Assembly (NCBI RefSeq): GCF_900167205.1
Contig: NZ_FUWW01000002.1
Location: 62,001-126,000 of the forward strand
Origin: Eubacterium coprostanoligenes
Lineage (GTDB): Bacteria > Bacillota > Clostridia > Oscillospirales > Acutalibacteraceae
Direction of reading: 5' to 3'
Length of the DNA: 64,000 nt
The notes beneath the pieces are model-generated. The model did no database searches. It saw only the letters and a program-made list of their open reading frames with translations, and was not told where the DNA came from. Numbering within the stretch: position 1 is the first letter of the stretch; every line of letters begins with the position of its first letter. Below are positions 1 to 64,000 of the stretch, piece by piece. The position numbers and the translations under genes are program-made.

Positions 1-1749
1 GGATTGTTTGCCAATGATAACATCGTCAAAAACATGGGCAAGCGGACTTTTTGTTTTTATGATTACTGCCGCCGCATAGATAATAGCGTCATCAATTTTT
101 GTGTTGTTAAAAACCTTTATTCCGTGCAAATCACAGCCTTGTGAGCCAAAAAGATTTGCCGCTTCAAGCACAATTGCATCGGTTGAGGCTGCCATTTGTG
201 CACCCTCAAATCCGCACACTCGTGCACCGTATTTGTCAAGCTCTGCCGACATATCGGTGAGCACATTGTTCATAATGAACAGCAGTGATACAGGGGTTGA
301 AATTGTCAATGCACACACGGCAGTGTTGATTCCTGTGCCCCAATTGTCCTTTAATCCGATAATAACAAGCAACAATCCGCTGAGCAAAAACATAAGCGGT
401 GTGAGTACTCTTGCTGTTTTGTCCGATGGCTCGCTCTTGCAACTGATTTCCATAAAGTTTGTCGGCAAATCGGTTTTTACGCTTGTTTTGATTATTGCGT
501 CATCTTCGTCAACATTGCCTCTGCACAGCACCTTGACATCAAGCACATTTGCAATGTTTTCAAGGCAGTAAATTTCACCGCTGTTGATGATGAAATCAAA
601 GTTGTCAATGATTCTTATAAGAATTTGTCGTTTGCCAAGCAGTGCCAAAATATATGCAAATGCAAGTGCCGAACCGAGGAACACACCGTTGTTCAGCCAC
701 AAATCCTCATGGGCTGCAAATGCAATTGTTTGAGCCGACACAACAAGGCTTAACAGCGAAACGGAAAAGTCGCTGTTTATTCCTTTTTTAAAATTGAAGC
801 CGTGTATGAAAATGTTAAAGTTCACAACAATTGTGAGCAGTGACAAAACAGATGCAGTAATGAAGAATTTGTCATTTTCTGCAATTGATTGTGGCAGGTA
901 CTCTGTGTCTTTAAACACGGTTAACAACAGCAGAATTCCAAACAAAACACAAGAAATGATTGTTTGAATACCGATTCTTGATTTCTTCTTTAGCAGGGAG
1001 GTGAGTATAGCCTGCCTGTCGTCTTTTGTTTTGTAGTCTTTTTCTTCGTAATCTCTGTCGCCAAGCTCCGTGTCTGTTTCGTCAGGACCGAAAAGACGGA
1101 ATTTGTTGACCTTTTCTTTTCGTTGCTCGTTGAGTAGCTTTTCGGCTTCTTCTTCGTCAATGGTGGGAACTTCTTCCGTCATATCGTCAAAGCCCTCAAA
1201 GCACATCTGAATTCCTGTTTCTTCTTCGAGGTCGTCATTGCCGTCAAGGTATTTGCTCAAATTCTCTCTTGCAACAATAGTCGGAACTTCCTGCAATCTG
1301 TCAGGACTTTTGTTTTCGCTTTTCGGCGTGAGGATAACAGGTCGTGTTTTGTCTGTCGGAATAATAGGCTTTTCAAAAATCTCGTCATCGTCCGAATCGA
1401 GCACCTTTGTTTTGTTGGCGGATTTCGGAAGTATTTGAGTGTGTTCTTTTACATCGAAATCATCGTATGTTTTAATTGGTTTTTTCTTGCTGAATTTTGG
1501 GAATGCAATTGTCTTTTCCGATGCTTTTTTCGATTTTGACGGCACAAATTCCTTTATGTCCTCTTCCTCGTCGCTTAACTCCTCAACCTTTTTCATAACC
1601 GCTTCGCTGTCAATGGTAACCTCGTCAATAGCCGAGCGAGCCATCTCGTCCAAATTTTTTTGGGCGTCTTTTAGCTGTTGTTCAGCTTGAGCTTTGATTA
1701 TTTCTGCTTTTTTAATGATTTCGTCAATAGAAAGATTATTGTCGCTCAT
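1..1749 (-). CDS. Degenerate P-type-ATPase-like membrane protein (3' end outside window)
   Basis: Partial gene of 583 visible codons, starting at ATG 1749 behind AGGAG and running off the left edge. The first ~250 residues are acidic and low-complexity (many E/D/K/P). Hydrophobic segments follow at roughly residues 255-275, 283-345, 353-383 and 447-500. After the last pair comes a region laid out like the phosphorylation core of P-type ATPases: STPVSLLF in the membrane helix, then KYGARVCGFEGAQMAAST, then DAIVLEAANLFGSQ where an active pump would have DKTGTLT. The phosphorylated Asp and the KTGT residues are therefore missing. It lies 8 bp downstream of rlmB on the same strand. That it is a non-catalytic ATPase relative is inference from order of segments and residue pattern; a plain multi-pass membrane protein of unknown role is the alternative. 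Confidence 0.7.
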   Translation of the reverse strand, partial: MSDNNLSIDEIIKKAEIIKAQAEQQLKDAQKNLDEMARSAIDEVTIDSEAVMKKVEELSDEEEDIKEFVPSKSKKASEKTIAFPKFSKKKPIKTYDDFDVKEHTQILPKSANKTKVLDSDDDEIFEKPIIPTDKTRPVILTPKSENKSPDRLQEVPTIVARENLSKYLDGNDDLEEETGIQMCFEGFDDMTEEVPTIDEEEAEKLLNEQRKEKVNKFRLFGPDETDTELGDRDYEEKDYKTKDDRQAILTSLLKKKSRIGIQTIISCVLFGILLLLTVFKDTEYLPQSIAENDKFFITASVLSLLTIVVNFNIFIHGFNFKKGINSDFSVSLLSLVVSAQTIAFAAHEDLWLNNGVFLGSALAFAYILALLGKRQILIRIIDNFDFIINSGEIYCLENIANVLDVKVLCRGNVDEDDAIIKTSVKTDLPTNFMEISCKSEPSDKTARVLTPLMFLLSGLLLVIIGLKDNWGTGINTAVCALTISTPVSLLFIMNNVLTDMSAELDKYGARVCGFEGAQMAASTDAIVLEAANLFGSQGCDLHGIKVFNNTKIDDAIIYAAAVIIKTKSPLAHVFDDVIIGKQS

Positions 1750-1757
1750 TATTTCTC

Positions 1758-2537
1758 CTACTTATCAAGTCGTTGTCTTGCGATTTCGTACATCAATATG
1801 CCTGCCGCAACGGAAGCGTTCAGGCTGTTTACCTTGCCGAGCATAGGCAAGCTGACTGTGACATCGCATTTTTCTTTGATGAGTCTGCCGACTCCGTCAC
1901 CCTCGTTGCCCACAACAAGGCACGCACCGCCCGAAAAATCGGTCTTGTCCCAACGCTGACCGTCCATATCTGCGGCATATACCCATATGTTTTTCTTTTT
2001 TAATTCGTCAATTGTTGATGCAAGGTTTGTCACTCTTGCAACTTTCATATATTCAAGAGCACCGCAACTTGTTTTTGCAACAATAAAGTTGAGCCCCACA
2101 TTTCGTCTTTTTGGAATGATAATTCCGTGTGCACCGCACGCTTCGGCTGTTCTGATGATTGCTCCGAGGTTGTGGCTGTCCTCAATTTCGTCACACATAA
2201 TGATGAACGGAGCTTCGCCCTTTTCCTCTGCATATGCAAGAATTTCGTCAACAGTTGAATACTCGTGAGCCGGAACATTAGCCACAACTCCTTGGTGATT
2301 ACCGCCCGGAGCTAAAAAGTCGAGCTTCTTTCTGTCAACATTTTTTATTACAATTTTCTTTTCCTTGCAAAGACCGATAATTCTGTTGATTGAGCCTTCA
2401 CGCTCACCCTTTGCAATAAGCACATTTTCAACCTCTCTGTCACTTTTGAGAAGCTCTGTCACAGCGTTTCTGCCGATGACGAGGTTGTCGTTCGTTCTGT
2501 AATCTCTGTCTTTTTCTTTTTCGCTTTCGTATTTCAT
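1758..2537 (-). CDS. rlmB: 23S rRNA (guanosine-2'-O)-methyltransferase RlmB (SpoU/TrmH family)
   Basis: SPOUT methyltransferase of about 259 residues that 2'-O-methylates a guanosine of 23S rRNA using S-adenosylmethionine. An N-terminal L30e-like substrate-binding domain (NLVIGRNAVTELLKS) is followed by the SpoU catalytic domain with motif 1 DSHNLGAIIRTAEACGAHG, motif 2 VVGNEGDGVG and motif 3 SLNASVAAGI, the trefoil-knot SAM-binding site. A GTG at 2546 is also in frame, but ATG 2537 is preferred because GGTGG lies just before it. A promoter-like TTGTGC-17-TATAAT precedes it on the minus strand. The close relative TrmH (tRNA) cannot be excluded, but the L30e domain favours RlmB. Confidence 0.9.
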   Translation of the reverse strand: MKYESEKEKDRDYRTNDNLVIGRNAVTELLKSDREVENVLIAKGEREGSINRIIGLCKEKKIVIKNVDRKKLDFLAPGGNHQGVVANVPAHEYSTVDEILAYAEEKGEAPFIIMCDEIEDSHNLGAIIRTAEACGAHGIIIPKRRNVGLNFIVAKTSCGALEYMKVARVTNLASTIDELKKKNIWVYAADMDGQRWDKTDFSGGACLVVGNEGDGVGRLIKEKCDVTVSLPMLGKVNSLNASVAAGILMYEIARQRLDK

Positions 2538-2598
2538 ATTTTCCACCGATTTTTATTTTATTGTAGATATTATAACATTTTTCAATCTTTTGCACAAC

Positions 2599-2634
2599 AT
2601 AAAAATACCGACCTGTGCAAAGTCGGTATTTGTT
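2599..2634 (-). terminator. Intrinsic terminator of the ECF S-component gene
   Basis: A 10-bp stem AAATACCGAC / GTCGGTATTT with a 9-base loop lies directly after the stop of the ECF gene. On the minus strand it is followed by a T-rich run. Confidence 0.7.
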
Positions 2635-2636
2635 AG

Positions 2637-3215
2637 TCATATTTGTGTTTTATTAAATTGCTTTTTGCCAATGTCGATGACTCTTACAATAACAGAAGCC
2701 AAAACCATATTGATGCCAAGTTCAACGGCGAAGTTAACTGATACAAGACCGGTTACAACGGTTGCAAAACCTGTTGTGCCGAATACAGAAACCAACCATT
2801 CTTGGAAGAAGAGATAGCAACCTGCAAGGAATATGCCTGTGTTGACTATCGGGCAAGCAATACCTGCCAAAACAACTGCAACGGTTTTGTTCTTGCTTTC
2901 AAGTGCTTTGTATATCAATCCTGCAACAAGACCTGCAAGCATACCTTTGAGTAAAACAGTAACCACTGTTCCTGCCGGGTTGATGGTCATAAATGCTGCC
3001 GCATCACCGCTGATAAGAACACTGACGCCAAATGCAACGCCGAGCCATGCTCCTGCACCGATGCCGTAAAGAGCAGCGCCGATAACGATAGGTGCAAGCA
3101 CCAATGTGATTGAAAACGGTCCGAATTTGATAGATGCCGCAAGAAGCTGGAGGGCAACTATGATAGCGGTGAAAAGACCGATGCCCACTATCTTTTGTGT
3201 TTTTGTGTTTTTCAT
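2637..3215 (-). CDS. ECF transporter S component (vitamin-type substrate, unknown)
   Basis: Hydrophobic protein of 192 residues with about six membrane helices and an alanine/glycine-rich first helix typical of energy-coupling-factor substrate-binding (S) subunits. Features include GLFTAIIVALQLLAASIKFG, a helix pair around PIVIGAALYGIGAGAWLGVA, and KGMLAGLVAGLIYKAL. S components capture a vitamin or similar micronutrient and share a common EcfA/A'/T module; no EcfAT genes lie nearby, so it probably uses a module encoded elsewhere. ATG 3215 is chosen over the upstream in-frame TTG because AAAGGA is 8 bases before it. It has its own promoter and terminator. The substrate cannot be read from the sequence. 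Confidence 0.8.
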   Translation of the reverse strand: MKNTKTQKIVGIGLFTAIIVALQLLAASIKFGPFSITLVLAPIVIGAALYGIGAGAWLGVAFGVSVLISGDAAAFMTINPAGTVVTVLLKGMLAGLVAGLIYKALESKNKTVAVVLAGIACPIVNTGIFLAGCYLFFQEWLVSVFGTTGFATVVTGLVSVNFAVELGINMVLASVIVRVIDIGKKQFNKTQI

Positions 3216-3317
3216 ATTCAATTTTCCTTTCTGCTACTGTTCCAAAGCTCTGCGAATAACACATAAAATCGCTTTAGCCGAGAAAGATATTTTTCTCTGT
3301 GGATACAATGCGGTGTT

Positions 3318-3346
3318 ATTATAGTACTTCATATACCAAAAATCAA
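3318..3346 (-). promoter_or_regulatory. Sigma-A promoter of the ECF gene with a dyad leader
   Basis: Minus-strand -35 TTGATT (3341-3346), 17-bp spacer and perfect -10 TATAAT (3318-3323). The predicted start near 3311 gives a leader of about 95 bases containing the hairpin GAGAAA/TTTCTC (3280-3297). A perfect 8-bp inverted repeat AATAACAC/GTGTTATT (3255-3262 and 3313-3320) encloses this hairpin and overlaps the -10. Confidence 0.7.
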
Positions 3347-3374
3347 TATCAAATTGTAAATAATGAAAATACGG

Positions 3375-3403
3375 TTGATTTTTGTCAGGCGTGCAGTTAT
3401 AAT
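3375..3403 (+). promoter_or_regulatory. Sigma-A promoter of the CHAP-protein gene
   Basis: TTGATT (3375-3380), 17-bp spacer, TATAAT (3398-3403), about 55 bases before the start codon at 3458. Confidence 0.75.
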
Positions 3404-3457
3404 TAAAACGGTAAAAATAAATTTTATGTCTAATTATATATTTTTAATGGTGGATTT

Positions 3458-4807
3458 ATGAAAAAAATTATTAAAGCAATATCTGTTTTGCTTGTTGCGG
3501 TGATGATGTGCACGGCGTTGCCTATGAACGCAACTGCCGCATCGGTTCATGATATGCAAAACGAAGTGCTTGATGTTGCCAACGGTGAGGTTGGATATAC
3601 AGGTACGAGTAAATATTGTAAGTACGGCGAATGGCTTGGCTATCAAGGCGGATGGTGCACAACTTTTGTGCTTTGGTGCTTCAATAAGGCGGGCGAGAAC
3701 CTCGGAGTTTCAATGTATAAGAGCATTGTTCCGAGCGGCGGCAACTGTAATTCTATGATTAGTTGGTACAAAAATCGTGACAGATACTACACTCGTGAAT
3801 CCAGATACACTCCGAAAAAAGGTGACTTGATATTTTTCGATTGGTCGGGTAACGGCTCAAGCCAGCATGTCGGCTTGGTAGATTATATTGACGGCTCAAC
3901 GGTTTATACGGTTGAGGGTAACTGCTCCGGCAAGGTTAAGGCAAGGAAATACACCACTTCAGGCTCAAAGCCGTACAATAATGTGTCGGCAATTATGGGC
4001 TATGGTGTTCCTGATTATTCATCTGTTGCAAATGGTGGTTCGTCAAAACCTACCACAACAAAAAGGGCTACTACCACCAAAAAGCATAAAACTACCAAAA
4101 AAGTTATAACAACCAAAAAGGTCACTACAACAAAGAAGGTGACCGCCACTAAAAAGGTTACCTCGGAAAAAACTACCACAGCAAAGGCTAAAACCACAAA
4201 GCCGTCTGCTCAAAAGGTGACAACAACACAGGCAACTACTGCCCCTACAACCGCAAAGCAGGAAATTTCAACAAAGAAAAAGAAGGAAAAAACAAAGAAT
4301 GTTCCGGCACAGGATATGGAACTGTATGCTTCAACCACAGATCTTGAAGTCGGCGACAGCGTCAAATTGGGATACACATTAGAGCCTTTGAATTCAACTG
4401 CGGTTATTGGATATTTCTGCGATGAGGAGGGAATTATTCAAATCGAAAACGGCGGTGTAATTAAGGCTATCGGCGAGGGAACGGCAACAGTTGTTGTTTG
4501 TGCAAATGATGAGATATACAGACAGTGCGATTTTACCGTTTCGTCAACTTCAACGGATGTAACAAGACAAAAAACTGCTAACGATTATGTTGAGGAGCTT
4601 ACAACCTCAACTCATAACATTGAAAAAACCAAAGAACAAAAACTCAACGAAATCGGAATTAATGTTCAGAGATTAAAAAACAATGATGAGTATTATTACA
4701 TACCGCTTGCAATTTGCGGAGCAACGGTTGTGATGGGACTCCTTGCCTTTGTTATCAGAAAAGCAGTTAAGAAAAAAGAGGACAAAGAGAACAAAAAACA
4801 GAAATAA
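3458..4807 (+). CDS. Secreted/anchored CHAP-like amidase with Thr/Lys-rich linker, Ig-like domain and C-terminal membrane anchor
   Basis: A 449-residue surface protein. Signal peptide at residues 1-28 (cleavage near NATAA/SV). A CHAP-type cysteine amidase domain spans ~30-190, with Cys67 in GGWCTTFVLWC, His137 in SSQHVGLVDY and the downstream VEGNC, the usual Cys-His-polar arrangement for cleaving peptidoglycan peptides. Residues ~195-285 are a Thr/Lys repeat linker (TTKK units), probably extended and wall-spanning. Residues ~288-365 resemble a bacterial Ig-like (Big_2) fold (NGGVIKAIGEGTATVVV). A C-terminal hydrophobic helix (~414-434) followed by a Lys-rich tail anchors it in the membrane; there is no LPxTG motif. 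It is probably involved in cell-wall remodelling (inference). Confidence 0.85.
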   Translation: MKKIIKAISVLLVAVMMCTALPMNATAASVHDMQNEVLDVANGEVGYTGTSKYCKYGEWLGYQGGWCTTFVLWCFNKAGENLGVSMYKSIVPSGGNCNSMISWYKNRDRYYTRESRYTPKKGDLIFFDWSGNGSSQHVGLVDYIDGSTVYTVEGNCSGKVKARKYTTSGSKPYNNVSAIMGYGVPDYSSVANGGSSKPTTTKRATTTKKHKTTKKVITTKKVTTTKKVTATKKVTSEKTTTAKAKTTKPSAQKVTTTQATTAPTTAKQEISTKKKKEKTKNVPAQDMELYASTTDLEVGDSVKLGYTLEPLNSTAVIGYFCDEEGIIQIENGGVIKAIGEGTATVVVCANDEIYRQCDFTVSSTSTDVTRQKTANDYVEELTTSTHNIEKTKEQKLNEIGINVQRLKNNDEYYYIPLAICGATVVMGLLAFVIRKAVKKKEDKENKKQK

Positions 4808-4944
4808 GAATTTGGCTTGATTATCTTAAGGATATTGGCAACGATAATGCCCGTGAAAACTTATGACAATAGTGCCCGATTATAAACCGTCAAGCAACTG
4901 ATTTTTGCAAAAGTTTCGCATATTTCTTAATTATAAAAAACATC

Positions 4945-4973
4945 TTTACATTCCTGTTTTGTTGTGATACGAT
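4945..4973 (+). promoter_or_regulatory. Promoter of the small 85-residue gene
   Basis: TTTACA (4945-4950), 17-bp spacer, TACGAT (4968-4973). The predicted start near 4980 gives a ~57-base leader containing two hairpins. Confidence 0.5.
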
Positions 4974-4978
4974 AACAG

Positions 4979-5024
4979 TTGCGAGTGAGTTCGCAATAAC
5001 AAAGGGGGAAGCGGAGAAATCTTC
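4979..5024 (+). promoter_or_regulatory. Two-hairpin 5' leader flanking a GGGGG ribosome-binding-like run
   Basis: Hairpin 1 pairs TTGCGA with TCGCAA (4979-4996). AAAGGGGGAA follows at 5001-5010. Hairpin 2 pairs GCGGAGA with TCTTCGC (5011-5026). The run resembling a ribosome-binding site is ~28 bases from ATG 5038, too far unless hairpin 2 folds and brings them together. Confidence 0.4.
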
Positions 5025-5037
5025 GCAGAATTTTAAG

Positions 5038-5295
5038 ATGTATGTAAATTTGGGAAAGGTGTCAACCAATGACGAGGTTATTATTAACACCGAAAATATC
5101 AGTAGAATTTATAAAAAAGGTGTAAATCTTAACAATATGGTTTCGCATCCTTTTAAGTATTCTATATATATGAATGACGGTAAAAACCTTGAAATCAGCC
5201 TTACTCCAAGCGACAACAGAGTTTTTCTTCAGTTGCTTGAGGATATTGATTATAAGGAAATTGATTTGAATAATGCACAAATCCAATTGTTTTAA
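5038..5295 (+). CDS. Small hypothetical protein (85 aa)
   Basis: Not recognised with confidence. The 85-residue product begins MYVNLGKV and has a beta-rich look, with alternating hydrophobic strands (VIINTENISRIYKKG, FKYSIYMNDGKNLEISL) and an acidic C-terminus. The MYVNLG start and following pattern faintly recall RemB/DUF370-type small regulators, but this is weak. It is a separate transcription unit, with a promoter at 4945-4973 and a clear terminator at 5324-5357, which supports it being real. No ordinary ribosome-binding site precedes ATG 5038. The reading frame stays open upstream through the leader, so an unusual earlier start cannot be excluded. Confidence 0.55.
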   Translation: MYVNLGKVSTNDEVIINTENISRIYKKGVNLNNMVSHPFKYSIYMNDGKNLEISLTPSDNRVFLQLLEDIDYKEIDLNNAQIQLF

Positions 5296-5323
5296 ATTAA
5301 TACTATATATAAGAACGGATTTT

Positions 5324-5357
5324 GGGGTACACAAGCAGTGTGCCCCTTTGATTTTTT
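5324..5357 (+). terminator. Intrinsic terminator after the 85-residue gene
   Basis: Stem GGGGTACAC / GTGTGCCCC (5324-5346, G·T wobble tolerated) followed by TTTGATTTTTT. Confidence 0.8.
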
Positions 5358-5366
5358 GATGTTAAT

Positions 5367-5395
5367 TTGACCTTTTCGACTTTTTGTGCTATAAT
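5367..5395 (+). promoter_or_regulatory. Sigma-A promoter of the FN3-protein gene
   Basis: TTGACC (5367-5372), 17-bp spacer, TATAAT (5390-5395), 27 bp before the ATG with GGAGGG in between. Confidence 0.8.
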
Positions 5396-5422
5396 ATTTT
5401 GGATTTTCGATAGGAGGGTATT

Positions 5423-6703
5423 ATGAAAAAGGTTATTTCAATTCTTTTATCAGTGATTATTGTGGCATCATCTGTGTTCGGAGCATCTTTTGCCTATGCA
5501 AACGGCACTGCAACGGACAAATTAGAAGAAATACAAAATATGCCCGGATTTGTTCCCGGTGAAAATTCAATAATTCAGCGTAATTGCTACGGCTTTGTGT
5601 CCGAAGTTTGCAAGAAACTTTATGGCGTTCCTTATGCAGAAGGTTTGTATAATAATTATCAGGTGAAGCATAATAGCGGCAACTTCACCACCTCGGATAC
5701 TTTCACATCAAAAAAAACAATTCCCGATGCGGAATTTGTTGAAGATGTTATCAATTTCTTTGTTACAAATGCAGTTGCGGGCGATATTGTGCACTATGGT
5801 GCGCTCAACAACGCTTCAAGAAAAACTCACACTGTTGTTATTCAGTATATTGATTCAACAATGATGAAGATATATCACTCGAATTATTCAACATCCGAAT
5901 ATAATTCCAATATGTGCCATATTGACACGATTTATTGGCAGAGTATGAAAGAGTATCCGACTCGCTCAATCTATAGTGATGACGACACTCTTTATTCGCT
6001 CAATGCAATTTTTTACAGCACTATGAAAGTGTCAAATTCAGGCGGTATCGGTATCAGTATCAGCCATTTTAAAAATTACGACAGCCTTTATACAGCAATC
6101 GTTCCTGATGTTGATATGCCGGGCGAAGAACCTGATGTTTCAGCCGATAAACTTGAGGTTACCGGTTTGACGGTTACAGGTCAGGCTTGCAGTAAGATTG
6201 ATTTTGAATGGGACGATGTCAGCGAGGCGACAAAGTATTTTGTTGCGGTCGATAATCAAACAAAGGGTACAAGTTTCAGCAAAACCGTTACGGATTCGGA
6301 AACTAATATTGCAGGTCTTGATCCGGGCAATGTTTATGAAATTAAGGTGTGCGCTTATTCGGGAAATTCAAAGGGTGATTATTCAACTCCTGTTATAACT
6401 GCATCAAAGCCCAAAAAAGAGGCTGTAAGATCGGCTTATTCTTCAGGTTCAAGAAAAATTGTGACAAAATGGAAAAAACTTTCGGGTTCTTGTACAGGTT
6501 ATCAGCTCCAGCTTTCAACAAGCAAGAACTTCAAGTCGGGCACAATCACAAAGAACATCAATAATAAGAATAAACTTTCTTATACAAGAAAAAATCTTAA
6601 AAAAGGAAGCAACTATTATATCAGAGTTAGAGGCTACACTTCATATGACGGTCAGAAGATTTACGGAACTTGGAGTACTGTTAAGACTGTCAGATGCCTA
6701 TAA
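5423..6703 (+). CDS. Secreted cysteine-peptidase-like protein with two fibronectin type III domains
   Basis: A 426-residue exported protein. Signal peptide at 1-26 (cleavage near AYA/NG). The N-terminal domain (~35-230) shows a papain-like layout, with Cys55 in RNCYGFVSEVC at a helix start and His136 in KTHTVVIQYID at a strand. This fits an NlpC/P60- or CHAP-like amidase but is divergent. Two fibronectin type III repeats follow at ~240-330 (VTGLTVTGQACSKIDFEWDD) and ~335-425 (YIRVRGYTSYDGQK), ending without an anchor. FN3 modules commonly space or attach extracellular enzymes. It lies next to another secreted amidase-like gene but has its own promoter. The catalytic assignment is inference. 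Confidence 0.75.
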   Translation: MKKVISILLSVIIVASSVFGASFAYANGTATDKLEEIQNMPGFVPGENSIIQRNCYGFVSEVCKKLYGVPYAEGLYNNYQVKHNSGNFTTSDTFTSKKTIPDAEFVEDVINFFVTNAVAGDIVHYGALNNASRKTHTVVIQYIDSTMMKIYHSNYSTSEYNSNMCHIDTIYWQSMKEYPTRSIYSDDDTLYSLNAIFYSTMKVSNSGGIGISISHFKNYDSLYTAIVPDVDMPGEEPDVSADKLEVTGLTVTGQACSKIDFEWDDVSEATKYFVAVDNQTKGTSFSKTVTDSETNIAGLDPGNVYEIKVCAYSGNSKGDYSTPVITASKPKKEAVRSAYSSGSRKIVTKWKKLSGSCTGYQLQLSTSKNFKSGTITKNINNKNKLSYTRKNLKKGSNYYIRVRGYTSYDGQKIYGTWSTVKTVRCL

Positions 6704-6778
6704 AACCCCTGATATGCACGACTTTTTTAGTATTTTGTGACAAATTGTGATTTTTTCAAATTTAATTTTACAAAATAC

Positions 6779-6807
6779 TTGACATTACAGCAGTAATTTA
6801 TTATAAT
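6779..6807 (+). promoter_or_regulatory. Sigma-A promoter of rpsU
   Basis: TTGACA (6779-6784), 17-bp spacer, TATAAT (6802-6807): a consensus promoter, as expected for a ribosomal protein gene. Confidence 0.85.
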
Positions 6808-6864
6808 CTTTGCGATATATGAAATTTATCAAATAACCCCCGATGGTCGGAGGGAGGGAATACA

Positions 6865-7041
6865 GTGAGTCAGGTAAAAGTTAAGGAAAATGAATCTCTT
6901 GACAGCGCACTTCGCAGATTTAAGCGCCAGACTTCTCGTGATGGCATCATCCAAGAGGTTAGAAAAAGAGAGCATTACGAAAAGCCTTCAGTAGCTCGTA
7001 AAAAGAAGAGCGAAGCTGCTCGTAAGAGAAAGTACAAATAA
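6865..7041 (+). CDS. rpsU: 30S ribosomal protein S21
   Basis: A 58-residue basic protein read from GTG 6865, with GGAGGGA upstream. It contains the S21 signature [15 protein letters not shown], then [16 protein letters not shown] and a Lys/Arg-rich tail ending KRKYK. S21 binds the small subunit near the 3' end of 16S rRNA and assists initiation. Length matches Firmicute S21. It has a consensus promoter and a strong terminator, so it appears monocistronic. Confidence 0.95.
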
Positions 7042-7048
7042 GAGTACA

Positions 7049-7078
7049 TAAAAGAGTGACAGTCTGTCACTCTTTTTT
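7049..7078 (+). terminator. Intrinsic terminator of rpsU
   Basis: AAAGAGTGACAG pairs with CTGTCACTCTTT and runs into TTTTTT. The in-frame upstream extension of aroQ falls inside this hairpin, an argument against the longer aroQ start. Confidence 0.9.
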
Positions 7079-7103
7079 AAAATTCTGTAGGGAGAATTGT
7101 TGT

Positions 7104-7538
7104 ATGAAAATTTTGGTTTTGAACGGTCCTAATCTCAATATGACCGGAATCAGAAAAACAAATGTTTACGGTGCACAAACACTTGATGACATAAATAACG
7201 AACTCAAAGCCTATGGCGAAAGCAAGGGTTGCGAGATGTATTTTTATCAGTCAAATCACGAGGGCGCACTCATAGATGTTATCCATGAAAGCAAAGATAA
7301 GTACGACGGCGTAGTTCTCAATGCAGGTGCTTATACACATTATTCATACGCCATTCGAGATGCTATCGAGGCTGTTGCGGATTTCACTCCGTTTGTGGAG
7401 GTTCATATGAGCGATATACACAAAAGAGAGGATTTTCGCAAAATTTCTGTTATAACCGATGTTTGTGTAAAGCAAATTTCAGGTTTTGGCAAAGATAGTT
7501 ACAAAATGGGTATTGATTTATTGTGCGAAATATTATAA
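7104..7538 (+). CDS. aroQ: Type II 3-dehydroquinate dehydratase
   Basis: A 144-residue protein that converts 3-dehydroquinate to 3-dehydroshikimate, the third shikimate step, in the cytoplasm as a dodecamer. Family motifs are VLNGPNLN at the N-terminus, YQSNHEGALID, LNAGAYTHYSYAIRDAI and VEVHMSDIHKREDFRK. The segment normally reading GxREP before the catalytic Tyr is IRKTNVYG here, with the Tyr kept. ATG 7104 is chosen because GGGAG precedes it. It is separated from the main aro operon at 37-42 kb and sits just before efp, a common Firmicute arrangement. Confidence 0.93.
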   Translation: MKILVLNGPNLNMTGIRKTNVYGAQTLDDINNELKAYGESKGCEMYFYQSNHEGALIDVIHESKDKYDGVVLNAGAYTHYSYAIRDAIEAVADFTPFVEVHMSDIHKREDFRKISVITDVCVKQISGFGKDSYKMGIDLLCEIL

Positions 7539-7575
7539 AATATAAAAGTAAAATTATATACGGAGGTATAAATTA

Positions 7576-8133
7576 ATGATTAGTGCAGGCGATTTCCGAA
7601 ACGGAGTTACCTTTGAAGAGGACGGCAATGTATTGCAGGTTATTGAATTTCAGCATGTAAAGCCGGGCAAGGGTGCCGCTTTCGTAAGAACAAAGACAAA
7701 GAATGTTATTACAGGCTCTGTAGTTGAAAAATCATATAACCCAACTGCAAAGTTCCCAACTGCTTATATTGAAAGAAAAGATATGGCATATTCATACAAC
7801 GATGACGGATTGTATTACTTTATGGACAACGAAACCTTTGATATGGTTCCTGTTGCAGAGGCAGATTTGCCTGATTCATTCCGTTTTGTAAAGGAAAACG
7901 ATGTGTGCAAGATTTTGTCATACAAGGGCAAGGTATTCGGCGTTGAGCCACCAACATTTGTTACACTTGAGGTTACTGCAACTGAGCCTGGTGTCAAGGG
8001 CAACACTGCAACAAACACTCTCAAGCCGGCTACTGTTGAAACAGGCGCTGAAATCAGAGTTCCTCTTTTCATCAACGAGGGCGATATGATCAGAATCGAC
8101 ACAAGAACTTGTGAATATATGGAAAGAGCATAA
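7576..8133 (+). CDS. efp: Elongation factor P
   Basis: A 185-residue translation factor that enters the ribosomal E site and relieves stalling at polyproline stretches. The three beta-barrel domains are present. Domain I has [17 protein letters not shown], the modification loop where some species modify the Lys. The family signature near the C-terminus reads [24 protein letters not shown] lies before the ATG. It follows aroQ by 37 bp and probably shares its transcript. Confidence 0.96.
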
Positions 8134-8202
8134 GTTTTTCAGTTATTTGCTTATCAAATATTTGCATAAATAAACCATTCAACTAAACGAAAGGAATTAA
8201 TT

Positions 8203-8634
8203 ATGGAAACATCAGAAAGCTTGGGCTATCTCAAGGGCCTTATTGACGGTCTTGATTTGGACTCTAACAAAAAAGAAACAAAGGTATTCAAAGCAATCAT
8301 TGACGTTCTTGAAAATCTTACAGAAGATATGGAAGATATGACAGAAGGTCTTGAACTTGTCGGCGAGCAGATTGACGCTGTTGACGAAGATTTGGCTGAC
8401 CTTGAAGAATTCGTTTATGATGATGACGACTGCGATTGCGGTTGCTGTGATGATGACGATGAAGAATATGAGGTTGAATGCCCTACATGCCACGAAAAGA
8501 TTATGGTTGATATGGACACAATCGAAGAAGGTAAGTTTGAGTGCCCTAACTGCGGTGAAGTTTTGGAATTCGATGTTGAATTCGATGACGATGACGAATG
8601 TGACTGCGATTGCTGTGATCACGATCACGAATAA
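8203..8634 (+). CDS. CD1247-type acidic zinc-ribbon protein
   Basis: A 143-residue, extremely acidic protein. Residues 1-65 are a helical, coiled-coil-like domain (SESLGYLKGLIDGLDLD) of the CD1247 N-terminal type found in Clostridia. Residues ~95-125 form a zinc ribbon with two knuckles, CPTCHEK and CPNCGE. The ribbon is bracketed by two Asp/Cys clusters, DDDDCDCGCCDDDD and DDDECDCDCCDHDHE. No enzyme function is suggested; metal binding or a scaffold role is inference. Downstream of efp, as often seen in this class, and closed by a terminator. Confidence 0.8.
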   Translation: METSESLGYLKGLIDGLDLDSNKKETKVFKAIIDVLENLTEDMEDMTEGLELVGEQIDAVDEDLADLEEFVYDDDDCDCGCCDDDDEEYEVECPTCHEKIMVDMDTIEEGKFECPNCGEVLEFDVEFDDDDECDCDCCDHDHE

Positions 8635-8643
8635 TAAATAATT

Positions 8644-8685
8644 AAAAGACGCGCGGATTGGGCTTCCGTCCGGCGTCTTTTTTTA
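8644..8685 (+). terminator. Intrinsic terminator of the aroQ-efp block
   Basis: Stem AAAGACGC / GCGTCTTT with an interior GCGGA/TCCG extension, followed by seven Ts. Confidence 0.85.
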
Positions 8686-8779
8686 TCAGTGGGATATAGA
8701 ATTGTATAGATTATGTATTATATGCTGTTTTGAGTAATAATATATAACACAGGATATTTGGAATGGGGATAAATTAAAT

Positions 8780-9856
8780 ATGGAATTTTTGTCAAATTTT
8801 TTTGAAACGGCAAATATGGGTATAGTTGTTGCCCTTTTTGTTGTTGGTTTGATTTTTATCATCAAGGGTGGCGACTGGTTCGTTGACAGCGCAAGCTGGA
8901 TTGCAGAAGTGCTCGGCGTGCCGAAGTTCATCATTGGTGCAACCATCGTTTCTATTGCAACAACATTGCCTGAAATGATTGTTTCAATTGTTGCAACCGC
9001 AGACGGTAAGGTTGATATGGCGTCAGGTAATGCAGTCGGTTCGGTAACCGCTAATACGGCTATGATTATGGGTATATTCATTGTGTGTATGCCTTTTGCC
9101 GTAAAGAGAAAAGAGTTCGCACCAAAGGGTCTTATGATGCTCGGTGCAGCCGTTGCTCTCACACTCGGCTCTGCTCTCACAGGTCTTATCAAAGTGCCCG
9201 GTCTTGAGGGTGAATACCACACACTTTCAACTGTTGGAATGATTGCTCTTTTTGCTATTTTCATTGCTTTCTTTATCGAGAACTTTGTTTCAATGAAGAA
9301 AAGCTCTGTTCAGATTGAGCCTGACCCTCACGGTATCGGTTTGCAGGAAGAGGACGATGTTGTTCCTTCAAAGGGAACTGCCACAGGCAAAGAATGGGCA
9401 AAGAATATTGTATTATTTGTTGTTGGTGCAATCTGCATCGTTGTCGGCGCACAGCTCCTCATCAACGGTGGTACAAGAATCGCAAAAGAAATGCACATCA
9501 GCGAAAGAGTAATCGGTGTAATTGCTGTTGCAATCGGCACATCTCTTCCTGAACTTGTTACAACAATCACAGCTCTTCGTAAGAAAGAGGGCGCACTTTC
9601 AGTCGGCAACATTCTCGGTGCAAACATCATTGACCTTGCACTCATTCTTCCTATTTGTTCATTTGTTTCTATGGGCAAGGGACAGGGCGCTTTGGTTGTT
9701 TCAACCGGCTCTGTATTTGATATGATTATCTGCGTTGTTGCAGTGTCAATCACAGTTATTCCAACATTGTTTACTAAAAAGCTCCAGCGTTGGCAGGGTA
9801 TTGTATCTCTCACAGGATACATTGCATATGTAGTTTACACCTTCGTTGCAGCGTAA
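8780..9856 (+). CDS. CaCA-family calcium/sodium antiporter
   Basis: A 358-residue integral membrane protein with the two inverted alpha repeats of Na+/Ca2+ exchangers. Repeat 1 has GATIVSIATTLPEM followed by GNAVGSVTANTAMI; repeat 2 has VAIGTSLPEL followed by GNILGANIIDL. The acidic residues of these repeats coordinate Ca2+ and Na+. About ten membrane segments flank a hydrophilic loop near residues 175-210. It resembles YrbG. The start is weakly supported by GGGGATAAA. It extrudes or exchanges calcium; K+ dependence cannot be told. Confidence 0.9.
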   Translation: MEFLSNFFETANMGIVVALFVVGLIFIIKGGDWFVDSASWIAEVLGVPKFIIGATIVSIATTLPEMIVSIVATADGKVDMASGNAVGSVTANTAMIMGIFIVCMPFAVKRKEFAPKGLMMLGAAVALTLGSALTGLIKVPGLEGEYHTLSTVGMIALFAIFIAFFIENFVSMKKSSVQIEPDPHGIGLQEEDDVVPSKGTATGKEWAKNIVLFVVGAICIVVGAQLLINGGTRIAKEMHISERVIGVIAVAIGTSLPELVTTITALRKKEGALSVGNILGANIIDLALILPICSFVSMGKGQGALVVSTGSVFDMIICVVAVSITVIPTLFTKKLQRWQGIVSLTGYIAYVVYTFVAA

Positions 9857-9877
9857 TTTGATTTTTGGTGATTTTTT

Positions 9878-11086
9878 ATGGCTAAAGAGAAAAAACAACC
9901 AAACAGCAATCTTTTGGGTATAATAATTCCTATCTGCATTGCAATTGCAGTTGTTATCGGACTTGCAATCAGTGGCAAGGTCACTTCAAACAGGGATAAG
10001 GTTAATCCTACCGTAACTGCCACAAAGCCGGTTGTGTCAGAATCGGTCACAGAACCGCAGGATGCAAAGGTAACTATCGTTGCCGTGGGTGATAATCTTA
10101 TTCACAACACCCTCATTGATGCAGGCAAGCAGGATGACGGAAGTCTTGATTATTCCGCTTTTTATGAGAATATTTCAACATATATTAAGTCGGCGGATAT
10201 TGCTTGCATAAATCAGGAAACTATGCTTGGCGGTAAAGATTTTGAATATCAGGGCTATCCTATGTTCAATACTCCTTGGGAGGTTGGCACGGCGGCCATC
10301 AACGCAGGCTTTGATGTTTTCACTTGTGCAACAAACCATTCGCTCGATGTGCAAAAGTTTGCAGGAATCGAAAAAGAATGTGAGTTCTTCAAAAATCATC
10401 CGGAGGTTGTTCATATCGGTACAAACAGTACCGAGGAAGAATACAACACCGTTACATATTATGAAAAGAACGGCATAAAGTTTGCACTTCTTAATTATAC
10501 CTATGGCACAAACGGAATCTCTATTCCGGAGGATAAGCCGTGGTGCATTGATATGCTCGATGAGGATAAAGTTAAGGCTGACCTCAAAAAGGCTCGTGCA
10601 AATGCAGATTGCGTGATTGTGTTCCCTCATTGGGGCACAGAAAACAGCCACGAAATCAACGACCTTCAAAAGAAGTATGTCAAGATTTTTTCAGACGGCG
10701 GTGCGGATATTGTCATCGGCACTCATCCTCATGTGCTTCAACCTGTTGAGTGGGTAACAAATGAGGCTACCGGCAAAAAGATGATTGTTTATTATTCTAT
10801 CGGCAACTTTATTTCTCACCAAACAAATCTCAACCAAATGTGTGGTGGAATGGCGGAACTTACCGTTGAACGAATTGACGGCAAAATTCAGGTGACTTCC
10901 GCACAGCTTGCTCCTGTTGTTGATTTTTATCGCAACACAGGCAACGGCTACAAGTTCTCTGTTTACAGATTGTCTGATTATACAGATGATATTGCTTCCG
11001 AACATGCGAAAGACGGGGCAAGCGTAAAGTATTTCACAAATCTTTCAAAGAAAATTATCGGCGAGGAATTTTTAGACTTAAATTGA
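9878..11086 (+). CDS. CapA-family metallophosphatase-like protein, membrane anchored
   Basis: A 402-residue protein with one N-terminal membrane helix (~12-32), a short Thr/Val-rich spacer and a CapA/PgsA domain (~55-330). Motifs are VAVGDNLIHN, INQETMLGG, FTCATNHSLD, VVFPHWGTEN and VIGTHPHVLQPVEW, the metal-binding Asp/His/Asn set of the calcineurin-like fold of this family. CapA relatives take part in poly-gamma-glutamate or cell-envelope polymer production. No capBC genes are adjacent, so the substrate is unknown. It follows the antiporter by 21 bp. Confidence 0.85.
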   Translation: MAKEKKQPNSNLLGIIIPICIAIAVVIGLAISGKVTSNRDKVNPTVTATKPVVSESVTEPQDAKVTIVAVGDNLIHNTLIDAGKQDDGSLDYSAFYENISTYIKSADIACINQETMLGGKDFEYQGYPMFNTPWEVGTAAINAGFDVFTCATNHSLDVQKFAGIEKECEFFKNHPEVVHIGTNSTEEEYNTVTYYEKNGIKFALLNYTYGTNGISIPEDKPWCIDMLDEDKVKADLKKARANADCVIVFPHWGTENSHEINDLQKKYVKIFSDGGADIVIGTHPHVLQPVEWVTNEATGKKMIVYYSIGNFISHQTNLNQMCGGMAELTVERIDGKIQVTSAQLAPVVDFYRNTGNGYKFSVYRLSDYTDDIASEHAKDGASVKYFTNLSKKIIGEEFLDLN

Positions 11087-11173
11087 CCGTTGTATAGTTT
11101 TAACAAAGAGCGTGATCGAATTATGATTTTAACCGTTTCTTTTTACAAAGTTGAATAATTCTTTCAAAAGTTG

Positions 11174-11202
11174 TTGACTTTAGCGATTTGCGGGGATATA
11201 AT
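11174..11202 (+). promoter_or_regulatory. Sigma-A promoter of glnA
   Basis: TTGACT (11174-11179), 17-bp spacer, TATAAT (11197-11202). The predicted start near 11209 lies immediately before a terminator hairpin. Confidence 0.85.
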
Positions 11203-11216
11203 GACATTGGTTGAAC

Positions 11217-11250
11217 AAAGGCGTTCCGATTTTTCGGAATGCCTTTTTTT
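11217..11250 (+). terminator. Leader terminator (attenuator candidate) of glnA
   Basis: A 13-bp stem AAAGGCGTTCCGA / TCGGAATGCCTTT (one G·T pair, TTTT loop) ends in a T run at 11250. It lies between the glnA promoter and the ribosome-binding site AAAGGAG (11261-11267), so unassisted transcripts should stop before glnA. The upstream CapA gene's own promoter is not close, so this is not simply a CapA terminator, though it could also serve that role. Confidence 0.8.
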
Positions 11251-11272
11251 ATGAACATTGAAAGGAGTATTT

Positions 11273-12619
11273 ATGATGAGTAAATACACAAAAGAGCAAA
11301 TTCTTAAGGAAGCAAAAGAAAATGGCGTACAGTTTATCAGACTTCAGTTTACCGACCTTTTCGGTATTATGAAGAATGTGGCAATCACATTGTCACAGCT
11401 TGAAAAGGCACTTAACAATGACTGTATGTTTGACGGCTCATCAATTGACGGTTTTGTTAGAATTGACGAGTCTGATATGTACTTGCATCCTGATTATGAT
11501 ACATGGGCTATTTTCCCTTGGAGAAAGCACCTTAATGCACAGACAGCAAGACTTATTTGCTCTGTGTATAAGGCAGATAATGTAACTCCGTTTGAGGGCG
11601 ACCCAAGAAATGTGCTTCAGAAAGTTATTGACGAGGCGGCAGAAATGGGCTACGGCTTCAATGTTGGTCCTGAATGTGAATTCTTCCTCTTCAAGCTTGA
11701 TGAAAACGGTGCACCTACTCTTGAAACAGGTGATGAGGCCGGTTATTTTGACCTTAACCCTATTGACCATGGCGAAAACTGCCGTCGTGATATTTGCCTT
11801 GCACTTGAAGAAATGGGCTACACAATCGAGGCTTCTCATCACGAAGTTGCACAGGGACAGCACGAAATTGACTTCCAATTTGGCGATGTTATGACCTCTG
11901 CCGACAGAGTTATGACCTTTAAGCATGTTGTAAAAACATATGCAACAAAGCACGGACTTCACGCAACCTTTATGCCAAAACCTGTTGAGGGAATCAACGG
12001 TTCAGGTATGCACACAAATATGTCACTTTATGATTTAAAGACAGGCAAGAATGTGTTTGACGACCCAAGCGGTGAACTCGGACTCAGCGAAACCGCTTAT
12101 GCGTTCATCGCAGGCATTATGGCTCATGTAAAGGCTATTGCCGCTGTTTCAAACCCAACCGTAAATTCATACAAAAGACTTGTACCGGGCTATGAAGCAC
12201 CGTCATATCTTGTTTGGTCAACTTCAAACCGCTCCGTACTCGTTCGTATTCCTGCTTCTCGTGGCAAGGGCACAAGAGTTGAACTTCGTTGTCCTGATCC
12301 TGCTTGTAACCCATATCTCGAAATGGCACTTTGCCTTGCAGCAGGTCTTGACGGAATCAAAAAGGGCATGAAGCCTGCTCCTGCGTTTGACGAAAATGTA
12401 TTTGACCTTTCGGATGCAGAAAGAAAAGAACTTGGCATTGATTGCCTCCCTGGCTCTCTTGAAGAAGCTATTAGCGCTGCAGAAGCAGACCCATTCATCA
12501 AGGAAACTCTCGGCGACCATGTGTTCAAGAACTATATCGAGGGCAAAAAGGAAGAATGGAATTCCTACAAAACCTCTGTTTCACAGTGGGAAATCAATAG
12601 ATATATGATTAACTATTGA
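11273..12619 (+). CDS. glnA: Glutamine synthetase type I
   Basis: A 448-residue GSI-alpha-sized enzyme making glutamine from glutamate, ammonia and ATP; dodecameric and cytosolic. The N-terminal beta-grasp domain is followed by the catalytic domain with [10 protein letters not shown] (Asp latch), [31 protein letters not shown] and [14 protein letters not shown]. The adenylylation-loop Tyr context of proteobacterial enzymes is absent, as expected for Firmicutes, where control is by feedback and transcription. ATG 11273 is chosen because AAAGGAG sits 5 bases upstream. Expression probably depends on readthrough of the leader terminator. Confidence 0.96.
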
Positions 12620-12647
12620 TATATCCAAACTTAAAATTTTGCAAAAA

Positions 12648-12681
12648 TAAAACCTTATCGGCTAATCCGATAAGGTTTTTT
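12648..12681. terminator. Bidirectional terminator between glnA and the HAD gene
   Basis: AAAACCTTATCGG / CCGATAAGGTTTT with a 5-base loop, T-rich on the plus side and A-rich on the other, between convergent genes. Confidence 0.85.
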
Positions 12682-13504
12682 ATGTACCAATAAGGTTTTT
12701 TAATGCTTTCAGCACGCCTTGGTTGTTGTTGGTGTCGGTGATGATGTCGGCTTGTGCTTTGACTATGTCGCCTGCATTGCCCATAGCTATCGCCGTGCCT
12801 GCCTTGTCCAAAAACTGCAAATCGTTTTCGCCGTCACCAAATGCGATAACTTCTTCAAGTTCGATTTTCAGATGATTACACAGCATTTCAAGAGCAGTGC
12901 CTTTGTCTGTTCCGCCTCTGGTAATTTCCAAAAATCTGTCGGCAAGCATACAATATTGAATACCGATTATTTTGTCGGTCTCTGCCTTGATTTTTTCTCT
13001 GTCATCACTGTCTTTGCAGATTATAAAAACTTCGTCAGCTTCTGCGTTTTTGTCATCAAACAAGGTCATAAGATTGTCAACCTGTTTTCGTGATGAAAAA
13101 ATATAGTCGCCAAGCACAGTGCCTGTGTAAACCTCTTTGTAGTGGTCAAAAACATATTTTTCACAGTAGCCGTAGTGATTCAAAAACACTTCAAAAATCG
13201 CACCTGTCTGTTTAACGGATTCAATAACTCTTTTGCTTGTTGCGTTGTCCATTGCAAGTGAAAAGAGTGTTTCGTTTGTGGAATTCAAAACGGTTTTTGA
13301 GCCGTTGTTGGCGATAATATAGTCAACACCTTTGATGTTCCTTACACAGTCGGGAATTCCGCTGAGCGGTCTGCCTGTAATCGGAACAATGTGCACGCCG
13401 TTTGCAGAAAGCGTTTCGAGATATTCTTTTGTTTGAGCGTCTACGGATTTGTCGTCCTTGAGCAAAGTTCCGTCCAAATCCAAACCTATCATTTTATATT
13501 TCAT
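12680..13504 (-). CDS. Cof-type HAD-superfamily phosphatase
   Basis: A 274-residue haloacid-dehalogenase-type hydrolase. Motif I is GLDLDGTLLKDD, with the nucleophile Asp; motif II is VPITGRP; motif IV is AFGDGENDLQFL, typical of Cof-subfamily sugar-phosphate or nucleotide phosphatases with a C2 cap. The physiological substrate is unknown. ATG 13504 is preferred over an in-frame ATG 48 bases upstream, because the core begins at once with MKYKMIGLDLDG as in relatives. Single gene, convergent with glnA and divergent from the glycosidase. Confidence 0.88.
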   Translation of the reverse strand: MKYKMIGLDLDGTLLKDDKSVDAQTKEYLETLSANGVHIVPITGRPLSGIPDCVRNIKGVDYIIANNGSKTVLNSTNETLFSLAMDNATSKRVIESVKQTGAIFEVFLNHYGYCEKYVFDHYKEVYTGTVLGDYIFSSRKQVDNLMTLFDDKNAEADEVFIICKDSDDREKIKAETDKIIGIQYCMLADRFLEITRGGTDKGTALEMLCNHLKIELEEVIAFGDGENDLQFLDKAGTAIAMGNAGDIVKAQADIITDTNNNQGVLKALKNLIGT

Positions 13505-13545
13505 ATGTTCATTATACAAAATTTTTGACAATTTGTCTATTTCAA

Positions 13546-13574
13546 TTGACATTTTATTATGTAAAAATTATACT
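13546..13574 (+). promoter_or_regulatory. Sigma-A promoter of the GH30-like gene
   Basis: TTGACA (13546-13551), 17-bp spacer, TATACT (13569-13574), ~43 bp before ATG 13617, with AAAGGAG between. Confidence 0.8.
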
Positions 13575-13616
13575 GTTTTTGTAATTATATTGTTTTTTTG
13601 CGGCAAAGGAGATAAT

Positions 13617-14987
13617 ATGAAAATAAATCTTAAAGAGGCAGAAAAACTTCACACCTTAAAAGGATGGGGAACTTCTGCCTGTTGGTGGAGTCAGGCTTGC
13701 CCAAAGGGCGAAACTGCGGATAAAATCGCACACTTGCTTTACGACAGTGACGGGCTTAATCTTAATATATATCGCTATAATATCGGTGGCGGTACCGATA
13801 TGAATAATTATAGAGTTGAAAATCCGTGGAGGATAACGGAAAGCTTTTTGCAATATGACAGAGAAACAGAAAAATTCAACTGGGATTTTTCAAAAGATTC
13901 AAACGCTGTTAATATGATGAAAAAGTCGCTTGAACTCGGCAATATCGACACTTTGATTTTGTTTGCAAACTCACCGCATTATTCACAGTGTTCAACGGGT
14001 CAGGCTTCCGGAAGTTTTCTTTACAGTACCTGCAATATACCGAAAATGAATTACAAAAAGTTTGTTAATTACATTCTTGATGTTGCACAGCATTTTCTCG
14101 ATGAAGGTTACCCTGTAAAGTACATCAGCCCAATTAACGAACCACAGTGGAAGTGGGGCGGTCCTTTTGTTTGGCAAGAGGGCTGCCACTATGAAACCGA
14201 GGAACTTGTTGAGATTTTCCGCATGTTTGCAGAGGAGATAATTTTGAGAGATATGCCGGTCAAACTTTACGGACCTGAAAGCGGACAGTATCTCGGCAAA
14301 ACTCCCGAATATCTTGCAGCGCTGACAGCTGATGAAATGATAATGAAAGTGCTTGATGTTTTTGCCGTTCATTCTTATCACAGCGATAACCGACCGGAGG
14401 AAAGATACGAATTTAAGGAACTGTGCGTAGATACTTATCCGTCGCTTCGCTTTGATATGAGCGAATGGTGCGAACTTCCAAACAAAAGCCACACAAAGGA
14501 TTTTAAGGGAGCGCTTATAACGGCAAGAATTATCGGTCAGGATATTGTTTATTCGGGTTGCGTTAGCTGGACATCTTGGGTTGCTGTTAATAATTTCTCG
14601 ATTAAAGAGGACGGATTTGATTATTCGGACGCTATGATTACCGCTGACTTTGATTTTTCCGATTGGTATGTGGCAAAAAGATATTATGGGTTTGCCCATT
14701 TTTCAAAATTTGTTCCCGTTGGTTCAGTTGTGCTTGATTTCGGGTTTAGACCGAGTGAGGATAACAACGATTTCAATGTGTTTGCATTTTTGACTCCCGA
14801 TAACAAAACCGTGCTTGTTGCCGTAAACGAGGGCGAAAATCAAAGCGTTACTATTGATGGTGATTTTTATACGATGCAAATAATCACTTCGGTGCAAGAC
14901 GATGAACTGAAAGAAGTTTACAACGGCGAATTTAAAAATCAAATAGAAATCGGTTCTGACTCTATTGTTACGGTGGTTGTTGAATAA
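13617..14987 (+). CDS. GH30-like glycoside hydrolase, no signal peptide (cytoplasmic)
   Basis: A 456-residue (beta/alpha)8-barrel glycosidase resembling endo-beta-1,6-galactanases of the GH30 group. The N-terminus LKGWGTSACWWSQ, then LNIYRYNIGGG, ANSPHYSQC, the acid/base Glu175 in ISPINEPQW and the nucleophile Glu283 in RFDMSEWC fit a retaining clan GH-A enzyme. A small C-terminal beta domain (~375-456) follows. There is no export signal, so the substrate would be an imported oligosaccharide (inference). The stop codon lies at the exact junction with a MATE-transporter scrap, so the original 3' context was rearranged; whether the last residues are original is unclear. Confidence 0.82.
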   Translation: MKINLKEAEKLHTLKGWGTSACWWSQACPKGETADKIAHLLYDSDGLNLNIYRYNIGGGTDMNNYRVENPWRITESFLQYDRETEKFNWDFSKDSNAVNMMKKSLELGNIDTLILFANSPHYSQCSTGQASGSFLYSTCNIPKMNYKKFVNYILDVAQHFLDEGYPVKYISPINEPQWKWGGPFVWQEGCHYETEELVEIFRMFAEEIILRDMPVKLYGPESGQYLGKTPEYLAALTADEMIMKVLDVFAVHSYHSDNRPEERYEFKELCVDTYPSLRFDMSEWCELPNKSHTKDFKGALITARIIGQDIVYSGCVSWTSWVAVNNFSIKEDGFDYSDAMITADFDFSDWYVAKRYYGFAHFSKFVPVGSVVLDFGFRPSEDNNDFNVFAFLTPDNKTVLVAVNEGENQSVTIDGDFYTMQIITSVQDDELKEVYNGEFKNQIEIGSDSIVTVVVE

Positions 14988-15140
14988 TGCGCAGGCAAAT
15001 CTTCTCCGTGCTCTTGGAAACAGCGTAACACCTATTGTGTTTTTGGTGGTGTCGAGCGTTTGCAATATCGTTCTTGATGTGCTGTTTATAAAAGTGTTTG
15101 GAATGGGAGTAAAGGAAACTGCACTGGCAACTGTGATATG
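14983..15140 (+). pseudogene. Remnant of a MATE-family multidrug efflux transporter
   Basis: About 50 codons match the central part of MATE transporters: NAQANLLRALGNSVTPIVF, then NIVLDVLFIKVFGMGV and ALATVI. Neither the start nor the rest of a ~450-residue transporter is present. It begins at the stop codon of the glycosidase and breaks off at a hairpin at 15134. It is read in a different frame from the glycosidase and has no start or ribosome-binding site of its own. A deletion scar is the simplest explanation. Confidence 0.75.
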
Positions 15141-15177
15141 CACCTTCAAAAGTGTCTAACTTTTGGGGTGCATATCA
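15134..15177. repeat. Near-perfect ~20-bp inverted repeat at the MATE breakpoint
   Basis: TGATATGCACCTTCAAAAGT pairs with ACTTTTGGGGTGCATATCA, 5-base loop. The reverse strand reads CCCCAAAAGTTAGACACTTTT, which resembles the end of some IS3-family elements. It sits exactly where the MATE homology stops, suggesting a mobile-element scar. No transposase is present. Confidence 0.55.
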
Positions 15178-15195
15178 ATTGAACAAGTCCTTTTG

Positions 15196-15528
15196 TTATA
15201 CAAATACATAGTGGATGAGTAGCATATACGAGATTGTGCCGGCAGAAATGCTGATGAGAATATTGCGTTTCCACAGGTGTACAATTACGGTCAAGGCAAT
15301 TGAAATCAGCTGTGGTGCAAGGATTTTCATATCAAAAGTGTAGCCGTCTTTTATGCAATAAATAATCAGCACACCGATAATTGCAGGGGGCATAATGTTG
15401 CCGAGGTATTTTACGATTTTTGGCACTTCACGCTTGCCAAACACGGCAAACGGAATGAGTCGGGTTGAAAAGGTGACCACACTTGCAACAAGAATGGTGA
15501 TTATTAGTTGAGAGGTAGAAAGCATCAC
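15196..15528 (-). CDS. azlD: AzlD-family branched-chain amino acid exporter subunit
   Basis: A 110-residue protein with about four membrane helices, small-partner size for AzlCD/YgaZH exporters. Its N-terminus has the AzlD pattern LIITILVASVVTFSTRLIPF, and the next helix reads PPAIIGVLIIYCI. It acts with AzlC to export branched-chain amino acids or analogues. Its ATG overlaps the end of azlC by 4 bp, implying translational coupling. Confidence 0.87.
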   Translation of the reverse strand: MMLSTSQLIITILVASVVTFSTRLIPFAVFGKREVPKIVKYLGNIMPPAIIGVLIIYCIKDGYTFDMKILAPQLISIALTVIVHLWKRNILISISAGTISYMLLIHYVFV

Positions 15529-16229
15529 ATTACCTCCTTTTTGTCATCAAGCAGAGGTTTCATACCGAGCAAAAGTGCCACGGTAATAATCAGACTTGGA
15601 AGCAAAAATTTGTCCGGACCGAAAATAAAGAGGCAAACAAGTGCACAGATAATCCCCAAAAATCCGGGCAATTTTGATTTTGACGCAAGAATTTGGTCGA
15701 GGAAGATAACCACAAAAAGCGCCGTCATAGAAAAATCAATGCCTGTGAAGTCGATTTTTATCAGCTGACCTGCAAGGTTGCCGATTATTGAACCGACAAT
15801 CCAATACATATGGTCAAATATGCCAATCAAAAATCTTGCGTCACCTTCGTCAACATCCTTTGGAGTTGTGTTGAATGAAGTGTTGACCCCGTAAGTTTCG
15901 TCTGTGAGTGAAAAAATCAGTGACGGGTATCTCCAACCGTAGCTTCTGAATTTTTCTATAAAGCTCAAGCCGTAAAATATGTGTCGTGAATTTACAAAAA
16001 ATGTCATCACTGCAATGCTTGCCAAAGAAGCGTGCGAGGCAATCATTGACACGAGCAAAAGCTGACCCGAGCCTGCATACACCAAGAGGGAGATGACTAT
16101 TGCCCAAATCCAGTTATATCCGATTTCGTACAACGAAATGCCAAATGCCGAGCCTAAAAATAAATAGCCGAACAGTACGGGCAAGGACATTTTGAATGCA
16201 AATTTTATTGTTTTTGTTTTGTTTTTCAT
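15525..16229 (-). CDS. azlC: AzlC-family branched-chain amino acid exporter subunit
   Basis: A 234-residue membrane protein with FKMSLPVLFGYLFLGSAFGI near the N-terminus, SLLVYAGSGQLLLVS, FFVNSRHIFYGLSF and FSLTDETYGV, all AzlC hallmarks, and about six or seven helices. It is the large subunit with AzlD just downstream. The specific substrate (leucine, isoleucine, valine or an antimetabolite) cannot be read. Divergent from the NSS transporter gene. Confidence 0.9.
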   Translation of the reverse strand: MKNKTKTIKFAFKMSLPVLFGYLFLGSAFGISLYEIGYNWIWAIVISLLVYAGSGQLLLVSMIASHASLASIAVMTFFVNSRHIFYGLSFIEKFRSYGWRYPSLIFSLTDETYGVNTSFNTTPKDVDEGDARFLIGIFDHMYWIVGSIIGNLAGQLIKIDFTGIDFSMTALFVVIFLDQILASKSKLPGFLGIICALVCLFIFGPDKFLLPSLIITVALLLGMKPLLDDKKEVM

Positions 16230-16349
16230 TTGGTTTGTTGTTGTCCTTGATTGATTTTGAATATTTTAAAAGCAAATTGATTCTACATCAACGAGGTGAG
16301 GATGTCAACACAGTTTGAATAAAATTTGAATAAAATAAAAATAATTTTG

Positions 16350-16378
16350 TTGTATTTTATGTCTATTCGTGGTATAAT
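16350..16378 (+). promoter_or_regulatory. Sigma-A promoter of the NSS transporter gene
   Basis: TTGTAT (16350-16355), 17-bp spacer, TATAAT (16373-16378), 37 bp before the ATG, with AGAGAGG between. Confidence 0.65.
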
Positions 16379-16414
16379 GATAACTCCACTAATATGTAAG
16401 AGAGGTTCACAAAA

Positions 16415-17809
16415 ATGGAAAAGAAAAGAAACAGCTTTAAAGGCTCAATCGGCTTCGTTCTTGCGGCAGCAGGTAGTGCCGTAGGTCTTGGAAACATTTG
16501 GCGTTTCCCTTATTTGGCAGCCAAAGATAACGGAGGATTCTTCATCTTTTGCTATATCATTTTGGCGCTCACATTCGGCTTTACTCTTCTTGTTACCGAG
16601 ATTGCAATCGGCAGAAAGACAAAGCAATCACCACTCACCGCTTATGCACAAATCAACAAAAAATTCAGACCGCTCGGTACAATTGCTACTCTTGTGCCAA
16701 TCATTATTTTGCCATATTATTGTGCAATCGGCGGATGGGTACTCAAGTATTTCATCAGCTTTGCAACAGGCGATGGCGTAGCAGCTGCAGCGGATAACTA
16801 CTTTACAGACCATATCACAAGTTTGTGGCTTCCAATCATTTTGATGGCTGTATATGTTGTTGCAACCGCAGCAATCGTTTTTGGCGGCGTAAACAAGGGT
16901 ATTGAAAAGACAAGCAGAATTCTTATGCCGATACTCTTTATTCTTATTTGTTGCATCGGTGTTTTCGCACTTACTCTTAAGTACACAGATGCAGACGGCG
17001 TAACCCGTACAGGCTTGCAGGGTCTCAAGATTTATCTTGTTCCTGATTTCAAGGCACTCACTTTGAAGTCAGCATTTACAACTATTTTTGATGCACTCGG
17101 TCAGCTTTTCTACTCAATCAGCGTTGCTATGGGTATTATGATTGCTTACGGTTCTTATGTTAATGACGACACAAACCTTATGAAGTCTGTTAACCAAATC
17201 GAAATTTTTGACACCTTGGTTGCACTTCTTGCAGGTCTTATGATCATTCCTTCAGTGTTCGTATTTATGGGCAAGGACGGTATGACAGCAGGCCCGGGCT
17301 TGATGTTTATCTCACTTCCAAAGGTATTTGCCGCAATGGGCAAAATCGGTATTGTAGTCGGCGTTGTATTCTTCGTTATGGTACTTTTTGCCGCTATCAC
17401 ATCATCTGTTTCAATTATGGAGGCTATCGTTGCTTCTCTTATGGACAGATTCCACTGGAAGCGTAACACAGCAGGCGTTGTTGTTTTGATTTATTCATTG
17501 GTTGCAGGTACAATTGTTTGCCTTGGCTACAACAAGCTCTACTTTGAACTCACACTTCCAAACGGCACGGTTGGTCAAATCCTTGATGTTATGGACTATG
17601 TCAGCAACAACATCTTTATGCCTATCGTTGCATTCTTCACATGTATTCTTATCGGTTGGGTTGCAAAGCCAAAGACCATTATTGATGAAGTTACAAAGAA
17701 CGGCGAAAAGTTCAATCGTAAGTTTATCTACAATGTAACAATCAAGTTTGTTGCTCCGGCACTTTTGGTTGTCCTCTTTGCACAGGCAATCGGATTGTTC
17801 AGCTTCTAA
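16415..17809 (+). CDS. Sodium-dependent (NSS/SNF family) amino acid transporter
   Basis: A 464-residue symporter with about 11 membrane helices, related to LeuT. The helix-1 signature AVGLGNIWRFPYLAAKDNGG carries the unwound Na+/substrate site. LGQLFYSISVAMGIMIAYGSY matches helix 6, and the long C-terminal helices are present. NSS members take up amino acids or related amines using the Na+ gradient. The substrate is unknown. Own promoter and terminator; single gene. Confidence 0.93.
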   Translation: MEKKRNSFKGSIGFVLAAAGSAVGLGNIWRFPYLAAKDNGGFFIFCYIILALTFGFTLLVTEIAIGRKTKQSPLTAYAQINKKFRPLGTIATLVPIIILPYYCAIGGWVLKYFISFATGDGVAAAADNYFTDHITSLWLPIILMAVYVVATAAIVFGGVNKGIEKTSRILMPILFILICCIGVFALTLKYTDADGVTRTGLQGLKIYLVPDFKALTLKSAFTTIFDALGQLFYSISVAMGIMIAYGSYVNDDTNLMKSVNQIEIFDTLVALLAGLMIIPSVFVFMGKDGMTAGPGLMFISLPKVFAAMGKIGIVVGVVFFVMVLFAAITSSVSIMEAIVASLMDRFHWKRNTAGVVVLIYSLVAGTIVCLGYNKLYFELTLPNGTVGQILDVMDYVSNNIFMPIVAFFTCILIGWVAKPKTIIDEVTKNGEKFNRKFIYNVTIKFVAPALLVVLFAQAIGLFSF

Positions 17810-17822
17810 ACTTAATAATGAT

Positions 17823-17855
17823 AAAAATGCAGACTCGTTGAGTCTGCATTTTTTT
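17823..17855 (+). terminator. Intrinsic terminator of the NSS transporter gene
   Basis: AAAATGCAGACTC / GAGTCTGCATTTT stem followed by a T run. Confidence 0.9.
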
Positions 17856-17902
17856 GTTGATGTTGAGGATGGTTTGTGCTATTATTTTTTAGAGGTGACA
17901 TT

Positions 17903-18382
17903 ATGCAAAAAGACAAAACAAATGTTATGCGTGTGCTTGACCAAAAGAAACTTGAATACACGCACTACGCATATGACAATATGACCACAAATGCGGTTGA
18001 AGTGGCAAACGAACTTGGCACCGACCCGCAGTTTTTATACAAAACATTGGTGACGGTCGGCAAATCAAAGGAACATTATGTTTTTATGGTACCTGCCGAG
18101 CACGAACTTGATTTGAAAAAAGCCGCAAAGGCAGTCGGCGAAAAAAGTATCGAGATGCTTCCGCAAAAGGAATTGCTCCCACTCACAGGCTATATCCACG
18201 GCGGATGCTCGCCTATAGGGATGAAAAAGCAATTTAAAACAACTATCCATATCAACGCTCAAGAAGCAGAAAAAATCTTTTTCTCGGGTGGCAGAGTGGG
18301 CTGTCAGGTTTGCACCTCACCAAAAAATTTGGAAAAGGTCATCCGACTTCAGTATAAGGACATAATTAAAGACGCTGATTGA
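17903..18382 (+). CDS. ybaK: Cys-tRNA(Pro)/Cys-tRNA(Cys) deacylase YbaK
   Basis: A 159-residue trans-editing enzyme of the YbaK/ProRS-INS family that hydrolyses mischarged Cys-tRNA(Pro). It shows LDQKKLEYTHYAYDN, a conserved Lys in FLYKTLVTVGKSKEHYVFMV, VPAEHELDLKKAAKA, then GYIHGGCSPIGMKKQF and GRVGCQVCTSP, all family features. ATG 17903 follows AGAGGTG; upstream in-frame codons lack a ribosome-binding site. It ends 12 bp before a structured repeat. Confidence 0.93.
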   Translation: MQKDKTNVMRVLDQKKLEYTHYAYDNMTTNAVEVANELGTDPQFLYKTLVTVGKSKEHYVFMVPAEHELDLKKAAKAVGEKSIEMLPQKELLPLTGYIHGGCSPIGMKKQFKTTIHINAQEAEKIFFSGGRVGCQVCTSPKNLEKVIRLQYKDIIKDAD

Positions 18383-18393
18383 TTCAGCGATTT

Positions 18394-18679
18394 AAACTGT
18401 CGATAAAGCCCCTGAAACACGCCAAAATTATAATAAACCGAATAATGCCTCCTCTTTTAATAAAAGGGGAGGTGGCAACACGAAGTGTTGACGGTGGGGT
18501 TTTAAAAAAGCTGTAAGTATCGAACTTACAGCTTTTTTGGCGTTTTTCGTTTTTTGCTTGGGGGCGGTACAATCGTACAGCTCCCACTCGCAATAAAACG
18601 AAATTCAGAAACTTTCTCAACAGCCTACAGTGTCTTAGACTGTCGATTAAGCCCTTGAACCACGCCAAAATATAATTAA
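18394..18679 (+). repeat. Multi-hairpin intergenic repeat, copy A
   Basis: Fills the ~340-bp gap between the convergent ybaK and radical SAM genes. In order on the plus strand: ACTGTCGATAAAGCCC; hairpin CCTCCTC..GGGGAGG; hairpin CAACAC-GAA-GTGTTG; a 14-bp stem AAAAAAGCTGTAAG with 7-base loop TATCGAA (TTCGATA on the other strand); a large stem around GGTACAATCGTAC; then TTTCTCAACAGCC. The first ~40 bases (18396-18435) recur in degraded form at 18639-18677, as if a second unit began and was truncated. Alignable with copy B (62953-63214, reverse) over nearly its full length. Confidence 0.85.
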
Positions 18680-18715
18680 CCCCGAACTGTTCGCCTTTTG
18701 GAGCAGTTCGGGGTT
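18678..18715 (-). terminator. Terminator hairpin of the radical SAM gene
   Basis: 12-bp stem AACCCCGAACTG / CAGTTCGGGGTT lying 6 bp beyond the stop codon; the T-rich run on the minus strand is weak (TTAATTATATTTT). Confidence 0.7.
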
Positions 18716-18721
18716 AAGTTT

Positions 18722-20125
18722 TTATTGTTCGTTTTTGGCTTCGTCGGTGTCACGGTAGTATTGAGTGAATGGGTGGAAGCGTTCTTGTTCTTCCCAAATC
18801 TGCTTTGCCATCGGTGCCCATTCTTTTGCATAAAGGTCGCACTTTGAGCAAAGCTCATCTGCCGATTCAGGGCAGGTGAGGTTTGTTGATTTTGCACCCG
18901 TTACATCAATGATATGTCTTAACGCCTGTGGATTTTCAAGCATCGGGCAAGGGCGAAGCATATTGTCATTGAACGGCTGACCCTTGTAATACTGCTTGAA
19001 AAGAGGAGAACGCAAACATTCGAGAATACTCTTTTCTCTGATGTTGCTGTCGCTGTAGTGGATGAATACGCAAGGCTCTGCGTCACCCTCGCTGTTGATG
19101 TGGAAATAGTTTCTGCCACCTGCGATGCAACCGCCAACGAACTCGCCGTCGTTTTGGAAGTCCATAACAAATATCGGCTTGCCGTTTCTTGTTCTTCTCT
19201 TTTTTCGGATGGTTCTGTACACGTGCTCTCTCTGTTCAGGTGTGAGAAGCAATGAGGTGTCGGCATCCGAGCCGATTGGCATATAGTGGAAGTAGAGTGC
19301 AAATTTTGCACCTGCTTCGATTTCCATATCATAGAACTTGTCGGATGTTACGGCTTGGTAGTTTTTGCTTGTGTAGCAAATTGATGTGCCGAAAATACAC
19401 TTGTGCTTTTTGAGGAGTGCCATTGCGTCAACAACTTTTTTGTATACGCCTTCGCCTCGTCTGAAATCGGTTGTTTCTTCCGTGCCTTCGATAGAAAGTG
19501 CAAGTGCAAAGTTGCCCGATTTTTTCAATTCCTCGCAGAATTCGTCATCAACCAATGTGCCGTTTGTGAATGCAAGGAAGATGCAATCCGGGTTTTCCTT
19601 TGTGACGGTGAGAATATCTTTCTTTCGAACAAGCGGTTCACCGCCTGTAAACATAAAGAAGTGTGTGCCGAGTGCCTTTGCTTCGGTAACAATCTTTCTC
19701 ATTTCGTCAAGTGTAAGATTTGAGTGATGACCGTATTCCGCCGCCCAACAGCCTTTGCATTTGAGGTTGCATGCAGAGGTAGGGTCCATAAGAATAATCC
19801 AAGGAATGTTGCATTTGAGCTTATCTCTGTTTTCACGCAGGGTTGAAGTTCCAATATATCCTGCATCAATCGCAAAGGTAAGAAGCACATTCGTTAGAAG
19901 CTCCTTGTCGGTTTCCTCGATAATGCGATAAACATAATCGTTCCAAGTGTTTTGCGGATTGGTGATAACATCAAGCGGAGCAGTCCATGTTGTTTCAGGG
20001 AACAGATTTCCTGTAACAGCCTTGCCGATTTTAAGCACTTTTGGAATGTTCTTTTTTGGGTTTTTGTAAACATAATTCACAAGCGGTCTGCCTATCTTGT
20101 GTAATGTGCTTGCTTTGAACTTCAT
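18722..20125 (-). CDS. Radical SAM protein with C-terminal Cys-rich region
   Basis: A 467-residue radical S-adenosylmethionine enzyme. The 4Fe-4S motif is Cys119, Cys123, Cys126 in SACNLKCKGC. FMFTGGEPLVRK is the SAM-binding GGE motif and LALSIEGTEETTDFRRG follows the strand order of the barrel. Further Cys residues near the C-terminus (CIAGG, PCVF, CPMLEN, CPESADELCSKC) could hold auxiliary clusters as in SPASM-like proteins. The N-terminal ~100 residues are an extension of unknown role. The substrate is unknown and no RiPP precursor is adjacent. Downstream of argS by 30 bp, probably the last gene of the ddl operon. Confidence 0.85.
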   Translation of the reverse strand: MKFKASTLHKIGRPLVNYVYKNPKKNIPKVLKIGKAVTGNLFPETTWTAPLDVITNPQNTWNDYVYRIIEETDKELLTNVLLTFAIDAGYIGTSTLRENRDKLKCNIPWIILMDPTSACNLKCKGCWAAEYGHHSNLTLDEMRKIVTEAKALGTHFFMFTGGEPLVRKKDILTVTKENPDCIFLAFTNGTLVDDEFCEELKKSGNFALALSIEGTEETTDFRRGEGVYKKVVDAMALLKKHKCIFGTSICYTSKNYQAVTSDKFYDMEIEAGAKFALYFHYMPIGSDADTSLLLTPEQREHVYRTIRKKRRTRNGKPIFVMDFQNDGEFVGGCIAGGRNYFHINSEGDAEPCVFIHYSDSNIREKSILECLRSPLFKQYYKGQPFNDNMLRPCPMLENPQALRHIIDVTGAKSTNLTCPESADELCSKCDLYAKEWAPMAKQIWEEQERFHPFTQYYRDTDEAKNEQ

Positions 20126-20155
20126 AAAAATCTCTTTTCTGTATTGATTTTATTA

Positions 20156-21844
20156 TTACATTGATTCAGGAACATCAACCTTTAGCATAACAAGGATGTT
20201 CTTGATTGTGTTTTTAACTGCTGTGCAGAGGAAAAGTCTTGCCTCTGTAAGTTCTTTGTCATCGCTGACAACTCTGTGAGCGTTGTAGAATTTGTGGAAA
20301 AGTGTTGCAAGCTCAATTACATAGTGAGTAATTCTTGCAGGGTCGTAGCTCTTTGCCGCACCGATGATTTCATCTGTGAGTGAAGCAAGGTGAGAAATAA
20401 GGTCACGCTCTTCGCTTGAATTAAGTCTGTTGAGAGCTTCTTCTGACGGTGTGGTAACCCCGATTCCCTCATCAGCGGCTTTTTTGATGATTGAGCAAAT
20501 TCTTGCGTGAGCATACTGAACATAGTAAACAGGGTTTTCGCTGCTCTGCTTTGCTGCCAATTCAAGGTCAAAGTCAAAGTGAGAGTTTGGCTCACGAAGA
20601 TTGAAGAAAAATCTTGCTGCGTCAATAGGCACTTCTTCAAGAAGTGTGTTGAGTGTGATTGCCTTGCCCGAACGCTTTGAAAGTTTGATTGTTTCGCCGT
20701 TTCTGACAAGTCTGACCATCTGCATAATAACAATGTCGAGTCTGTCTGCATCAAGACCGAGGGCAGTGAGTGCAGCCTTCATTCTTGGAATATAACCGTG
20801 GTGGTCTGCACCAAGAACATCAATAGCCTTGTCGTAGCCTCTTGTTACGAGCTTGTTGTAGTGATAAGCAATGTCAGGCACAATGTAGGTAGGAATACCG
20901 TTTGCACGAATGAGAACGATGTCTTTGTCGTTGCCAAATTCGCTTGCCTTGAACCAAAGTGCGCCGTCTTGCTCGTAGGTAACACCTTTTTCCTTGAGAG
21001 TTTCAATGATTTTTTGAACCGAACCGTCATTGTGGAGAGTTGATTCTCTGAACCATTTGTCATATTTGATTCTGTATTTGCCAAGGTCTGCTTCAAGACC
21101 TGCAATATTCTTTGGAAGTGCGTATGCAACAAGTGCATCCCTGCGTTCCTGTGAGTCGCATTCTGCGTATTTGTCGCCAACTTCGCTATAGAAGTTTCTT
21201 GCGTGAACGGTGATGTCTTCGCCGTGGTATGCGTCCTCCGGAAGTTCAACATCTTTTCCGCATTCTTGCAAATATCTGACTTCAAGTGAGGTTGCAAACT
21301 TTTCGATTTGGTTGCCCGCATCGTTGATGTAGAATTCTCTTTGAACATCATATCCCGCAGCGTCAAGCACGCTTGCAAGGCAGTCACCGATTGCACCGCC
21401 ACGAGCGTTGCCGATGTGCATAGGTCCTGTTGGATTTGCCGAAACAAATTCAACAAGCATTTTTTTGCCCTCGCCATAGTCCGAACGGCCGTAGTTGTCA
21501 CCGCTTGAAACTATGTCTTTGAGCACATCGCTGTAATATTTGTCTGAAAGATAAAAATTGATGAAGCCGGGACCTGCGATTTCGCATCTGTCGATGTATC
21601 CGCCGTCAAGGCTGAAATTTTTTACTATTGCTTCTGCAATCATTCGAGGTGCTTGGTGGTACGCTCTTGCACCTGCCATTGCAATGTTTGATGAAAAGTC
21701 GCCGTTTTTCTTGTCAGCAGGCTTCTCAATGATGAATTTTGGCATTTCCGCCTCAGGCAAATCACCGCTTTGAGTTGCTTTTTCAACTGCAAGGGCTATT
21801 GCCTCGTTGAGTTTGTTTTCTACTTCTTTTACCATTTTTGACAT
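20156..21844 (-). CDS. argS: Arginyl-tRNA synthetase
   Basis: A 562-residue class I synthetase charging tRNA(Arg). The N-terminal Arg-S additional domain is followed by the Rossmann core with the HIGH-like motif NPTGPMHIGNARGG and the KMSKS-like KLSKRSGKAI, then the DALR anticodon-binding domain (YVQYAHARICSI onwards). GGGAGA precedes the ATG. It lies 14 bp after ywiB, a pairing common in Firmicutes. Confidence 0.97.
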   Translation of the reverse strand: MSKMVKEVENKLNEAIALAVEKATQSGDLPEAEMPKFIIEKPADKKNGDFSSNIAMAGARAYHQAPRMIAEAIVKNFSLDGGYIDRCEIAGPGFINFYLSDKYYSDVLKDIVSSGDNYGRSDYGEGKKMLVEFVSANPTGPMHIGNARGGAIGDCLASVLDAAGYDVQREFYINDAGNQIEKFATSLEVRYLQECGKDVELPEDAYHGEDITVHARNFYSEVGDKYAECDSQERRDALVAYALPKNIAGLEADLGKYRIKYDKWFRESTLHNDGSVQKIIETLKEKGVTYEQDGALWFKASEFGNDKDIVLIRANGIPTYIVPDIAYHYNKLVTRGYDKAIDVLGADHHGYIPRMKAALTALGLDADRLDIVIMQMVRLVRNGETIKLSKRSGKAITLNTLLEEVPIDAARFFFNLREPNSHFDFDLELAAKQSSENPVYYVQYAHARICSIIKKAADEGIGVTTPSEEALNRLNSSEERDLISHLASLTDEIIGAAKSYDPARITHYVIELATLFHKFYNAHRVVSDDKELTEARLFLCTAVKNTIKNILVMLKVDVPESM

Positions 21845-21858
21845 ATCTGTTCTCCCGA

Positions 21859-22284
21859 TTATTCACATAGTCTGAATTTTATTATTACATCATTTTGCGA
21901 AGATATTGCACCGTTGATGTCAATATCGTAGCTGAATTTGAAAGTTCCCTCGGTTTCGTTGAATTCGGTTTTAATTTCTCTGCCGAAGATTCCCATCAGC
22001 ATATCTCCGTATTCTGTGCCGTAGTTGCACAGGTGACGCTTTGATTTTTCGATGATAAGGCAGGAAGAATATGCGCCAGACTTTATCATTTCAACCTTGC
22101 TTTCGTCCTTTGCAATGTTGAGCTTTGCACGAAGCGGAGCGGTGCTGTTTTCAAGCTCCTCGTTGTATCTGATTATGTAATTGTCATCGTCGTGCTCAAA
22201 AGTGCCGACTGTTTTCATTTCTACCTGATCCTTGTCGTCATCAAATTTTTGATGACCGATGATGGTAATCAATGCTTTAGCCAT
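21859..22284 (-). CDS. ywiB: DUF1934 calycin-like protein (YwiB type)
   Basis: A 141-residue beta-rich protein of the DUF1934/YwiB family: a small lipocalin-like barrel with ALITIIGHQKFDDDKDQVEM at the start and YGDMLMGIFGREIKTEF near the middle, ending in a strand DVIIKFRLCE. Function unknown; the fold suggests small-ligand binding. Its place directly upstream of argS is the family's usual context. It starts 3 bp after ddl, so translation is likely coupled. Confidence 0.85.
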   Translation of the reverse strand: MAKALITIIGHQKFDDDKDQVEMKTVGTFEHDDDNYIIRYNEELENSTAPLRAKLNIAKDESKVEMIKSGAYSSCLIIEKSKRHLCNYGTEYGDMLMGIFGREIKTEFNETEGTFKFSYDIDINGAISSQNDVIIKFRLCE

Positions 22285-22287
22285 ATT

Positions 22288-23355
22288 TTAAATAATGCCT
22301 CCACGCTTAATTGCAAGGTCAATGAGTTTGTCGATAAGCTCTGTATATCCCACTCCGACAGCCTCAAAAAGTTTTGGATACATACTGATTGAAGTTTGAC
22401 CCGGGATAGTGTTGATTTCGTTCAAAAGCACTTTTTGGTCATCTTTTGTAACAAAGAAATCGCATCTGCTCATACCCTCACAGCTGAGAGCTTTGTATGC
22501 TCGGAGCGCTTCCTGTCTGACTTCGTTTCTCTTTTCTTCGCTCAAAAGAGCAGGGATGTGAAGCTCGGACGCAGGATTGTTGTATTTTGCGTCAAAATCA
22601 TAGAATTCCGCAGCCGCAACAATTTGACCGACCTCTGCCGCAACAGGTTCTTCGTTGCCGAGAACAGCAACTTCAACCTCTTGTCCTTCGATGAATTCTT
22701 CAAGGATAACTTTTTTGTCCTCTTTGAATGCCTTTTCTATGCCGAGGATGAGTTCTTCCTCGTTGTGAGCCTTTGTTATGCCGACCGATGAGCCGGCATT
22801 TGCAGGCTTAACAAAAATAGGAAATCCCAATTTGTTGATTGCAAGGTCAAGGCATTTTCTGCTGTCCTTGCCGTATTCGTATTCGGTAAAGGCACACCAT
22901 TTTGCTTGCTCAATGCCAAACGCATCTGCAACGGCGTTTGTAACTGCTTTGTCCATACAACTGCCTGAAGAAGTTGCGTCACAGCCGACAAACGGGATTT
23001 GTGCAAGTTGCAAAAGACCTTGAACCGTGCCGTCCTCACCGTTTTTGCCGTGAAGAACAGGGAATACTGCATCAAGCCTGATTTGTTCTGCGTCTTCTGT
23101 TACAATGCCGTGAATTTTGCTGTCAGGTGTGATGTATGCTTTTTTGAGCGATTTTGATTTGAGCCATTTGTCATTCGGAATCATAGTCACATCATCGTCA
23201 AACAAAAACCATTCGCCCTGTTTTGTGATGCCGAGCATAACAATGTTGTATTTTTCTTTGTCTATATTTTCAAGTATGCTTTTGGCGCTGATACAGCTGA
23301 TGTCGTGTTCTGACGATGCTCCGCCGAAAAGTATACCAAGTGTTAGTTTGTTCAT
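22288..23355 (-). CDS. ddl: D-alanine--D-alanine ligase
   Basis: A 355-residue ATP-grasp ligase joining two D-alanines for peptidoglycan precursors. Motifs are ILFGGASSEHDISCISA, FPVLHGKNGEDGTVQGLL, FPIFVKPANAGSSVGITK, ILEEFIEGQEVEVAVLGN and LLNEINTIPGQTSISMYPK. It appears to be the first gene of ddl-ywiB-argS-radical SAM. A promoter-like TTGAAA-17-TAAACT lies upstream on the minus strand (23400-23428). D-Ala-D-Lac specificity is not indicated by anything seen. Confidence 0.95.
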   Translation of the reverse strand: MNKLTLGILFGGASSEHDISCISAKSILENIDKEKYNIVMLGITKQGEWFLFDDDVTMIPNDKWLKSKSLKKAYITPDSKIHGIVTEDAEQIRLDAVFPVLHGKNGEDGTVQGLLQLAQIPFVGCDATSSGSCMDKAVTNAVADAFGIEQAKWCAFTEYEYGKDSRKCLDLAINKLGFPIFVKPANAGSSVGITKAHNEEELILGIEKAFKEDKKVILEEFIEGQEVEVAVLGNEEPVAAEVGQIVAAAEFYDFDAKYNNPASELHIPALLSEEKRNEVRQEALRAYKALSCEGMSRCDFFVTKDDQKVLLNEINTIPGQTSISMYPKLFEAVGVGYTELIDKLIDLAIKRGGII

Positions 23356-23399
23356 TTTAAGTTCACCTTAGTTCTATATCTGTAAGCAATATTCTATAT

Positions 23400-23428
23400 A
23401 GTTTAGCATATTTTAGTTTAGATTTCAA
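23400..23428 (-). promoter_or_regulatory. Probable promoter of the ddl operon
   Basis: Minus-strand TTGAAA (23423-23428), 17-bp spacer, TAAACT (23400-23405). Confidence 0.5.
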
Positions 23429-23466
23429 TATTACTTTAAAATTACTTTTAAAAAATAAATTTTATA

Positions 23467-23495
23467 GTGACAAATAAGTATTAATGTGTTATAAT
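23467..23495 (+). promoter_or_regulatory. Promoter of the five-gene membrane cluster
   Basis: GTGACA (23467-23472), 17-bp spacer, TATAAT (23490-23495). Confidence 0.75.
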
Positions 23496-23549
23496 GCATT
23501 AATTAGTGGGATTGTGTCCTGCAATGAATTTTGATTTGAAGGAGTGATT

Positions 23550-23801
23550 ATGCTGAAAAACAATGTAAACAATGATATTGTCAATGATACAGAAAAATCG
23601 TTAAAGCGTAATTTAAGAACCAAAGGTATACTCATTCCGATTATATTTTCGATTATAGTTGTCGTTGCTTGCGTTTTTCTCGCAAGTCCAAAAGCCGATT
23701 TTTTTCCAAGCGGCAATCATCACGACAGCCTGACAACAACAGCACCAACACAAACAACGGAGTTTAATGAAAATGAATATGCACACATTGTACAAGATTA
23801 A
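23550..23801 (+). CDS. Membrane cluster gene 1: small single-helix membrane protein
   Basis: Not recognised. 83 residues: a polar, Asn/Lys-rich N-terminus of ~27 residues, one membrane helix (ILIPIIFSIIVVVACVFLA) and a short outside tail rich in Thr (TTTAPTQTTEF). By the positive-inside rule the tail is extracytoplasmic. ATG 23550 follows GAAGGAG. Its end overlaps the next gene by ~35 bp, indicating coupled translation. First gene of a five-gene unit. Confidence 0.65.
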   Translation: MLKNNVNNDIVNDTEKSLKRNLRTKGILIPIIFSIIVVVACVFLASPKADFFPSGNHHDSLTTTAPTQTTEFNENEYAHIVQD

Positions 23802-24726
23802 AAGTACATTTTTTGATGTACTGCTTGCATTGCTTTTGTTTTTGTTTTTCGTTCTTGCAGTTGCTTCGCCAACCATCGGCAATTCCGATTTCTACGGCAA
23901 ATTCCTCGGTGGCGACAATATTACAGAGGCTATTCAGGTTTCGCTCAACGAAAAAACTGATAAAATTGCCCAAAAGACAGGTATTGAGCCAAAGGCATTT
24001 GAGTATGCGGTCGGCAAAAACAAAATAAGTGCTTTGCAAAAAGAAATAGTCAAATCTGCTTTCAGCGGAGGCAATTATGATTATTCCGAAAGTTCAAATA
24101 TTGCCGTTTGTTATCGTGACGGCATAAAAGAATTTTATCGTTTTAACGGATTTGAGCTTGATGACGCAAGTTTGGAAAAGGCTGTTCCGCTTGCTTCAAA
24201 AGCGTTCAATGAAGCGATGGGTATAGATAACAATGCCGAATTTTCAACATTTGTCGGCAGGCTCGGCAGAGTTACGGTTATGATTGTTGTTGCAATCTTT
24301 GTGTTGATTGTGGCAATTTCGGTCAAGGTGTTTATGCTCAATGACGGCAGAACAAAAATGTTCAGCCACTATGCTTCATCTATGATTTCTGCCGGATTGG
24401 CGCTTGTTGCACTTTGTGTTTTGAACTTTGCGCTTCAATTTGCCCCTAATATGTATTTGACCGAAAACGGCGGATTGAATATTGCTATGGGTCAAGCGTT
24501 TAATGTGTATTTTATAATCTTGGCTTGCTTCGGTGCAGTGCTTCTTGTAGGCGGATACAGTATGATGATTTATGTTTATCGTTATTATGTTCGCAAGGCG
24601 CAACATCAAAAGCAAGAACTTGAAATAAACAAAACTCTTTATGTCGGAGGCAAGGACGGCGACAAAACCATCGGTGAGCTTGCTGAAGAACACGAAAAAA
24701 TGTATAACAAACAGGAGAAAGAATAA
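23767..24726 (+). CDS. Membrane cluster gene 2: four-helix membrane protein (paralogue of gene 5)
   Basis: Not recognised. 319 residues: helix 1 at ~15-34, an extracytoplasmic domain (~35-165), then helices at ~169-190, ~205-225 and ~245-270, and a charged cytoplasmic tail (RKAQHQKQELEINK onwards). The outside domain begins with GNSDFYGK (residues 38-45), matching GNKQFYVK in gene 5 at the same distance after helix 1; size and topology also match, so the two are likely ancient paralogues. In-frame ATGs at 23767, 23773 and 23779 are all possible starts. No catalytic motif is evident. Confidence 0.75.
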   Translation: MKMNMHTLYKIKSTFFDVLLALLLFLFFVLAVASPTIGNSDFYGKFLGGDNITEAIQVSLNEKTDKIAQKTGIEPKAFEYAVGKNKISALQKEIVKSAFSGGNYDYSESSNIAVCYRDGIKEFYRFNGFELDDASLEKAVPLASKAFNEAMGIDNNAEFSTFVGRLGRVTVMIVVAIFVLIVAISVKVFMLNDGRTKMFSHYASSMISAGLALVALCVLNFALQFAPNMYLTENGGLNIAMGQAFNVYFIILACFGAVLLVGGYSMMIYVYRYYVRKAQHQKQELEINKTLYVGGKDGDKTIGELAEEHEKMYNKQEKE

Positions 24727-24727
24727 T

Positions 24728-25567
24728 ATGGAATTAATCGAAGCATATAAGGGTATAGAAAAAAATCTTGTTCCTACAAATGAAGAACTCGGATTTAAGA
24801 AAAAGAGCGATGACGAAACCACAATTTTGTTTGAAGGCAAAAAAGGTGCATATCGTCTTGTTCACGACAAAGACACCAACATTCTTGAACTCGAATGTGC
24901 ATACAATGTTGACGGTCAGCAAAGCGAATTCAACACTGTTTCTCGCAGTTTGTTTGAACTTGATGTTATTGACGAAAGAGATATTAAGTCAACATCAAAC
25001 GAGGTTATTGACGAACTTGAAAAACTCTTTAAGGTCAACAAGCCTGTCAATCTTGACAAGGTTAAGATGCCAAAATCAGTTTCAAGAACAAAGGCAAAGA
25101 ACGGTCTTGTAAGCTATGATATCGACAGCCTTGCAAATAGATTTGGCACACTTTATCCTGAATTTAAGGATGAAATCAAGAAAAATATTGTTGCTTACGG
25201 CGAATTCTTGCCGGAGGAATTCTTCATCAATTACGGCACTCCAAAGGTTTTGGATGTTATTAAAAACGGCAGTGAAGCAGAGCGTAAAAAAATGTTCAAG
25301 ATGCTCAACGAAGTTTTCGAGGACGGCATCAATGATGTTCAGGATGTAATTGCCGTAACAATTCTTGGTGAGATGAAGAACGACAAAGATATGATGGCTG
25401 TTGCTGATAAGTATATGAGCGAGTATATGTCGGGTGCTGTTCACGAGGTTAACAAGCTCACTGCCAAGAACAACAGATATACAAAGAAACTCAAAAATCC
25501 GCCTGCATACAAGCCAAAGAAGAACAAGACTTTTAGCATGGCTAATCAGCTCGGTAATATGCAGTAA
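24728..25567 (+). CDS. Membrane cluster gene 3: cytoplasmic protein of unknown function
   Basis: Not recognised. 279 residues with no signal or membrane segment. The N-terminal ~85 residues look beta-rich (ILFEGKKGAYRLVHDKDTN, ILELECAYNV). A basic linker follows (~105-125), then a largely helical part (~130-250), and a Lys/Pro-rich end (KKLKNPPAYKPKKNKT). ATG 24728 is preferred because AGGAG lies ~8 bp upstream and the longer in-frame reading overlaps gene 2. Its stop overlaps the next ATG (TAATG). Encoded between four membrane proteins, it is the likely cytoplasmic partner of the complex (inference). Confidence 0.75.
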   Translation: MELIEAYKGIEKNLVPTNEELGFKKKSDDETTILFEGKKGAYRLVHDKDTNILELECAYNVDGQQSEFNTVSRSLFELDVIDERDIKSTSNEVIDELEKLFKVNKPVNLDKVKMPKSVSRTKAKNGLVSYDIDSLANRFGTLYPEFKDEIKKNIVAYGEFLPEEFFINYGTPKVLDVIKNGSEAERKKMFKMLNEVFEDGINDVQDVIAVTILGEMKNDKDMMAVADKYMSEYMSGAVHEVNKLTAKNNRYTKKLKNPPAYKPKKNKTFSMANQLGNMQ

Positions 25568-26118
25568 TGGCAAACAAAAGATATAAATCAACGCCGAAAA
25601 GAACAAAAAGCATTGTTTTCAAGGCAGTGGTGTTTCCGCTTGTTGCGGGAATCATCATTGCTTTGTTAACTGTATTTGTCGGTTTCGGCGGTTCTTTTTT
25701 TGATATGCCAAAAGGCTTTGCCGTGTCGTATTTCGACAGCAAAAACGGCGGAACTAAAATTGCCCAAATCACTTGTTCCGATGCGGAATTGCCTGTTGTT
25801 GACAGTTATGAATACTCATCGTTGGCAGACAGCGTTTGCTACAAAAAAGGAGCAAATTTCGGCGAAGTCGGAGTAGGGTATTATCTTGCTCTTGATAATA
25901 ATATTAAGTCTTTTGATGAGCAGAATGTTTCTGTTTCGGCTGGCGAAAAAACTTATTCATATAAATATAAGGGTAAGTTTTCTGCCGATAATGAAACCGA
26001 GGTGCTTAACCATATTTGTAATATGAGTAAAGGCTTTGTGCTTTACACCCAAAATGCAGAAAAATACGGCTTTTCATCAGGCTACACCGCCTATATTTAC
26101 GAGGAGGTGGCAGAATGA
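25567..26118 (+). CDS. Membrane cluster gene 4: membrane-anchored extracytoplasmic protein
   Basis: Not recognised. 183 residues: a basic N-terminus (NKRYKSTPKRTKS), one membrane helix (~20-42, VVFPLVAGIIIALLTVFVGF) and an outside domain of ~140 residues. That domain is rich in Tyr and Ser and has two Cys (ITCSDAE, SVCYKKG), plus one later (HICNMS). No signal-peptidase or lipobox site is evident. Starts in the stop codon of gene 3 and overlaps the start of gene 5 by 4 bp. Confidence 0.7.
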   Translation: MANKRYKSTPKRTKSIVFKAVVFPLVAGIIIALLTVFVGFGGSFFDMPKGFAVSYFDSKNGGTKIAQITCSDAELPVVDSYEYSSLADSVCYKKGANFGEVGVGYYLALDNNIKSFDEQNVSVSAGEKTYSYKYKGKFSADNETEVLNHICNMSKGFVLYTQNAEKYGFSSGYTAYIYEEVAE

Positions 26119-26981
26119 CTTATATGAAATATCGCAGAATCTTATCGTATTTTTTGACGATTATCGTTGCTGTTTCTGTTTCAATTTCGCTTGTGTCGGG
26201 GATTGATTTCTTGACCGTAGGAAACAAGCAATTCTATGTCAAAACTTTTGCAACGCAAAAATTGGCAGACGAATGTAATAGTCAGCTCACTGAAAAATAT
26301 AAAGCATTGTCGGCAAAAAGTAATCTTCCGCTTGATATTTTTGACAGCGTAAAAGTGAAATTTGACACAAAAGAAAGCCTTGTGCAAGCTGTGAATTATG
26401 TGTTTGACGAAAACGATGAGGCACTCAAAAACGGCAGCAGATATTCTTATTTTGAAAGCACGATTAATGAGTATATCGATGCAAATGATATAAAAATGTC
26501 CAAGCAGAGCATAGAACTTGTTTCACTCGAAGCAGAGCAAATTTATTCCGATACGGTCGGCATTCATAATCTCGGATTTTTGCAAAAAACGGTTGCCGAA
26601 CATAACTCGAGTTCACTGCATTGGCTGTCGGCTTGCCTTGTTATCATTGCTTTTTCAGCCTTTTTGCTTTCCTATATTTATAAGAAAAATATTAAGTCTG
26701 CATTGTATTTTGCAAGTGGATTTATGGCAGGGAGCATCGGCGTGATAGTGTCATCGCTTGTTATGTGGCTTGCAAAAATCAAAACACAATTCGATGTTTC
26801 GCCTGACATATGGGCAAAAACTTTTTCCGATATGGCGGTGAAAATCCTTGTGTTCAGGCTTGTCGCTGGTGCAGTTCTTCTTGCATTGAGCATCACACTT
26901 TTCATCTTTGCACAAATGAGAGTTGACCGTGAGCAAATGCGCAAAGACACAAGATATTCCAAAATCTTTTCAAGGTTATAA
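26115..26981 (+). CDS. Membrane cluster gene 5: four-helix membrane protein (paralogue of gene 2)
   Basis: Not recognised. 288 residues with the same plan as gene 2: helix 1 (~10-30), an outside domain of ~135 residues beginning with GNKQFYVK (36-43), three helices (~170-188, ~196-219, ~245-268) and a short charged cytoplasmic tail. The middle of the outside domain is predicted mostly helical. Last gene of the cluster; a hairpin at 26998-27027 separates it from the convergent acyltransferase gene. Confidence 0.75.
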   Translation: MTYMKYRRILSYFLTIIVAVSVSISLVSGIDFLTVGNKQFYVKTFATQKLADECNSQLTEKYKALSAKSNLPLDIFDSVKVKFDTKESLVQAVNYVFDENDEALKNGSRYSYFESTINEYIDANDIKMSKQSIELVSLEAEQIYSDTVGIHNLGFLQKTVAEHNSSSLHWLSACLVIIAFSAFLLSYIYKKNIKSALYFASGFMAGSIGVIVSSLVMWLAKIKTQFDVSPDIWAKTFSDMAVKILVFRLVAGAVLLALSITLFIFAQMRVDREQMRKDTRYSKIFSRL

Positions 26982-26997
26982 CTCAATCAAACAAAAA

Positions 26998-27034
26998 GCA
27001 CGAAGCGTTTTCATTTCGCTCCGTGCTTATTTTT
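26998..27034. terminator. Bidirectional terminator between membrane cluster and acyltransferase
   Basis: Stem AGCACG-AGCG / CGCT-CGTGCT with two single-base bulges, then TATTTTTATTT on the plus side; A-rich on the other side. Confidence 0.75.
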
Positions 27035-27878
27035 ATTTAGAAAATAAACCTTTTCGTACCTTTGGCGGTTCAATATAAAATCGGTTTTTGCCTTTTGGTA
27101 ATATGTTTTGCAAATAATTCAGCTTTTCTTCTGCCGATTTGCATTTTTTCAACGATTCATCAACTGAAGCAAGTTTCACTGTGCTTTTGTCAAAAGAATA
27201 AATCCATTCGTCGCTGTCGTCAATTTCATTTTCGGCAGTCATTTCTTCTGTCCATTGGTGAACGCATTTTTTGTTGAAAAACACACCTTGCTTGATTAAT
27301 TTTGCAGGATTTCCTGCATAGGAGGCGTTTGATGGAATCTTTTTGCCGGCACAAACAGCTTGTGCTCCGATGATTGAACCCGAGCCGATGTGCGTGCCTT
27401 TGAGAAGTGTAACTCCTTGTCCGAGCCAAATGTGGTCGCCAAGAAGTATTGATGCGCTGTGATTAATACGCTTTTTTGTTTCAATATCATACACTAAATG
27501 CGGGTCGGCAGTTCTCATTGTAATTCCGTACGAAAACAATCCGCTGTTGCCGACGAACACATTTTGCCTTTCGGATGTTGAAATAACAAGTCTGCCGTTG
27601 ATGAAGCAGTTTTTGCCAAAATAAACAGCAGTGTTGTTGTTTGCTGTTATATCAAGATAGTACCAATGCTTGCTCTTGCTGAGGTATATAATCGAGCTTT
27701 CGCCGTTGATTTTGAGCAGGCAGTTTTTCATCTTGACGCCGTCTTCAATGACGATGATATTGTTTGAACCGTTTATGCTGATACTGCTTTGTTCAAACTC
27801 AATATTTTCAACATCGCCGTGAATAATTCTGTTTTCTTCGACATTGTCAAACTGTGTTTTTTCTGTGATATTAATCAT
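27033..27878 (-). CDS. Left-handed beta-helix acyltransferase
   Basis: A 281-residue protein whose central part is a hexapeptide-repeat left-handed beta-helix. Irregular beta-solenoid turns fill residues ~20-125, then HSASILLGDHIWLGQGVTLL, the usual active-site turn of O-acetyltransferases, then KGTHIGSGSIIGAQAVCAG and SYAGNPAKLIKQ. The C-terminal ~75 residues are polar and not recognised. It probably acetylates a sugar or surface glycan (inference). It lies 16 bp downstream of argH and may be transcribed with the arg genes, but has no obvious arginine role. Confidence 0.82.
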   Translation of the reverse strand: MINITEKTQFDNVEENRIIHGDVENIEFEQSSISINGSNNIIVIEDGVKMKNCLLKINGESSIIYLSKSKHWYYLDITANNNTAVYFGKNCFINGRLVISTSERQNVFVGNSGLFSYGITMRTADPHLVYDIETKKRINHSASILLGDHIWLGQGVTLLKGTHIGSGSIIGAQAVCAGKKIPSNASYAGNPAKLIKQGVFFNKKCVHQWTEEMTAENEIDDSDEWIYSFDKSTVKLASVDESLKKCKSAEEKLNYLQNILPKGKNRFYIEPPKVRKGLFSK

Positions 27879-27894
27879 AGCAACACCCCATGTG

Positions 27895-29268
27895 TTATTG
27901 TATTTTATCCCTTGCCGTTTTGATTTGCATCATAACATTTTCAGGGCACGGCGAACCGACGACCTTTCTGTCGTTGACGCATTTTTCAAGGTTAATAGCT
28001 GTGTAAACCTCGCTGTCAAAAAGACTGCAAACCTTTTGATATTCCTCAAGCGGTAGGCTCTCAAGAGTTAGCCCCTTGTCTATGCAAAGTGCAACAAGTT
28101 CACCCGTGCATTTGTAAGCATCTCTGAACGGCAAACCTTTGCCGACAAGATAGTCCGCACAGTCCGTGGCGTTGATGAAGCCTTTTGCCGCTGCGTTTCG
28201 CATATTTTCCTTGAGCACCGTCATAGTGTCAATCATTGGTGTAAAGGCGTTTAGGCACATTTTAACTGTGTCAACAGCGTCAAAGATTGCTTCCTTGTCC
28301 TCTTGCATATCCTTGTTGTATGCAAGTGCAATGCCTTTCATCATAGTAAGCAGGGTAGTGAGGTCGCCAAACACACGACCGCTTTTGCCTCTTACAAGCT
28401 CCGCAATGTCGGGATTCTTTTTTTGTGGCATAATTGATGAACCTGTTGAAAATGCGTCATCAAGCTCAACAAATTTGAACTCCCAACTGCACCACATAAT
28501 GATTTCCTCGCTGAATCGTGAAAGGTGCACCATAACAATTGATAACGCACTTGCAAGCTCAATGCAAAAATCACGGTCGGATACTCCGTCAAGCGAATTG
28601 TATGTAATGTCGTCAAATCCAAGCAAATCGGCAACCATATTTCGGTCAAGCGGATAGGTTGTTCCTGCCAAAGCGCCTGAACCGAGCGGGCAGATGTTCA
28701 TCCTCTTTTTGACATCTCCGAGCCTGTCTATGTCACGCAAAATCATTGCACAGTACGCCATTAAATGATGACCGAATGTGATTGGCTGTGCTCTTTGCAG
28801 ATGAGTGTAGCCCGGCATAATTGTGGCTTTGTGCTCTTCGGCTTTGTTGCAGAGAACAAGCACAAGCTCCTTGAGTTTGCCAACAATTTCTTCAATCTCG
28901 TCACGAAGAGTCAAACGAATGTCGAGTGCCACCTGGTCGTTTCTTGAACGGGCGGTGTGCAGTCGCTTGCCTGTCTGTCCAAGCCTTGCCGTGAGTTCGC
29001 CCTCAATAAATGTGTGAATGTCCTCGGCTTGCATATCGATTTTCAGCTTGCCTCTTTTGATGTCGTTCAAAATGTCGTTCAAGCCGTCAACGATTTTGTC
29101 ACTTTCGCTTTTGTCAATTATCCCCGTCGCCCCAAGCATTGTTGCGTGAGCAATCGAGCCTTTTATGTCTTGCTCAAACATTCGGCTGTCAAAGCCGATG
29201 GATGAGTTGAAGTCGTTGGTTTCTTTGGCAAGCTCTTTTTTGAACCTGCCTTTCCATAATTGTGCCAT
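27895..29268 (-). CDS. argH: Argininosuccinate lyase
   Basis: A 457-residue fumarase/aspartase-superfamily enzyme splitting argininosuccinate into arginine and fumarate; homotetramer in the cytoplasm. It has LWKGRFKKEL at the start, HTARSRNDQVALD, PGYTHLQRAQPITFGHH and the signature GSSIMPQKKNPD carrying the catalytic Ser loop. Follows argG by 15 bp, so the last two steps of arginine synthesis are co-transcribed. Full family length. Confidence 0.97.
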   Translation of the reverse strand: MAQLWKGRFKKELAKETNDFNSSIGFDSRMFEQDIKGSIAHATMLGATGIIDKSESDKIVDGLNDILNDIKRGKLKIDMQAEDIHTFIEGELTARLGQTGKRLHTARSRNDQVALDIRLTLRDEIEEIVGKLKELVLVLCNKAEEHKATIMPGYTHLQRAQPITFGHHLMAYCAMILRDIDRLGDVKKRMNICPLGSGALAGTTYPLDRNMVADLLGFDDITYNSLDGVSDRDFCIELASALSIVMVHLSRFSEEIIMWCSWEFKFVELDDAFSTGSSIMPQKKNPDIAELVRGKSGRVFGDLTTLLTMMKGIALAYNKDMQEDKEAIFDAVDTVKMCLNAFTPMIDTMTVLKENMRNAAAKGFINATDCADYLVGKGLPFRDAYKCTGELVALCIDKGLTLESLPLEEYQKVCSLFDSEVYTAINLEKCVNDRKVVGSPCPENVMMQIKTARDKIQ

Positions 29269-29283
29269 AAATTACCTGCCTCG

Positions 29284-30516
29284 TCAAGCATTATCTCGAT
29301 TTTGGTCGAGTAATGCCTTAACTTTGATTGAAAGACCGAACAGATTGATGAAGCCTGCGGCGTCTGCCTGGTTGTATGCACCGCCGTCATCGCCAAACGA
29401 TGCAACATTTTCGTCATAAAGTGTGTACGGTGATGTGATGCCTGCGTTGATGACATTGCCCTTGTAGAGCTTAACTTTTACATCGCCTGTAACAGTCTTT
29501 TGTGTTTCGTCAACAAAAGCCGAAAGTGCTTCACGCAACGGTGTAAACCATTGACCGTTGTATACAAGTTCGCCGAATTTCTGTGCAATCAGCTTCTTGT
29601 AGTGCTGTGTTTCTTTGTCAAGTGTGATTGTTTCGAGCATTTCGTGTGCCTTGTAGAGGATTTCGCCACCCGGAGTTTCGTATACACCACGGGATTTCAT
29701 GCCGACAAGACGGTTTTCAACGATGTCAAGCAATCCGATTCCGTTCTTTCCGCCAACTTCGTTGATAGCCTCAACAATTTCGAGTGCGCCCATCTTTTTG
29801 CCGTCAATAGCAGTCGGAACGCCTTTGTCAAAATGAATTGTGAGATATGTTGGCTCGTCAGGTGCGTTTTCAGGAGAAACACCAAGCTCAAGAAAACCGT
29901 CTTTGTTGTATTGCGGTTCGTTTGCCGGGTCCTCAAGGTCAAGTCCTTCGTGGCTCAAATGCCAAACATTTTTGTCCTTTGAATAGTTTGTTTCACGGTT
30001 GATTTTGAGAGGAATGTTGTGAGCCTCTGCGTATTCAATTTCCTGCTCACGAGAAACGATGTCCCACTCACGCCATGGAGCAATGATTTCCATCTCCGGT
30101 GCAAATGCCTTTAGTGTAAGTTCAAAACGAACTTGGTCGTTGCCCTTGCCTGTGCATCCGTGGCAGATTGCGTCTGCGCCCTCTTTCTTTGCAACTTCTG
30201 CAAGTGCCTTTGCAATGCATGGTCGTGCGTGCGATGTGCCGAGCAGATAGTTTTCGTATTCTGCTCCCGCTTTCAAACATGGGAAGATGTAGTCCTCAAC
30301 ATATTCCTCTTTCAAATCAAGGATGTATAGCTTTGACGCACCTGTTGCAAGCGCCTTTTCCTCAAGTCCGTCAAGCTCGGTGCCCTGTCCTACATCACCG
30401 CTAACTGCAATAACTTCGCAGTTGTTGTAGTTCTCCTTGAGCCATGGAATAATGATTGATGTGTCGAGTCCTCCGCTGTATGCAAGGACAACTTTTTTGA
30501 TGTCTTTTTTGTTCAT
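29284..30516 (-). CDS. argG: Argininosuccinate synthase
   Basis: A 410-residue PP-loop ATP pyrophosphatase that condenses citrulline with aspartate. The P-loop is [17 protein letters not shown], followed by [13 protein letters not shown] and [10 protein letters not shown]. First gene of argG-argH(-acyltransferase). A promoter TTGAAA-16-TATAAT and an ArgR-box-like site lie upstream. Confidence 0.97.
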
Positions 30517-30569
30517 AATAAAAACTCCTTTTGCCGCTTTTCGAAGCCTTGTTTTTTGTTGTTATCCTC

Positions 30570-30597
30570 ATTATATCACTATGTTTTTCAATTTCAA
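30570..30597 (-). promoter_or_regulatory. Promoter of argGH
   Basis: Minus-strand TTGAAA (30592-30597), 16-bp spacer, TATAAT (30570-30575). Confidence 0.7.
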
Positions 30598-30612
30598 CCC
30601 TTTTTGCAAAAT

Positions 30613-30630
30613 TTTGCATAAAAATACAAA
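30613..30630. promoter_or_regulatory. Possible ArgR/AhrC operator (ARG box)
   Basis: TGCATAAAAATACA differs from the Firmicute ARG-box core TGAATAAAAATTCA at two positions. It lies ~16 bp upstream of the argG -35; the AT-rich surroundings raise the chance of coincidence. Confidence 0.4.
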
Positions 30631-30901
30631 TAATCGCCCTTATTTTTGTGCATATATGTATAATTTTACAATAAACACGGTATTAATATACATTTTGTGA
30701 ATGCTGATGACCCATATATAAATGTATATAATATGTATTGGATTTTTTAATAAAAATATATTTTCGTTATAATTATGTCAAACTTTTTTCAAAAATTTTG
30801 CTAACAAAACTTAAAACTTCGCTCCAAAAACAAGCCGAAAACCGCATAAATAGGGCATTTTTAAAAAAATTTACAAATTGTTAAAAAATAAAAAATTCCT
30901 C
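30631..30901. other. AT-rich intergenic stretch between argG and the giant surface protein gene
   Basis: Very AT-rich, with several TGTATAT-like palindromes (30650-30735), an A/T-rich tract and no open reading frame with a ribosome-binding site. It probably holds upstream control sequences for the two divergent transcription units; nothing more can be supported. Confidence 0.4.
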
Positions 30902-30930
30902 TTGATATTTGGCTTTATATATGCTATTAT
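30902..30930 (+). promoter_or_regulatory. Promoter of the giant secreted protein gene
   Basis: TTGATA (30902-30907), 17-bp spacer, TATTAT (30925-30930), giving a leader of ~70 bases with GGGAGG before the ATG. Confidence 0.65.
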
Positions 30931-31009
30931 TAAATAGAATTAAAATGATATTATGTGTATTACTGTACCTGTATGCGTAGTATCGTGAAATCTAAGGGAG
31001 GTTTTTTAA

Positions 31010-34000
31010 ATGGTTAAAAGACTATTCAAAAAGTCAATTGCTTGTTTGTTGGCCGCGATCATGATTGCTGCTTCGTTGCCACTCACTGCATTGGCTGACG
31101 CAACAACGGATGCAGTCATTCATCAAACGATTACATCCAAAAACAACAGAGTCGGCATAATCACAAAGGATGCTGACGGTGGCGGCCGTGTCAACGGCAA
31201 CGATTACAACATCGTTAACGATGGCACTAACGATAACTTCACTGCTGCTTTCTGGAAATATGACAGCTCTGAAGTTAAAAACCTTACAGGCACTACTATC
31301 AATAGTGCAAACTTCACATTCACCATCAAAGCAGGTGGTATGAGCAACTGTCAAGGTTTTTCAATCTATTATGCTACCAAAGACAGTGGCATTGCCAACT
31401 TGTCTGCAGGTATCAACGGTGGTGGCTCTTGGACCGGATATAACTCAATTTATACCGGCTCAAATCACATTGCAAACATCACAGAGTATCTTGGACTTAC
31501 TTACATCAATTCTGTAAGCGCTGACCGGCTTAAGGCTGCAAGAGAGGGCACAGAGTTCACTGTTGATGTTAAGGATGCATACAACTATGCAATCCAAAAC
31601 GACAAGAGCATGGTTACTCTTGTTCTTATGCAATCAAATGCTGCAAGCGGTAGTAGTGGCAACAATTGGTCAGATACTCACATCTTCAATTACACTCCTG
31701 ACATCGTGTGCAACTACGATGAGAATGTTGAAGTAATTCCCGGCTTGGAAGGCATCAACCGTGAAATCGCTGCATATGAAACAAAGATGTCACAAGTGGG
31801 CACAAACGGTCTTGTCTACAAAAATATGAAGCCTGCATACGATGCTTATCAAAAAGCAATCAAGTATCGTGACGCATTCGAATTCGGTGGCCAGACTGCT
31901 CCTACTGCTGATGAAGTTACAGCGGTTGCCGAAGAACTTTGCACAAAGACAGGCGAAATGGTTCCTTGGTCAGATGATGTTACCGGCAAAATGCCTTCAA
32001 AGCAACCTGTATTCGTAAATAATAAAGGCGAAAGCAAGGTAGAGAACGACAGCAAGTATACATATTATAGTAACATTCTTTATACCGAAAATTGTGTTGG
32101 TAAAAACAACGGTAAAAATGATGGTGATAGACCTGGTGCAGCTATAAGATTTGATAAGGCTGCCGATGTTTGGCTTGAAATTTACTATCCAAACACTGTT
32201 CTCCTTTACGATGGTACAACTCCTGCAAGAATGCCAATTATGTTTATGGCAAAGGTAGATACATATAAGGCTTGGAACGACGGCAGAACAATTTGGCAGG
32301 TATATGCAAGTTCACCATCTCCCGGCGATACCTACAAAACAACCAAAGCCGGCTTCGAAAGAGAATTCAAAAACATGCAAGTCACTTCTTATAAGGACGA
32401 TTTGAATGCTTCTTGGCGTGGTAAAGACGGCACAAACAACCTTGACTTCAACAACTGCCGTAACAATGGTACAAAAAATGTAAGTGGTGACCCTTCTCTC
32501 AACACAAGCTTCTGTTCAGATTGGCTCGGATATTCTTTTGGCAGTTATTGGAACGCATATGCATCTTCATTTGAAGTTGACGGCAAACTTTTTGAACAGC
32601 TCCACCCGAGGGATGGTCTTGTAGAAGTTGGTAATAACTGGACTTACTACGGTGGTATGGGCGACCCTGCCGCTTTGACAATGGCAAGCGATCCAACTGC
32701 TTTGTGCGGTCAAGCAAGTTCAACAGATAAAGACGGTTCCCCTGCAAAGAACATTTTTGTAATCAACTACAAGGGTCTTGTTGACCTCATCAAAACTGCA
32801 GGAAACCTCACAACTTTGAAGGATGTTACAAAGTATAAAGAGGGCGGTTTGGCTCAATTGATGACTTTGTATGACGAAGCAACAGCTTATGCTCAAAAGT
32901 CTAAAATTTCAGAAATCAATTTTGCAAACGCTTTGGAAAAAGGTAGAGAAATTACCACAATTATGGGTAAATTCGAAACTATTCTTAACACAGCAACAGC
33001 CGACACAGGTGCTGCAGTTTATAATGAACTCAAAACTGCTATCAAAGAGTCAAAGAAGACTTATCAAGCAGGCAATAAAGATAATCTAAAATACACAGCA
33101 GAAGTTTGGGGCCCTTTTGAGACTGCATACAACAACGCAACAGGTTACTTCCATGCTCTTTATCCAAACGGAACATTGAATATGGCAGACGCAGAGCAGT
33201 ACATTCAGCCTCTTAGAGATGCAAAGGCAAATCTTAAGAACGGTATGATCAAAACGGTAGTAAACACCGATACACTCGAAATTGTTATTGCAAATGCCGA
33301 TATGATCACTCACAACCCTGGTTACTTTACAGCTGAGTCTGTAAACGAAGAAACCCTTTCTGCTCTTCTTACACAGGTAAAAACTGAAATCTGGGGCTCT
33401 GAAGCAAATTATGGTTACGATACCGAAAAGATTGAATTGAGCACAGAAAACCAGCAAAAAGTTGATTCATACACACAACAGCTTTCCACAATCATTGCAG
33501 GTGCAGTATTCGATTTTGACTATGTAACTTCAACAGGTCTTTCAATGAACTCTGCAATTGAAAACGCGTCAAAACTCAATCCAAACGATTGGGGTAACTA
33601 CAATGTTGTTGAAAGTGCTGTTGCAGAATGTAACACATTCAAAACAACTGCAAACGACTTTAACGGTCAAATTGCAGACATCATTTCAAACACAATTTCA
33701 AGCTACGAAGCACTTGTTTCAAAGGTGGATGTTTCGATTAAGGGACTTTCAAAGCCTTTCGACCAAATTTCAAACGGTGCAGTCGCAAACATCGGTGAAC
33801 CATACACCACATCCTTTAATAGTTCACAAAACGCGCGTGGAAATAATTTCAAGTTTTCATGGAACTACACAACAGGTACAATTTTATTTAAGACAAAAAG
33901 AGAAGCCTTTACTTATCAGATTCCTGTTTCAAAGTGGGGTATTTACAGCGACCAAACAGGTGAAGACTTTGAGGCAATGGCAGATTGTATCAGCATCAAC

Positions 34001-36925
34001 ATTCCAAACACTTCAACGCTTCCGACAGGTGAAATCACAGCAAAAAGTGCCGCTGGCTTTGGCTGGCCTACCGGCAACGGATTGAGTGCAAGTCAACTTA
34101 AAGACTATGCTCCGTCTAATGAACTTAACGGTAAATTTGTAATTTCCGTTCAAGATGAAGTAAAGGTAACACAAACAACCGGTAAGGCTGTTGGTATTGA
34201 CAAGGCTGGTAACTATATCAACTCAATGGACTACAATTTCATTGATGAAATCACTACTCTTGACGGTGTTGAAAAAATCAGTAGAGGCGGTATCTACGCC
34301 AAGAATGGTTGGTCATATTTCAACACAAAAACTGTTTTAACCACAAAATATGACGCTGCAAACATCAGCGAAACAACATTGCCAAGCAAGTGGTCAGAAT
34401 TTGTTGACTGTCGTGACAACTATGTCGGCATGGTTTATTTCTGGAAAGTGGCTGATACAATATTCACAACTTATGCAGGTTACGGCTTTGATAGGGGACG
34501 CTCAAACTTTACTGCTGGTGTTGTAAATGTTGTTCCTTTGTTCGAACTCATCGACCAAATCAAGGCAGACGACTTCCAGGCTACAAAGAGCAGGTACACA
34601 AAGGCTACTTGGGATGCACTTGAAGAAGCTCTCGGCGAAGCAAACAAAAACTTTGATTATAGCAAAATGACATATGATCAAATTATCGCTGTTGTTGATG
34701 GCAGATACACAAATCTTTGGAACGCAAAAAAGAATCTTCAACTTGCTGCAAGCAACGAGAACCTTAAGCAAGCTCTTGCACAAACAAAGAAAGCATTTGA
34801 AGAAGACGAAAATAAGGTTAAGCCTGAAGGTTGGGCAAATTTCAAAAGGGCATACTTGGAAGCACAGTCAAAGATCCGTGGTGATTACAGCGATGCAAAC
34901 ATCACAACAGTTGCAAAGACTGACCAAGCATCTGTTGACCAGTATGCAACAGCACTTCTTGATGCTTTCAATAAACTTATTTATCAAATCGATTTCACTC
35001 CTGTTGACAATGCAGTTAGGGCACTTGTTGACGACATCGCAGACGATGGCGACTATGTTTATACTGCAGCTTCAGTTAACGCAGTTAACGAAGCAATCAA
35101 GAGATTAACATATTTCCCTTGGTCAACAACAGAGAGAAGAAAACACTACACAGATGAAACTGATGTTGTTTCAGGTGTTAAGACAGAAGCAGAGGTAACA
35201 ATCCCTGGTTTGAAGAGCCTCCTTGTTAGGGCTGACTTCGATGACCAAGCTATTCTTGCTGCAAAGGATAAAGCAAAAGCTGCTCTTTCCGACCCTGACG
35301 CATACAATCAGACTCAAGTAGAAGCTGCAATAAATGCACTTCAAACAACTCAACAAGTATTCCTTCAGAATTCAAACATCAACTGCAAGATGTTTGCAAA
35401 CCAAGATGAATGCGACGCTGCAATCAAGAAAGCACTTGAGGGCCTCCAACTCAACCAGTATTCAGTAACAATTGTTCCAAACGGAAACACAAATGCTTCT
35501 TATGTAAAGGGCACTTATGATTACGGTACAGAAATTACAGTTTCTCTTCCTGACAATTCAGAAGTTGACTGGTACTATGAGATGACTTCACCATCAGGTG
35601 TAACGGTTGCAAAGAAACTTTATTCAACAACTGATGCTCTTACATTCATCGTAAGAGGTAATACAACACTCACAACAAAGTCTGCTTCAACATCAGATCA
35701 ATGCAAGATTTCTTATGTTAACGGTCTTAACTCTGCAATCGTTGCAATTGATTATGTTGCTTCAGGCTCAACTGTAACACTTGATTCAAATATCGCTCCT
35801 GTTCTTCCGTACTACAGATTCGAATCATTCGTTGTAAACGGACAGGAAAAACACGTAGGCGACACAATCACTGTTTCAAGCGACACAACAATTACACTTG
35901 TTTACTCATTCCAGGATGGTTTAGCAACCTACAAGGTTTACACAATCGGTCTTGGTGCAATGAATTCAGGCGCAGAAGATGGTGTTCCTGCTTCATTCAT
36001 TGTTGATTCACTCAAGTACAACGATGAGGTTTCATTCAAAGTTGGTGATTCCTCAAATGAACGTGTTGACGGCTACGGCGGTTATGACCTTAATTATCAA
36101 GTTTCAAAATATAACGGCAATCAGTTTGTAACTGAAACTGTTCAAGTACCTAATGCTTACGGTCGTGCTTATGACGATCCTGACCTATGTTATGATGCCG
36201 ATGTTTATGCATGGCTCAAGGTTGAAGTTGATGATTGGGATAAGTTCGAAAAATCTCCAATCTGGACAGCAGCAACAACATTGCAGTCAGGTAACATCAA
36301 CATCAATATTTTCAAGGTTAACGGATCGGGTAACGAATCTAGCGTTGAAGACTTTAAAAATGCTATTTTGAACAAGGATGTATTCACTCAAGCAGGTGTA
36401 AAAACTTCTGTTATTAAGTACGGTACTGATTTCACATTCCGTGTTCACGAGAATTGTGCAATCATTCCAATCAGTAAGGTAATGTACGACCAAGCAATTG
36501 TTGACGGCATCATCCAAACTGAAAATCTCAGCAAAGACGGCGTTAGCGTTACTACAAAGCCTGAACTTGTAATCGCTCCCGGCGAAAAGCTTTCAATCAT
36601 TTCAAGCTATGCAATTCCAACAGGTTGCACAATGGTTGAAAAGGGTATTCTTGTAAAGGTTAACAAGAACAGCACTGATGTTGGCGATGGCTATGACCTT
36701 AAACTTGCAAATGCAGGTAAAAACGGTGTTAATAGACTTAAGTCAAACTATCAGACAGAGGGTAACCAGTTTGTAATTTCTATCAACACAAAGACACTCA
36801 ACCATGCAAACATTCAAGATGTTGGTCTCATTTGGAAAGCTTATGTAACTTATAGAAATGCAGACGGAGAGCTCGTTACACAATACACACTGCCAACAAC
36901 TCCGACAAATTCCGGCACATATTAA
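31010..36925 (+). CDS. Giant secreted surface protein with FIVAR-like helical repeats (1971 aa)
   Basis: Signal peptide at ~1-30 (cleavage near LADA). The first ~700 residues are a large beta-rich region with aromatic/Asn-rich segments. Helical FIVAR-like bundles appear at ~650-760 (YNELKTAIKESKKTYQAGN) and more clearly at ~1190-1330 (YTKATWDALEEALGEANKNF, KPEGWANFKRAYLEAQSKI). These are followed by InlB/Listeria-Bacteroides-like beta repeats at ~1480-1650 (YRFESFVVNGQEKHVGDTI). No LPxTG, transmembrane anchor, dockerin or SLH domain is evident, and the C-terminus ends in a Thr/Pro-rich tail. FIVAR modules occur in adhesins and carbohydrate-active surface proteins; adhesion or glycan binding is inference. 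Followed after 25 bp by a 46-residue peptide gene. Confidence 0.8.
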   Translation: MVKRLFKKSIACLLAAIMIAASLPLTALADATTDAVIHQTITSKNNRVGIITKDADGGGRVNGNDYNIVNDGTNDNFTAAFWKYDSSEVKNLTGTTINSANFTFTIKAGGMSNCQGFSIYYATKDSGIANLSAGINGGGSWTGYNSIYTGSNHIANITEYLGLTYINSVSADRLKAAREGTEFTVDVKDAYNYAIQNDKSMVTLVLMQSNAASGSSGNNWSDTHIFNYTPDIVCNYDENVEVIPGLEGINREIAAYETKMSQVGTNGLVYKNMKPAYDAYQKAIKYRDAFEFGGQTAPTADEVTAVAEELCTKTGEMVPWSDDVTGKMPSKQPVFVNNKGESKVENDSKYTYYSNILYTENCVGKNNGKNDGDRPGAAIRFDKAADVWLEIYYPNTVLLYDGTTPARMPIMFMAKVDTYKAWNDGRTIWQVYASSPSPGDTYKTTKAGFEREFKNMQVTSYKDDLNASWRGKDGTNNLDFNNCRNNGTKNVSGDPSLNTSFCSDWLGYSFGSYWNAYASSFEVDGKLFEQLHPRDGLVEVGNNWTYYGGMGDPAALTMASDPTALCGQASSTDKDGSPAKNIFVINYKGLVDLIKTAGNLTTLKDVTKYKEGGLAQLMTLYDEATAYAQKSKISEINFANALEKGREITTIMGKFETILNTATADTGAAVYNELKTAIKESKKTYQAGNKDNLKYTAEVWGPFETAYNNATGYFHALYPNGTLNMADAEQYIQPLRDAKANLKNGMIKTVVNTDTLEIVIANADMITHNPGYFTAESVNEETLSALLTQVKTEIWGSEANYGYDTEKIELSTENQQKVDSYTQQLSTIIAGAVFDFDYVTSTGLSMNSAIENASKLNPNDWGNYNVVESAVAECNTFKTTANDFNGQIADIISNTISSYEALVSKVDVSIKGLSKPFDQISNGAVANIGEPYTTSFNSSQNARGNNFKFSWNYTTGTILFKTKREAFTYQIPVSKWGIYSDQTGEDFEAMADCISINIPNTSTLPTGEITAKSAAGFGWPTGNGLSASQLKDYAPSNELNGKFVISVQDEVKVTQTTGKAVGIDKAGNYINSMDYNFIDEITTLDGVEKISRGGIYAKNGWSYFNTKTVLTTKYDAANISETTLPSKWSEFVDCRDNYVGMVYFWKVADTIFTTYAGYGFDRGRSNFTAGVVNVVPLFELIDQIKADDFQATKSRYTKATWDALEEALGEANKNFDYSKMTYDQIIAVVDGRYTNLWNAKKNLQLAASNENLKQALAQTKKAFEEDENKVKPEGWANFKRAYLEAQSKIRGDYSDANITTVAKTDQASVDQYATALLDAFNKLIYQIDFTPVDNAVRALVDDIADDGDYVYTAASVNAVNEAIKRLTYFPWSTTERRKHYTDETDVVSGVKTEAEVTIPGLKSLLVRADFDDQAILAAKDKAKAALSDPDAYNQTQVEAAINALQTTQQVFLQNSNINCKMFANQDECDAAIKKALEGLQLNQYSVTIVPNGNTNASYVKGTYDYGTEITVSLPDNSEVDWYYEMTSPSGVTVAKKLYSTTDALTFIVRGNTTLTTKSASTSDQCKISYVNGLNSAIVAIDYVASGSTVTLDSNIAPVLPYYRFESFVVNGQEKHVGDTITVSSDTTITLVYSFQDGLATYKVYTIGLGAMNSGAEDGVPASFIVDSLKYNDEVSFKVGDSSNERVDGYGGYDLNYQVSKYNGNQFVTETVQVPNAYGRAYDDPDLCYDADVYAWLKVEVDDWDKFEKSPIWTAATTLQSGNININIFKVNGSGNESSVEDFKNAILNKDVFTQAGVKTSVIKYGTDFTFRVHENCAIIPISKVMYDQAIVDGIIQTENLSKDGVSVTTKPELVIAPGEKLSIISSYAIPTGCTMVEKGILVKVNKNSTDVGDGYDLKLANAGKNGVNRLKSNYQTEGNQFVISINTKTLNHANIQDVGLIWKAYVTYRNADGELVTQYTLPTTPTNSGTY

Positions 36926-36950
36926 TTGATTTTCTGAGGAGGTAAAAGTA

Positions 36951-37091
36951 ATGAAGAGATTTTATGCTGAACCTGAATTAGAAATCAGGAAATATTCATT
37001 GTCCGGAAATGGTGTAGTAACTGCATCAACTCCGGAAGTAAGCGATGGCAACGACCTTAACAAAGACGATAACTTCGATTTGTTCGAGTAA
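36951..37091 (+). CDS. 46-residue acidic peptide gene downstream of the giant surface protein
   Basis: Reads from ATG 36951 behind a strong GAGGAGG. The product starts MKRFYAEPELEIRKYSLSG, has a Val/Thr/Ser middle (VVTASTPEVSDGND) and a very acidic end (DDNFDLFE). It has no signal peptide and no Cys. The layout (KxYxxPxLEIRKYxL start, Asp-rich end) resembles small peptides encoded near surface proteins in Ruminococcus relatives, but no function is known. A RiPP-like precursor is possible, though no modification enzyme is adjacent. A terminator follows directly, so it shares the transcript of the giant protein. Confidence 0.7.
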   Translation: MKRFYAEPELEIRKYSLSGNGVVTASTPEVSDGNDLNKDDNFDLFE

Positions 37092-37115
37092 TAAGGTCAA
37101 AAACAAAACAAACAA

Positions 37116-37146
37116 GGGACCGTGGATTTTTCCACGGTCTTTTTGT
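37116..37146 (+). terminator. Intrinsic terminator after the peptide gene
   Basis: GACCGTGGA / TCCACGGTC with a TTTT loop, followed by TTTTT. Confidence 0.9.
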
Positions 37147-37222
37147 ATGCAAAGAGCAATGTTTTCAGCATAAACACCAACTTTGCTATTGTTAACAATT
37201 TATTACATTGTGTGCTAAAAAT

Positions 37223-37251
37223 TTGACATTGGCGGATATATAAGTTAAAAT
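37223..37251 (+). promoter_or_regulatory. Promoter of the tyrA-aro operon
   Basis: TTGACA (37223-37228), 17-bp spacer, TAAAAT (37246-37251), 35 bp before the tyrA ATG. Confidence 0.75.
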
Positions 37252-37286
37252 TAATATGTATATTTATGTATCGGTAGGAAAACAGA

Positions 37287-38114
37287 ATGAATATTTTAAT
37301 TTGCGGTTTGGGTCTTATTGGTGCCAGCTTGGCAAAGACCCTAAAAAAGAATACCGATCACACAGTCCTTGGTTGGAACAGAACATCATCCGTTACCGAA
37401 AAGGCGTTGCGTGACGGCGTTATCGACAGAACGGGCGATATTGACTCTCTCATGGCAGAAGCCGACATCACCTTTATTAATTTCTATCCGGAGGCTATTG
37501 TGCCGTTTATTTTAGAACACAAAAACAGCTTCAAAAAGGATAGCATTGTGTCCGATTCTTGCGGTATCAAAACAAAGATTTGCCGTGCATTGGAAAAGGA
37601 AAAACTTGATTTTTATTTCATTGGTGCTCATCCGATGGCAGGCAGAGAGGTCGGCGGTTACGACAACAGCCTTGACACTTTGTACGACAAGGCAAGTTTC
37701 ATCGTCACACCTGTTGACGGTACTCCACGAAACAAGATTGACGCACTTGTCGGTCTTGCGCAGGGTATGGGATTTGCCAGAACAGTTGTCACAACACCCG
37801 AACATCACGATGAGATGATTGCATTCACATCGCAGATTGCCCATGTGCTTGCGTGTTCATATGTTCTTTCACCGCTTGCACCGTCACACGCCGGATATTC
37901 TGCCGGTTCGTACCGTGATGTGTCCCGTGTTGCACGAATCAATGCGGATATGTGGGCAGACCTTTTCATCGACAACAAGGAGGCGCTTGTCAGGGAGATT
38001 GACGACCTTGTGTCGAACCTTATGCAGTTCAAGTACAATATTGTGAACGAGGATTCTCCTGCACTCAAAGACTTGATGAACAGGGCAAACAAGATTAAGG
38101 AAGAAATCGGATGA
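37287..38114 (+). CDS. tyrA: Prephenate dehydrogenase
   Basis: A 275-residue NAD(P)-dependent enzyme converting prephenate to 4-hydroxyphenylpyruvate for tyrosine. The Rossmann nucleotide site is ICGLGLIGASLAKTL; IGAHPMAGREVGGYDNS is the substrate-binding His motif; a helical dimerisation domain follows (TPEHHDEMIAFTSQIAHVLA). No ACT domain is present. First gene of the aromatic operon; its stop overlaps the aroB start. Confidence 0.94.
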   Translation: MNILICGLGLIGASLAKTLKKNTDHTVLGWNRTSSVTEKALRDGVIDRTGDIDSLMAEADITFINFYPEAIVPFILEHKNSFKKDSIVSDSCGIKTKICRALEKEKLDFYFIGAHPMAGREVGGYDNSLDTLYDKASFIVTPVDGTPRNKIDALVGLAQGMGFARTVVTTPEHHDEMIAFTSQIAHVLACSYVLSPLAPSHAGYSAGSYRDVSRVARINADMWADLFIDNKEALVREIDDLVSNLMQFKYNIVNEDSPALKDLMNRANKIKEEIG

Positions 38115-39169
38115 TGAGAGAGCTGAATGTTAAGGTCGGCAAGGGGTACAACATTTTTATTGAAAAGGGCATTATGTCCTCTTGCGGAAAATATATCAAA
38201 GAGGTGTCGAACGCTTCCAAGGTGTGCTTGGTGAGCGACACAAATGTTTATAAAATTTACGGCAACATTGTTGAGGAACAGCTCAAGGCGGTTGGATATG
38301 AGGTTTTCACCTATGTTTTTGAAGCGGGTGAGGAATCCAAAACAACTGCAACTGTTATCTCGATGGTTGAATTTATGGCTGAAAACGGGCTGACGAGAAG
38401 CGACCTTGTTGTTGCTCTCGGCGGTGGAGTATGCGGAGATATGGCAGGCTTTGCGGCTTCGATTTATCTTCGTGGAATTGATTTTGTTCAAATTCCGACT
38501 TCGCTTCTTGCACAGGTTGATTCGTCTGTTGGCGGAAAAACTGCCGTTGATTTGCCACAGGGCAAAAATCTTTGCGGTGCATTTCATCAGCCGATTTTGG
38601 TGCTGATTGACCCAAATACTCTTGACACTCTCACACCTCACTTTTTCTCTGACGGTATGGCGGAGGTCATCAAAACAGGTTGCATAAAATCAGCCACATT
38701 GTTTGAAAAAACAGAAAAGCAGGATGAAAGAGAGATAATTGACGACATTATTTTTGAGTGTGTCAGCATCAAGGCGGGCGTGGTTGAGCGTGACGAAAAG
38801 GAACACGGCGAGCGTGCACTCCTCAATTTTGGTCACACCGCAGGTCACGCTATAGAAAAGTTGCACGGCTTTACAACTATTTCTCACGGCGAGGCTGTCG
38901 GCATCGGTATGGTAATGATTACCAAAGCCGGTGAAGAAAACGGAATTACAGAAAAAGGCACTTCGGCAAGGATTGAAAATGTGCTTAAAAAATACAGCCT
39001 GATGACGGAGGACAGCCATTCGTTGCAGGATATTATAACCTGTATGAATGCGGATAAAAAACGCACGGCGGACTCTATCAATTTTGTTCTGTTGAGCAAA
39101 ATAGGCGAGTCGTTTACACAGAAAATTAAGAATGATGATATACCGAAATTTTTTGGGGTAAAGCAATGA
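38111..39169 (+). CDS. aroB: 3-dehydroquinate synthase
   Basis: A 352-residue NAD- and metal-dependent enzyme forming 3-dehydroquinate from DAHP. Motifs are VVALGGGVCGDMAGFAASIYLRG (shortened here), PTSLLAQVDSSVGGKTAVD, NFGHTAGHAIEK and SHGEAVGIGMVM, which hold the NAD loop and metal-binding His residues. Two consecutive ATGs (38111 and 38114) are possible starts. It overlaps tyrA and aroA by 4 bp each, implying tight coupling. Confidence 0.96.
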   Translation: MMRELNVKVGKGYNIFIEKGIMSSCGKYIKEVSNASKVCLVSDTNVYKIYGNIVEEQLKAVGYEVFTYVFEAGEESKTTATVISMVEFMAENGLTRSDLVVALGGGVCGDMAGFAASIYLRGIDFVQIPTSLLAQVDSSVGGKTAVDLPQGKNLCGAFHQPILVLIDPNTLDTLTPHFFSDGMAEVIKTGCIKSATLFEKTEKQDEREIIDDIIFECVSIKAGVVERDEKEHGERALLNFGHTAGHAIEKLHGFTTISHGEAVGIGMVMITKAGEENGITEKGTSARIENVLKKYSLMTEDSHSLQDIITCMNADKKRTADSINFVLLSKIGESFTQKIKNDDIPKFFGVKQ

Positions 39170-40374
39170 GATTAGCAAAAATACAAAAATCGAATATCAG
39201 CGGAGCAGTTCAAGTTCCACCGTCAAAATCTGCTGCCCACAGGGCGCTTGTGTGATCTTTTTTGGCAGGAGGCGGACAGGTGTCACCGCTCATTGATTCG
39301 GACGATATGAAGGCAACATTGGGCGTGATTTCGGCTATTAAAAAGGACAAGCCTGTTGCAGATTGCATAGAATCGGGTTCAACGCTCCGCTTTATGATTC
39401 CGGTTGCCGCCGCACTCGGCAAAACGGTAAAATTTGTAGGCAGGGGCAAGCTCCCCGAGCGCCCTATCGGCGACTATCTTCGTCTGCTCCCTGAACACGG
39501 TGTGAAGTGTGATTGCACGGGAACTTTGCCTCTTACAATTAGCGGTCAGCTCACTCCGGGCAGATTTGAAATTGCCGGAGATGTCAGCTCACAGTATATT
39601 ACGGGGCTTCTTCTTGCATTGCCTATTCTTGACGGCGACAGCGAAATTGTCCTCACAACCGAGCTTCAGTCAAAACCTTATGTTGATATGACGGTCAAGG
39701 TTATGGCAGATTTCGGAGTTAAGGTTGAGGAACGGGGAAATTCATATTTCGTTGCAGGCAATCAGACCTATCAAAAGAGAGATTATTTGATTGAAGCAGA
39801 TTGGTCGCAGGCAGCATTCTTTATGGTTGCAGGTGCACTTTTCGGTGAGGTAACACTCACAGGGCTTGATGCCGAAAGTGTGCAGGGAGACAAGGGAATT
39901 TCTGATATATTGAAGCGTTTTGGTGCGGATATAAGCGTTTGTGATGACGGCATTGTTGTCAGAAAATCACAGCTTCACGGCATTGAAATTGACGCTGCAA
40001 ACATTCCCGATATGGTTCCGTCACTTGCAGTTGCAGGTGCTTATGCAGATGGCAAAACTGTGATTAATGGCGCTGAAAGACTTCGATATAAGGAGTCTGA
40101 CAGAATTAAGAGCATTGTGTATAATCTTAAAAAAATGGGTGCAGATGTCAAAGAAACTGCTGACGGAATGGAAATTGTCGGCGGACAGCTTCATTCTGCA
40201 AATATGAAAGGCTTTAATGACCACAGGATTGTTATGGCAATGACTGTTGCCGCAACGGGCGTTGACGGAATTTCTACCATTGATGACGCACAGAGTATAA
40301 AGAAGTCTTATCCTGAATTTTTCAATGATTTTAATAGCATCGGAGGTAATGTAAATGTCTTCATCGATAGGTGA
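39166..40374 (+). pseudogene. aroA: 3-phosphoshikimate 1-carboxyvinyltransferase (EPSP synthase) with in-frame TGA
   Basis: The frame from ATG 39166 reads 402 codons of EPSP synthase interrupted by a TGA at codon 30 (39253-39255), in VPPSKSAAHRALV-stop-SFLAGGG, where homologues usually have Cys or a similar small residue. The rest is intact: STLRFMIPVAAALG, KPYVDMTVKVMADFGV, EADWSQAAFFMVAGA, RYKESDRI and GFNDHRIVMAM, covering both inverted domains. The start overlaps aroB (ATGA). A downstream in-frame TTG (39262) would drop the PPSKS catalytic Lys. A TGT/TGC-to-TGA change or a sequence error is most likely. Reads as aroA with high confidence; whether it is functional is open. Confidence 0.9.
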
Positions 40375-41428
40375 TAACATCAAAATTTCCGTGTTTGGCG
40401 AAAGTCACGGTAAAGCAATCGGTTGCGTTATTGACGGACTTCCTGCAGGTGTAAAACTTGATATGGACGCTGTGTACAAGGATATGTCACGCCGTGCTCC
40501 GGGCAAGGATAAAACTGCAACTCCAAGGCTTGAAAAGGATATTCCGCATATTTTGTCGGGTGTTCTTGACAGCACAACAACGGGCGCTCCGCTTGCTATG
40601 ATGATTGAAAATACAAACACAAAGAGCGGTGATTATTCAAATTTAATGACTGTTCCTCGTCCGAGCCACAGCGATTATCCCGCTTTTGTCAAATACAACG
40701 GCTTCAATGATATTCGTGGCGGAGGTCATTTTAGCGGCAGACTTACCGCTCCGATTGTTTTTGCGGGTGCTGTTGCAAAGCAAATTCTTGCTCAAAAGGG
40801 AATTATCGTTGGTGCTCACATCAAGCAAATAGGCTCGGTTTGCGACACTGCGGTTGATTATAATGATATAAGCGTTGATATGCTTAACAAACTTTCGTCA
40901 ATGACTTTCTCGGTTGTTGATGAGAGTGTAGAAGAAAAAATGCGTGCAGAGGTCGAAAAAGCAAGACTTAACCTTGACAGCGTCGGCGGTGTTGTTGAGT
41001 GTTTTGCTGTTGGACTTCCTGCCGGTGTCGGCGGAAATATTTTTGACGCTGTTGAAAGCAAACTTGCCTCAATTCTGTTTGGAATTCCTGCGGTTAAGGG
41101 CGTTCAGTTTGGCTTGGGTTTTGATTTTGCCGACAAAAACGCATCAAAGGTTAATGATGAATACGAGATAAAAGACGGCAAAGTTGCCACTCTTTCGAAT
41201 AATAACGGCGGTGTTTTGGGCGGAATGACAGACGGCGCACCTGTTGTGGTGTCTGTTGCGTTTAAGCCGACTCCGTCAATTGCTTCAAAACAAAGAAGCG
41301 TAAATCTTCAGACTATGCAAAATGCCGAACTGGAGATTAAGGGCAGACACGACCCTTGCATTGTGCCTCGTGCAGTACCTGTTGTTGAAGCTGCGGTTGC
41401 TATCGGTCTGCTTGATTTAATGATGTAA
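40355..41428 (+). CDS. aroC: Chorismate synthase
   Basis: A 357-residue FMN-dependent enzyme making chorismate from EPSP. Motifs are FGESHGKAIGCVIDGLPAG, RRAPGKDKTATPR, RPSHSDYPAFVKY with RGGGHFSGRLTAPIVFAGA, and GRHDPCIVPRAVPVVEA. Overlaps the 3' end of aroA by 20 bp, so its ribosome-binding site (CGGAGG) lies inside aroA. Full length. Confidence 0.97.
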   Translation: MSSSIGDNIKISVFGESHGKAIGCVIDGLPAGVKLDMDAVYKDMSRRAPGKDKTATPRLEKDIPHILSGVLDSTTTGAPLAMMIENTNTKSGDYSNLMTVPRPSHSDYPAFVKYNGFNDIRGGGHFSGRLTAPIVFAGAVAKQILAQKGIIVGAHIKQIGSVCDTAVDYNDISVDMLNKLSSMTFSVVDESVEEKMRAEVEKARLNLDSVGGVVECFAVGLPAGVGGNIFDAVESKLASILFGIPAVKGVQFGLGFDFADKNASKVNDEYEIKDGKVATLSNNNGGVLGGMTDGAPVVVSVAFKPTPSIASKQRSVNLQTMQNAELEIKGRHDPCIVPRAVPVVEAAVAIGLLDLMM

Positions 41429-41444
41429 TGAGGAAAAGTTTTTA

Positions 41445-42578
41445 ATGGATTTGTTGGAACTACGAAACGAAATTGATAAATTGGATGATGAATTGATTCC
41501 GCTTTTGCTTAAAAGAATGGATATTTCCCGTCAGGTCGCCGAATATAAGGTGCAAAACGGAATTCCCGTTCTCAATGAGCAAAGGGAACTTGAAATTCTT
41601 GAGGATGTTGCATCAAAATGCGGTGAGCAGGGAGAGGTTATAAAAACCGTTTTCTCGGCTATTATGGACGCTTCAAGGGCACTTCAGCACAAGATTATCG
41701 GCGGTGGCGAGGAACTTCGCAATTTGATTTCTAATGCAAAATGCGAAAAGAATCTCACTGCAAACGGCGAACCTATTGCGTGTCAGGGTGTTCAAGGAGC
41801 ATATAGCGGAGAGGCTGCAAAAGCGTTGTTTCCTGATTCACCGATTGATTTTCACAAGCAATTTGAGGATGTTTTTGAGGCTGTAAACCAAAATAAAGCA
41901 CGCTTCGGAATCATTCCTGTTGAAAATTCAACTGCCGGTTCTGTGCACGAATCGTACGATTTGATAATGAAGTACAAGTTTTTCATTGTCGGTGCATATG
42001 ATTTAAGGGTTGACCATTGCCTTTGTGCAAAGCCGGGAGTGAAATTTGAAGATATTGAGAATGTTTATTCTCACACACAAGCACTCAGCCAGTGCAATAT
42101 TTTCCTGAAAAATTTTGATTTTACGGGAATTACTTTCAGTAACACAGCCGCAGCGGCAAAATTTGTGTCTGAAAGCGAAAAGAATAATATCGCTGCAATT
42201 TGCAGTGAATCTGCCGCAAAAAAATACGGCTTGAAAATTATCCGCAAGGGTATTCAAAATGTTACAAACAACACCACTCGCTTTATTGTTATTTCAAAGG
42301 AACTTGTTATTGATGAGGATGCGGAAAAAATTTCGCTTATTTTCTCCGCACCGCACCGCACAGGTTCGCTTTATAGAGTGCTTGGCAGATTTTCTATGAC
42401 AGGTCTTAACCTTACAAAACTTGAATCACGACCTGTTGCAAACGGAAGATTTGACTATTATTTTTATGTTGATATATTGGGCTCGGTCAGAGATGAGCAA
42501 ACTCTTGATTTGCTTTGTGCTTTGTCTGATGAATTGCCCGAGTTTTCATTCCTTGGTAATTATTACGAGGGAAAATAA
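41445..42578 (+). CDS. pheA: Bifunctional chorismate mutase / prephenate dehydratase
   Basis: A 377-residue P-protein. Residues 1-85 are an AroQ-type chorismate mutase (LRNEIDKLDDELIPLLLKRM). Residues ~105-285 are prephenate dehydratase (VQGAYSGEAAKALFP, GIIPVENSTAGSV, NTTRFIVIS). Residues ~295-375 form a regulatory ACT domain (HRTGSLYRVLGRFSMTGLNL, ESRP), so feedback inhibition by phenylalanine is expected. It begins 16 bp after aroC. Confidence 0.96.
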   Translation: MDLLELRNEIDKLDDELIPLLLKRMDISRQVAEYKVQNGIPVLNEQRELEILEDVASKCGEQGEVIKTVFSAIMDASRALQHKIIGGGEELRNLISNAKCEKNLTANGEPIACQGVQGAYSGEAAKALFPDSPIDFHKQFEDVFEAVNQNKARFGIIPVENSTAGSVHESYDLIMKYKFFIVGAYDLRVDHCLCAKPGVKFEDIENVYSHTQALSQCNIFLKNFDFTGITFSNTAAAAKFVSESEKNNIAAICSESAAKKYGLKIIRKGIQNVTNNTTRFIVISKELVIDEDAEKISLIFSAPHRTGSLYRVLGRFSMTGLNLTKLESRPVANGRFDYYFYVDILGSVRDEQTLDLLCALSDELPEFSFLGNYYEGK

Positions 42579-42598
42579 CAAAGTATTGGTATGATTTG

Positions 42599-43369
42599 AT
42601 GAAACAAACAAAGCGTCACCGCACGGGGTTTACATCATTTTTGATACTTGCTGTGACTATTACCGCTCTTGTTCTTTTAGGCATTGCTCTTTATGAGCAC
42701 GAAAGTCTTGAGCAAAGGTTTGAGGTTATCATCAATATTCTTAAAAGAATAGATGATGCCATTGCAAGGCTCGAAACTCCCGGGGAGATTATATTGTGCA
42801 TTTTTGCTTTGTATATTGCAAAATGTCAGCTGGCTATTCCGCTGTCCGCATTGTGCGTTATATCGGGTATGGTTTTTCCGCTCGGTCCCGCACTTGCACT
42901 CAACGCCCTGTTCATCTTCTTTTTCTTCACGGTCAAGTATGTTGAGGGCACTTTTCTCGGCGGCGGATGGACAGGTATGATTTTGAATATTGACAAACTG
43001 CGATTTGTCAGGGATTGGATTCACTTTAAGGGCAATGGCAATCCGTATGTGCTTGCCGTGACCCGACTTGTGCCGATTATCCCTGTTGGTATGGTGTCAA
43101 AATATTACGGCTCAATGCGATACGATTTTGTTTATTATTCGCTTTTGAGTATGCTTGGATTTGCTCCGAGATTGTTTATTTACACAAAGCTCGGAACATC
43201 CTACACAAATCCGTTCTCCGTAACTTTCATAACAACGCTTATGATTATTGTCGCATTCAGCGGATTTTCAACATTGATATTTAATATCTTTTATGGTGTA
43301 AGATCACGACAGATGACCCAAACTCTGCTGATTTACAGCGAAAAAGATAAATATAAAATAGTATTATAA
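42599..43369 (+). CDS. VTT/TVP38-TMEM64 family membrane protein
   Basis: A ~256-residue membrane protein of the VTT (DedA-like, SNARE-associated) family with about five or six helices. An N-terminal helix is at ~10-30; the core has VISGMVFPLGPALALNALFI, then GNGNPYVLAVTRLVPIIPVG, the Arg-containing re-entrant motif of the family. Relatives affect phospholipid transport across the membrane or proton-dependent homeostasis; the role here is unknown. A TTG at 42596 is also in frame. It follows pheA by ~20 bp and may be co-transcribed with the aro genes without a functional link. Confidence 0.85.
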   Translation: MKQTKRHRTGFTSFLILAVTITALVLLGIALYEHESLEQRFEVIINILKRIDDAIARLETPGEIILCIFALYIAKCQLAIPLSALCVISGMVFPLGPALALNALFIFFFFTVKYVEGTFLGGGWTGMILNIDKLRFVRDWIHFKGNGNPYVLAVTRLVPIIPVGMVSKYYGSMRYDFVYYSLLSMLGFAPRLFIYTKLGTSYTNPFSVTFITTLMIIVAFSGFSTLIFNIFYGVRSRQMTQTLLIYSEKDKYKIVL

Positions 43370-43392
43370 AATTTAAAAGAGGAATTTTAATT

Positions 43393-44673
43393 ATGAACGT
43401 TAACGAACTCATTGCCGCTATTAATGACGGTACTTATGATGAAAATTTGAAGGCAGTTTATGTTACTGATAAGGCTGTTGAGGAGCAAAAACCTCGTTAT
43501 GTTGAAACACTCAACGATTTTGGCGAACTTTTTGGATATGACAGAGAAGTGAACATTATGTCTGCTCCGGGCAGAACAGAAGTTTGCGGTAACCACACAG
43601 ACCATAACAACGGCAAAGTGCTTGCTGCGTCTATCAATTTGGACGCTATCGCAGTCGTTTCTAAAAACGATGATAACATCATAAGAGTAAAGTCAAAGGG
43701 TCACAAGATGAATGTTGTTGACCTTGATGACCTTGTTCCAAATGAGGCTAATTTTGGCTCATCAACAACTCTCGTACAGGGTGTTGCTGCGACAATTAAG
43801 AACCTTGGCTACACAGTTGCCGGCTTTGACGCTTGCACAACAAGTGATGTTATGGGTGGTTCGGGTCTTTCATCATCAGCAGCGTTTGAGGTGCTTTTGG
43901 GCTCTATTTTGTCATATATGTTCAACGATGGAAAAATCAGCCCTGTTGAGATTGCAAAGGTTGCACAGTACAGCGAAAATGTATTCTTCGGCAAGCCTTG
44001 CGGACTTCTTGACCAAATGGCATCATCAGTCGGAACATTTGTTACAATCGACTTTAAGTCAACAAAAGATCCTGTTATCAAGAAGATTGATTTTGACTTC
44101 TCAAAGTCGGGACATTCTCTTTGCATTGTTGACACTCACGGCAACCACTCTGATTTGACAGATGATTATGCCGCAGTAAGAGCAGAGATGGAATCTGTTG
44201 CACAGGCACTCGGCAAAAATGTTTTGCGTGAGGTTTCTTATGAGGAATTCTTTGCCGCGCTTCCTGAACTTACAGGCAGGGTAAACGACCGTGCAATTCT
44301 CCGTGCAATTCATTTCTTCAATGAAAACAAGAGAGTAGAAAAAGCTGTTGAATGCCTTGAAAACAACGATTTTGAGAGCTTCAAGCAGGTTATTATTGAT
44401 TCGGGTCGTTCATCATTTATGCTCAATCAAAATGTTTATACTCCAAAAAATCCAACAGAGCAAAAACTCTCTTTGGCTCTTGCAATCAGCAAGGAACTCC
44501 TTGACGGAAAGGGTGCTTGGAGAGTTCACGGCGGTGGATTTGCAGGCACAATTCAGGCTTTTGTTCCAAACGATATGCTTGATGAATATAAGAAAACAAT
44601 CGAGGGCGTATTCGGAGAGGGCAGTTGCCATGTCCTCATTATTCGTCCTGTCGGCGGTACACAGGTAATATAA
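43393..44673 (+). CDS. galK: Galactokinase
   Basis: A 426-residue GHMP kinase phosphorylating galactose at C1. The sugar-binding motif is SAPGRTEVCGNHTDHNNG, the ATP-binding GHMP motif is VMGGSGLSSSAAFEVLLG, and the C-terminal motif is WRVHGGGFAGTIQAF. No galT, galE or galactose transporter is adjacent. It starts 24 bp after the VTT gene with GAGG before the ATG. Confidence 0.94.
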   Translation: MNVNELIAAINDGTYDENLKAVYVTDKAVEEQKPRYVETLNDFGELFGYDREVNIMSAPGRTEVCGNHTDHNNGKVLAASINLDAIAVVSKNDDNIIRVKSKGHKMNVVDLDDLVPNEANFGSSTTLVQGVAATIKNLGYTVAGFDACTTSDVMGGSGLSSSAAFEVLLGSILSYMFNDGKISPVEIAKVAQYSENVFFGKPCGLLDQMASSVGTFVTIDFKSTKDPVIKKIDFDFSKSGHSLCIVDTHGNHSDLTDDYAAVRAEMESVAQALGKNVLREVSYEEFFAALPELTGRVNDRAILRAIHFFNENKRVEKAVECLENNDFESFKQVIIDSGRSSFMLNQNVYTPKNPTEQKLSLALAISKELLDGKGAWRVHGGGFAGTIQAFVPNDMLDEYKKTIEGVFGEGSCHVLIIRPVGGTQVI

Positions 44674-44705
44674 CACTTTGGTGCTGATGAAAGGGGCAAT
44701 ATCAG

Positions 44706-45665
44706 ATGAAGTATGTTTTTGTAGTTAATCCTATTGCAGGTAATGATAACAAGAAAAAGTTGCTTTACAGAATTAAGTCCGCATTCCGTCAAATTGATGA
44801 CGATATGATTATTGAGGAAACTCATAAGCCTGGCGATGCTAAAATTATCAGCGCCGAGTACGCAAAGCAATATGGAGCGGACTGCGTCATTGTGACCTGT
44901 GGCGGTGACGGCACCGTGCACGAGGTTGTCAACGGTCTTGCCGGGACAGATACCCCTATGATGGTCTTGCCTCTTGGTATGGGCAACGACTTTGCAAAGA
45001 AAATATATGACACCAAAACTATCAATGTTGAAAATGTCATCAAGTCTTTCGGTCTTTATAACGGCAAGATTAAATATGACATAAAACCTATTGATATTAT
45101 TGATTATAACGGCGAAAAAGGCGTGAATGTTTTGTCTTTTGGTCTTGACACTCTTGTTGAAACTATGGGCAGAAAAATTGCTGCAAAAGCACCGTTTTTG
45201 GGACATCACGCTTATAAAGTCGCTGTTGCTCCTATTATCGCAAAGCCTATTCATTACACAATTTCGTACAAACTCAACTGCGTTGACAAGGCAACAGGCA
45301 GTGAATTTACTGTTGAGCAAAGCAACAAAGACTATGCTCTTATGGCTATTTGCAATGCAAGTTGGTATGGCGGAAGTTTTTGCCCTGCACCAAATTCAGT
45401 GCTTGATGACGGGCTTCTTGATGTGTGCCTTGTCGATGGTGTTTCGCTTGCAAAGGCTCTTAAATTGATACCGAAGTATTCAAGCGGTACTCTTAATGAA
45501 AATACCGACAGTGTTTGCACAAACTATTACATAAAATCAGGCAAGGTTTATATGGAGGACGGTTCTCCGCTCATAGGCAATTGTGATGGCGAAAACTTCA
45601 ATTATTCCGAACTTGAATTTAAGGTTGAACCAAAGGCAGTTAAACTTTGCGTAATCAAGGATTAA
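44706..45665 (+). CDS. Diacylglycerol/lipid kinase family protein (DgkB/YegS type)
   Basis: A 319-residue soluble lipid kinase. The N-terminal DAGK catalytic domain shows VVNPIAGNDNKKK, a nucleotide-binding VTCGGDGTVHEVVNGLAG and MVLPLGMGNDFAK. The C-terminal beta domain has ANASWYGGSFCPAPNSVLDDGLLDVCLV. Phosphorylates diacylglycerol or a related lipid for phosphatidic acid recycling. Follows galK by 32 bp; ends at a terminator shared with malQ. Confidence 0.92.
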   Translation: MKYVFVVNPIAGNDNKKKLLYRIKSAFRQIDDDMIIEETHKPGDAKIISAEYAKQYGADCVIVTCGGDGTVHEVVNGLAGTDTPMMVLPLGMGNDFAKKIYDTKTINVENVIKSFGLYNGKIKYDIKPIDIIDYNGEKGVNVLSFGLDTLVETMGRKIAAKAPFLGHHAYKVAVAPIIAKPIHYTISYKLNCVDKATGSEFTVEQSNKDYALMAICNASWYGGSFCPAPNSVLDDGLLDVCLVDGVSLAKALKLIPKYSSGTLNENTDSVCTNYYIKSGKVYMEDGSPLIGNCDGENFNYSELEFKVEPKAVKLCVIKD

Positions 45666-45694
45666 GCTTTGATAAGGTGCTTAATTAAATAAAA

Positions 45695-45741
45695 AACAAA
45701 ACCGTTTTGAATTGGCGTTCCAATCCAAGACGGTTTTTATA
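45695..45741. terminator. Bidirectional terminator between the lipid kinase gene and malQ
   Basis: AAACCGT...ACGGTTT outer stem with inner TTGAATTGG / CCAATCCAA (one mismatch), T run on the plus side and AAAACAAAA on the other. Confidence 0.75.
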
Positions 45742-45749
45742 TTGAGTGA

Positions 45750-47279
45750 TTATTGTTTTTTGTCAAACACAGGATACATCCTGCGATAAAGGGAATTGAT
45801 GTGCTTGAAATAGTCGGTGTCAATGCTGTCGATTGTTTCCCTTGTGGTGCGGAATCTCCAGTTCTTTTCAGGCACACCCGGAATGTTCATTCTTGCGTCC
45901 GAACCAAAACCGCACATATCCTGAAGCGCAATGATTGCAACATTTGACGCACTCTGCCAAACGGCTTCGATAATGGCACGGCAGGAGGCACTTTGGTATC
46001 CGCCCTCGCCCCAATTGTCGCCCTTAAAATGGCAGTAATCAAGTGCAAAACGGCGTTCTTCTTCGCTTGCTTCCCACAGCCAACCGAGGATCGTGTTGTT
46101 GTCGTGAGTGCCAACATAATTTATGCTGTTTTGACCGGCATTGTGTGGCATATGTGACGAATCGGAATTTGGGTCAAAACCGAATTGAACTACCTTCATA
46201 CCCGGAAAACCCGTGTCTTTCAGGAGTTCCACAACATCCTCGCCGAACACACCCAAGTCCTCTGCGATGATAGGTGCGTCTTTGCCAAATCGCTCAAACA
46301 CCTTGTCAAAGAAGTCCATTTTCGGACCGTCTGCCCACTCGCCGACCTTTGCGGTTTCGCTGTCGGCAGGTATCTCCCAATATGACGCAAATGCTCTGAA
46401 ATGGTCAATTCTCACAGTGTCGTAGATTTTGAGATTGTGCTCAAGTCGTGACAGCCACCAGCAGTAGCCGTCTTTTTTCATAGCCTCCCAATCGTATATC
46501 GGGTTGCCCCAAAGTTGACCGTCCTCGCTGAAATAATCAGGCGGAACTCCTGCAACTTTTTCGGCTTTTAAGGTCTTTTCGTCAATCAAAAACATAGGCA
46601 GATTTGACCAAACATCAACGCTGTCCATTGCCACATATATCGGCATATCCCCGATAACTGCAACACCTTTTTTGTTGGCATATTTTTTGATTTCCGCCCA
46701 CTGCTTGTAGAAAATATACTGCACAAATTTCCAAAAAGCAGCGCTTTCTTCGTAGTCGTAAATCTTTTTGATGCACTCAAAATAATGTGCGTGTTCGCTT
46801 GACCATTCCCACCACGGCTTGAAGTTTTCCTGCTCTTTAACCGCCATAAACACAGCGTAATCGGTGAGCCACGGATTGTCAATTTCAAATTGTTTTATAT
46901 CTGCGGCAAGTTCTTCGCCGACATTCAAAAATGCTTTTTTGAGCGTTGCAAGTCGCTTCTCAAGTGCGTATTCATAGCTTGCCGTGTACGGAGTGCCGTC
47001 ATAGATGTTTTCGCTTACTTCTTTGTCAGAAATAAGCCCCATATCCTTTAATCCCTGCGGATTTATGTATATGTAATTTCCTGCAAATGCCGACGGTGAG
47101 CAGTACGGAGAATTTGCGCTGTCGGTCGGATTGAACGGCAAAACCTGCCAATATGTAAATCCCATATCGGCTATTCTGTCAACAAAATGTTTTGCGTTTT
47201 CGTCCAAAACTCCGACTCCGTATTGTGACGGCATTGAGCTTAAATGGAGCAGTACTCCCGCTCCTCGTTTTTTTAGCAT
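45750..47279 (-). CDS. malQ: 4-alpha-glucanotransferase (amylomaltase)
   Basis: A 509-residue GH77 enzyme moving alpha-1,4-glucan segments between maltodextrins. Motifs are GVLLHLSSMPSQYGVG, PFNPTDSANSPYCSPSAFAG, AVIGDMPIYVAMDSVDVW, RIDHFRAFASYW (nucleophile Asp), PIIAEDLGVF (acid/base Glu) and YVGTHDNNT. ATG 47279 is chosen because AAAGGTG lies just upstream and the family starts there; a longer reading adds 18 basic residues. A promoter TTGATT-17-TAAAAT lies upstream. Works on glycogen or starch products; no partner gene adjacent. Confidence 0.94.
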   Translation of the reverse strand: MLKKRGAGVLLHLSSMPSQYGVGVLDENAKHFVDRIADMGFTYWQVLPFNPTDSANSPYCSPSAFAGNYIYINPQGLKDMGLISDKEVSENIYDGTPYTASYEYALEKRLATLKKAFLNVGEELAADIKQFEIDNPWLTDYAVFMAVKEQENFKPWWEWSSEHAHYFECIKKIYDYEESAAFWKFVQYIFYKQWAEIKKYANKKGVAVIGDMPIYVAMDSVDVWSNLPMFLIDEKTLKAEKVAGVPPDYFSEDGQLWGNPIYDWEAMKKDGYCWWLSRLEHNLKIYDTVRIDHFRAFASYWEIPADSETAKVGEWADGPKMDFFDKVFERFGKDAPIIAEDLGVFGEDVVELLKDTGFPGMKVVQFGFDPNSDSSHMPHNAGQNSINYVGTHDNNTILGWLWEASEEERRFALDYCHFKGDNWGEGGYQSASCRAIIEAVWQSASNVAIIALQDMCGFGSDARMNIPGVPEKNWRFRTTRETIDSIDTDYFKHINSLYRRMYPVFDKKQ

Positions 47280-47314
47280 ATTTTTCACCTTTTGTTTTGT
47301 TTTCGGTCTTGTTA

Positions 47315-47343
47315 ATTTTACCATTGACCGCAATAAAAATCAA
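47315..47343 (-). promoter_or_regulatory. Promoter of malQ
   Basis: Minus-strand TTGATT (47338-47343), 17-bp spacer ending in TGG, TAAAAT (47315-47320). Confidence 0.6.
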
Positions 47344-47412
47344 TGTACAAGTTATATAAAATATTCTCTGTTTCTTTATATATAATTTTTATATTATTTT
47401 ATAAATTTATTA

Positions 47413-47441
47413 TTGAATAACAGTCTGCCTTTTGTTATAAT
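47413..47441 (+). promoter_or_regulatory. Promoter of the miaB-mutSL operon
   Basis: TTGAAT (47413-47418), 17-bp spacer, TATAAT (47436-47441), 62 bp before ATG 47504. Confidence 0.75.
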
Positions 47442-47503
47442 AACAAATAGTATGGATTATTGTGTGTATCCGTACTTTTAAATCACTTCAAGGAGGTGCA
47501 ACT

Positions 47504-48934
47504 ATGCCTGCAAAAATCAAGAAAGTATCGGATGAAGAATTAGAGGTACAAAGGCAGTTTGCCCATAAGGTGAATGAACTTACCTCAAAAAGATATTCAT
47601 CAAAGCCTCTTGCATGTGTAGTCACCTACGGTTGTCAGCAAAATGTTGCAGACAGCGAGCATATCAAGGGCATGCTTGAAGCTATGGGCTACGGTTTTAC
47701 AGAAGAACGCACAGAGGCAAAGTTGATTATTTTTAACACCTGCGCTGTCAGAGAACACGCAGAGGACAGAGTGTTTGGCAATGTCGGAGCGTTGAAAAAG
47801 TACAAGCTTGCCAATCCGGATGTTGTAATCGCACTTTGCGGTTGTATGATGCAACAGCAACACATTGCAGAAAAAATCAAAAAATCATTTCCGTTTGTTG
47901 ATTTGGTTTTCGGCACACATGTTGTTTATAAAGTGCCTGAACTTATTTATTCTGCACTTACAAAAAACAGGAGAGTGTTTGAACTTCCCGATGTTGACGG
48001 TGTCATCGCCGAGGGAATTCCTGTTAAGCGTGACAATGACAAAAAGGCTTGGATTCCGATTATGTACGGATGCAATAATTTTTGTTCGTATTGCATTGTG
48101 CCTTATGTTCGAGGCAGAGAGCGTAGCAGGGAAGTTGAAGATGTTGTTGCAGAGTTCAAGAGCCTTGTTGATGACGGATACAAGGAGATAACACTTCTCG
48201 GTCAAAATGTAAATTCATATGGTAAGGATTTGGAACCGAAGGTTTCGTTCTCGGAACTTTTGTGTATGCTCAATGAACTTGACGGTGATTTCAGAATTCG
48301 CTTTATGACTTCTCATCCAAAGGATTGCACCAAAGAACTTATCGAAACTATGGCAGAATGTGACAAGGTGGCAACGCACCTTCATCTTCCGTTCCAAAGC
48401 GGAAATGACAGAGTGCTCAAGGCTATGAACAGGTCTTACACAAGAGAGAAGTATTTGTCGCTTATCAACTATGCCAAGGAACTTATGGGCGATGAGCTGT
48501 CAATCACAAGCGATATTATTGTAGGCTTCCCGGGTGAAACCTATGAAGAATTTTGCGACACAAAGTCGCTTGTTGAAGAGATAAAGGCAACAAGCCTTTT
48601 CACCTTTATCTACTCTGCCCGCAAGGGAACCCCTGCTGCAGAAATGGACGACCCTGTTCCTTATGAGGAAAAGTCAAAGTGGATGCGTGAACTTCTTGCT
48701 TTGCAAGAGAGAATATCGGGCGAACAAATGGCACTTCACAAAGGCAAGGTTTTCAAATGCTTTGTGTACGGAAAAGGCAAGCAAGGTGATAATTATCTTG
48801 CCGCAAGAACAGACGGCAATTTGATTATAGAATTTGTTGGTGACGAGGGGCTCATCGGAACCTTCCAAAAAATAAAAGTAACAGAGCCACTCACCTATGT
48901 TATGTTGGGTGAATTAGAAAGGAATGACTTATGA
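47504..48934 (+). CDS. miaB: tRNA-2-methylthio-N6-dimethylallyladenosine synthase
   Basis: A 476-residue radical SAM methylthiotransferase that adds the 2-methylthio group to i6A37 of tRNAs. An N-terminal UPF0004 domain carries three Cys for one cluster (TYGCQQNVADSEHIKG, FNTCAVREHAEDRV, LCGCMMQQ). The radical SAM motif is YGCNNFCSYCIVPYVRGRE, and a C-terminal TRAM domain follows. ATG 47504 follows AAGGAGGTG; an upstream in-frame start would add 14 unrelated residues. Its substrate is made by MiaA, encoded four genes downstream. Confidence 0.96.
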   Translation: MPAKIKKVSDEELEVQRQFAHKVNELTSKRYSSKPLACVVTYGCQQNVADSEHIKGMLEAMGYGFTEERTEAKLIIFNTCAVREHAEDRVFGNVGALKKYKLANPDVVIALCGCMMQQQHIAEKIKKSFPFVDLVFGTHVVYKVPELIYSALTKNRRVFELPDVDGVIAEGIPVKRDNDKKAWIPIMYGCNNFCSYCIVPYVRGRERSREVEDVVAEFKSLVDDGYKEITLLGQNVNSYGKDLEPKVSFSELLCMLNELDGDFRIRFMTSHPKDCTKELIETMAECDKVATHLHLPFQSGNDRVLKAMNRSYTREKYLSLINYAKELMGDELSITSDIIVGFPGETYEEFCDTKSLVEEIKATSLFTFIYSARKGTPAAEMDDPVPYEEKSKWMRELLALQERISGEQMALHKGKVFKCFVYGKGKQGDNYLAARTDGNLIIEFVGDEGLIGTFQKIKVTEPLTYVMLGELERNDL

Positions 48935-49341
48935 GTTTAGAATCAGCACTTAGAGAGCTTGGCAAGGAAATTCAGGCTGACCCAAGATTTGAGGCACTTC
49001 AGGCTGCCGCAAAGGTTAACGATGCAGACGAAGCACTTCAGCAGCAAATGCATGAAATGCAACTCATCACTCTTAAGTATCAGCAAGAGGCTGAAAAGGG
49101 CGAAGAAGCTTCTCAGGACAGAATTGCAGAACTCCAAAAGGAATATCAGGACCTTTACACAAAGGTTATGGACGGCGAGAATATGAAGAAGTATTCGGAA
49201 GCTGCCGCTCAAATGGAACAGATGGCACAGTACATCAGCCAAATGATCGGTTTGTTCTTTGATGGACAAGACCCTGCAACATGCGAAATTCCTGCAAGTG
49301 ATTGCACACACGACTGCTGCACATGCGGTGGTTGCCACTAA
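48931..49341 (+). CDS. YlbF-family regulator with Cys-rich C-terminus
   Basis: A 136-residue helical protein of the YlbF/YmcA (DUF964) family (ALRELGKEIQADPRFEALQ, QMHEMQLITLKYQQEAEKG). In Bacillus, YlbF, YmcA and YaaT form a complex that affects RNase Y and developmental regulation and carries iron-sulfur clusters. Here the last ~20 residues are strikingly Cys-rich (ATCEIPASDCTHDCCTCGGC), consistent with metal or cluster binding. Overlaps the end of miaB by 4 bp. Confidence 0.85.
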   Translation: MSLESALRELGKEIQADPRFEALQAAAKVNDADEALQQQMHEMQLITLKYQQEAEKGEEASQDRIAELQKEYQDLYTKVMDGENMKKYSEAAAQMEQMAQYISQMIGLFFDGQDPATCEIPASDCTHDCCTCGGCH

Positions 49342-49395
49342 TTAGTTTATTCTAAAAACTACTGATTTAAAAATTGCGTAAGGACGGTGAACAAA

Positions 49396-52032
49396 ATGGC
49401 AAAGGAACAAAAGCTATCTCCTATGATGGCACAGTATTTTGAAATAAAAAAGAATTATCCGGGCGTTATTTTGTTCTTCCGTCTGGGTGATTTTTACGAG
49501 ATGTTTTTTGACGATGCAAAGATTGCGTCAAAGGTTCTTGACCTTGTTCTTACAGGCAAGGATTGCGGTCAGGGCGAGCGTGCACCGATGTGCGGTGTGC
49601 CGTTTCATTCGTCCGACAGCTACATTGCAAAACTTGTTTCATACGGCTACAAGGTTGCAATCTGCGAGCAGACCGAGGACCCTGCAAAGGCAAAGGGACT
49701 TGTCAAAAGAGATGTCGTAAGAGTCATCACTCCCGGCACGGTTATTGAAAACAATATTCTTGATGACGGGGTGAACAATTATCTTTGTGCTCTGTGCAAG
49801 GGCGACAACGAAACGGGCGTTTGCTTTGTTGATGTGTCAACGGGCGAATTCCACATCACTTCAATAGGCAGAACCGATGAACAGGAAAAAATCAACAATC
49901 AGCTTTCTACATATGCACCAAAGGAAATTTTGGTGAACTCACTTGCAAATGAGCTTGACGAGGTTGCAAAGTTTGTTAAGTCAAGGCTTGATATTGAACT
50001 TGAAGTTCTTGACGACAGTTGCTTTGATTTTGACAATGCGACAAATCTCATTTTGCAAACAATGAATAAGGAGAAGATTGACTCACTCGGTCTCGGCAAA
50101 AGCAAGCCTGCGGTTTCTGCACTCGGTGCGGTAATCGCCTATCTCCGTGAAAACAGAAAGACCGATGAACTTGAAGCTCCATCGGAAATTGAGTTTTACG
50201 AAGAAACCGAGTTTATGAATCTTGACATCAGTGCAAGGCGAAATCTCGAACTTACTCGCTCAATGATGACAGGTGACAAGCGACATTCTCTTTTGTGGGT
50301 TATCGACAACACAAAAACCGCAATGGGCAAAAGAATGCTTCGCTCTTGGCTTGAACGACCGCTTATCAGCGTTTCGCAAATCAGCAAAAGGCAGAATGCG
50401 GTCGGTGAACTTGTTGACGAGCCGATGCTTCGTGATGAGGTCAAGGAACTTCTCACGGGAGTTAACGATATTGAAAGACTTATGAGCCGTATCGCATATG
50501 GCACGGCAAATGCAAAGGAACTCCGTTCGCTTTGTGCAACGGTTGAAAGATTGCCGGCACTCAAGGAACTTTTGCAAAACGCAAATTCGGCATTGCTCAA
50601 GTCTATTTATAATAATATTGACACATTGCAGGATGTGTATGAACTTATCAATTCGTCAATTGTTGATGAGCCTCCGTTTTCTATGCGAGAGGGCGGAATG
50701 ATTAGAGATGGATATAATCAGGAAATTGACGAGCTTCACACAATTATGCAGGGCGGTGCTTCTGTTCTTGCAGAAATTGAAAACAGAGAAAAGGAAGCAA
50801 CGGGAATTCCAAAACTCAAGGTTTCCTACAATAAGGTTTTCGGCTACTTCATTGAAGTTACAAATTCGTACAAGCACCTTGTTCCCGAAACCTACATAAG
50901 AAAGCAAACCCTCACAAACTGTGAAAGATATATCACTCAAGAATTGAAAGACCTTGAGGGCAAAGTCCTCGGAGCAAAGGACAGATGCGTTGCTCTTGAA
51001 TACGAAACTTTCTGTGCCGTCAGAACAACGGTTGCAGGTGAGGTTGAGAGAATTCAACGAACAGCAAAGGCTCTTGCAACTCTTGACACTGTCGCTTCTC
51101 TTGCCGAGATAGCTACCAAAAACAATTATTGCTGTCCGCAGATTACAACGGACGGCACACTCGAAATCAAGGACGGCAGACATCCTGTTGTTGAGGCTTT
51201 GCTCACCGATTCGCCGTTTGTTCCAAACGACACACTCCTTGATTGCAAAACTAACAAATGTTCAATAATTACCGGCCCTAATATGGCGGGTAAATCAACA
51301 TATATGCGTCAAACCGCTCTTATTGTTCTTTTGGCACAGATTGGTTCTTTTGTTCCGGCAAGGAGCGCAAAAGTTTCTGTCTGCGACGCAATATTCACAA
51401 GAGTCGGTGCTTCGGACGACTTGGCAACAGGACAGTCAACCTTTATGGTGGAAATGAACGAAGTGTCAACAATTCTGAAGAACGCTACCGATAAATCGCT
51501 CATCATCCTTGACGAAATCGGCAGAGGCACATCAACCTTTGACGGTATGAGCATAGCAAGAGCCGTGCTTGAATATGTGGTGAAAAAAATCGGAGCAAAA
51601 ACACTTTTTGCAACCCATTATCACGAACTTACCGCTATGGAGGGTATGCTAAATGGTGTAAACAACTATTCAATCGCCGTCAAGAAGCGTGGAGATGACA
51701 TTACATTTCTTCGCAGAATTGTTCACGGCGGTGCAGACCAGAGCTTCGGTATCGAGGTTGCAAAACTTGCAGGTGTTCCGTCAGCGGTCACAAAGCGAGC
51801 AAAGGCAATTCTTAAAGAACTTGAAGCGAATAAAATAGAAATTGATTTTAAGGCAGAGGAGGCTGTCGAGGAAGAACCGACTGATGACGAAATTCAGTTC
51901 AACTTCAAGGCAAAATCCACTGATGAAATACTTGAGCTTCTCAAGGCGACAGATGTCAACACTCTGACACCGATTGAAGCAATGCAAACCCTCTACGACC
52001 TCAAGAAAAAAGCAGAGGAAATTATGGGTTGA
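49396..52032 (+). CDS. mutS: DNA mismatch repair protein MutS
   Basis: A 878-residue mismatch-recognition ATPase. The N-terminal mismatch-binding motif is FFRLGDFYEMFFDDA, with the Phe-x-Glu pair that stacks on mispaired bases. The connector, lever and clamp domains follow, then the ABC-type ATPase with Walker A TGPNMAGKSTYMRQ, Walker B LIILDEIGRGTSTFDG and the His motif ATHYHEL. ATG 49396 is preferred over GTG 49387 because AAGGACGG then has normal spacing. Acts with MutL directly downstream. Confidence 0.97.
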   Translation: MAKEQKLSPMMAQYFEIKKNYPGVILFFRLGDFYEMFFDDAKIASKVLDLVLTGKDCGQGERAPMCGVPFHSSDSYIAKLVSYGYKVAICEQTEDPAKAKGLVKRDVVRVITPGTVIENNILDDGVNNYLCALCKGDNETGVCFVDVSTGEFHITSIGRTDEQEKINNQLSTYAPKEILVNSLANELDEVAKFVKSRLDIELEVLDDSCFDFDNATNLILQTMNKEKIDSLGLGKSKPAVSALGAVIAYLRENRKTDELEAPSEIEFYEETEFMNLDISARRNLELTRSMMTGDKRHSLLWVIDNTKTAMGKRMLRSWLERPLISVSQISKRQNAVGELVDEPMLRDEVKELLTGVNDIERLMSRIAYGTANAKELRSLCATVERLPALKELLQNANSALLKSIYNNIDTLQDVYELINSSIVDEPPFSMREGGMIRDGYNQEIDELHTIMQGGASVLAEIENREKEATGIPKLKVSYNKVFGYFIEVTNSYKHLVPETYIRKQTLTNCERYITQELKDLEGKVLGAKDRCVALEYETFCAVRTTVAGEVERIQRTAKALATLDTVASLAEIATKNNYCCPQITTDGTLEIKDGRHPVVEALLTDSPFVPNDTLLDCKTNKCSIITGPNMAGKSTYMRQTALIVLLAQIGSFVPARSAKVSVCDAIFTRVGASDDLATGQSTFMVEMNEVSTILKNATDKSLIILDEIGRGTSTFDGMSIARAVLEYVVKKIGAKTLFATHYHELTAMEGMLNGVNNYSIAVKKRGDDITFLRRIVHGGADQSFGIEVAKLAGVPSAVTKRAKAILKELEANKIEIDFKAEEAVEEEPTDDEIQFNFKAKSTDEILELLKATDVNTLTPIEAMQTLYDLKKKAEEIMG

Positions 52033-52059
52033 TAATTTGTACCGAAAGGATGTGACGAA

Positions 52060-53967
52060 ATGCCTCAAATTAATATATTGCCAAAGGAAGTATATCAGCT
52101 GATTGCAGCAGGCGAGGTTGTTGAGCGTCCGTCCTCAGTCGTTAAGGAAATGATTGAAAATTCCGTTGACGCAGGTGCAAAAAATATTACTGTCGAAATC
52201 AAAAACGGCGGTTCAACTTATATCCGTATAACCGATGACGGCTGTGGAATAGCACGAAGCGAGGTAAAAAAAGTTTTTATTTCTCACGCAACCTCCAAGA
52301 TTAAGGCCAGCGACGATTTGGACAAAATCGGAACTCTCGGCTTCAGAGGTGAGGCTATGGCTTCTATTTCTGCCGTTGCCAAGGTTCAGCTCCTCACCAG
52401 AACACCTGATGAGGAAATCGGCACAAGGTACGAAATTGCAGGCGGTCAGGAACTTGATTTTTCGGACGCCGGCTGTCCTGTGGGCACAACGATTGTTGTT
52501 GCGGATATTTTCTTCAACACTCCGGCGAGAATGAAGTTTCTCAAAAAGGATGTTACCGAAGCAAATGCCGTTGCAGGTGTGGTTGAGCGAATTGCTGTCA
52601 GCCATCCTGAAATCTCATTTAGATTTATTCGTGACGGCAAGCAAACGCTTATCACTTCGGGCAACGGAGATTTAAAAAGTACAATTTATTCCGTATTCGG
52701 CAGAGAATTTGCAAATTCGCTTATTCCTGTTGATTACGAGATTAACAATATGCGTGTGAGCGGTTTTGTCACAAAGCCGTCAATGTCACGCAAAAGCCGT
52801 GGAATGCAGTTTTTCTTCATCAATTCCCGACTTGTCAAATCGCAAACCGCTATGGCGGCACTCGAACAGGCTTATCGCAATTCGATTATGGTCGGCAGAT
52901 TTCCGGGCTGTGTGCTCAACATTGAGTGCAATTCGTCATTTGTTGATGTCAATGTTCATCCGGCAAAAATAGAGGTTAGATTTGCCAACGAAAAGCCGGT
53001 GTTTGAACTTGTGTATTATGGAGTGAAAAACGCTATTGAAATGCTTGACACTCCAAAAGAAGCGCATTTTTCCGCACCTCGACCGACTCAAACAACTGTC
53101 AACGGCAAAATTGATTTCTTCAAACCAAAGGAAGAAGTGCCGACTCAAATTCAGTTTAAGCAGGAAAGCAATCCCGATGATTTTTGGAGGGTTGCATCTC
53201 CCGATGTTGTTCGTGACAAATCGCCGAAAAGCGAGGAAGCACAAAATTATGTTGAGGAATCAACAACAACTGCAAAACTTGATTTGAGCAAATTTACAAA
53301 GCCTGCCACATCAAACGAACAGCAGGCAAACAACGAGCCTGAAACACAGGAACAGACGAAGCCTTTGCCGAAGCAGGAAAAGGCAGAAAGCGTAGAAGTG
53401 CCTGATTTCAGACTTGTCGGCGAGATCTTTAAAACATATATCATCATCGAAATGGACGGCGATTGCTATATGATAGACAAGCACGCTGCCCACGAAAGAA
53501 TGAATTTTGAAGCGCTCAAGGCTTCAACCGAAATAGTATCGCAGGTTTTGCTGTCACCTGTGGCAGTAAGACTTTCAAGAGAGGAATACAACGCTGTTCT
53601 TTCAAACCTTGATTTGTATTCAAAATGCGGATTTGCAATTGAAGATTTTGGAAATTCCACAGTTTTGGTTCGTGAATGTCCGTCGATTTTGGACGGCGAG
53701 GATGTCAGCGGATTGGTTGAGGAAACTGCTTCAAAGCTCCTTGACGGCAAAACAGATATAACACCCGAGCAGATGGATTGGATATTCCATTCGGCATCGT
53801 GCAGGGCGGCTGTCAAAGCAGGGGACAAAACTTCACCGTACGAGATGGAACTGTTTGTCAAGAAATTGCTTGCAAACCCAAACATCAGATATTGTCCTCA
53901 CGGCAGACCGGTTATGATTAAGCTGTCAAAATATGACATAGAAAAACAGTTCGGCAGGATACAGTAA
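52060..53967 (+). CDS. mutL: DNA mismatch repair protein MutL
   Basis: A 635-residue GHKL ATPase. N-terminal motifs are IAAGEVVERPSSVVKEMIEN, DDGCGI and LGFRGEAMASIS. The middle (~330-455) is a variable linker. The C-terminal domain keeps the endonuclease metal motif as DKHAAHERMNFE (DxHAxxExxxxE) plus SASCRAAVKAG and CPHGRPV, so it should nick DNA as in bacteria lacking MutH. Its last base overlaps the miaA start (TAATG). Confidence 0.96.
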   Translation: MPQINILPKEVYQLIAAGEVVERPSSVVKEMIENSVDAGAKNITVEIKNGGSTYIRITDDGCGIARSEVKKVFISHATSKIKASDDLDKIGTLGFRGEAMASISAVAKVQLLTRTPDEEIGTRYEIAGGQELDFSDAGCPVGTTIVVADIFFNTPARMKFLKKDVTEANAVAGVVERIAVSHPEISFRFIRDGKQTLITSGNGDLKSTIYSVFGREFANSLIPVDYEINNMRVSGFVTKPSMSRKSRGMQFFFINSRLVKSQTAMAALEQAYRNSIMVGRFPGCVLNIECNSSFVDVNVHPAKIEVRFANEKPVFELVYYGVKNAIEMLDTPKEAHFSAPRPTQTTVNGKIDFFKPKEEVPTQIQFKQESNPDDFWRVASPDVVRDKSPKSEEAQNYVEESTTTAKLDLSKFTKPATSNEQQANNEPETQEQTKPLPKQEKAESVEVPDFRLVGEIFKTYIIIEMDGDCYMIDKHAAHERMNFEALKASTEIVSQVLLSPVAVRLSREEYNAVLSNLDLYSKCGFAIEDFGNSTVLVRECPSILDGEDVSGLVEETASKLLDGKTDITPEQMDWIFHSASCRAAVKAGDKTSPYEMELFVKKLLANPNIRYCPHGRPVMIKLSKYDIEKQFGRIQ

Positions 53968-54884
53968 TGGAAAAAACAAAGATAATTTGCGTTGTCGGTG
54001 CAACTGCTTCGGGCAAAACCGATTTGGCGGTGAAACTTGCAAAGGCTGTTGACGGTGAAATCATTTCTGCCGATTCAATGCAGGTGTACAAAAATATGCC
54101 GATTGCAACCGCAGTTGCCACCAAAGAGGAGCAGGACGGTGTGCCGCATCATCTTGTTGAATTCCTCGACACAGACCAAACTTTTTCTGTTGCGGATTTT
54201 GTTGAGCGTGCAAAGGTGCTGATTGATGAAATTACTGCAAGGGGCAGAGTTCCGATTGTTGCGGGAGGCACAGGACTTTTTGTTGACAGCCTTGTTAAAA
54301 ACATCAGTTTTTCACAGGTCGGTTCAAATGCAGAAATAAGAAATGAACTTGCCGAAAAAAGCAACGAGGAACTTTTTGAAAAACTCTTGGAGCTTGACCC
54401 AAAATCGGCAGAGGATATTCATCCAAACAATCGCAAAAGAGTTATTAGGGCACTTGAACTTTGTATGTCGGGAACATCAAAAACCGAGCAAAACGAAAAC
54501 TCAATGCTTATCGACAGTCCGTATGATGCGCTGTATATCGGCATCGGTTATCGGGACAGACAAAAACTTTACGACAGAATAAACAAGCGTGTTGATTTGA
54601 TGCTTGAAGCAGGGCTTGAAAATGAGGCGAGGCAAATGCTTGACAAACAGGGTTTAACCGCCCGTCAGGCAATCGGTCATAAGGAACTTCAACCGTATAT
54701 TGACGGCAATATAACGCTTGATGAGGCTGTTGAGGGATTAAAAAGAGAAACCCGCCGTTATGCCAAAAGACAACTCACTTGGTTTAGACGAAACGAAAAT
54801 ATAAATTGGCTTTATGCTGATGAAATGAGCAGGGACGAACTTGTTGAAAAGGCGGTTGACCTTGCCAAAAATCATTTGAAATAA
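53967..54884 (+). CDS. miaA: tRNA dimethylallyltransferase
   Basis: A 305-residue enzyme transferring a dimethylallyl group to A37 of tRNAs reading UNN codons. It has the P-loop VVGATASGKTDLAVKLAKA, ISADSMQVYKNMPIATA (catalytic Asp/Ser), PHHLVEFLD, VPIVAGGTGLFVDSLV, and the C-terminal TRRYAKRQLTWFRRN. Product is the substrate of MiaB encoded in the same operon. Confidence 0.96.
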   Translation: MEKTKIICVVGATASGKTDLAVKLAKAVDGEIISADSMQVYKNMPIATAVATKEEQDGVPHHLVEFLDTDQTFSVADFVERAKVLIDEITARGRVPIVAGGTGLFVDSLVKNISFSQVGSNAEIRNELAEKSNEELFEKLLELDPKSAEDIHPNNRKRVIRALELCMSGTSKTEQNENSMLIDSPYDALYIGIGYRDRQKLYDRINKRVDLMLEAGLENEARQMLDKQGLTARQAIGHKELQPYIDGNITLDEAVEGLKRETRRYAKRQLTWFRRNENINWLYADEMSRDELVEKAVDLAKNHLK

Positions 54885-54900
54885 AATAAAGGAGTTCGGT

Positions 54901-56130
54901 ATGAAAAAGCAATCTTACAATGTGAACAAAAGCAATGTGCTGATTATTTCCGTAATTGTTTTGATAGTTCTGTTTGTTGTAATTCAGTTTTATAAGGTTA
55001 CTCATATCGAGCTCAAAACACAGACTGCAACCATAAGCACCGTGTACGACAAGGTCAGCAGTGAGGCACTTTTCATCCGTGATGAAAGCGTGGTTGAAAA
55101 ATCACCGTCAGGCGTAACCGTTGCTTGTTTTCAGGACGGAGATAAGATTAATGTAAACGGCAATGTTGCAATGCAGTTTTCGTCATCAAAGGCGGCTGCT
55201 AATTATTCAAAATATGCCGAGCTTACAAAGCAGATTAAGTATTATCAAACGCTTGAAGCGCAAACAGTCGGTCAGTCTGCCGACCTTGAAACCATCAATG
55301 AAGATATTGAACAAAAGGTTATCAATTATGCAGACGGCTTGGCAAAAAATCGAATAGGAGACACAGCTGAAGATTTGGACTCCGTTCTTGTTCGTCGTCA
55401 GCTTATAATCGGCGAAGATGTAAATCTGCTGTCTATTATCGAAAATCTGCGTGACCAACGCAACAATTATCAATCGTATTCAAAGCCTGACAGATATATC
55501 AAAACCGACAAGTCGGGAGTGTTCAGCAGTTACACAGACGGATACGAAAATTTGATTGATTACAGCAAAGTAGAAGAAACCACAATTGACGGCTTCAAGT
55601 CTGCACTCAAGGCTGTTGACAAGGCACAGAATGTCAGCAACAACATCGGCAAACTCGTAACAAGCTACACATGGTATGTTCAAACTCTTGTCAGCGCCGA
55701 TACAGTTAAAAATCTTGAAAACGGCGATTATGTAAATATAGTTTTAAAGGACGATACAAGCAAGTCGTTTAAGGCAGAAATTGTCAATGGTGCAGAGATT
55801 GCACTCGGTCAAAAAGAAACTTTGCTTGTCCTTAAACTGAACGAAATGGACGCCGATATTGCAAAACTTCGCAAGGCAGAAATTGAAATCAGACGAAACA
55901 CTTATGAAGGAATCAAAGTTCCGAGCGAAGCACTTCATGTTCTTGACGGCAAAAAAGGCGTGTATGTTCTTATTGCAAGTCAGGTCAAGTTCAGAGAAGT
56001 GAATGTCATTTACAGTGATGACGATTATGTTCTTGCAGAGTATGATGAATCAAACGAAAAGTCGATTCATCTTTACGATAAAATTATTACTCAAGGAAAG
56101 GACTTAAAAGATGGAAAAGTTTATACTTGA
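54901..56130 (+). CDS. HlyD-like membrane-anchored adaptor protein
   Basis: A 409-residue protein with one N-terminal membrane helix (~13-32), then a beta-barrel/lipoyl-like segment (GVTVACFQDGDKINVNGNVA), a helical hairpin region (~95-180) and a beta-rich C-terminus (KVPSEALHVLDGKKGVYVL), the HlyD/membrane-fusion layout. In Clostridia such proteins sit near yggS-sepF. No partner transporter is adjacent, so an export role is doubtful and a division-site or envelope role is possible (inference). Overlaps yggS by 20 bp. Confidence 0.75.
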   Translation: MKKQSYNVNKSNVLIISVIVLIVLFVVIQFYKVTHIELKTQTATISTVYDKVSSEALFIRDESVVEKSPSGVTVACFQDGDKINVNGNVAMQFSSSKAAANYSKYAELTKQIKYYQTLEAQTVGQSADLETINEDIEQKVINYADGLAKNRIGDTAEDLDSVLVRRQLIIGEDVNLLSIIENLRDQRNNYQSYSKPDRYIKTDKSGVFSSYTDGYENLIDYSKVEETTIDGFKSALKAVDKAQNVSNNIGKLVTSYTWYVQTLVSADTVKNLENGDYVNIVLKDDTSKSFKAEIVNGAEIALGQKETLLVLKLNEMDADIAKLRKAEIEIRRNTYEGIKVPSEALHVLDGKKGVYVLIASQVKFREVNVIYSDDDYVLAEYDESNEKSIHLYDKIITQGKDLKDGKVYT

Positions 56131-56836
56131 TGAAGAGCGTGTAAAATCGTGTATAGATAATTATAAACGAATAAAAAACGATGTTATGGAAACTGCCGTG
56201 AAAGCAGGCAGAAGCGAAAATGATGTCAGACTTATGTGCGTAACAAAAACGGTTGAGCCTGAATATATCAATCCTGTGCTTGATTTGGGTGCGGATTTGA
56301 TTGGCGAAAATCGTGTTCAGGAGTATTGCTCAAAACTTGATACTCTCCACCTTGACGGTGTTGAAAAGCACATTATCGGTCATCTTCAAACCAATAAAGT
56401 AAAGTATATTGCAGGCAAGGTTGATATGATTGAGTCGGTTGATTCAATCAAACTTGCAAAGGAGATTAACAAGGAATTCAAAAAAGCCGACGCAATTGCA
56501 AATGTTCTTGTTGAGGTTAATATCGGCAAGGAAGAATCAAAGAGCGGTTGCAATATTGAAGAACTTGAGGAACTCCTTTGTCAAATAGCCGAGTTTGACA
56601 ATATCAAAATAAAAGGTCTTATGACCATACCGCCGATTTGTGACGAGGCTGAAGCAAGAAAGTATTTTGCAAAAATGCACGACAAATTTGTTGAACTTCA
56701 GGAAAAGAGCATTAGCGGTGTTGATATGCAAATTCTCTCTATGGGTATGAGCGCTGACTATGAGGCGGCTATACTCGAGGGTTCAAATATAGTAAGAGTT
56801 GGCTCTGCTATTTTCGGAGCGAGAAAATATTTTTAA
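56111..56836 (+). CDS. yggS: PLP homeostasis protein (YggS family)
   Basis: A 241-residue alanine-racemase-fold protein binding pyridoxal phosphate. The Lys Schiff-base site is in VRLMCVTKTVEPEYI; GENRVQEYCSKLD, HIIGHLQTNKVKYI and SMGMSADYEAAILEGSNIVRVGSAIFG (in part) are family signatures. Non-enzymatic role in vitamin B6 and amino-acid homeostasis. Commonly precedes sepF in Firmicutes, as here. The start lies inside the preceding gene. Confidence 0.93.
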   Translation: MEKFILDEERVKSCIDNYKRIKNDVMETAVKAGRSENDVRLMCVTKTVEPEYINPVLDLGADLIGENRVQEYCSKLDTLHLDGVEKHIIGHLQTNKVKYIAGKVDMIESVDSIKLAKEINKEFKKADAIANVLVEVNIGKEESKSGCNIEELEELLCQIAEFDNIKIKGLMTIPPICDEAEARKYFAKMHDKFVELQEKSISGVDMQILSMGMSADYEAAILEGSNIVRVGSAIFGARKYF

Positions 56837-56854
56837 AATCAAGGGGATGAAAAG

Positions 56855-57337
56855 ATGGGATTATTTGATAAAATAAAGGATATTATGACTGACGAAGAGG
56901 ACGATTTTGACGAATACACAGAAGAAAGTGCTGAATTCGTGAAGCCTCCACGCAGACGAGAAAGAGAAATCGAACCGCCTGCTTATGAGAGAGAGGAAAA
57001 AGCAGAGCGTTCATCAAGACACTCAAAGAGTGACAAGGTGGTTAATATTCACACCACTGCACAGCTTCAAGTTGTGCTTGTAAAGCCGGAAGGCTTTGAG
57101 GAGGCGGCTTCTATTGCCGACAATCTCAATGCAAGAAGAACAGTTGTGCTCAATCTTGAAAGTGCAAACCGTGAGGTTGCAAGACGACTTTTGGATTTCT
57201 TATCCGGTGTTGCTTATGCAAACAACGGTCAGATAAAAAGAGTTGCAAATTCAACCTACATCATCACACCTTATAATGTAGATGTTATGGGTGATTTGAT
57301 TGATGAGCTTGAAAATAACGGAATGTTTACAATGTAA
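56855..57337 (+). CDS. sepF: Cell division protein SepF
   Basis: A 160-residue protein with an N-terminal membrane-targeting amphipathic helix (MGLFDKIKDIMTDEEDD), a charged linker and a C-terminal SepF domain (LQVVLVKPEGFEEAASIADN, RRTVVLNLESANREVARRLL, DFLSGVAYANNGQIKR). SepF tethers FtsZ to the membrane and polymerises into rings. Lies between yggS and divIVA, its usual neighbours. Confidence 0.95.
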   Translation: MGLFDKIKDIMTDEEDDFDEYTEESAEFVKPPRRREREIEPPAYEREEKAERSSRHSKSDKVVNIHTTAQLQVVLVKPEGFEEAASIADNLNARRTVVLNLESANREVARRLLDFLSGVAYANNGQIKRVANSTYIITPYNVDVMGDLIDELENNGMFTM

Positions 57338-57348
57338 AGGAGTACAAC

Positions 57349-58608
57349 GTGATGATAAGTGCAAAGGATTTGAAAAATGTCGATTTGGCTGTTGCCAATT
57401 CGGGATATGTAACAAAGGATGTTGACAAACTTCTTAACGAAGCTGCAAACACTATTGAGGCATATCAGCGTGAAAACAAAGAGCTTTATCACAAACTCGA
57501 GGTTTTGGCAAGCAAAATCGAAGAATACCGTTCTGAAGAGGACGCTATTAAGACCGCTCTTGTAACTGCTCAAAAAATGGCAGACAAGATTAAAAAGGAA
57601 TCAAAGGATGCGGCAGCGCTTCTTATTGAAAGCAGCGAGGCTGAAGCAAAGCAGAAGATGGATACTGCTAACACAGAGGCAGAGGCTATCGTAAGAAAGG
57701 CAAGAGATTATTCTGCAAACCTTATCAACAACAAAACCAATGAGGCGAATGAGATTATCTCAACCGCTCAAGCAAAGGCAAACGAGGCAATCAACTCATC
57801 AAAGGTTGTTGCACAGGATATTCTTGACCAAGCAAAGGCAATTTCAACTGACCTTATCAGCAAGTCAAAGGCTGAAAAAGAAGCATACGAAATCTTGATT
57901 TCCACAATCAAAAATGATGCAAAATCATTTGTTGAAAATCTTAAAAAACTTTATTCAGATCAACTTGATGTGCTCAATTCATCAAAACTTGACACAAGTT
58001 CAGCTGATGCCGATTCAGCCGAAAAAAATGTTGAGGATGTTCACGGCGATGTTTCAAACCTTGTTGATGAAGTAAAAGAGTTTTCAAGCGCTATCCCTGA
58101 AGAAATAAACATTCCCGAAATCCCGCACAAGGAATTTGACGACTCCGATGTAAAGGTTGAAAAGCCGGTTTTTAACACACCTGCAGATGCTGAAGAAGTA
58201 GAAGAACCGCAGCAGGAGGAATTGGAAAACAATATTGATGAGGTTGTAAACAACATTGTTGAAAATCAGCCAACCGAGCCACCTGTCATTACAACTGATG
58301 ATGAGGAGTTTGAAGAAGATGAGGACGAGCCACTTGATCCAATGGAGGCTGTTGAGGCTTTTTCGCAAAACGAGATAACACCGATTGAAAAGTCTGCTGT
58401 TCCCGAAATCAGCGAAGATGCAGATATGGAAAATGATGAGTCTCTCTTTGATGAGGGCGACCAACTTCCTTTTGAAAATTATTTCAATATCAATCGTGAG
58501 GATGTACATAACGACAAATCACAAACAATATCTTTGATTCCGCCTGAGGACGATGAGGACGAGGACGACGAACCAAAGTTTAAGGGCTTCTTCAAAAAGA
58601 AGAAGTAA
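57349..58608 (+). CDS. divIVA: DivIVA-domain cell division protein with long acidic tail
   Basis: A 419-residue protein. The N-terminal DivIVA domain (ISAKDLKNVDLAVANSGYV, DVDKLLNEAANTIEAYQREN) binds curved membrane. A long coiled coil (~40-215, rich in Ala/Lys/Glu) follows, then an acidic, Pro-containing C-terminal half ending in a basic patch (FKGFFKKKK). Typical DivIVA is 160-230 residues; the ~200-residue acidic extension is larger than usual. Probably organises the septum or poles together with SepF. Confidence 0.88.
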   Translation: MMISAKDLKNVDLAVANSGYVTKDVDKLLNEAANTIEAYQRENKELYHKLEVLASKIEEYRSEEDAIKTALVTAQKMADKIKKESKDAAALLIESSEAEAKQKMDTANTEAEAIVRKARDYSANLINNKTNEANEIISTAQAKANEAINSSKVVAQDILDQAKAISTDLISKSKAEKEAYEILISTIKNDAKSFVENLKKLYSDQLDVLNSSKLDTSSADADSAEKNVEDVHGDVSNLVDEVKEFSSAIPEEINIPEIPHKEFDDSDVKVEKPVFNTPADAEEVEEPQQEELENNIDEVVNNIVENQPTEPPVITTDDEEFEEDEDEPLDPMEAVEAFSQNEITPIEKSAVPEISEDADMENDESLFDEGDQLPFENYFNINREDVHNDKSQTISLIPPEDDEDEDDEPKFKGFFKKKK

Positions 58609-58639
58609 TACTATAACAAACTGTAAGGAGTAAAAACCA

Positions 58640-61429
58640 ATGGATTATAACAAAACACTTAATCTGCCAAAAACCGAATTTCCTATGAGAGCTTCACTCC
58701 CGCAAAGAGAACCTGAATTTCTCAAGGATTGGTACGAAAACGATCAATACGGAAGATTGATGAAGCACAATGACGGCAAGCCTCTCTTTGTTCTTCATGA
58801 CGGACCTCCGTATGCAAACGGCGATATTCATATCGGTCACGCACTTAACAAGACACTTAAGGACTTCATTGTTAGATACAAGAATATGACAGGCTTTAAG
58901 TCACCTTATGTGCCGGGTTGGGACACTCACGGTCTTCCGACAGAACTTGCTGCCCGCAAAAAGGCAGGCATCACAGCCGAGTCAAATATTACAGACCTTG
59001 AACTCCGTAAAATTTGCCGTGAAACAGCACTTAGCTATGTTGACTTGCAGAGAGAGAGCTTTAAGCGTTTGGGCGTTATCGGTGAATGGGACAATCCGTA
59101 TATCACACTTCAAAAGGAATTTGAGCAGGAGCAAATCAAGGTGTTTGCTTCCATGGCATCAAAGGGTTATATCTACAAGGGCTTGAAGCCTGTATATTGG
59201 TGTGCAGATTGTAACACAGCTCTTGCAGAAGCAGAAATTGAATACGCAGAAGATCCATGTCATTCAATTTATGTAAAGTTCAAGGTTACTGACGATATGG
59301 GTAAGCTCACTGCTCTTGGTGCAGAACTTGACAAGACATATTTTGTAATTTGGACAACAACAACTTGGACACTTCCTGCAAACGTTGCTATTTGCGTTGG
59401 TCCTAACTATGAATACAGTCTCCTTAAGGCAAACGGCGAATATTATGTTATGGCAACAGATCTTGCACCGGTTGCAATGGCTGACGCAGGAATTACAGAT
59501 TACGAAACAGTAGGCATCATCCGTGGTGATGAGCTTGAATATATGAAAACCGCTCATCCGTTCATCGACAGAACTTCTCTTGTTATTGTCGGTGACCATG
59601 TCACTCTCGAAAGCGGTACAGGTTGCGTACACACAGCTCCGGGTCACGGTGTTGATGACTTTATCGTTTGCCAGAAGTATAAGGAAATACCTATTGTTGT
59701 TCCTGTAAACGACAAGGGCGTTCTTACAGAAGAAGCAGGTCAGTTTGCAGGTCTTACAACAGAAGAGGCAAACAAGCCTATCGCAGAGCATCTTGAAAAA
59801 ATCGGTGCACTCTTTGCACTCAAGAAGATTAAGCACCAATATCCACACTGCTGGAGATGTCACAAGCCTGTTATCTTCCGTGCAACATCACAGTGGTTCT
59901 GCTCGGTTGATGACTTCAAGGATGCAGCAGTAAAGGCAGCAGAGGATGTAAAATGGTATCCTGAATGGGGCAAGGACAGACTTCAGTCTATGGTTCTTGA
60001 GCGTGCCGACTGGTGTATTTCCCGTCAGAGAAAATGGGGTGTGCCTATCCCTGTTATGTACTGCAAGGATTGTGGCAAGGAGATTATTGACGAAAGCATT
60101 ATGAACAAGATTTCTGACATCTTCGGCGAAGAAGGTTCAGACGCTTGGTATGCTCACGATGCAGAATACTTTATTCCTGAAGGCTTCAAGTGCCCTCATT
60201 GCGGCAAGGCTAACGGCTTTGAAAAAGAAAAGGACATCATGGATGTTTGGTTCGATTCGGGTTCATCACACGCCGCTGTTTGCAAGAACAGAGATTATCT
60301 CAAGTGGCCGGCTGATGTTTATCTTGAGGGCGCAGACCAATATCGTGGTTGGTTCCAGTCATCACTTCTCACATCTGTTGCAGGTGGCAACGGTGCTCCT
60401 TACAAGCAGATTATCACTCACGGTTGGACAGTTGACGGTGAGGGCAGAAAGATGTCAAAATCTCTCGGCAACGGTATCGCTCCGCAAGAGGTTATCGACA
60501 AGTACGGCGCAGACATTCTTCGTTTGTGGGTTGCTTCTGCCGATTATCACGCAGACATCCGCATCAGCCCTGAAATCTTGAAGCAGATTTCCGATAACTA
60601 TCGTAAGATCAGAAATACTGCAAGATATTGCCTCGGCAACCTTTACGACTTCAATCCTGATACAGATATGGTTGCAAACGAGGATTTGGAAGAACTTGAT
60701 AAGTACGCTTTGATGAAACTTGATGAAGTTCTCAAAACAGCTCATCAGGGTTACAACGAATATGAATATCACACAACAGCACACGCACTTCACAACTTCT
60801 GTGTTGTTGATATGTCAAACTTTTACTTTGATGTTCTTAAGGACAGACTTTACACTTCTGCTCCTCAGTCAAAGTCAAGAAGAGCTGCTCAAACAGTTCT
60901 TTATAAGGTGCTTGACGCTCTTTGCCTTATCCTTACACCAATTCTCGCATTCACCTGTGATGAGATTTGGAAGGCTATGCCTCACGATTCTTCAAGAAAT
61001 GTTGAGTCACCGCTCTTTAATGACATTCCACAGGGCAACTATATTGACGCTGATGAAGAATTTATTGCAAAGTGGGATAAGATTCACGAAATCAGAACCG
61101 ATGTTCAAAAGGCTCTTGAACTTGCTCGTAATGAAAAGATTATCGGTAAGCCACTTGAAGCAAAGGTTGTTCTTCACGCAGACGGCGACCTTGCAGACTT
61201 CCTCAATGCAGAAATCGAAGCATTGCCTGAAATCTTCATCACTTCTGCTGTTGAAGTTGCAGAGGGCGAGGGTGCTGTAAAGGGTGATGTTGCAGGTCTT
61301 TCTGTAACAATCGCAAAGGCAGACGGCGAAAAGTGTGAGCGTTGCTGGAAGTTCTCCGACACAGTCGGTCAGGACGCAGAGCATCCAACACTTTGTGCAC
61401 ACTGTGCTCAAACAATGAAAGAATTATAA
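58640..61429 (+). CDS. ileS: Isoleucyl-tRNA synthetase
   Basis: A 929-residue class I synthetase charging tRNA(Ile). It has HDGPPYANGDIHIGHALNK (HIGH), an editing CP1 domain (VIWTTTTWTLPANVAICVG, HTAPGHGVDDF), DVWFDSGSSH, the KMSKS loop GRKMSKSLGN, an anticodon-binding helical domain, and a C-terminal zinc finger (CERCWKF, CAHC). Bacterial short-type length. The 31-bp gap after divIVA is too short for a T-box leader, so it is probably read as part of the operon. Confidence 0.97.
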   Translation: MDYNKTLNLPKTEFPMRASLPQREPEFLKDWYENDQYGRLMKHNDGKPLFVLHDGPPYANGDIHIGHALNKTLKDFIVRYKNMTGFKSPYVPGWDTHGLPTELAARKKAGITAESNITDLELRKICRETALSYVDLQRESFKRLGVIGEWDNPYITLQKEFEQEQIKVFASMASKGYIYKGLKPVYWCADCNTALAEAEIEYAEDPCHSIYVKFKVTDDMGKLTALGAELDKTYFVIWTTTTWTLPANVAICVGPNYEYSLLKANGEYYVMATDLAPVAMADAGITDYETVGIIRGDELEYMKTAHPFIDRTSLVIVGDHVTLESGTGCVHTAPGHGVDDFIVCQKYKEIPIVVPVNDKGVLTEEAGQFAGLTTEEANKPIAEHLEKIGALFALKKIKHQYPHCWRCHKPVIFRATSQWFCSVDDFKDAAVKAAEDVKWYPEWGKDRLQSMVLERADWCISRQRKWGVPIPVMYCKDCGKEIIDESIMNKISDIFGEEGSDAWYAHDAEYFIPEGFKCPHCGKANGFEKEKDIMDVWFDSGSSHAAVCKNRDYLKWPADVYLEGADQYRGWFQSSLLTSVAGGNGAPYKQIITHGWTVDGEGRKMSKSLGNGIAPQEVIDKYGADILRLWVASADYHADIRISPEILKQISDNYRKIRNTARYCLGNLYDFNPDTDMVANEDLEELDKYALMKLDEVLKTAHQGYNEYEYHTTAHALHNFCVVDMSNFYFDVLKDRLYTSAPQSKSRRAAQTVLYKVLDALCLILTPILAFTCDEIWKAMPHDSSRNVESPLFNDIPQGNYIDADEEFIAKWDKIHEIRTDVQKALELARNEKIIGKPLEAKVVLHADGDLADFLNAEIEALPEIFITSAVEVAEGEGAVKGDVAGLSVTIAKADGEKCERCWKFSDTVGQDAEHPTLCAHCAQTMKEL

Positions 61430-61436
61430 TTTATCA

Positions 61437-61492
61437 ATCCGTTGTTCCTCCCTTGCAAAAGGGAGGTCAACGCTTTGCGTTGCATACGGACT
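61437..61492 (+). repeat. Two-hairpin fragment of the intergenic repeat, between ileS and lspA
   Basis: Hairpin CCTCCC-(loop)-GGGAGG (TTGCAAAA inside) followed directly by CAACGC-TTT-GCGTTG and bordered by CCGTTGTT and CATACGG. The same two hairpins, in the same order, occur in copy A at 18450-18490, with different arm sequences. Confidence 0.6.
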
Positions 61493-61516
61493 GAAAATAT
61501 GGAGATTTGTTCATAT

Positions 61517-62014
61517 ATGAAGCATATAAAAAAACACATTTCCTGCACGATTATGATTGTTCTTATCGTTGCATTTGACCAGATAACTAAATATTTTGCT
61601 TCATTAAAGCTTGCTGACGGAAGCGTTGCAAAGTTCATTCCCGGCGTTGTGCAGTTCAGATATGCCGAAAACACGGGTATGGCTTTTTCAATGCTCAGCG
61701 GTGCAAGGTGGGCTTTCGTTGCCCTGACTTTTGCCGTGTGCGTCGGTGCTTTTTATTATTTGTTCTCAAACAAATGCAAAAGTCTATGGCTGTATTGGAG
61801 CATAGGCGTTGTCGTTTCAGGCGGTATAGGCAATCTCATTGACCGAGCAAGATTTGGCTATGTTGTTGATTTTATCGAGCCGACTTTTATGGATTTCGCT
61901 GTTTTCAACATTGCCGATTGTGCGGTTACTTGCGGTGCTGTGGTGCTGATTGGCTATTTGCTTTTTGATGCTTTCAGCGATATAAAAAAGCCAAAGGAGA
62001 AATCCAATGGCTGA
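61517..62014 (+). CDS. lspA: Lipoprotein signal peptidase
   Basis: A 165-residue, four-helix membrane aspartyl protease removing signal peptides from prolipoproteins. Motifs are FDQITKYFASLKL, RYAENTGMAFSMLSG, GGIGNLIDRARFGYVVDFIE and FAVFNIADCAVTCG, with catalytic Asp residues in NLIDR and FNIAD. ATG 61517 is chosen because GGAG lies at 61501 and the family starts near the first helix; in-frame ATG 61499 is possible. Overlaps rluD by 8 bp. Confidence 0.93.
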   Translation: MKHIKKHISCTIMIVLIVAFDQITKYFASLKLADGSVAKFIPGVVQFRYAENTGMAFSMLSGARWAFVALTFAVCVGAFYYLFSNKCKSLWLYWSIGVVVSGGIGNLIDRARFGYVVDFIEPTFMDFAVFNIADCAVTCGAVVLIGYLLFDAFSDIKKPKEKSNG

Positions 62015-62921
62015 AAATTATAGCTTTGTGTGCGAGCTGAACGGCACACGAATAGACAAGTTCTTAACTGAAAACATTGAGGATATTACTCGTTCCGCCG
62101 TGCAAAAAATCATTGATGAAAACAATGTAACCGTAAACGGTAAAACGGTTTCCAAGAATTATAAGTGCAAGGCAGGGGATAGCATTGAAGTTGTTGTTCC
62201 CGATGCCAAACCGCTTGAGGCTGTTGCACAAAATATTCCGATTGATATAGTTTTCGAGGACGAATATCTGCTTGTTGTCAACAAACCAAAGGGAATGGTT
62301 GTTCACCCTGCAAACGGCAATTCTGACGGCACTCTTGTCAATGCTTTGCTGTACCATTGCGGTGACAGCCTTTCGGGCATAAACGGGGTTATCCGACCGG
62401 GAATTGTGCATAGGATAGATAAGGACACTTCCGGACTTTTGATTGTTGCCAAAACCGACAAGGCTCACATCGGTCTTGCCGAGCAAATCAAGGAACACAG
62501 CTTTTCCCGTGCGTATGAGGCTGTGGTTTATGGTAATATTAAAGAGGACAGTGGCACGATTTGTCAGCCGATAGGCAGGGACAGTAAGGACAGAAAGAAA
62601 ATGGCAGTAACTATGAAGAATTCAAAGCCTGCCACAACTCATTATGAGGTCATCAAGAGATACGGTGATTTCACTCATGTAAGGTGCATTCTCGAAACGG
62701 GACGCACTCATCAAATCAGAGTGCATATGTCATATATCGGGCATCCTGTTGCGGGTGACCCCGTGTATGGTCCAAAAAAGGTTATAACTCGATTGAACGG
62801 TCAGTGCCTCCACGCAAAGCATATCGGATTCGTTCATCCTATAACCAATGAATACTTGGAGTTCGAAAGTGAATTGCCCGAATATTTCACATCATTTCTA
62901 AATTATCTTGAAAATAAATAA
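62007..62921 (+). CDS. rluD: RluA/RluD-family pseudouridine synthase
   Basis: A 304-residue enzyme with an N-terminal S4 RNA-binding domain (RIDKFLTENIEDITRSAVQK) and a catalytic domain with RPGIVHRIDKDTSGLLIVAKT, carrying the catalytic Asp, and GRTHQIRVHMSYIGHPVAGD. It makes pseudouridines in large-subunit rRNA. The exact target (RluD versus another RluA-type site) cannot be told from sequence. It overlaps lspA, a common pair. Confidence 0.9.
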   Translation: MAENYSFVCELNGTRIDKFLTENIEDITRSAVQKIIDENNVTVNGKTVSKNYKCKAGDSIEVVVPDAKPLEAVAQNIPIDIVFEDEYLLVVNKPKGMVVHPANGNSDGTLVNALLYHCGDSLSGINGVIRPGIVHRIDKDTSGLLIVAKTDKAHIGLAEQIKEHSFSRAYEAVVYGNIKEDSGTICQPIGRDSKDRKKMAVTMKNSKPATTHYEVIKRYGDFTHVRCILETGRTHQIRVHMSYIGHPVAGDPVYGPKKVITRLNGQCLHAKHIGFVHPITNEYLEFESELPEYFTSFLNYLENK

Positions 62922-62951
62922 CCGACAGATACTTATAATGTACCTGTCGGT
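62922..62951 (+). terminator. Terminator-like hairpin after rluD (first of a duplicate pair)
   Basis: CCGACAG-ATAC...GTAC-CTGTCGG begins at the rluD stop. Unlike the second copy at 63217, it lacks a T run; GGTTGAGCG, the edge of copy B, follows instead. Confidence 0.65.
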
Positions 62952-62952
62952 T

Positions 62953-63214
62953 GAGCGTGTCGAAAAAGTATTTTCGGCACGCTATAGATTGTTGAGAAAG
63001 GTTCTGAATTTCGTTTTCTTGCGAACATTGCTGTACGATGGTACCGCTTGTTCGCAAAAAACGAAAAACGCCAAAAATGCCGTAGGTTCGATACCTACGG
63101 CATTTTTAAAACCCCTCCGTCAACGCTTCGTGTTTCCACCTCCCCTTTCATCAATGGGAGGCATAATTCTGCTGATTATATTTGGCGTGTTTCAGGAGCT
63201 TTATCGACAGTCTG
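62953..63214 (-). repeat. Multi-hairpin intergenic repeat, copy B
   Basis: Fills the gap between convergent rluD and purB, in opposite orientation to copy A. On the plus strand in order: GCGTGTCGAAAA / TTTTCGGCACGC; the large stem TTTCGTTTTCTTGCGAACA / TGTTCGCAAAAAACGAAA enclosing GTACGATGGTAC; the 14-bp stem AAAAATGCCGTAGG / CCTACGGCATTTTT with loop TTCGATA (63073-63107); CAACGC-TTC-GTGTTT; CCTCCC / GGGAGG; and the end AGACTGTCGATAAAG read on the minus strand. Confidence 0.85.
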
Positions 63215-63216
63215 AA

Positions 63217-63251
63217 CCGACAGATACTTCAAGTACCTGTCGGCTTTTTTA
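63217..63251. terminator. Terminator of rluD/purB convergent junction (second of a duplicate pair)
   Basis: CCGACAG-A-TACTT / AAGTA-C-CTGTCGG followed by CTTTTTT. Nearly identical to the hairpin at 62922. Confidence 0.8.
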
Positions 63252-63255
63252 TTGA

Positions 63256-64000
63256 TTATACATTGATTTCAACATCTACACCAAGCAAATCCTTGTTTTC
63301 TTCAAGAATAGGATTGATGACTTCGTTCAAGAAATCAGCTGTTTGTTCAGGTGCTCTGCCAACAAAGTTAGCAGGCTTGAGAATAGCAAGGATTTCTTCC
63401 TTTGTAGTCATAAATGCAGGGTCTGCCGCAATTCTATCCACAAGGTCATTCTTGCCGCCTTCAACCTTAACAACAGCACCGGCTGCCATTGAGTGTTGAC
63501 GGATTTTCTCGTGGAGTTCCTGTCTGTCGCCACCCTTTTTAACAGCGTCCATCATAATGTTTTCTGTTGCCATAAACGGAAGTTCGCTCATAAGTCTTGC
63601 TTCAATAACCTTTGGATAAACAACAAGACCGCTTGTAACATTGATGTAAAGGTCAAGTATTCCGTCAATAGCAAGAAATGCTTCAGCAACGCTTACACGC
63701 TTGTTTGCGCTATCGTCAAGTGTTCTTTCAAACCATTGTGCAGAAGCTGTCCAAGCAGGATTGAGAGCGTCAATCATAACATATCTTGAAAGAGATGCAA
63801 TTCTTTCACTTCTCATAGGGTTTCTCTTGTAAGCCATAGCAGATGAACCGATTTGGTTCTTTTCAAACGGTTCTTCAATTTCCTTAAGATTTTGAAGAAG
63901 TCTCAAGTCGTTTGAGAATTTGCAACAACTTTGTGCAATGAGTGCAAGGCAGTTGCAAACGATGGTGTCAAGCTTTCTTGCATATGTTTGACCGCTTACA
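63256..64000 (-). CDS. purB: Adenylosuccinate lyase (5' part outside window)
   Basis: The C-terminal ~247 codons of a fumarase-superfamily lyase used twice in purine synthesis (SAICAR to AICAR, and adenylosuccinate to AMP). The open frame runs to the right edge. It reads VSGQTYARKLDTIV, LRLLQNLKEIEEPFEKNQ, then the signature GSSAMAYKRNPMRSERI with the catalytic Ser loop, and a helical C-terminal domain (MTTKEEILAILKPANFVGRA). It ends DVEINV. A start inside this region would remove essential parts, so it is taken as a truncated full-length gene. Confidence 0.93.
   Translation of the reverse strand, partial: VSGQTYARKLDTIVCNCLALIAQSCCKFSNDLRLLQNLKEIEEPFEKNQIGSSAMAYKRNPMRSERIASLSRYVMIDALNPAWTASAQWFERTLDDSANKRVSVAEAFLAIDGILDLYINVTSGLVVYPKVIEARLMSELPFMATENIMMDAVKKGGDRQELHEKIRQHSMAAGAVVKVEGGKNDLVDRIAADPAFMTTKEEILAILKPANFVGRAPEQTADFLNEVINPILEENKDLLGVDVEINV

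Follow-up and report, generated by a model that had tools for sequence, protein, structure and literature searches.

The window analysed here, a stretch of 64,000 nucleotides from Eubacterium coprostanoligenes, contains two similar structured sequences, and the question is what kind of element they represent. An earlier note described them as a two-copy repeat whose hairpins preserve pairing through compensatory changes around an invariant, T-arm-like loop. The alignment over most of the length was borne out: copy A (18394-18679) and the reversed copy B (62953-63214) match at 83% over positions 3-240 of copy A (238 positions), and, judging by their sequences, the two copies are homologous. The placement at convergent gene ends was likewise correct. 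Copy A lies between a tRNA-editing-domain gene (17876-18382, plus strand) and a radical SAM gene (18722-20125, minus strand), and the neighbours of copy B are a pseudouridine synthase gene (62007-62921, plus strand) and an adenylosuccinate-lyase-like gene (63256-63906, minus strand).

The two copies differ in completeness. Comparison with other copies placed the left end of copy A (TAAACTGTCGATAAAG) and its inner inverted repeat (CTTTCTCAACAGCCT) within 18393-18626 on the plus strand. Copy A has no right terminal hairpin, which copy B does have, and is therefore a truncated copy. Its last ~45 bases are instead a partial second left end (TAGACTGTCGATTAAGCCCTTGAACCACGCCAAAATATAATTAA; 18636-18681, plus strand), recognized by a sequence match of 18639-18681 to query positions 3-46 (89%). 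Copy B, on the minus strand, is a complete element of 262 bp with the ends CAGACTGTC...GACACGCTC. By sequence and fold, its right terminal hairpin (62953-62983, minus strand) bears the right terminal inverted repeat.

Both copies share two internal hairpins. The first, the source of the 14-bp stem in the earlier note, reads AAAAAAGCTGTAAGT-ATCGA-ACTTACAGCTTTTTT in copy A (18502-18540, plus strand; terminator-like, 17 pairs, with covariation) and AAAAATGCCGTAGGT-ATCGA-ACCTACGGCATTTTT in copy B (63071-63109, minus strand; 17 pairs, by terminator score). As these sequences confirm, the stems differ at three positions, and at all three the partner has changed as well, so that pairing is kept. The second hairpin, GTAC-NNNN-GTAC, is common to both copies, in agreement with the claim that the larger hairpin is retained. 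In copy A it belongs to the conserved core (18548-18600, plus strand), in which the stem CGTTTTTTGC/GCAATAAAACG surrounds GTAC-AATC-GTAC; in copy B it reads GTAC-CATC-GTAC (63033-63044, minus strand). The core is the part of the element matched most often in relatives. Compared with dinucleotide shuffles, folding of 18394-18633 in copy A gave a z-score of -8.35, and the two strands of copy B gave -8.57 and -11.60.

The repeat is by no means limited to two copies. A BLAST search with copy A as the query returned 69 pieces at no fewer than 40 places in the same genome (1.82 Mb); since 40 of 81 BLAST candidates were scored, more copies are possible, and some at contig ends may represent one copy counted twice. 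The inner-repeat pattern had 45 forward and 48 reverse matches in this genome, compared with 1 and 2 for the reversed pattern. Several ends of contigs C6, C8, C17, C18, C21, C27, C28 and C29 of the assembly fall in or near copies of the element. Within the genus, the repeat is present in 55 of 80 genomes, this one included. To survey the family, we used a covariance model (R1) built from 35 sequences and covering the terminator-plus-core part (128 positions); it matched 24 of 250 genomes and 16 of 135 genera, again including our own. In the order, a DNA pattern outside the own genome yielded one two-mismatch match in each of 3 of 294 genomes, and the reversed control also matched in 3 of 294. 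The core-pattern matches listed come from at least 80 named records, most of them metagenome-assembled genomes (MAGs) labelled Eubacterium sp. or Clostridia. Core matches at L162 and L231 fall in a MAG labelled as a Chlamydiae bacterium, possibly a mislabelled bin. The adenylosuccinate-lyase-like gene beside copy B has orthologues in 76 of the 80 genomes of the genus. Among 30 orthologous loci examined for both orientations of the core pattern, an element occurs within 420 nt of the stop codon only in the own genome and at L307, which represents another species and carries the element in the opposite orientation (among the other 28, the sequence of L287 ends after 44 nt).

Copies in relatives made it possible to read the ends of the element as CAGACTGTCGA[T]AAAG ... 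TTTTTCGACACGCTG. An alternative pair of ends, AGACTG...CAGCCT, was rejected as an inner inverted repeat, because relatives place the true right end beyond the next hairpin. Most elements are 260-300 bp long (117 of 125 end pairs, from redundant loci). The end-to-end span ranges from 233 to 426 bp with no transposase gene inside, and a search of 1.39 Mb of loci for longer versions between the same ends, allowing up to 7 kb, found none. From left to right, the first inner stem is closed by the inner inverted repeat (CTGAA/TTCAG and neighbours). The next, CACGCC/GGCG, holds a variable module together with a 14-16-bp hairpin flanked by A- and T-tracts, which in copies A and B scores as an intrinsic terminator. 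It is followed by the stem CGTTTTTTGC/GCAAGAAAACG, which encloses the conserved GTAC hairpin, and by the terminal hairpin bearing the right end. What had been taken for a T-arm is thus an internal bidirectional terminator.

The interior is also modular. Among 36 copies listed for the own genome, 7 contain a ~75-nt insert (GATTCCCCCGTTAATCGGGGGAA), 3 another insert (GCGGGTCTCC...) and 9 a structured insert of ~115 nt within the core hairpin. These inserts occur in mixed combinations, as if copies exchanged modules. In relatives, the variable module (18449-18500 in the window) is often another short repeat of the GGTGGCA..TGACGG or GTAGGGGCGAAC..GTTCGCCCG type. In G029, a genome from another family of the order, the variable module alone is covered among the matches listed.

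Covariation is strong in several stems. In an alignment of 35 diverse copies, 93.4% of the cells pair, compared with 81.9% after shuffling and 43-50% when the arms are slid, and the covariation score is 0.334 as opposed to 0.127, a value reached by none of 500 shuffles (kinship between copies is left in both comparisons). In the same copies, 20 of 38 pairs have changed on both sides. The sample was obtained from 72 of 75 copies (without L088, L247 and L142) by taking every second one (36); the most divergent, L048, was left out. Pair counts used the stem read directly from the sequence, as the RNAalifold consensus of the core, on which R1 is based, mispairs GGCG. For the long-range stems we used 73 of 75 copies, omitting L088 and L247, the left end of which was not found or was misaligned. 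With kinship left in, paired counts exceed the row-shuffled maxima for P1 (333 and 307), P2 (354 and 328) and P3 (684 and 663); two positions in the 3' extension of P3 never pair (0/73). In other genera many positions of the arms have been replaced and, as read by eye, pairing persists; L341, for example, has GCGTAT-ACAC-ATACGC. The proposal that the fold is selected rather than merely duplicated therefore stands in part: there is a conserved structure with compensatory changes that go beyond a one-off duplication. Selection at the RNA level does not follow from this, since the two strands fold about equally (mean z-scores of -9.2 and -9.5 over 47 copies) and the mismatches of the outer stems and of the terminator stem lean in opposite directions.

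What maintains the structure can be explained in more than one way. Template switching from one arm of a quasi-palindrome to the other could produce the compensatory changes, as a correction at the DNA level that needs no selection on a folded molecule; we consider this explanation a realistic one, if somewhat less than probable. It would account for the near-perfect terminator stems, in which 1595 of 1640 pairs counted in 111 hairpins are Watson-Crick (the best-paired stem having been chosen by script), with few intermediates and without a clear strand preference. It also agrees with the loops, among which ATCGA prevails and some variants are the inverted form (ATCGA/TCGAT), and with the duplicated terminators of L077, L079 and L080, which score higher when inverted. 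However, covariation is also seen in the long-range stems, formed by the left end and the inner repeat and by CACGCC and GGCG, which is harder to achieve by local switching, and terminator function would likewise keep the stem. Most likely, terminator function and palindrome correction would together be the reason why the inner structure is kept.

Alternatively, the element might be primarily a gene for a structured non-coding RNA, spread by transposition and with a fold selected as RNA, perhaps of the minus strand. Covariation in several stems would be expected of such a gene, as would an architecture that persists across genera although many of the stem bases differ, L341 included. Copy B folds better on the minus strand of the element (-114.5) than on the plus strand (-98.3), and mismatches in the outer stems are asymmetric, with 48 A.C on the plus strand (G.U on the minus strand) and 8 G.T. 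Yet 16 cells of this A.C excess come from a single position, and the mismatches of the terminator stem lean slightly the other way (19 G.T, 12 A.C). Nor do the nearly equal strand z-scores favour an RNA gene; the minus strand is better in 35 of the 47 copies by raw values and in 34 of 47 after subtraction of the shuffle difference. Rfam gave no match at the gathering score in the window, and in eight loci two matches below that score (E up to 1), none of them credible. Promoters show no clear excess, with 2 compared with 0.8 +/- 1.1 in shuffled sequences and 0 compared with 0.6 in a second test. In view of this evidence, an RNA gene in the first place seems unlikely.

The ends of the element pointed in another direction, namely to IS1182-family transposons. 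In the genus, 9 of 80 genomes contain a PF13751 transposase, and two loci, L277 and L279, are IS1182 elements of 1510 and 1599 bp. Their proteins match NF033551 (E-values of 8e-126 and 9e-123) and include DUF772 and DDE_Tnp_1_6 domains. The transposases sit between CAG[AC][CT]TGTCGAAAAAG and CAG[AT]CTGTAGAAAAAC (both read inwards), and each of the two elements is bordered by an exact duplication of a palindrome (24 and 26 bp); the duplication of L279, whose reading frame extends past the IS end, was read directly from the sequence. The ends of the repeat, CAGACTGTCGA[T]AAAG and, as the reverse complement, CAGCGTGTCGAAAAAG, correspond to CAGACTGTCGAAAAAG and CAGACTGTAGAAAAAC of L279, and in the copies L093 and L125 all 16 end bases (16/16) are the same as in L279. 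Whole-palindrome duplications of 19 and 31 bp also border L346 and L353 from the wider family. Taken together, long IS1182-like frames occur at 18 loci. A whole hairpin is duplicated at 4 of them, the hairpins of the two ends differ at 2 (L350 and L351), a contig end cuts 1 (L278), and the remaining 11 gave no such duplication.

The four IS (L277, L279, L346 and L353; NF033551, PF13751/PF05598) thus resemble the repeat in their terminal sequences, in insertion at palindromes and in duplication of the whole palindrome. In contrast to the repeat, they are ~1.5-1.6 kb long, encode a transposase and lack the conserved core; the strict core pattern is absent from 4/4. As to a possible origin of the interior by deletion from a parent IS, a BLASTN comparison of elements with these IS gave 161 rows (E up to 0.1); the 12 matches listed consist of the 16 end bases, besides pieces of IS that had been mistaken for elements. 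No autonomous version with the same interior was present among the loci examined. In the own genome we found no full-length IS1182 element; there is a remnant of an IS1182 transposase gene (L373; contig C21 of G000, ~28974-29192) matching 73 model positions. One end of this remnant, CAGACTGCTGATAAAG, adjoins a terminator palindrome that follows closely on a tRNA-Thr gene, on its downstream side.

The flanks of the repeat show the same type of target site. In the window, terminator palindromes adjoin copy B on one side (AACCGACAGATACTTCAAGTACCTGTCGG, 63215-63243, first copy of the target-site duplication) and on the other (AACCGACAGATACTTATAATGTACCTGTCGGTT, 62920-62952, second copy, with a diverged loop). 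For 57 intact copies, the score between left and right flanks averages 18.1. Mispaired flanks average 6.06 (sd 1.48), and their 99th percentile is exceeded by 43 of the 57 copies. With strict removal of repeats over all loci, 78 of 109 two-ended elements have matching flanks (1% expected from mispairing). A total of 31 of the 109 elements have no duplication above the threshold, and in some intact copies the palindrome on one side differs from that on the other, which would be consistent with recombination. L109, L127, L123 and L119 are intact copies of which the left and right flanks differ, as if recombined copies had rearranged the chromosome.

The duplications are 16-34 bp long, with a median of 26 (73 measured), and mostly adjoin the element directly, the gap being zero on the left in 66 of 75 cases and on the right in 61 of 75. 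Their outer seven positions are self-complementary at all seven in 51 of 73 and at six in 18 of 73; at least six are so in 69 of 73 duplications and in 2 of 73 shuffled flanks, none of which reaches seven. It follows that the duplicated unit is nearly always a whole palindrome. At L343, the right terminator copy is immediately followed by another left end and the repeated stretch exceeds 30 bp, which suggests that elements inserted at a single terminator in nested or tandem fashion.

Convergent genes commonly end in bidirectional terminators, and the flanking hairpins might accordingly be independent, look-alike terminators of two neighbouring genes, with no target duplication involved. This is highly improbable: flank scores of at least 15 were obtained for 75 of 109 elements compared with 16 of 11772 control pairings, the flanking hairpins often have identical loops, and autonomous IS1182 elements show like duplications. 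Moreover, tandem gene ends are as common as convergent ones among the elements. Of 93 copies, 38 lie between convergent and 43 between tandem genes (27 and 16), 2 are divergent and 10 undetermined, a context that agrees with insertion at terminators.

As for a tRNA T-arm or a tRNA-derived retroelement, the loop UUCGAUA of one strand does resemble the T-loop consensus, but the idea deserves practically no credence, because ARAGORN found 0 tRNA genes and Rfam nothing at gathering score in the window, the stem is almost freely variable, the supposedly invariant loop varies among 111 hairpins (TTGAT, TCGAT, TTAAT, TCAAT, ATTTAA, AAAC and others besides the prevailing ATCGA), and the repeat has DNA-transposon ends and IS1182 partners.

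Since autonomous IS1182 elements of relatives have the same ends, the repeat is best understood as a structured MITE of the IS1182 type, with a target duplication that takes in the whole terminator; the earlier note had missed that it is a transposable element. We are confident that it is a gene-less miniature element mobilized by IS1182, which inserts at the base of terminator stem-loops and as a rule duplicates the entire stem-loop. In the proposed mechanism, IS1182-family transposases would act on the gene-less repeat in trans; as no full-length IS1182 was found in the own genome and none of the four IS carries the inner core, this step is one that we infer. Insertion would take place where the stem-loop of an intrinsic terminator begins at a gene end, probably through a cruciform intermediate at the target, and would as a rule duplicate the entire target stem-loop. 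A new copy would thereby be flanked on either side by the terminator that it had entered and would contain one more terminator hairpin inside. One feature runs counter to this reading, in that a conserved inner structure is unexpected for an ordinary MITE.

Besides the IS1182 elements described above, close known systems are found in staphylococci. IS1272/TnSha1, of the IS1182 family, insert, like our repeat, into stem-loops, often terminators, with no primary-sequence specificity (PMC4923244, PMC5678879). Unlike the repeat, which duplicates the stem-loop, IS1272 removes it wholly or in part with no duplication (PMC4923244, PMC5678879); deletion of the target stem-loop is not what we found here. 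Duplication of the whole stem-loop is drawn as a possible ‘pathway b’ for the IS1182 family in PMC5678879, and our elements fit that pathway. In the literature searched, which included few subscription papers and passages of PMC9208149, we found no report of the repeat or of such duplications, and the sole mention of whole-hairpin duplication was as a hypothetical pathway; neither ISfinder nor the 2015 review of IS formed part of this literature. A second set of relevant systems comprises bacterial MITEs and repeats in general.

ERIC, BOX, RUP and Correia/NEMIS are short, intergenic, structured and often mosaic, and in these respects the repeat is like them. The features noted for the repeat are its IS1182-type ends, the palindrome-length duplication and, as far as searched, its occurrence in one bacterial family. 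In most DDE transposons the target duplication is short and constant in length. In dozens of natural insertions of the repeat, as well as in some autonomous relatives, its length instead varies with the hairpin at the target, and the cruciform-foot model proposed for IS1182 transposases can thereby be put to a direct test.

A more far-reaching view, which we regard as doubtful, is that throughout the family the element combines the roles of a transposon and of a functional molecule with a fold, inserted at the foot of an extruded terminator hairpin by an IS1182 transposase with the whole hairpin being copied. If so, insertions would be transcriptionally insulated to the left and to the right, each forming a short structured RNA unit between duplicated terminators. 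The element would then show in nature how IS1182 transposases duplicate a whole stem-loop, as has been proposed for them, and DNA secondary structure, in place of a fixed stagger, would determine how long the duplication is. The main points of interest are the mode of duplication and an interior conserved across genera. By landing on terminators and copying them, a selfish element of this kind may spread with little harm to its host.
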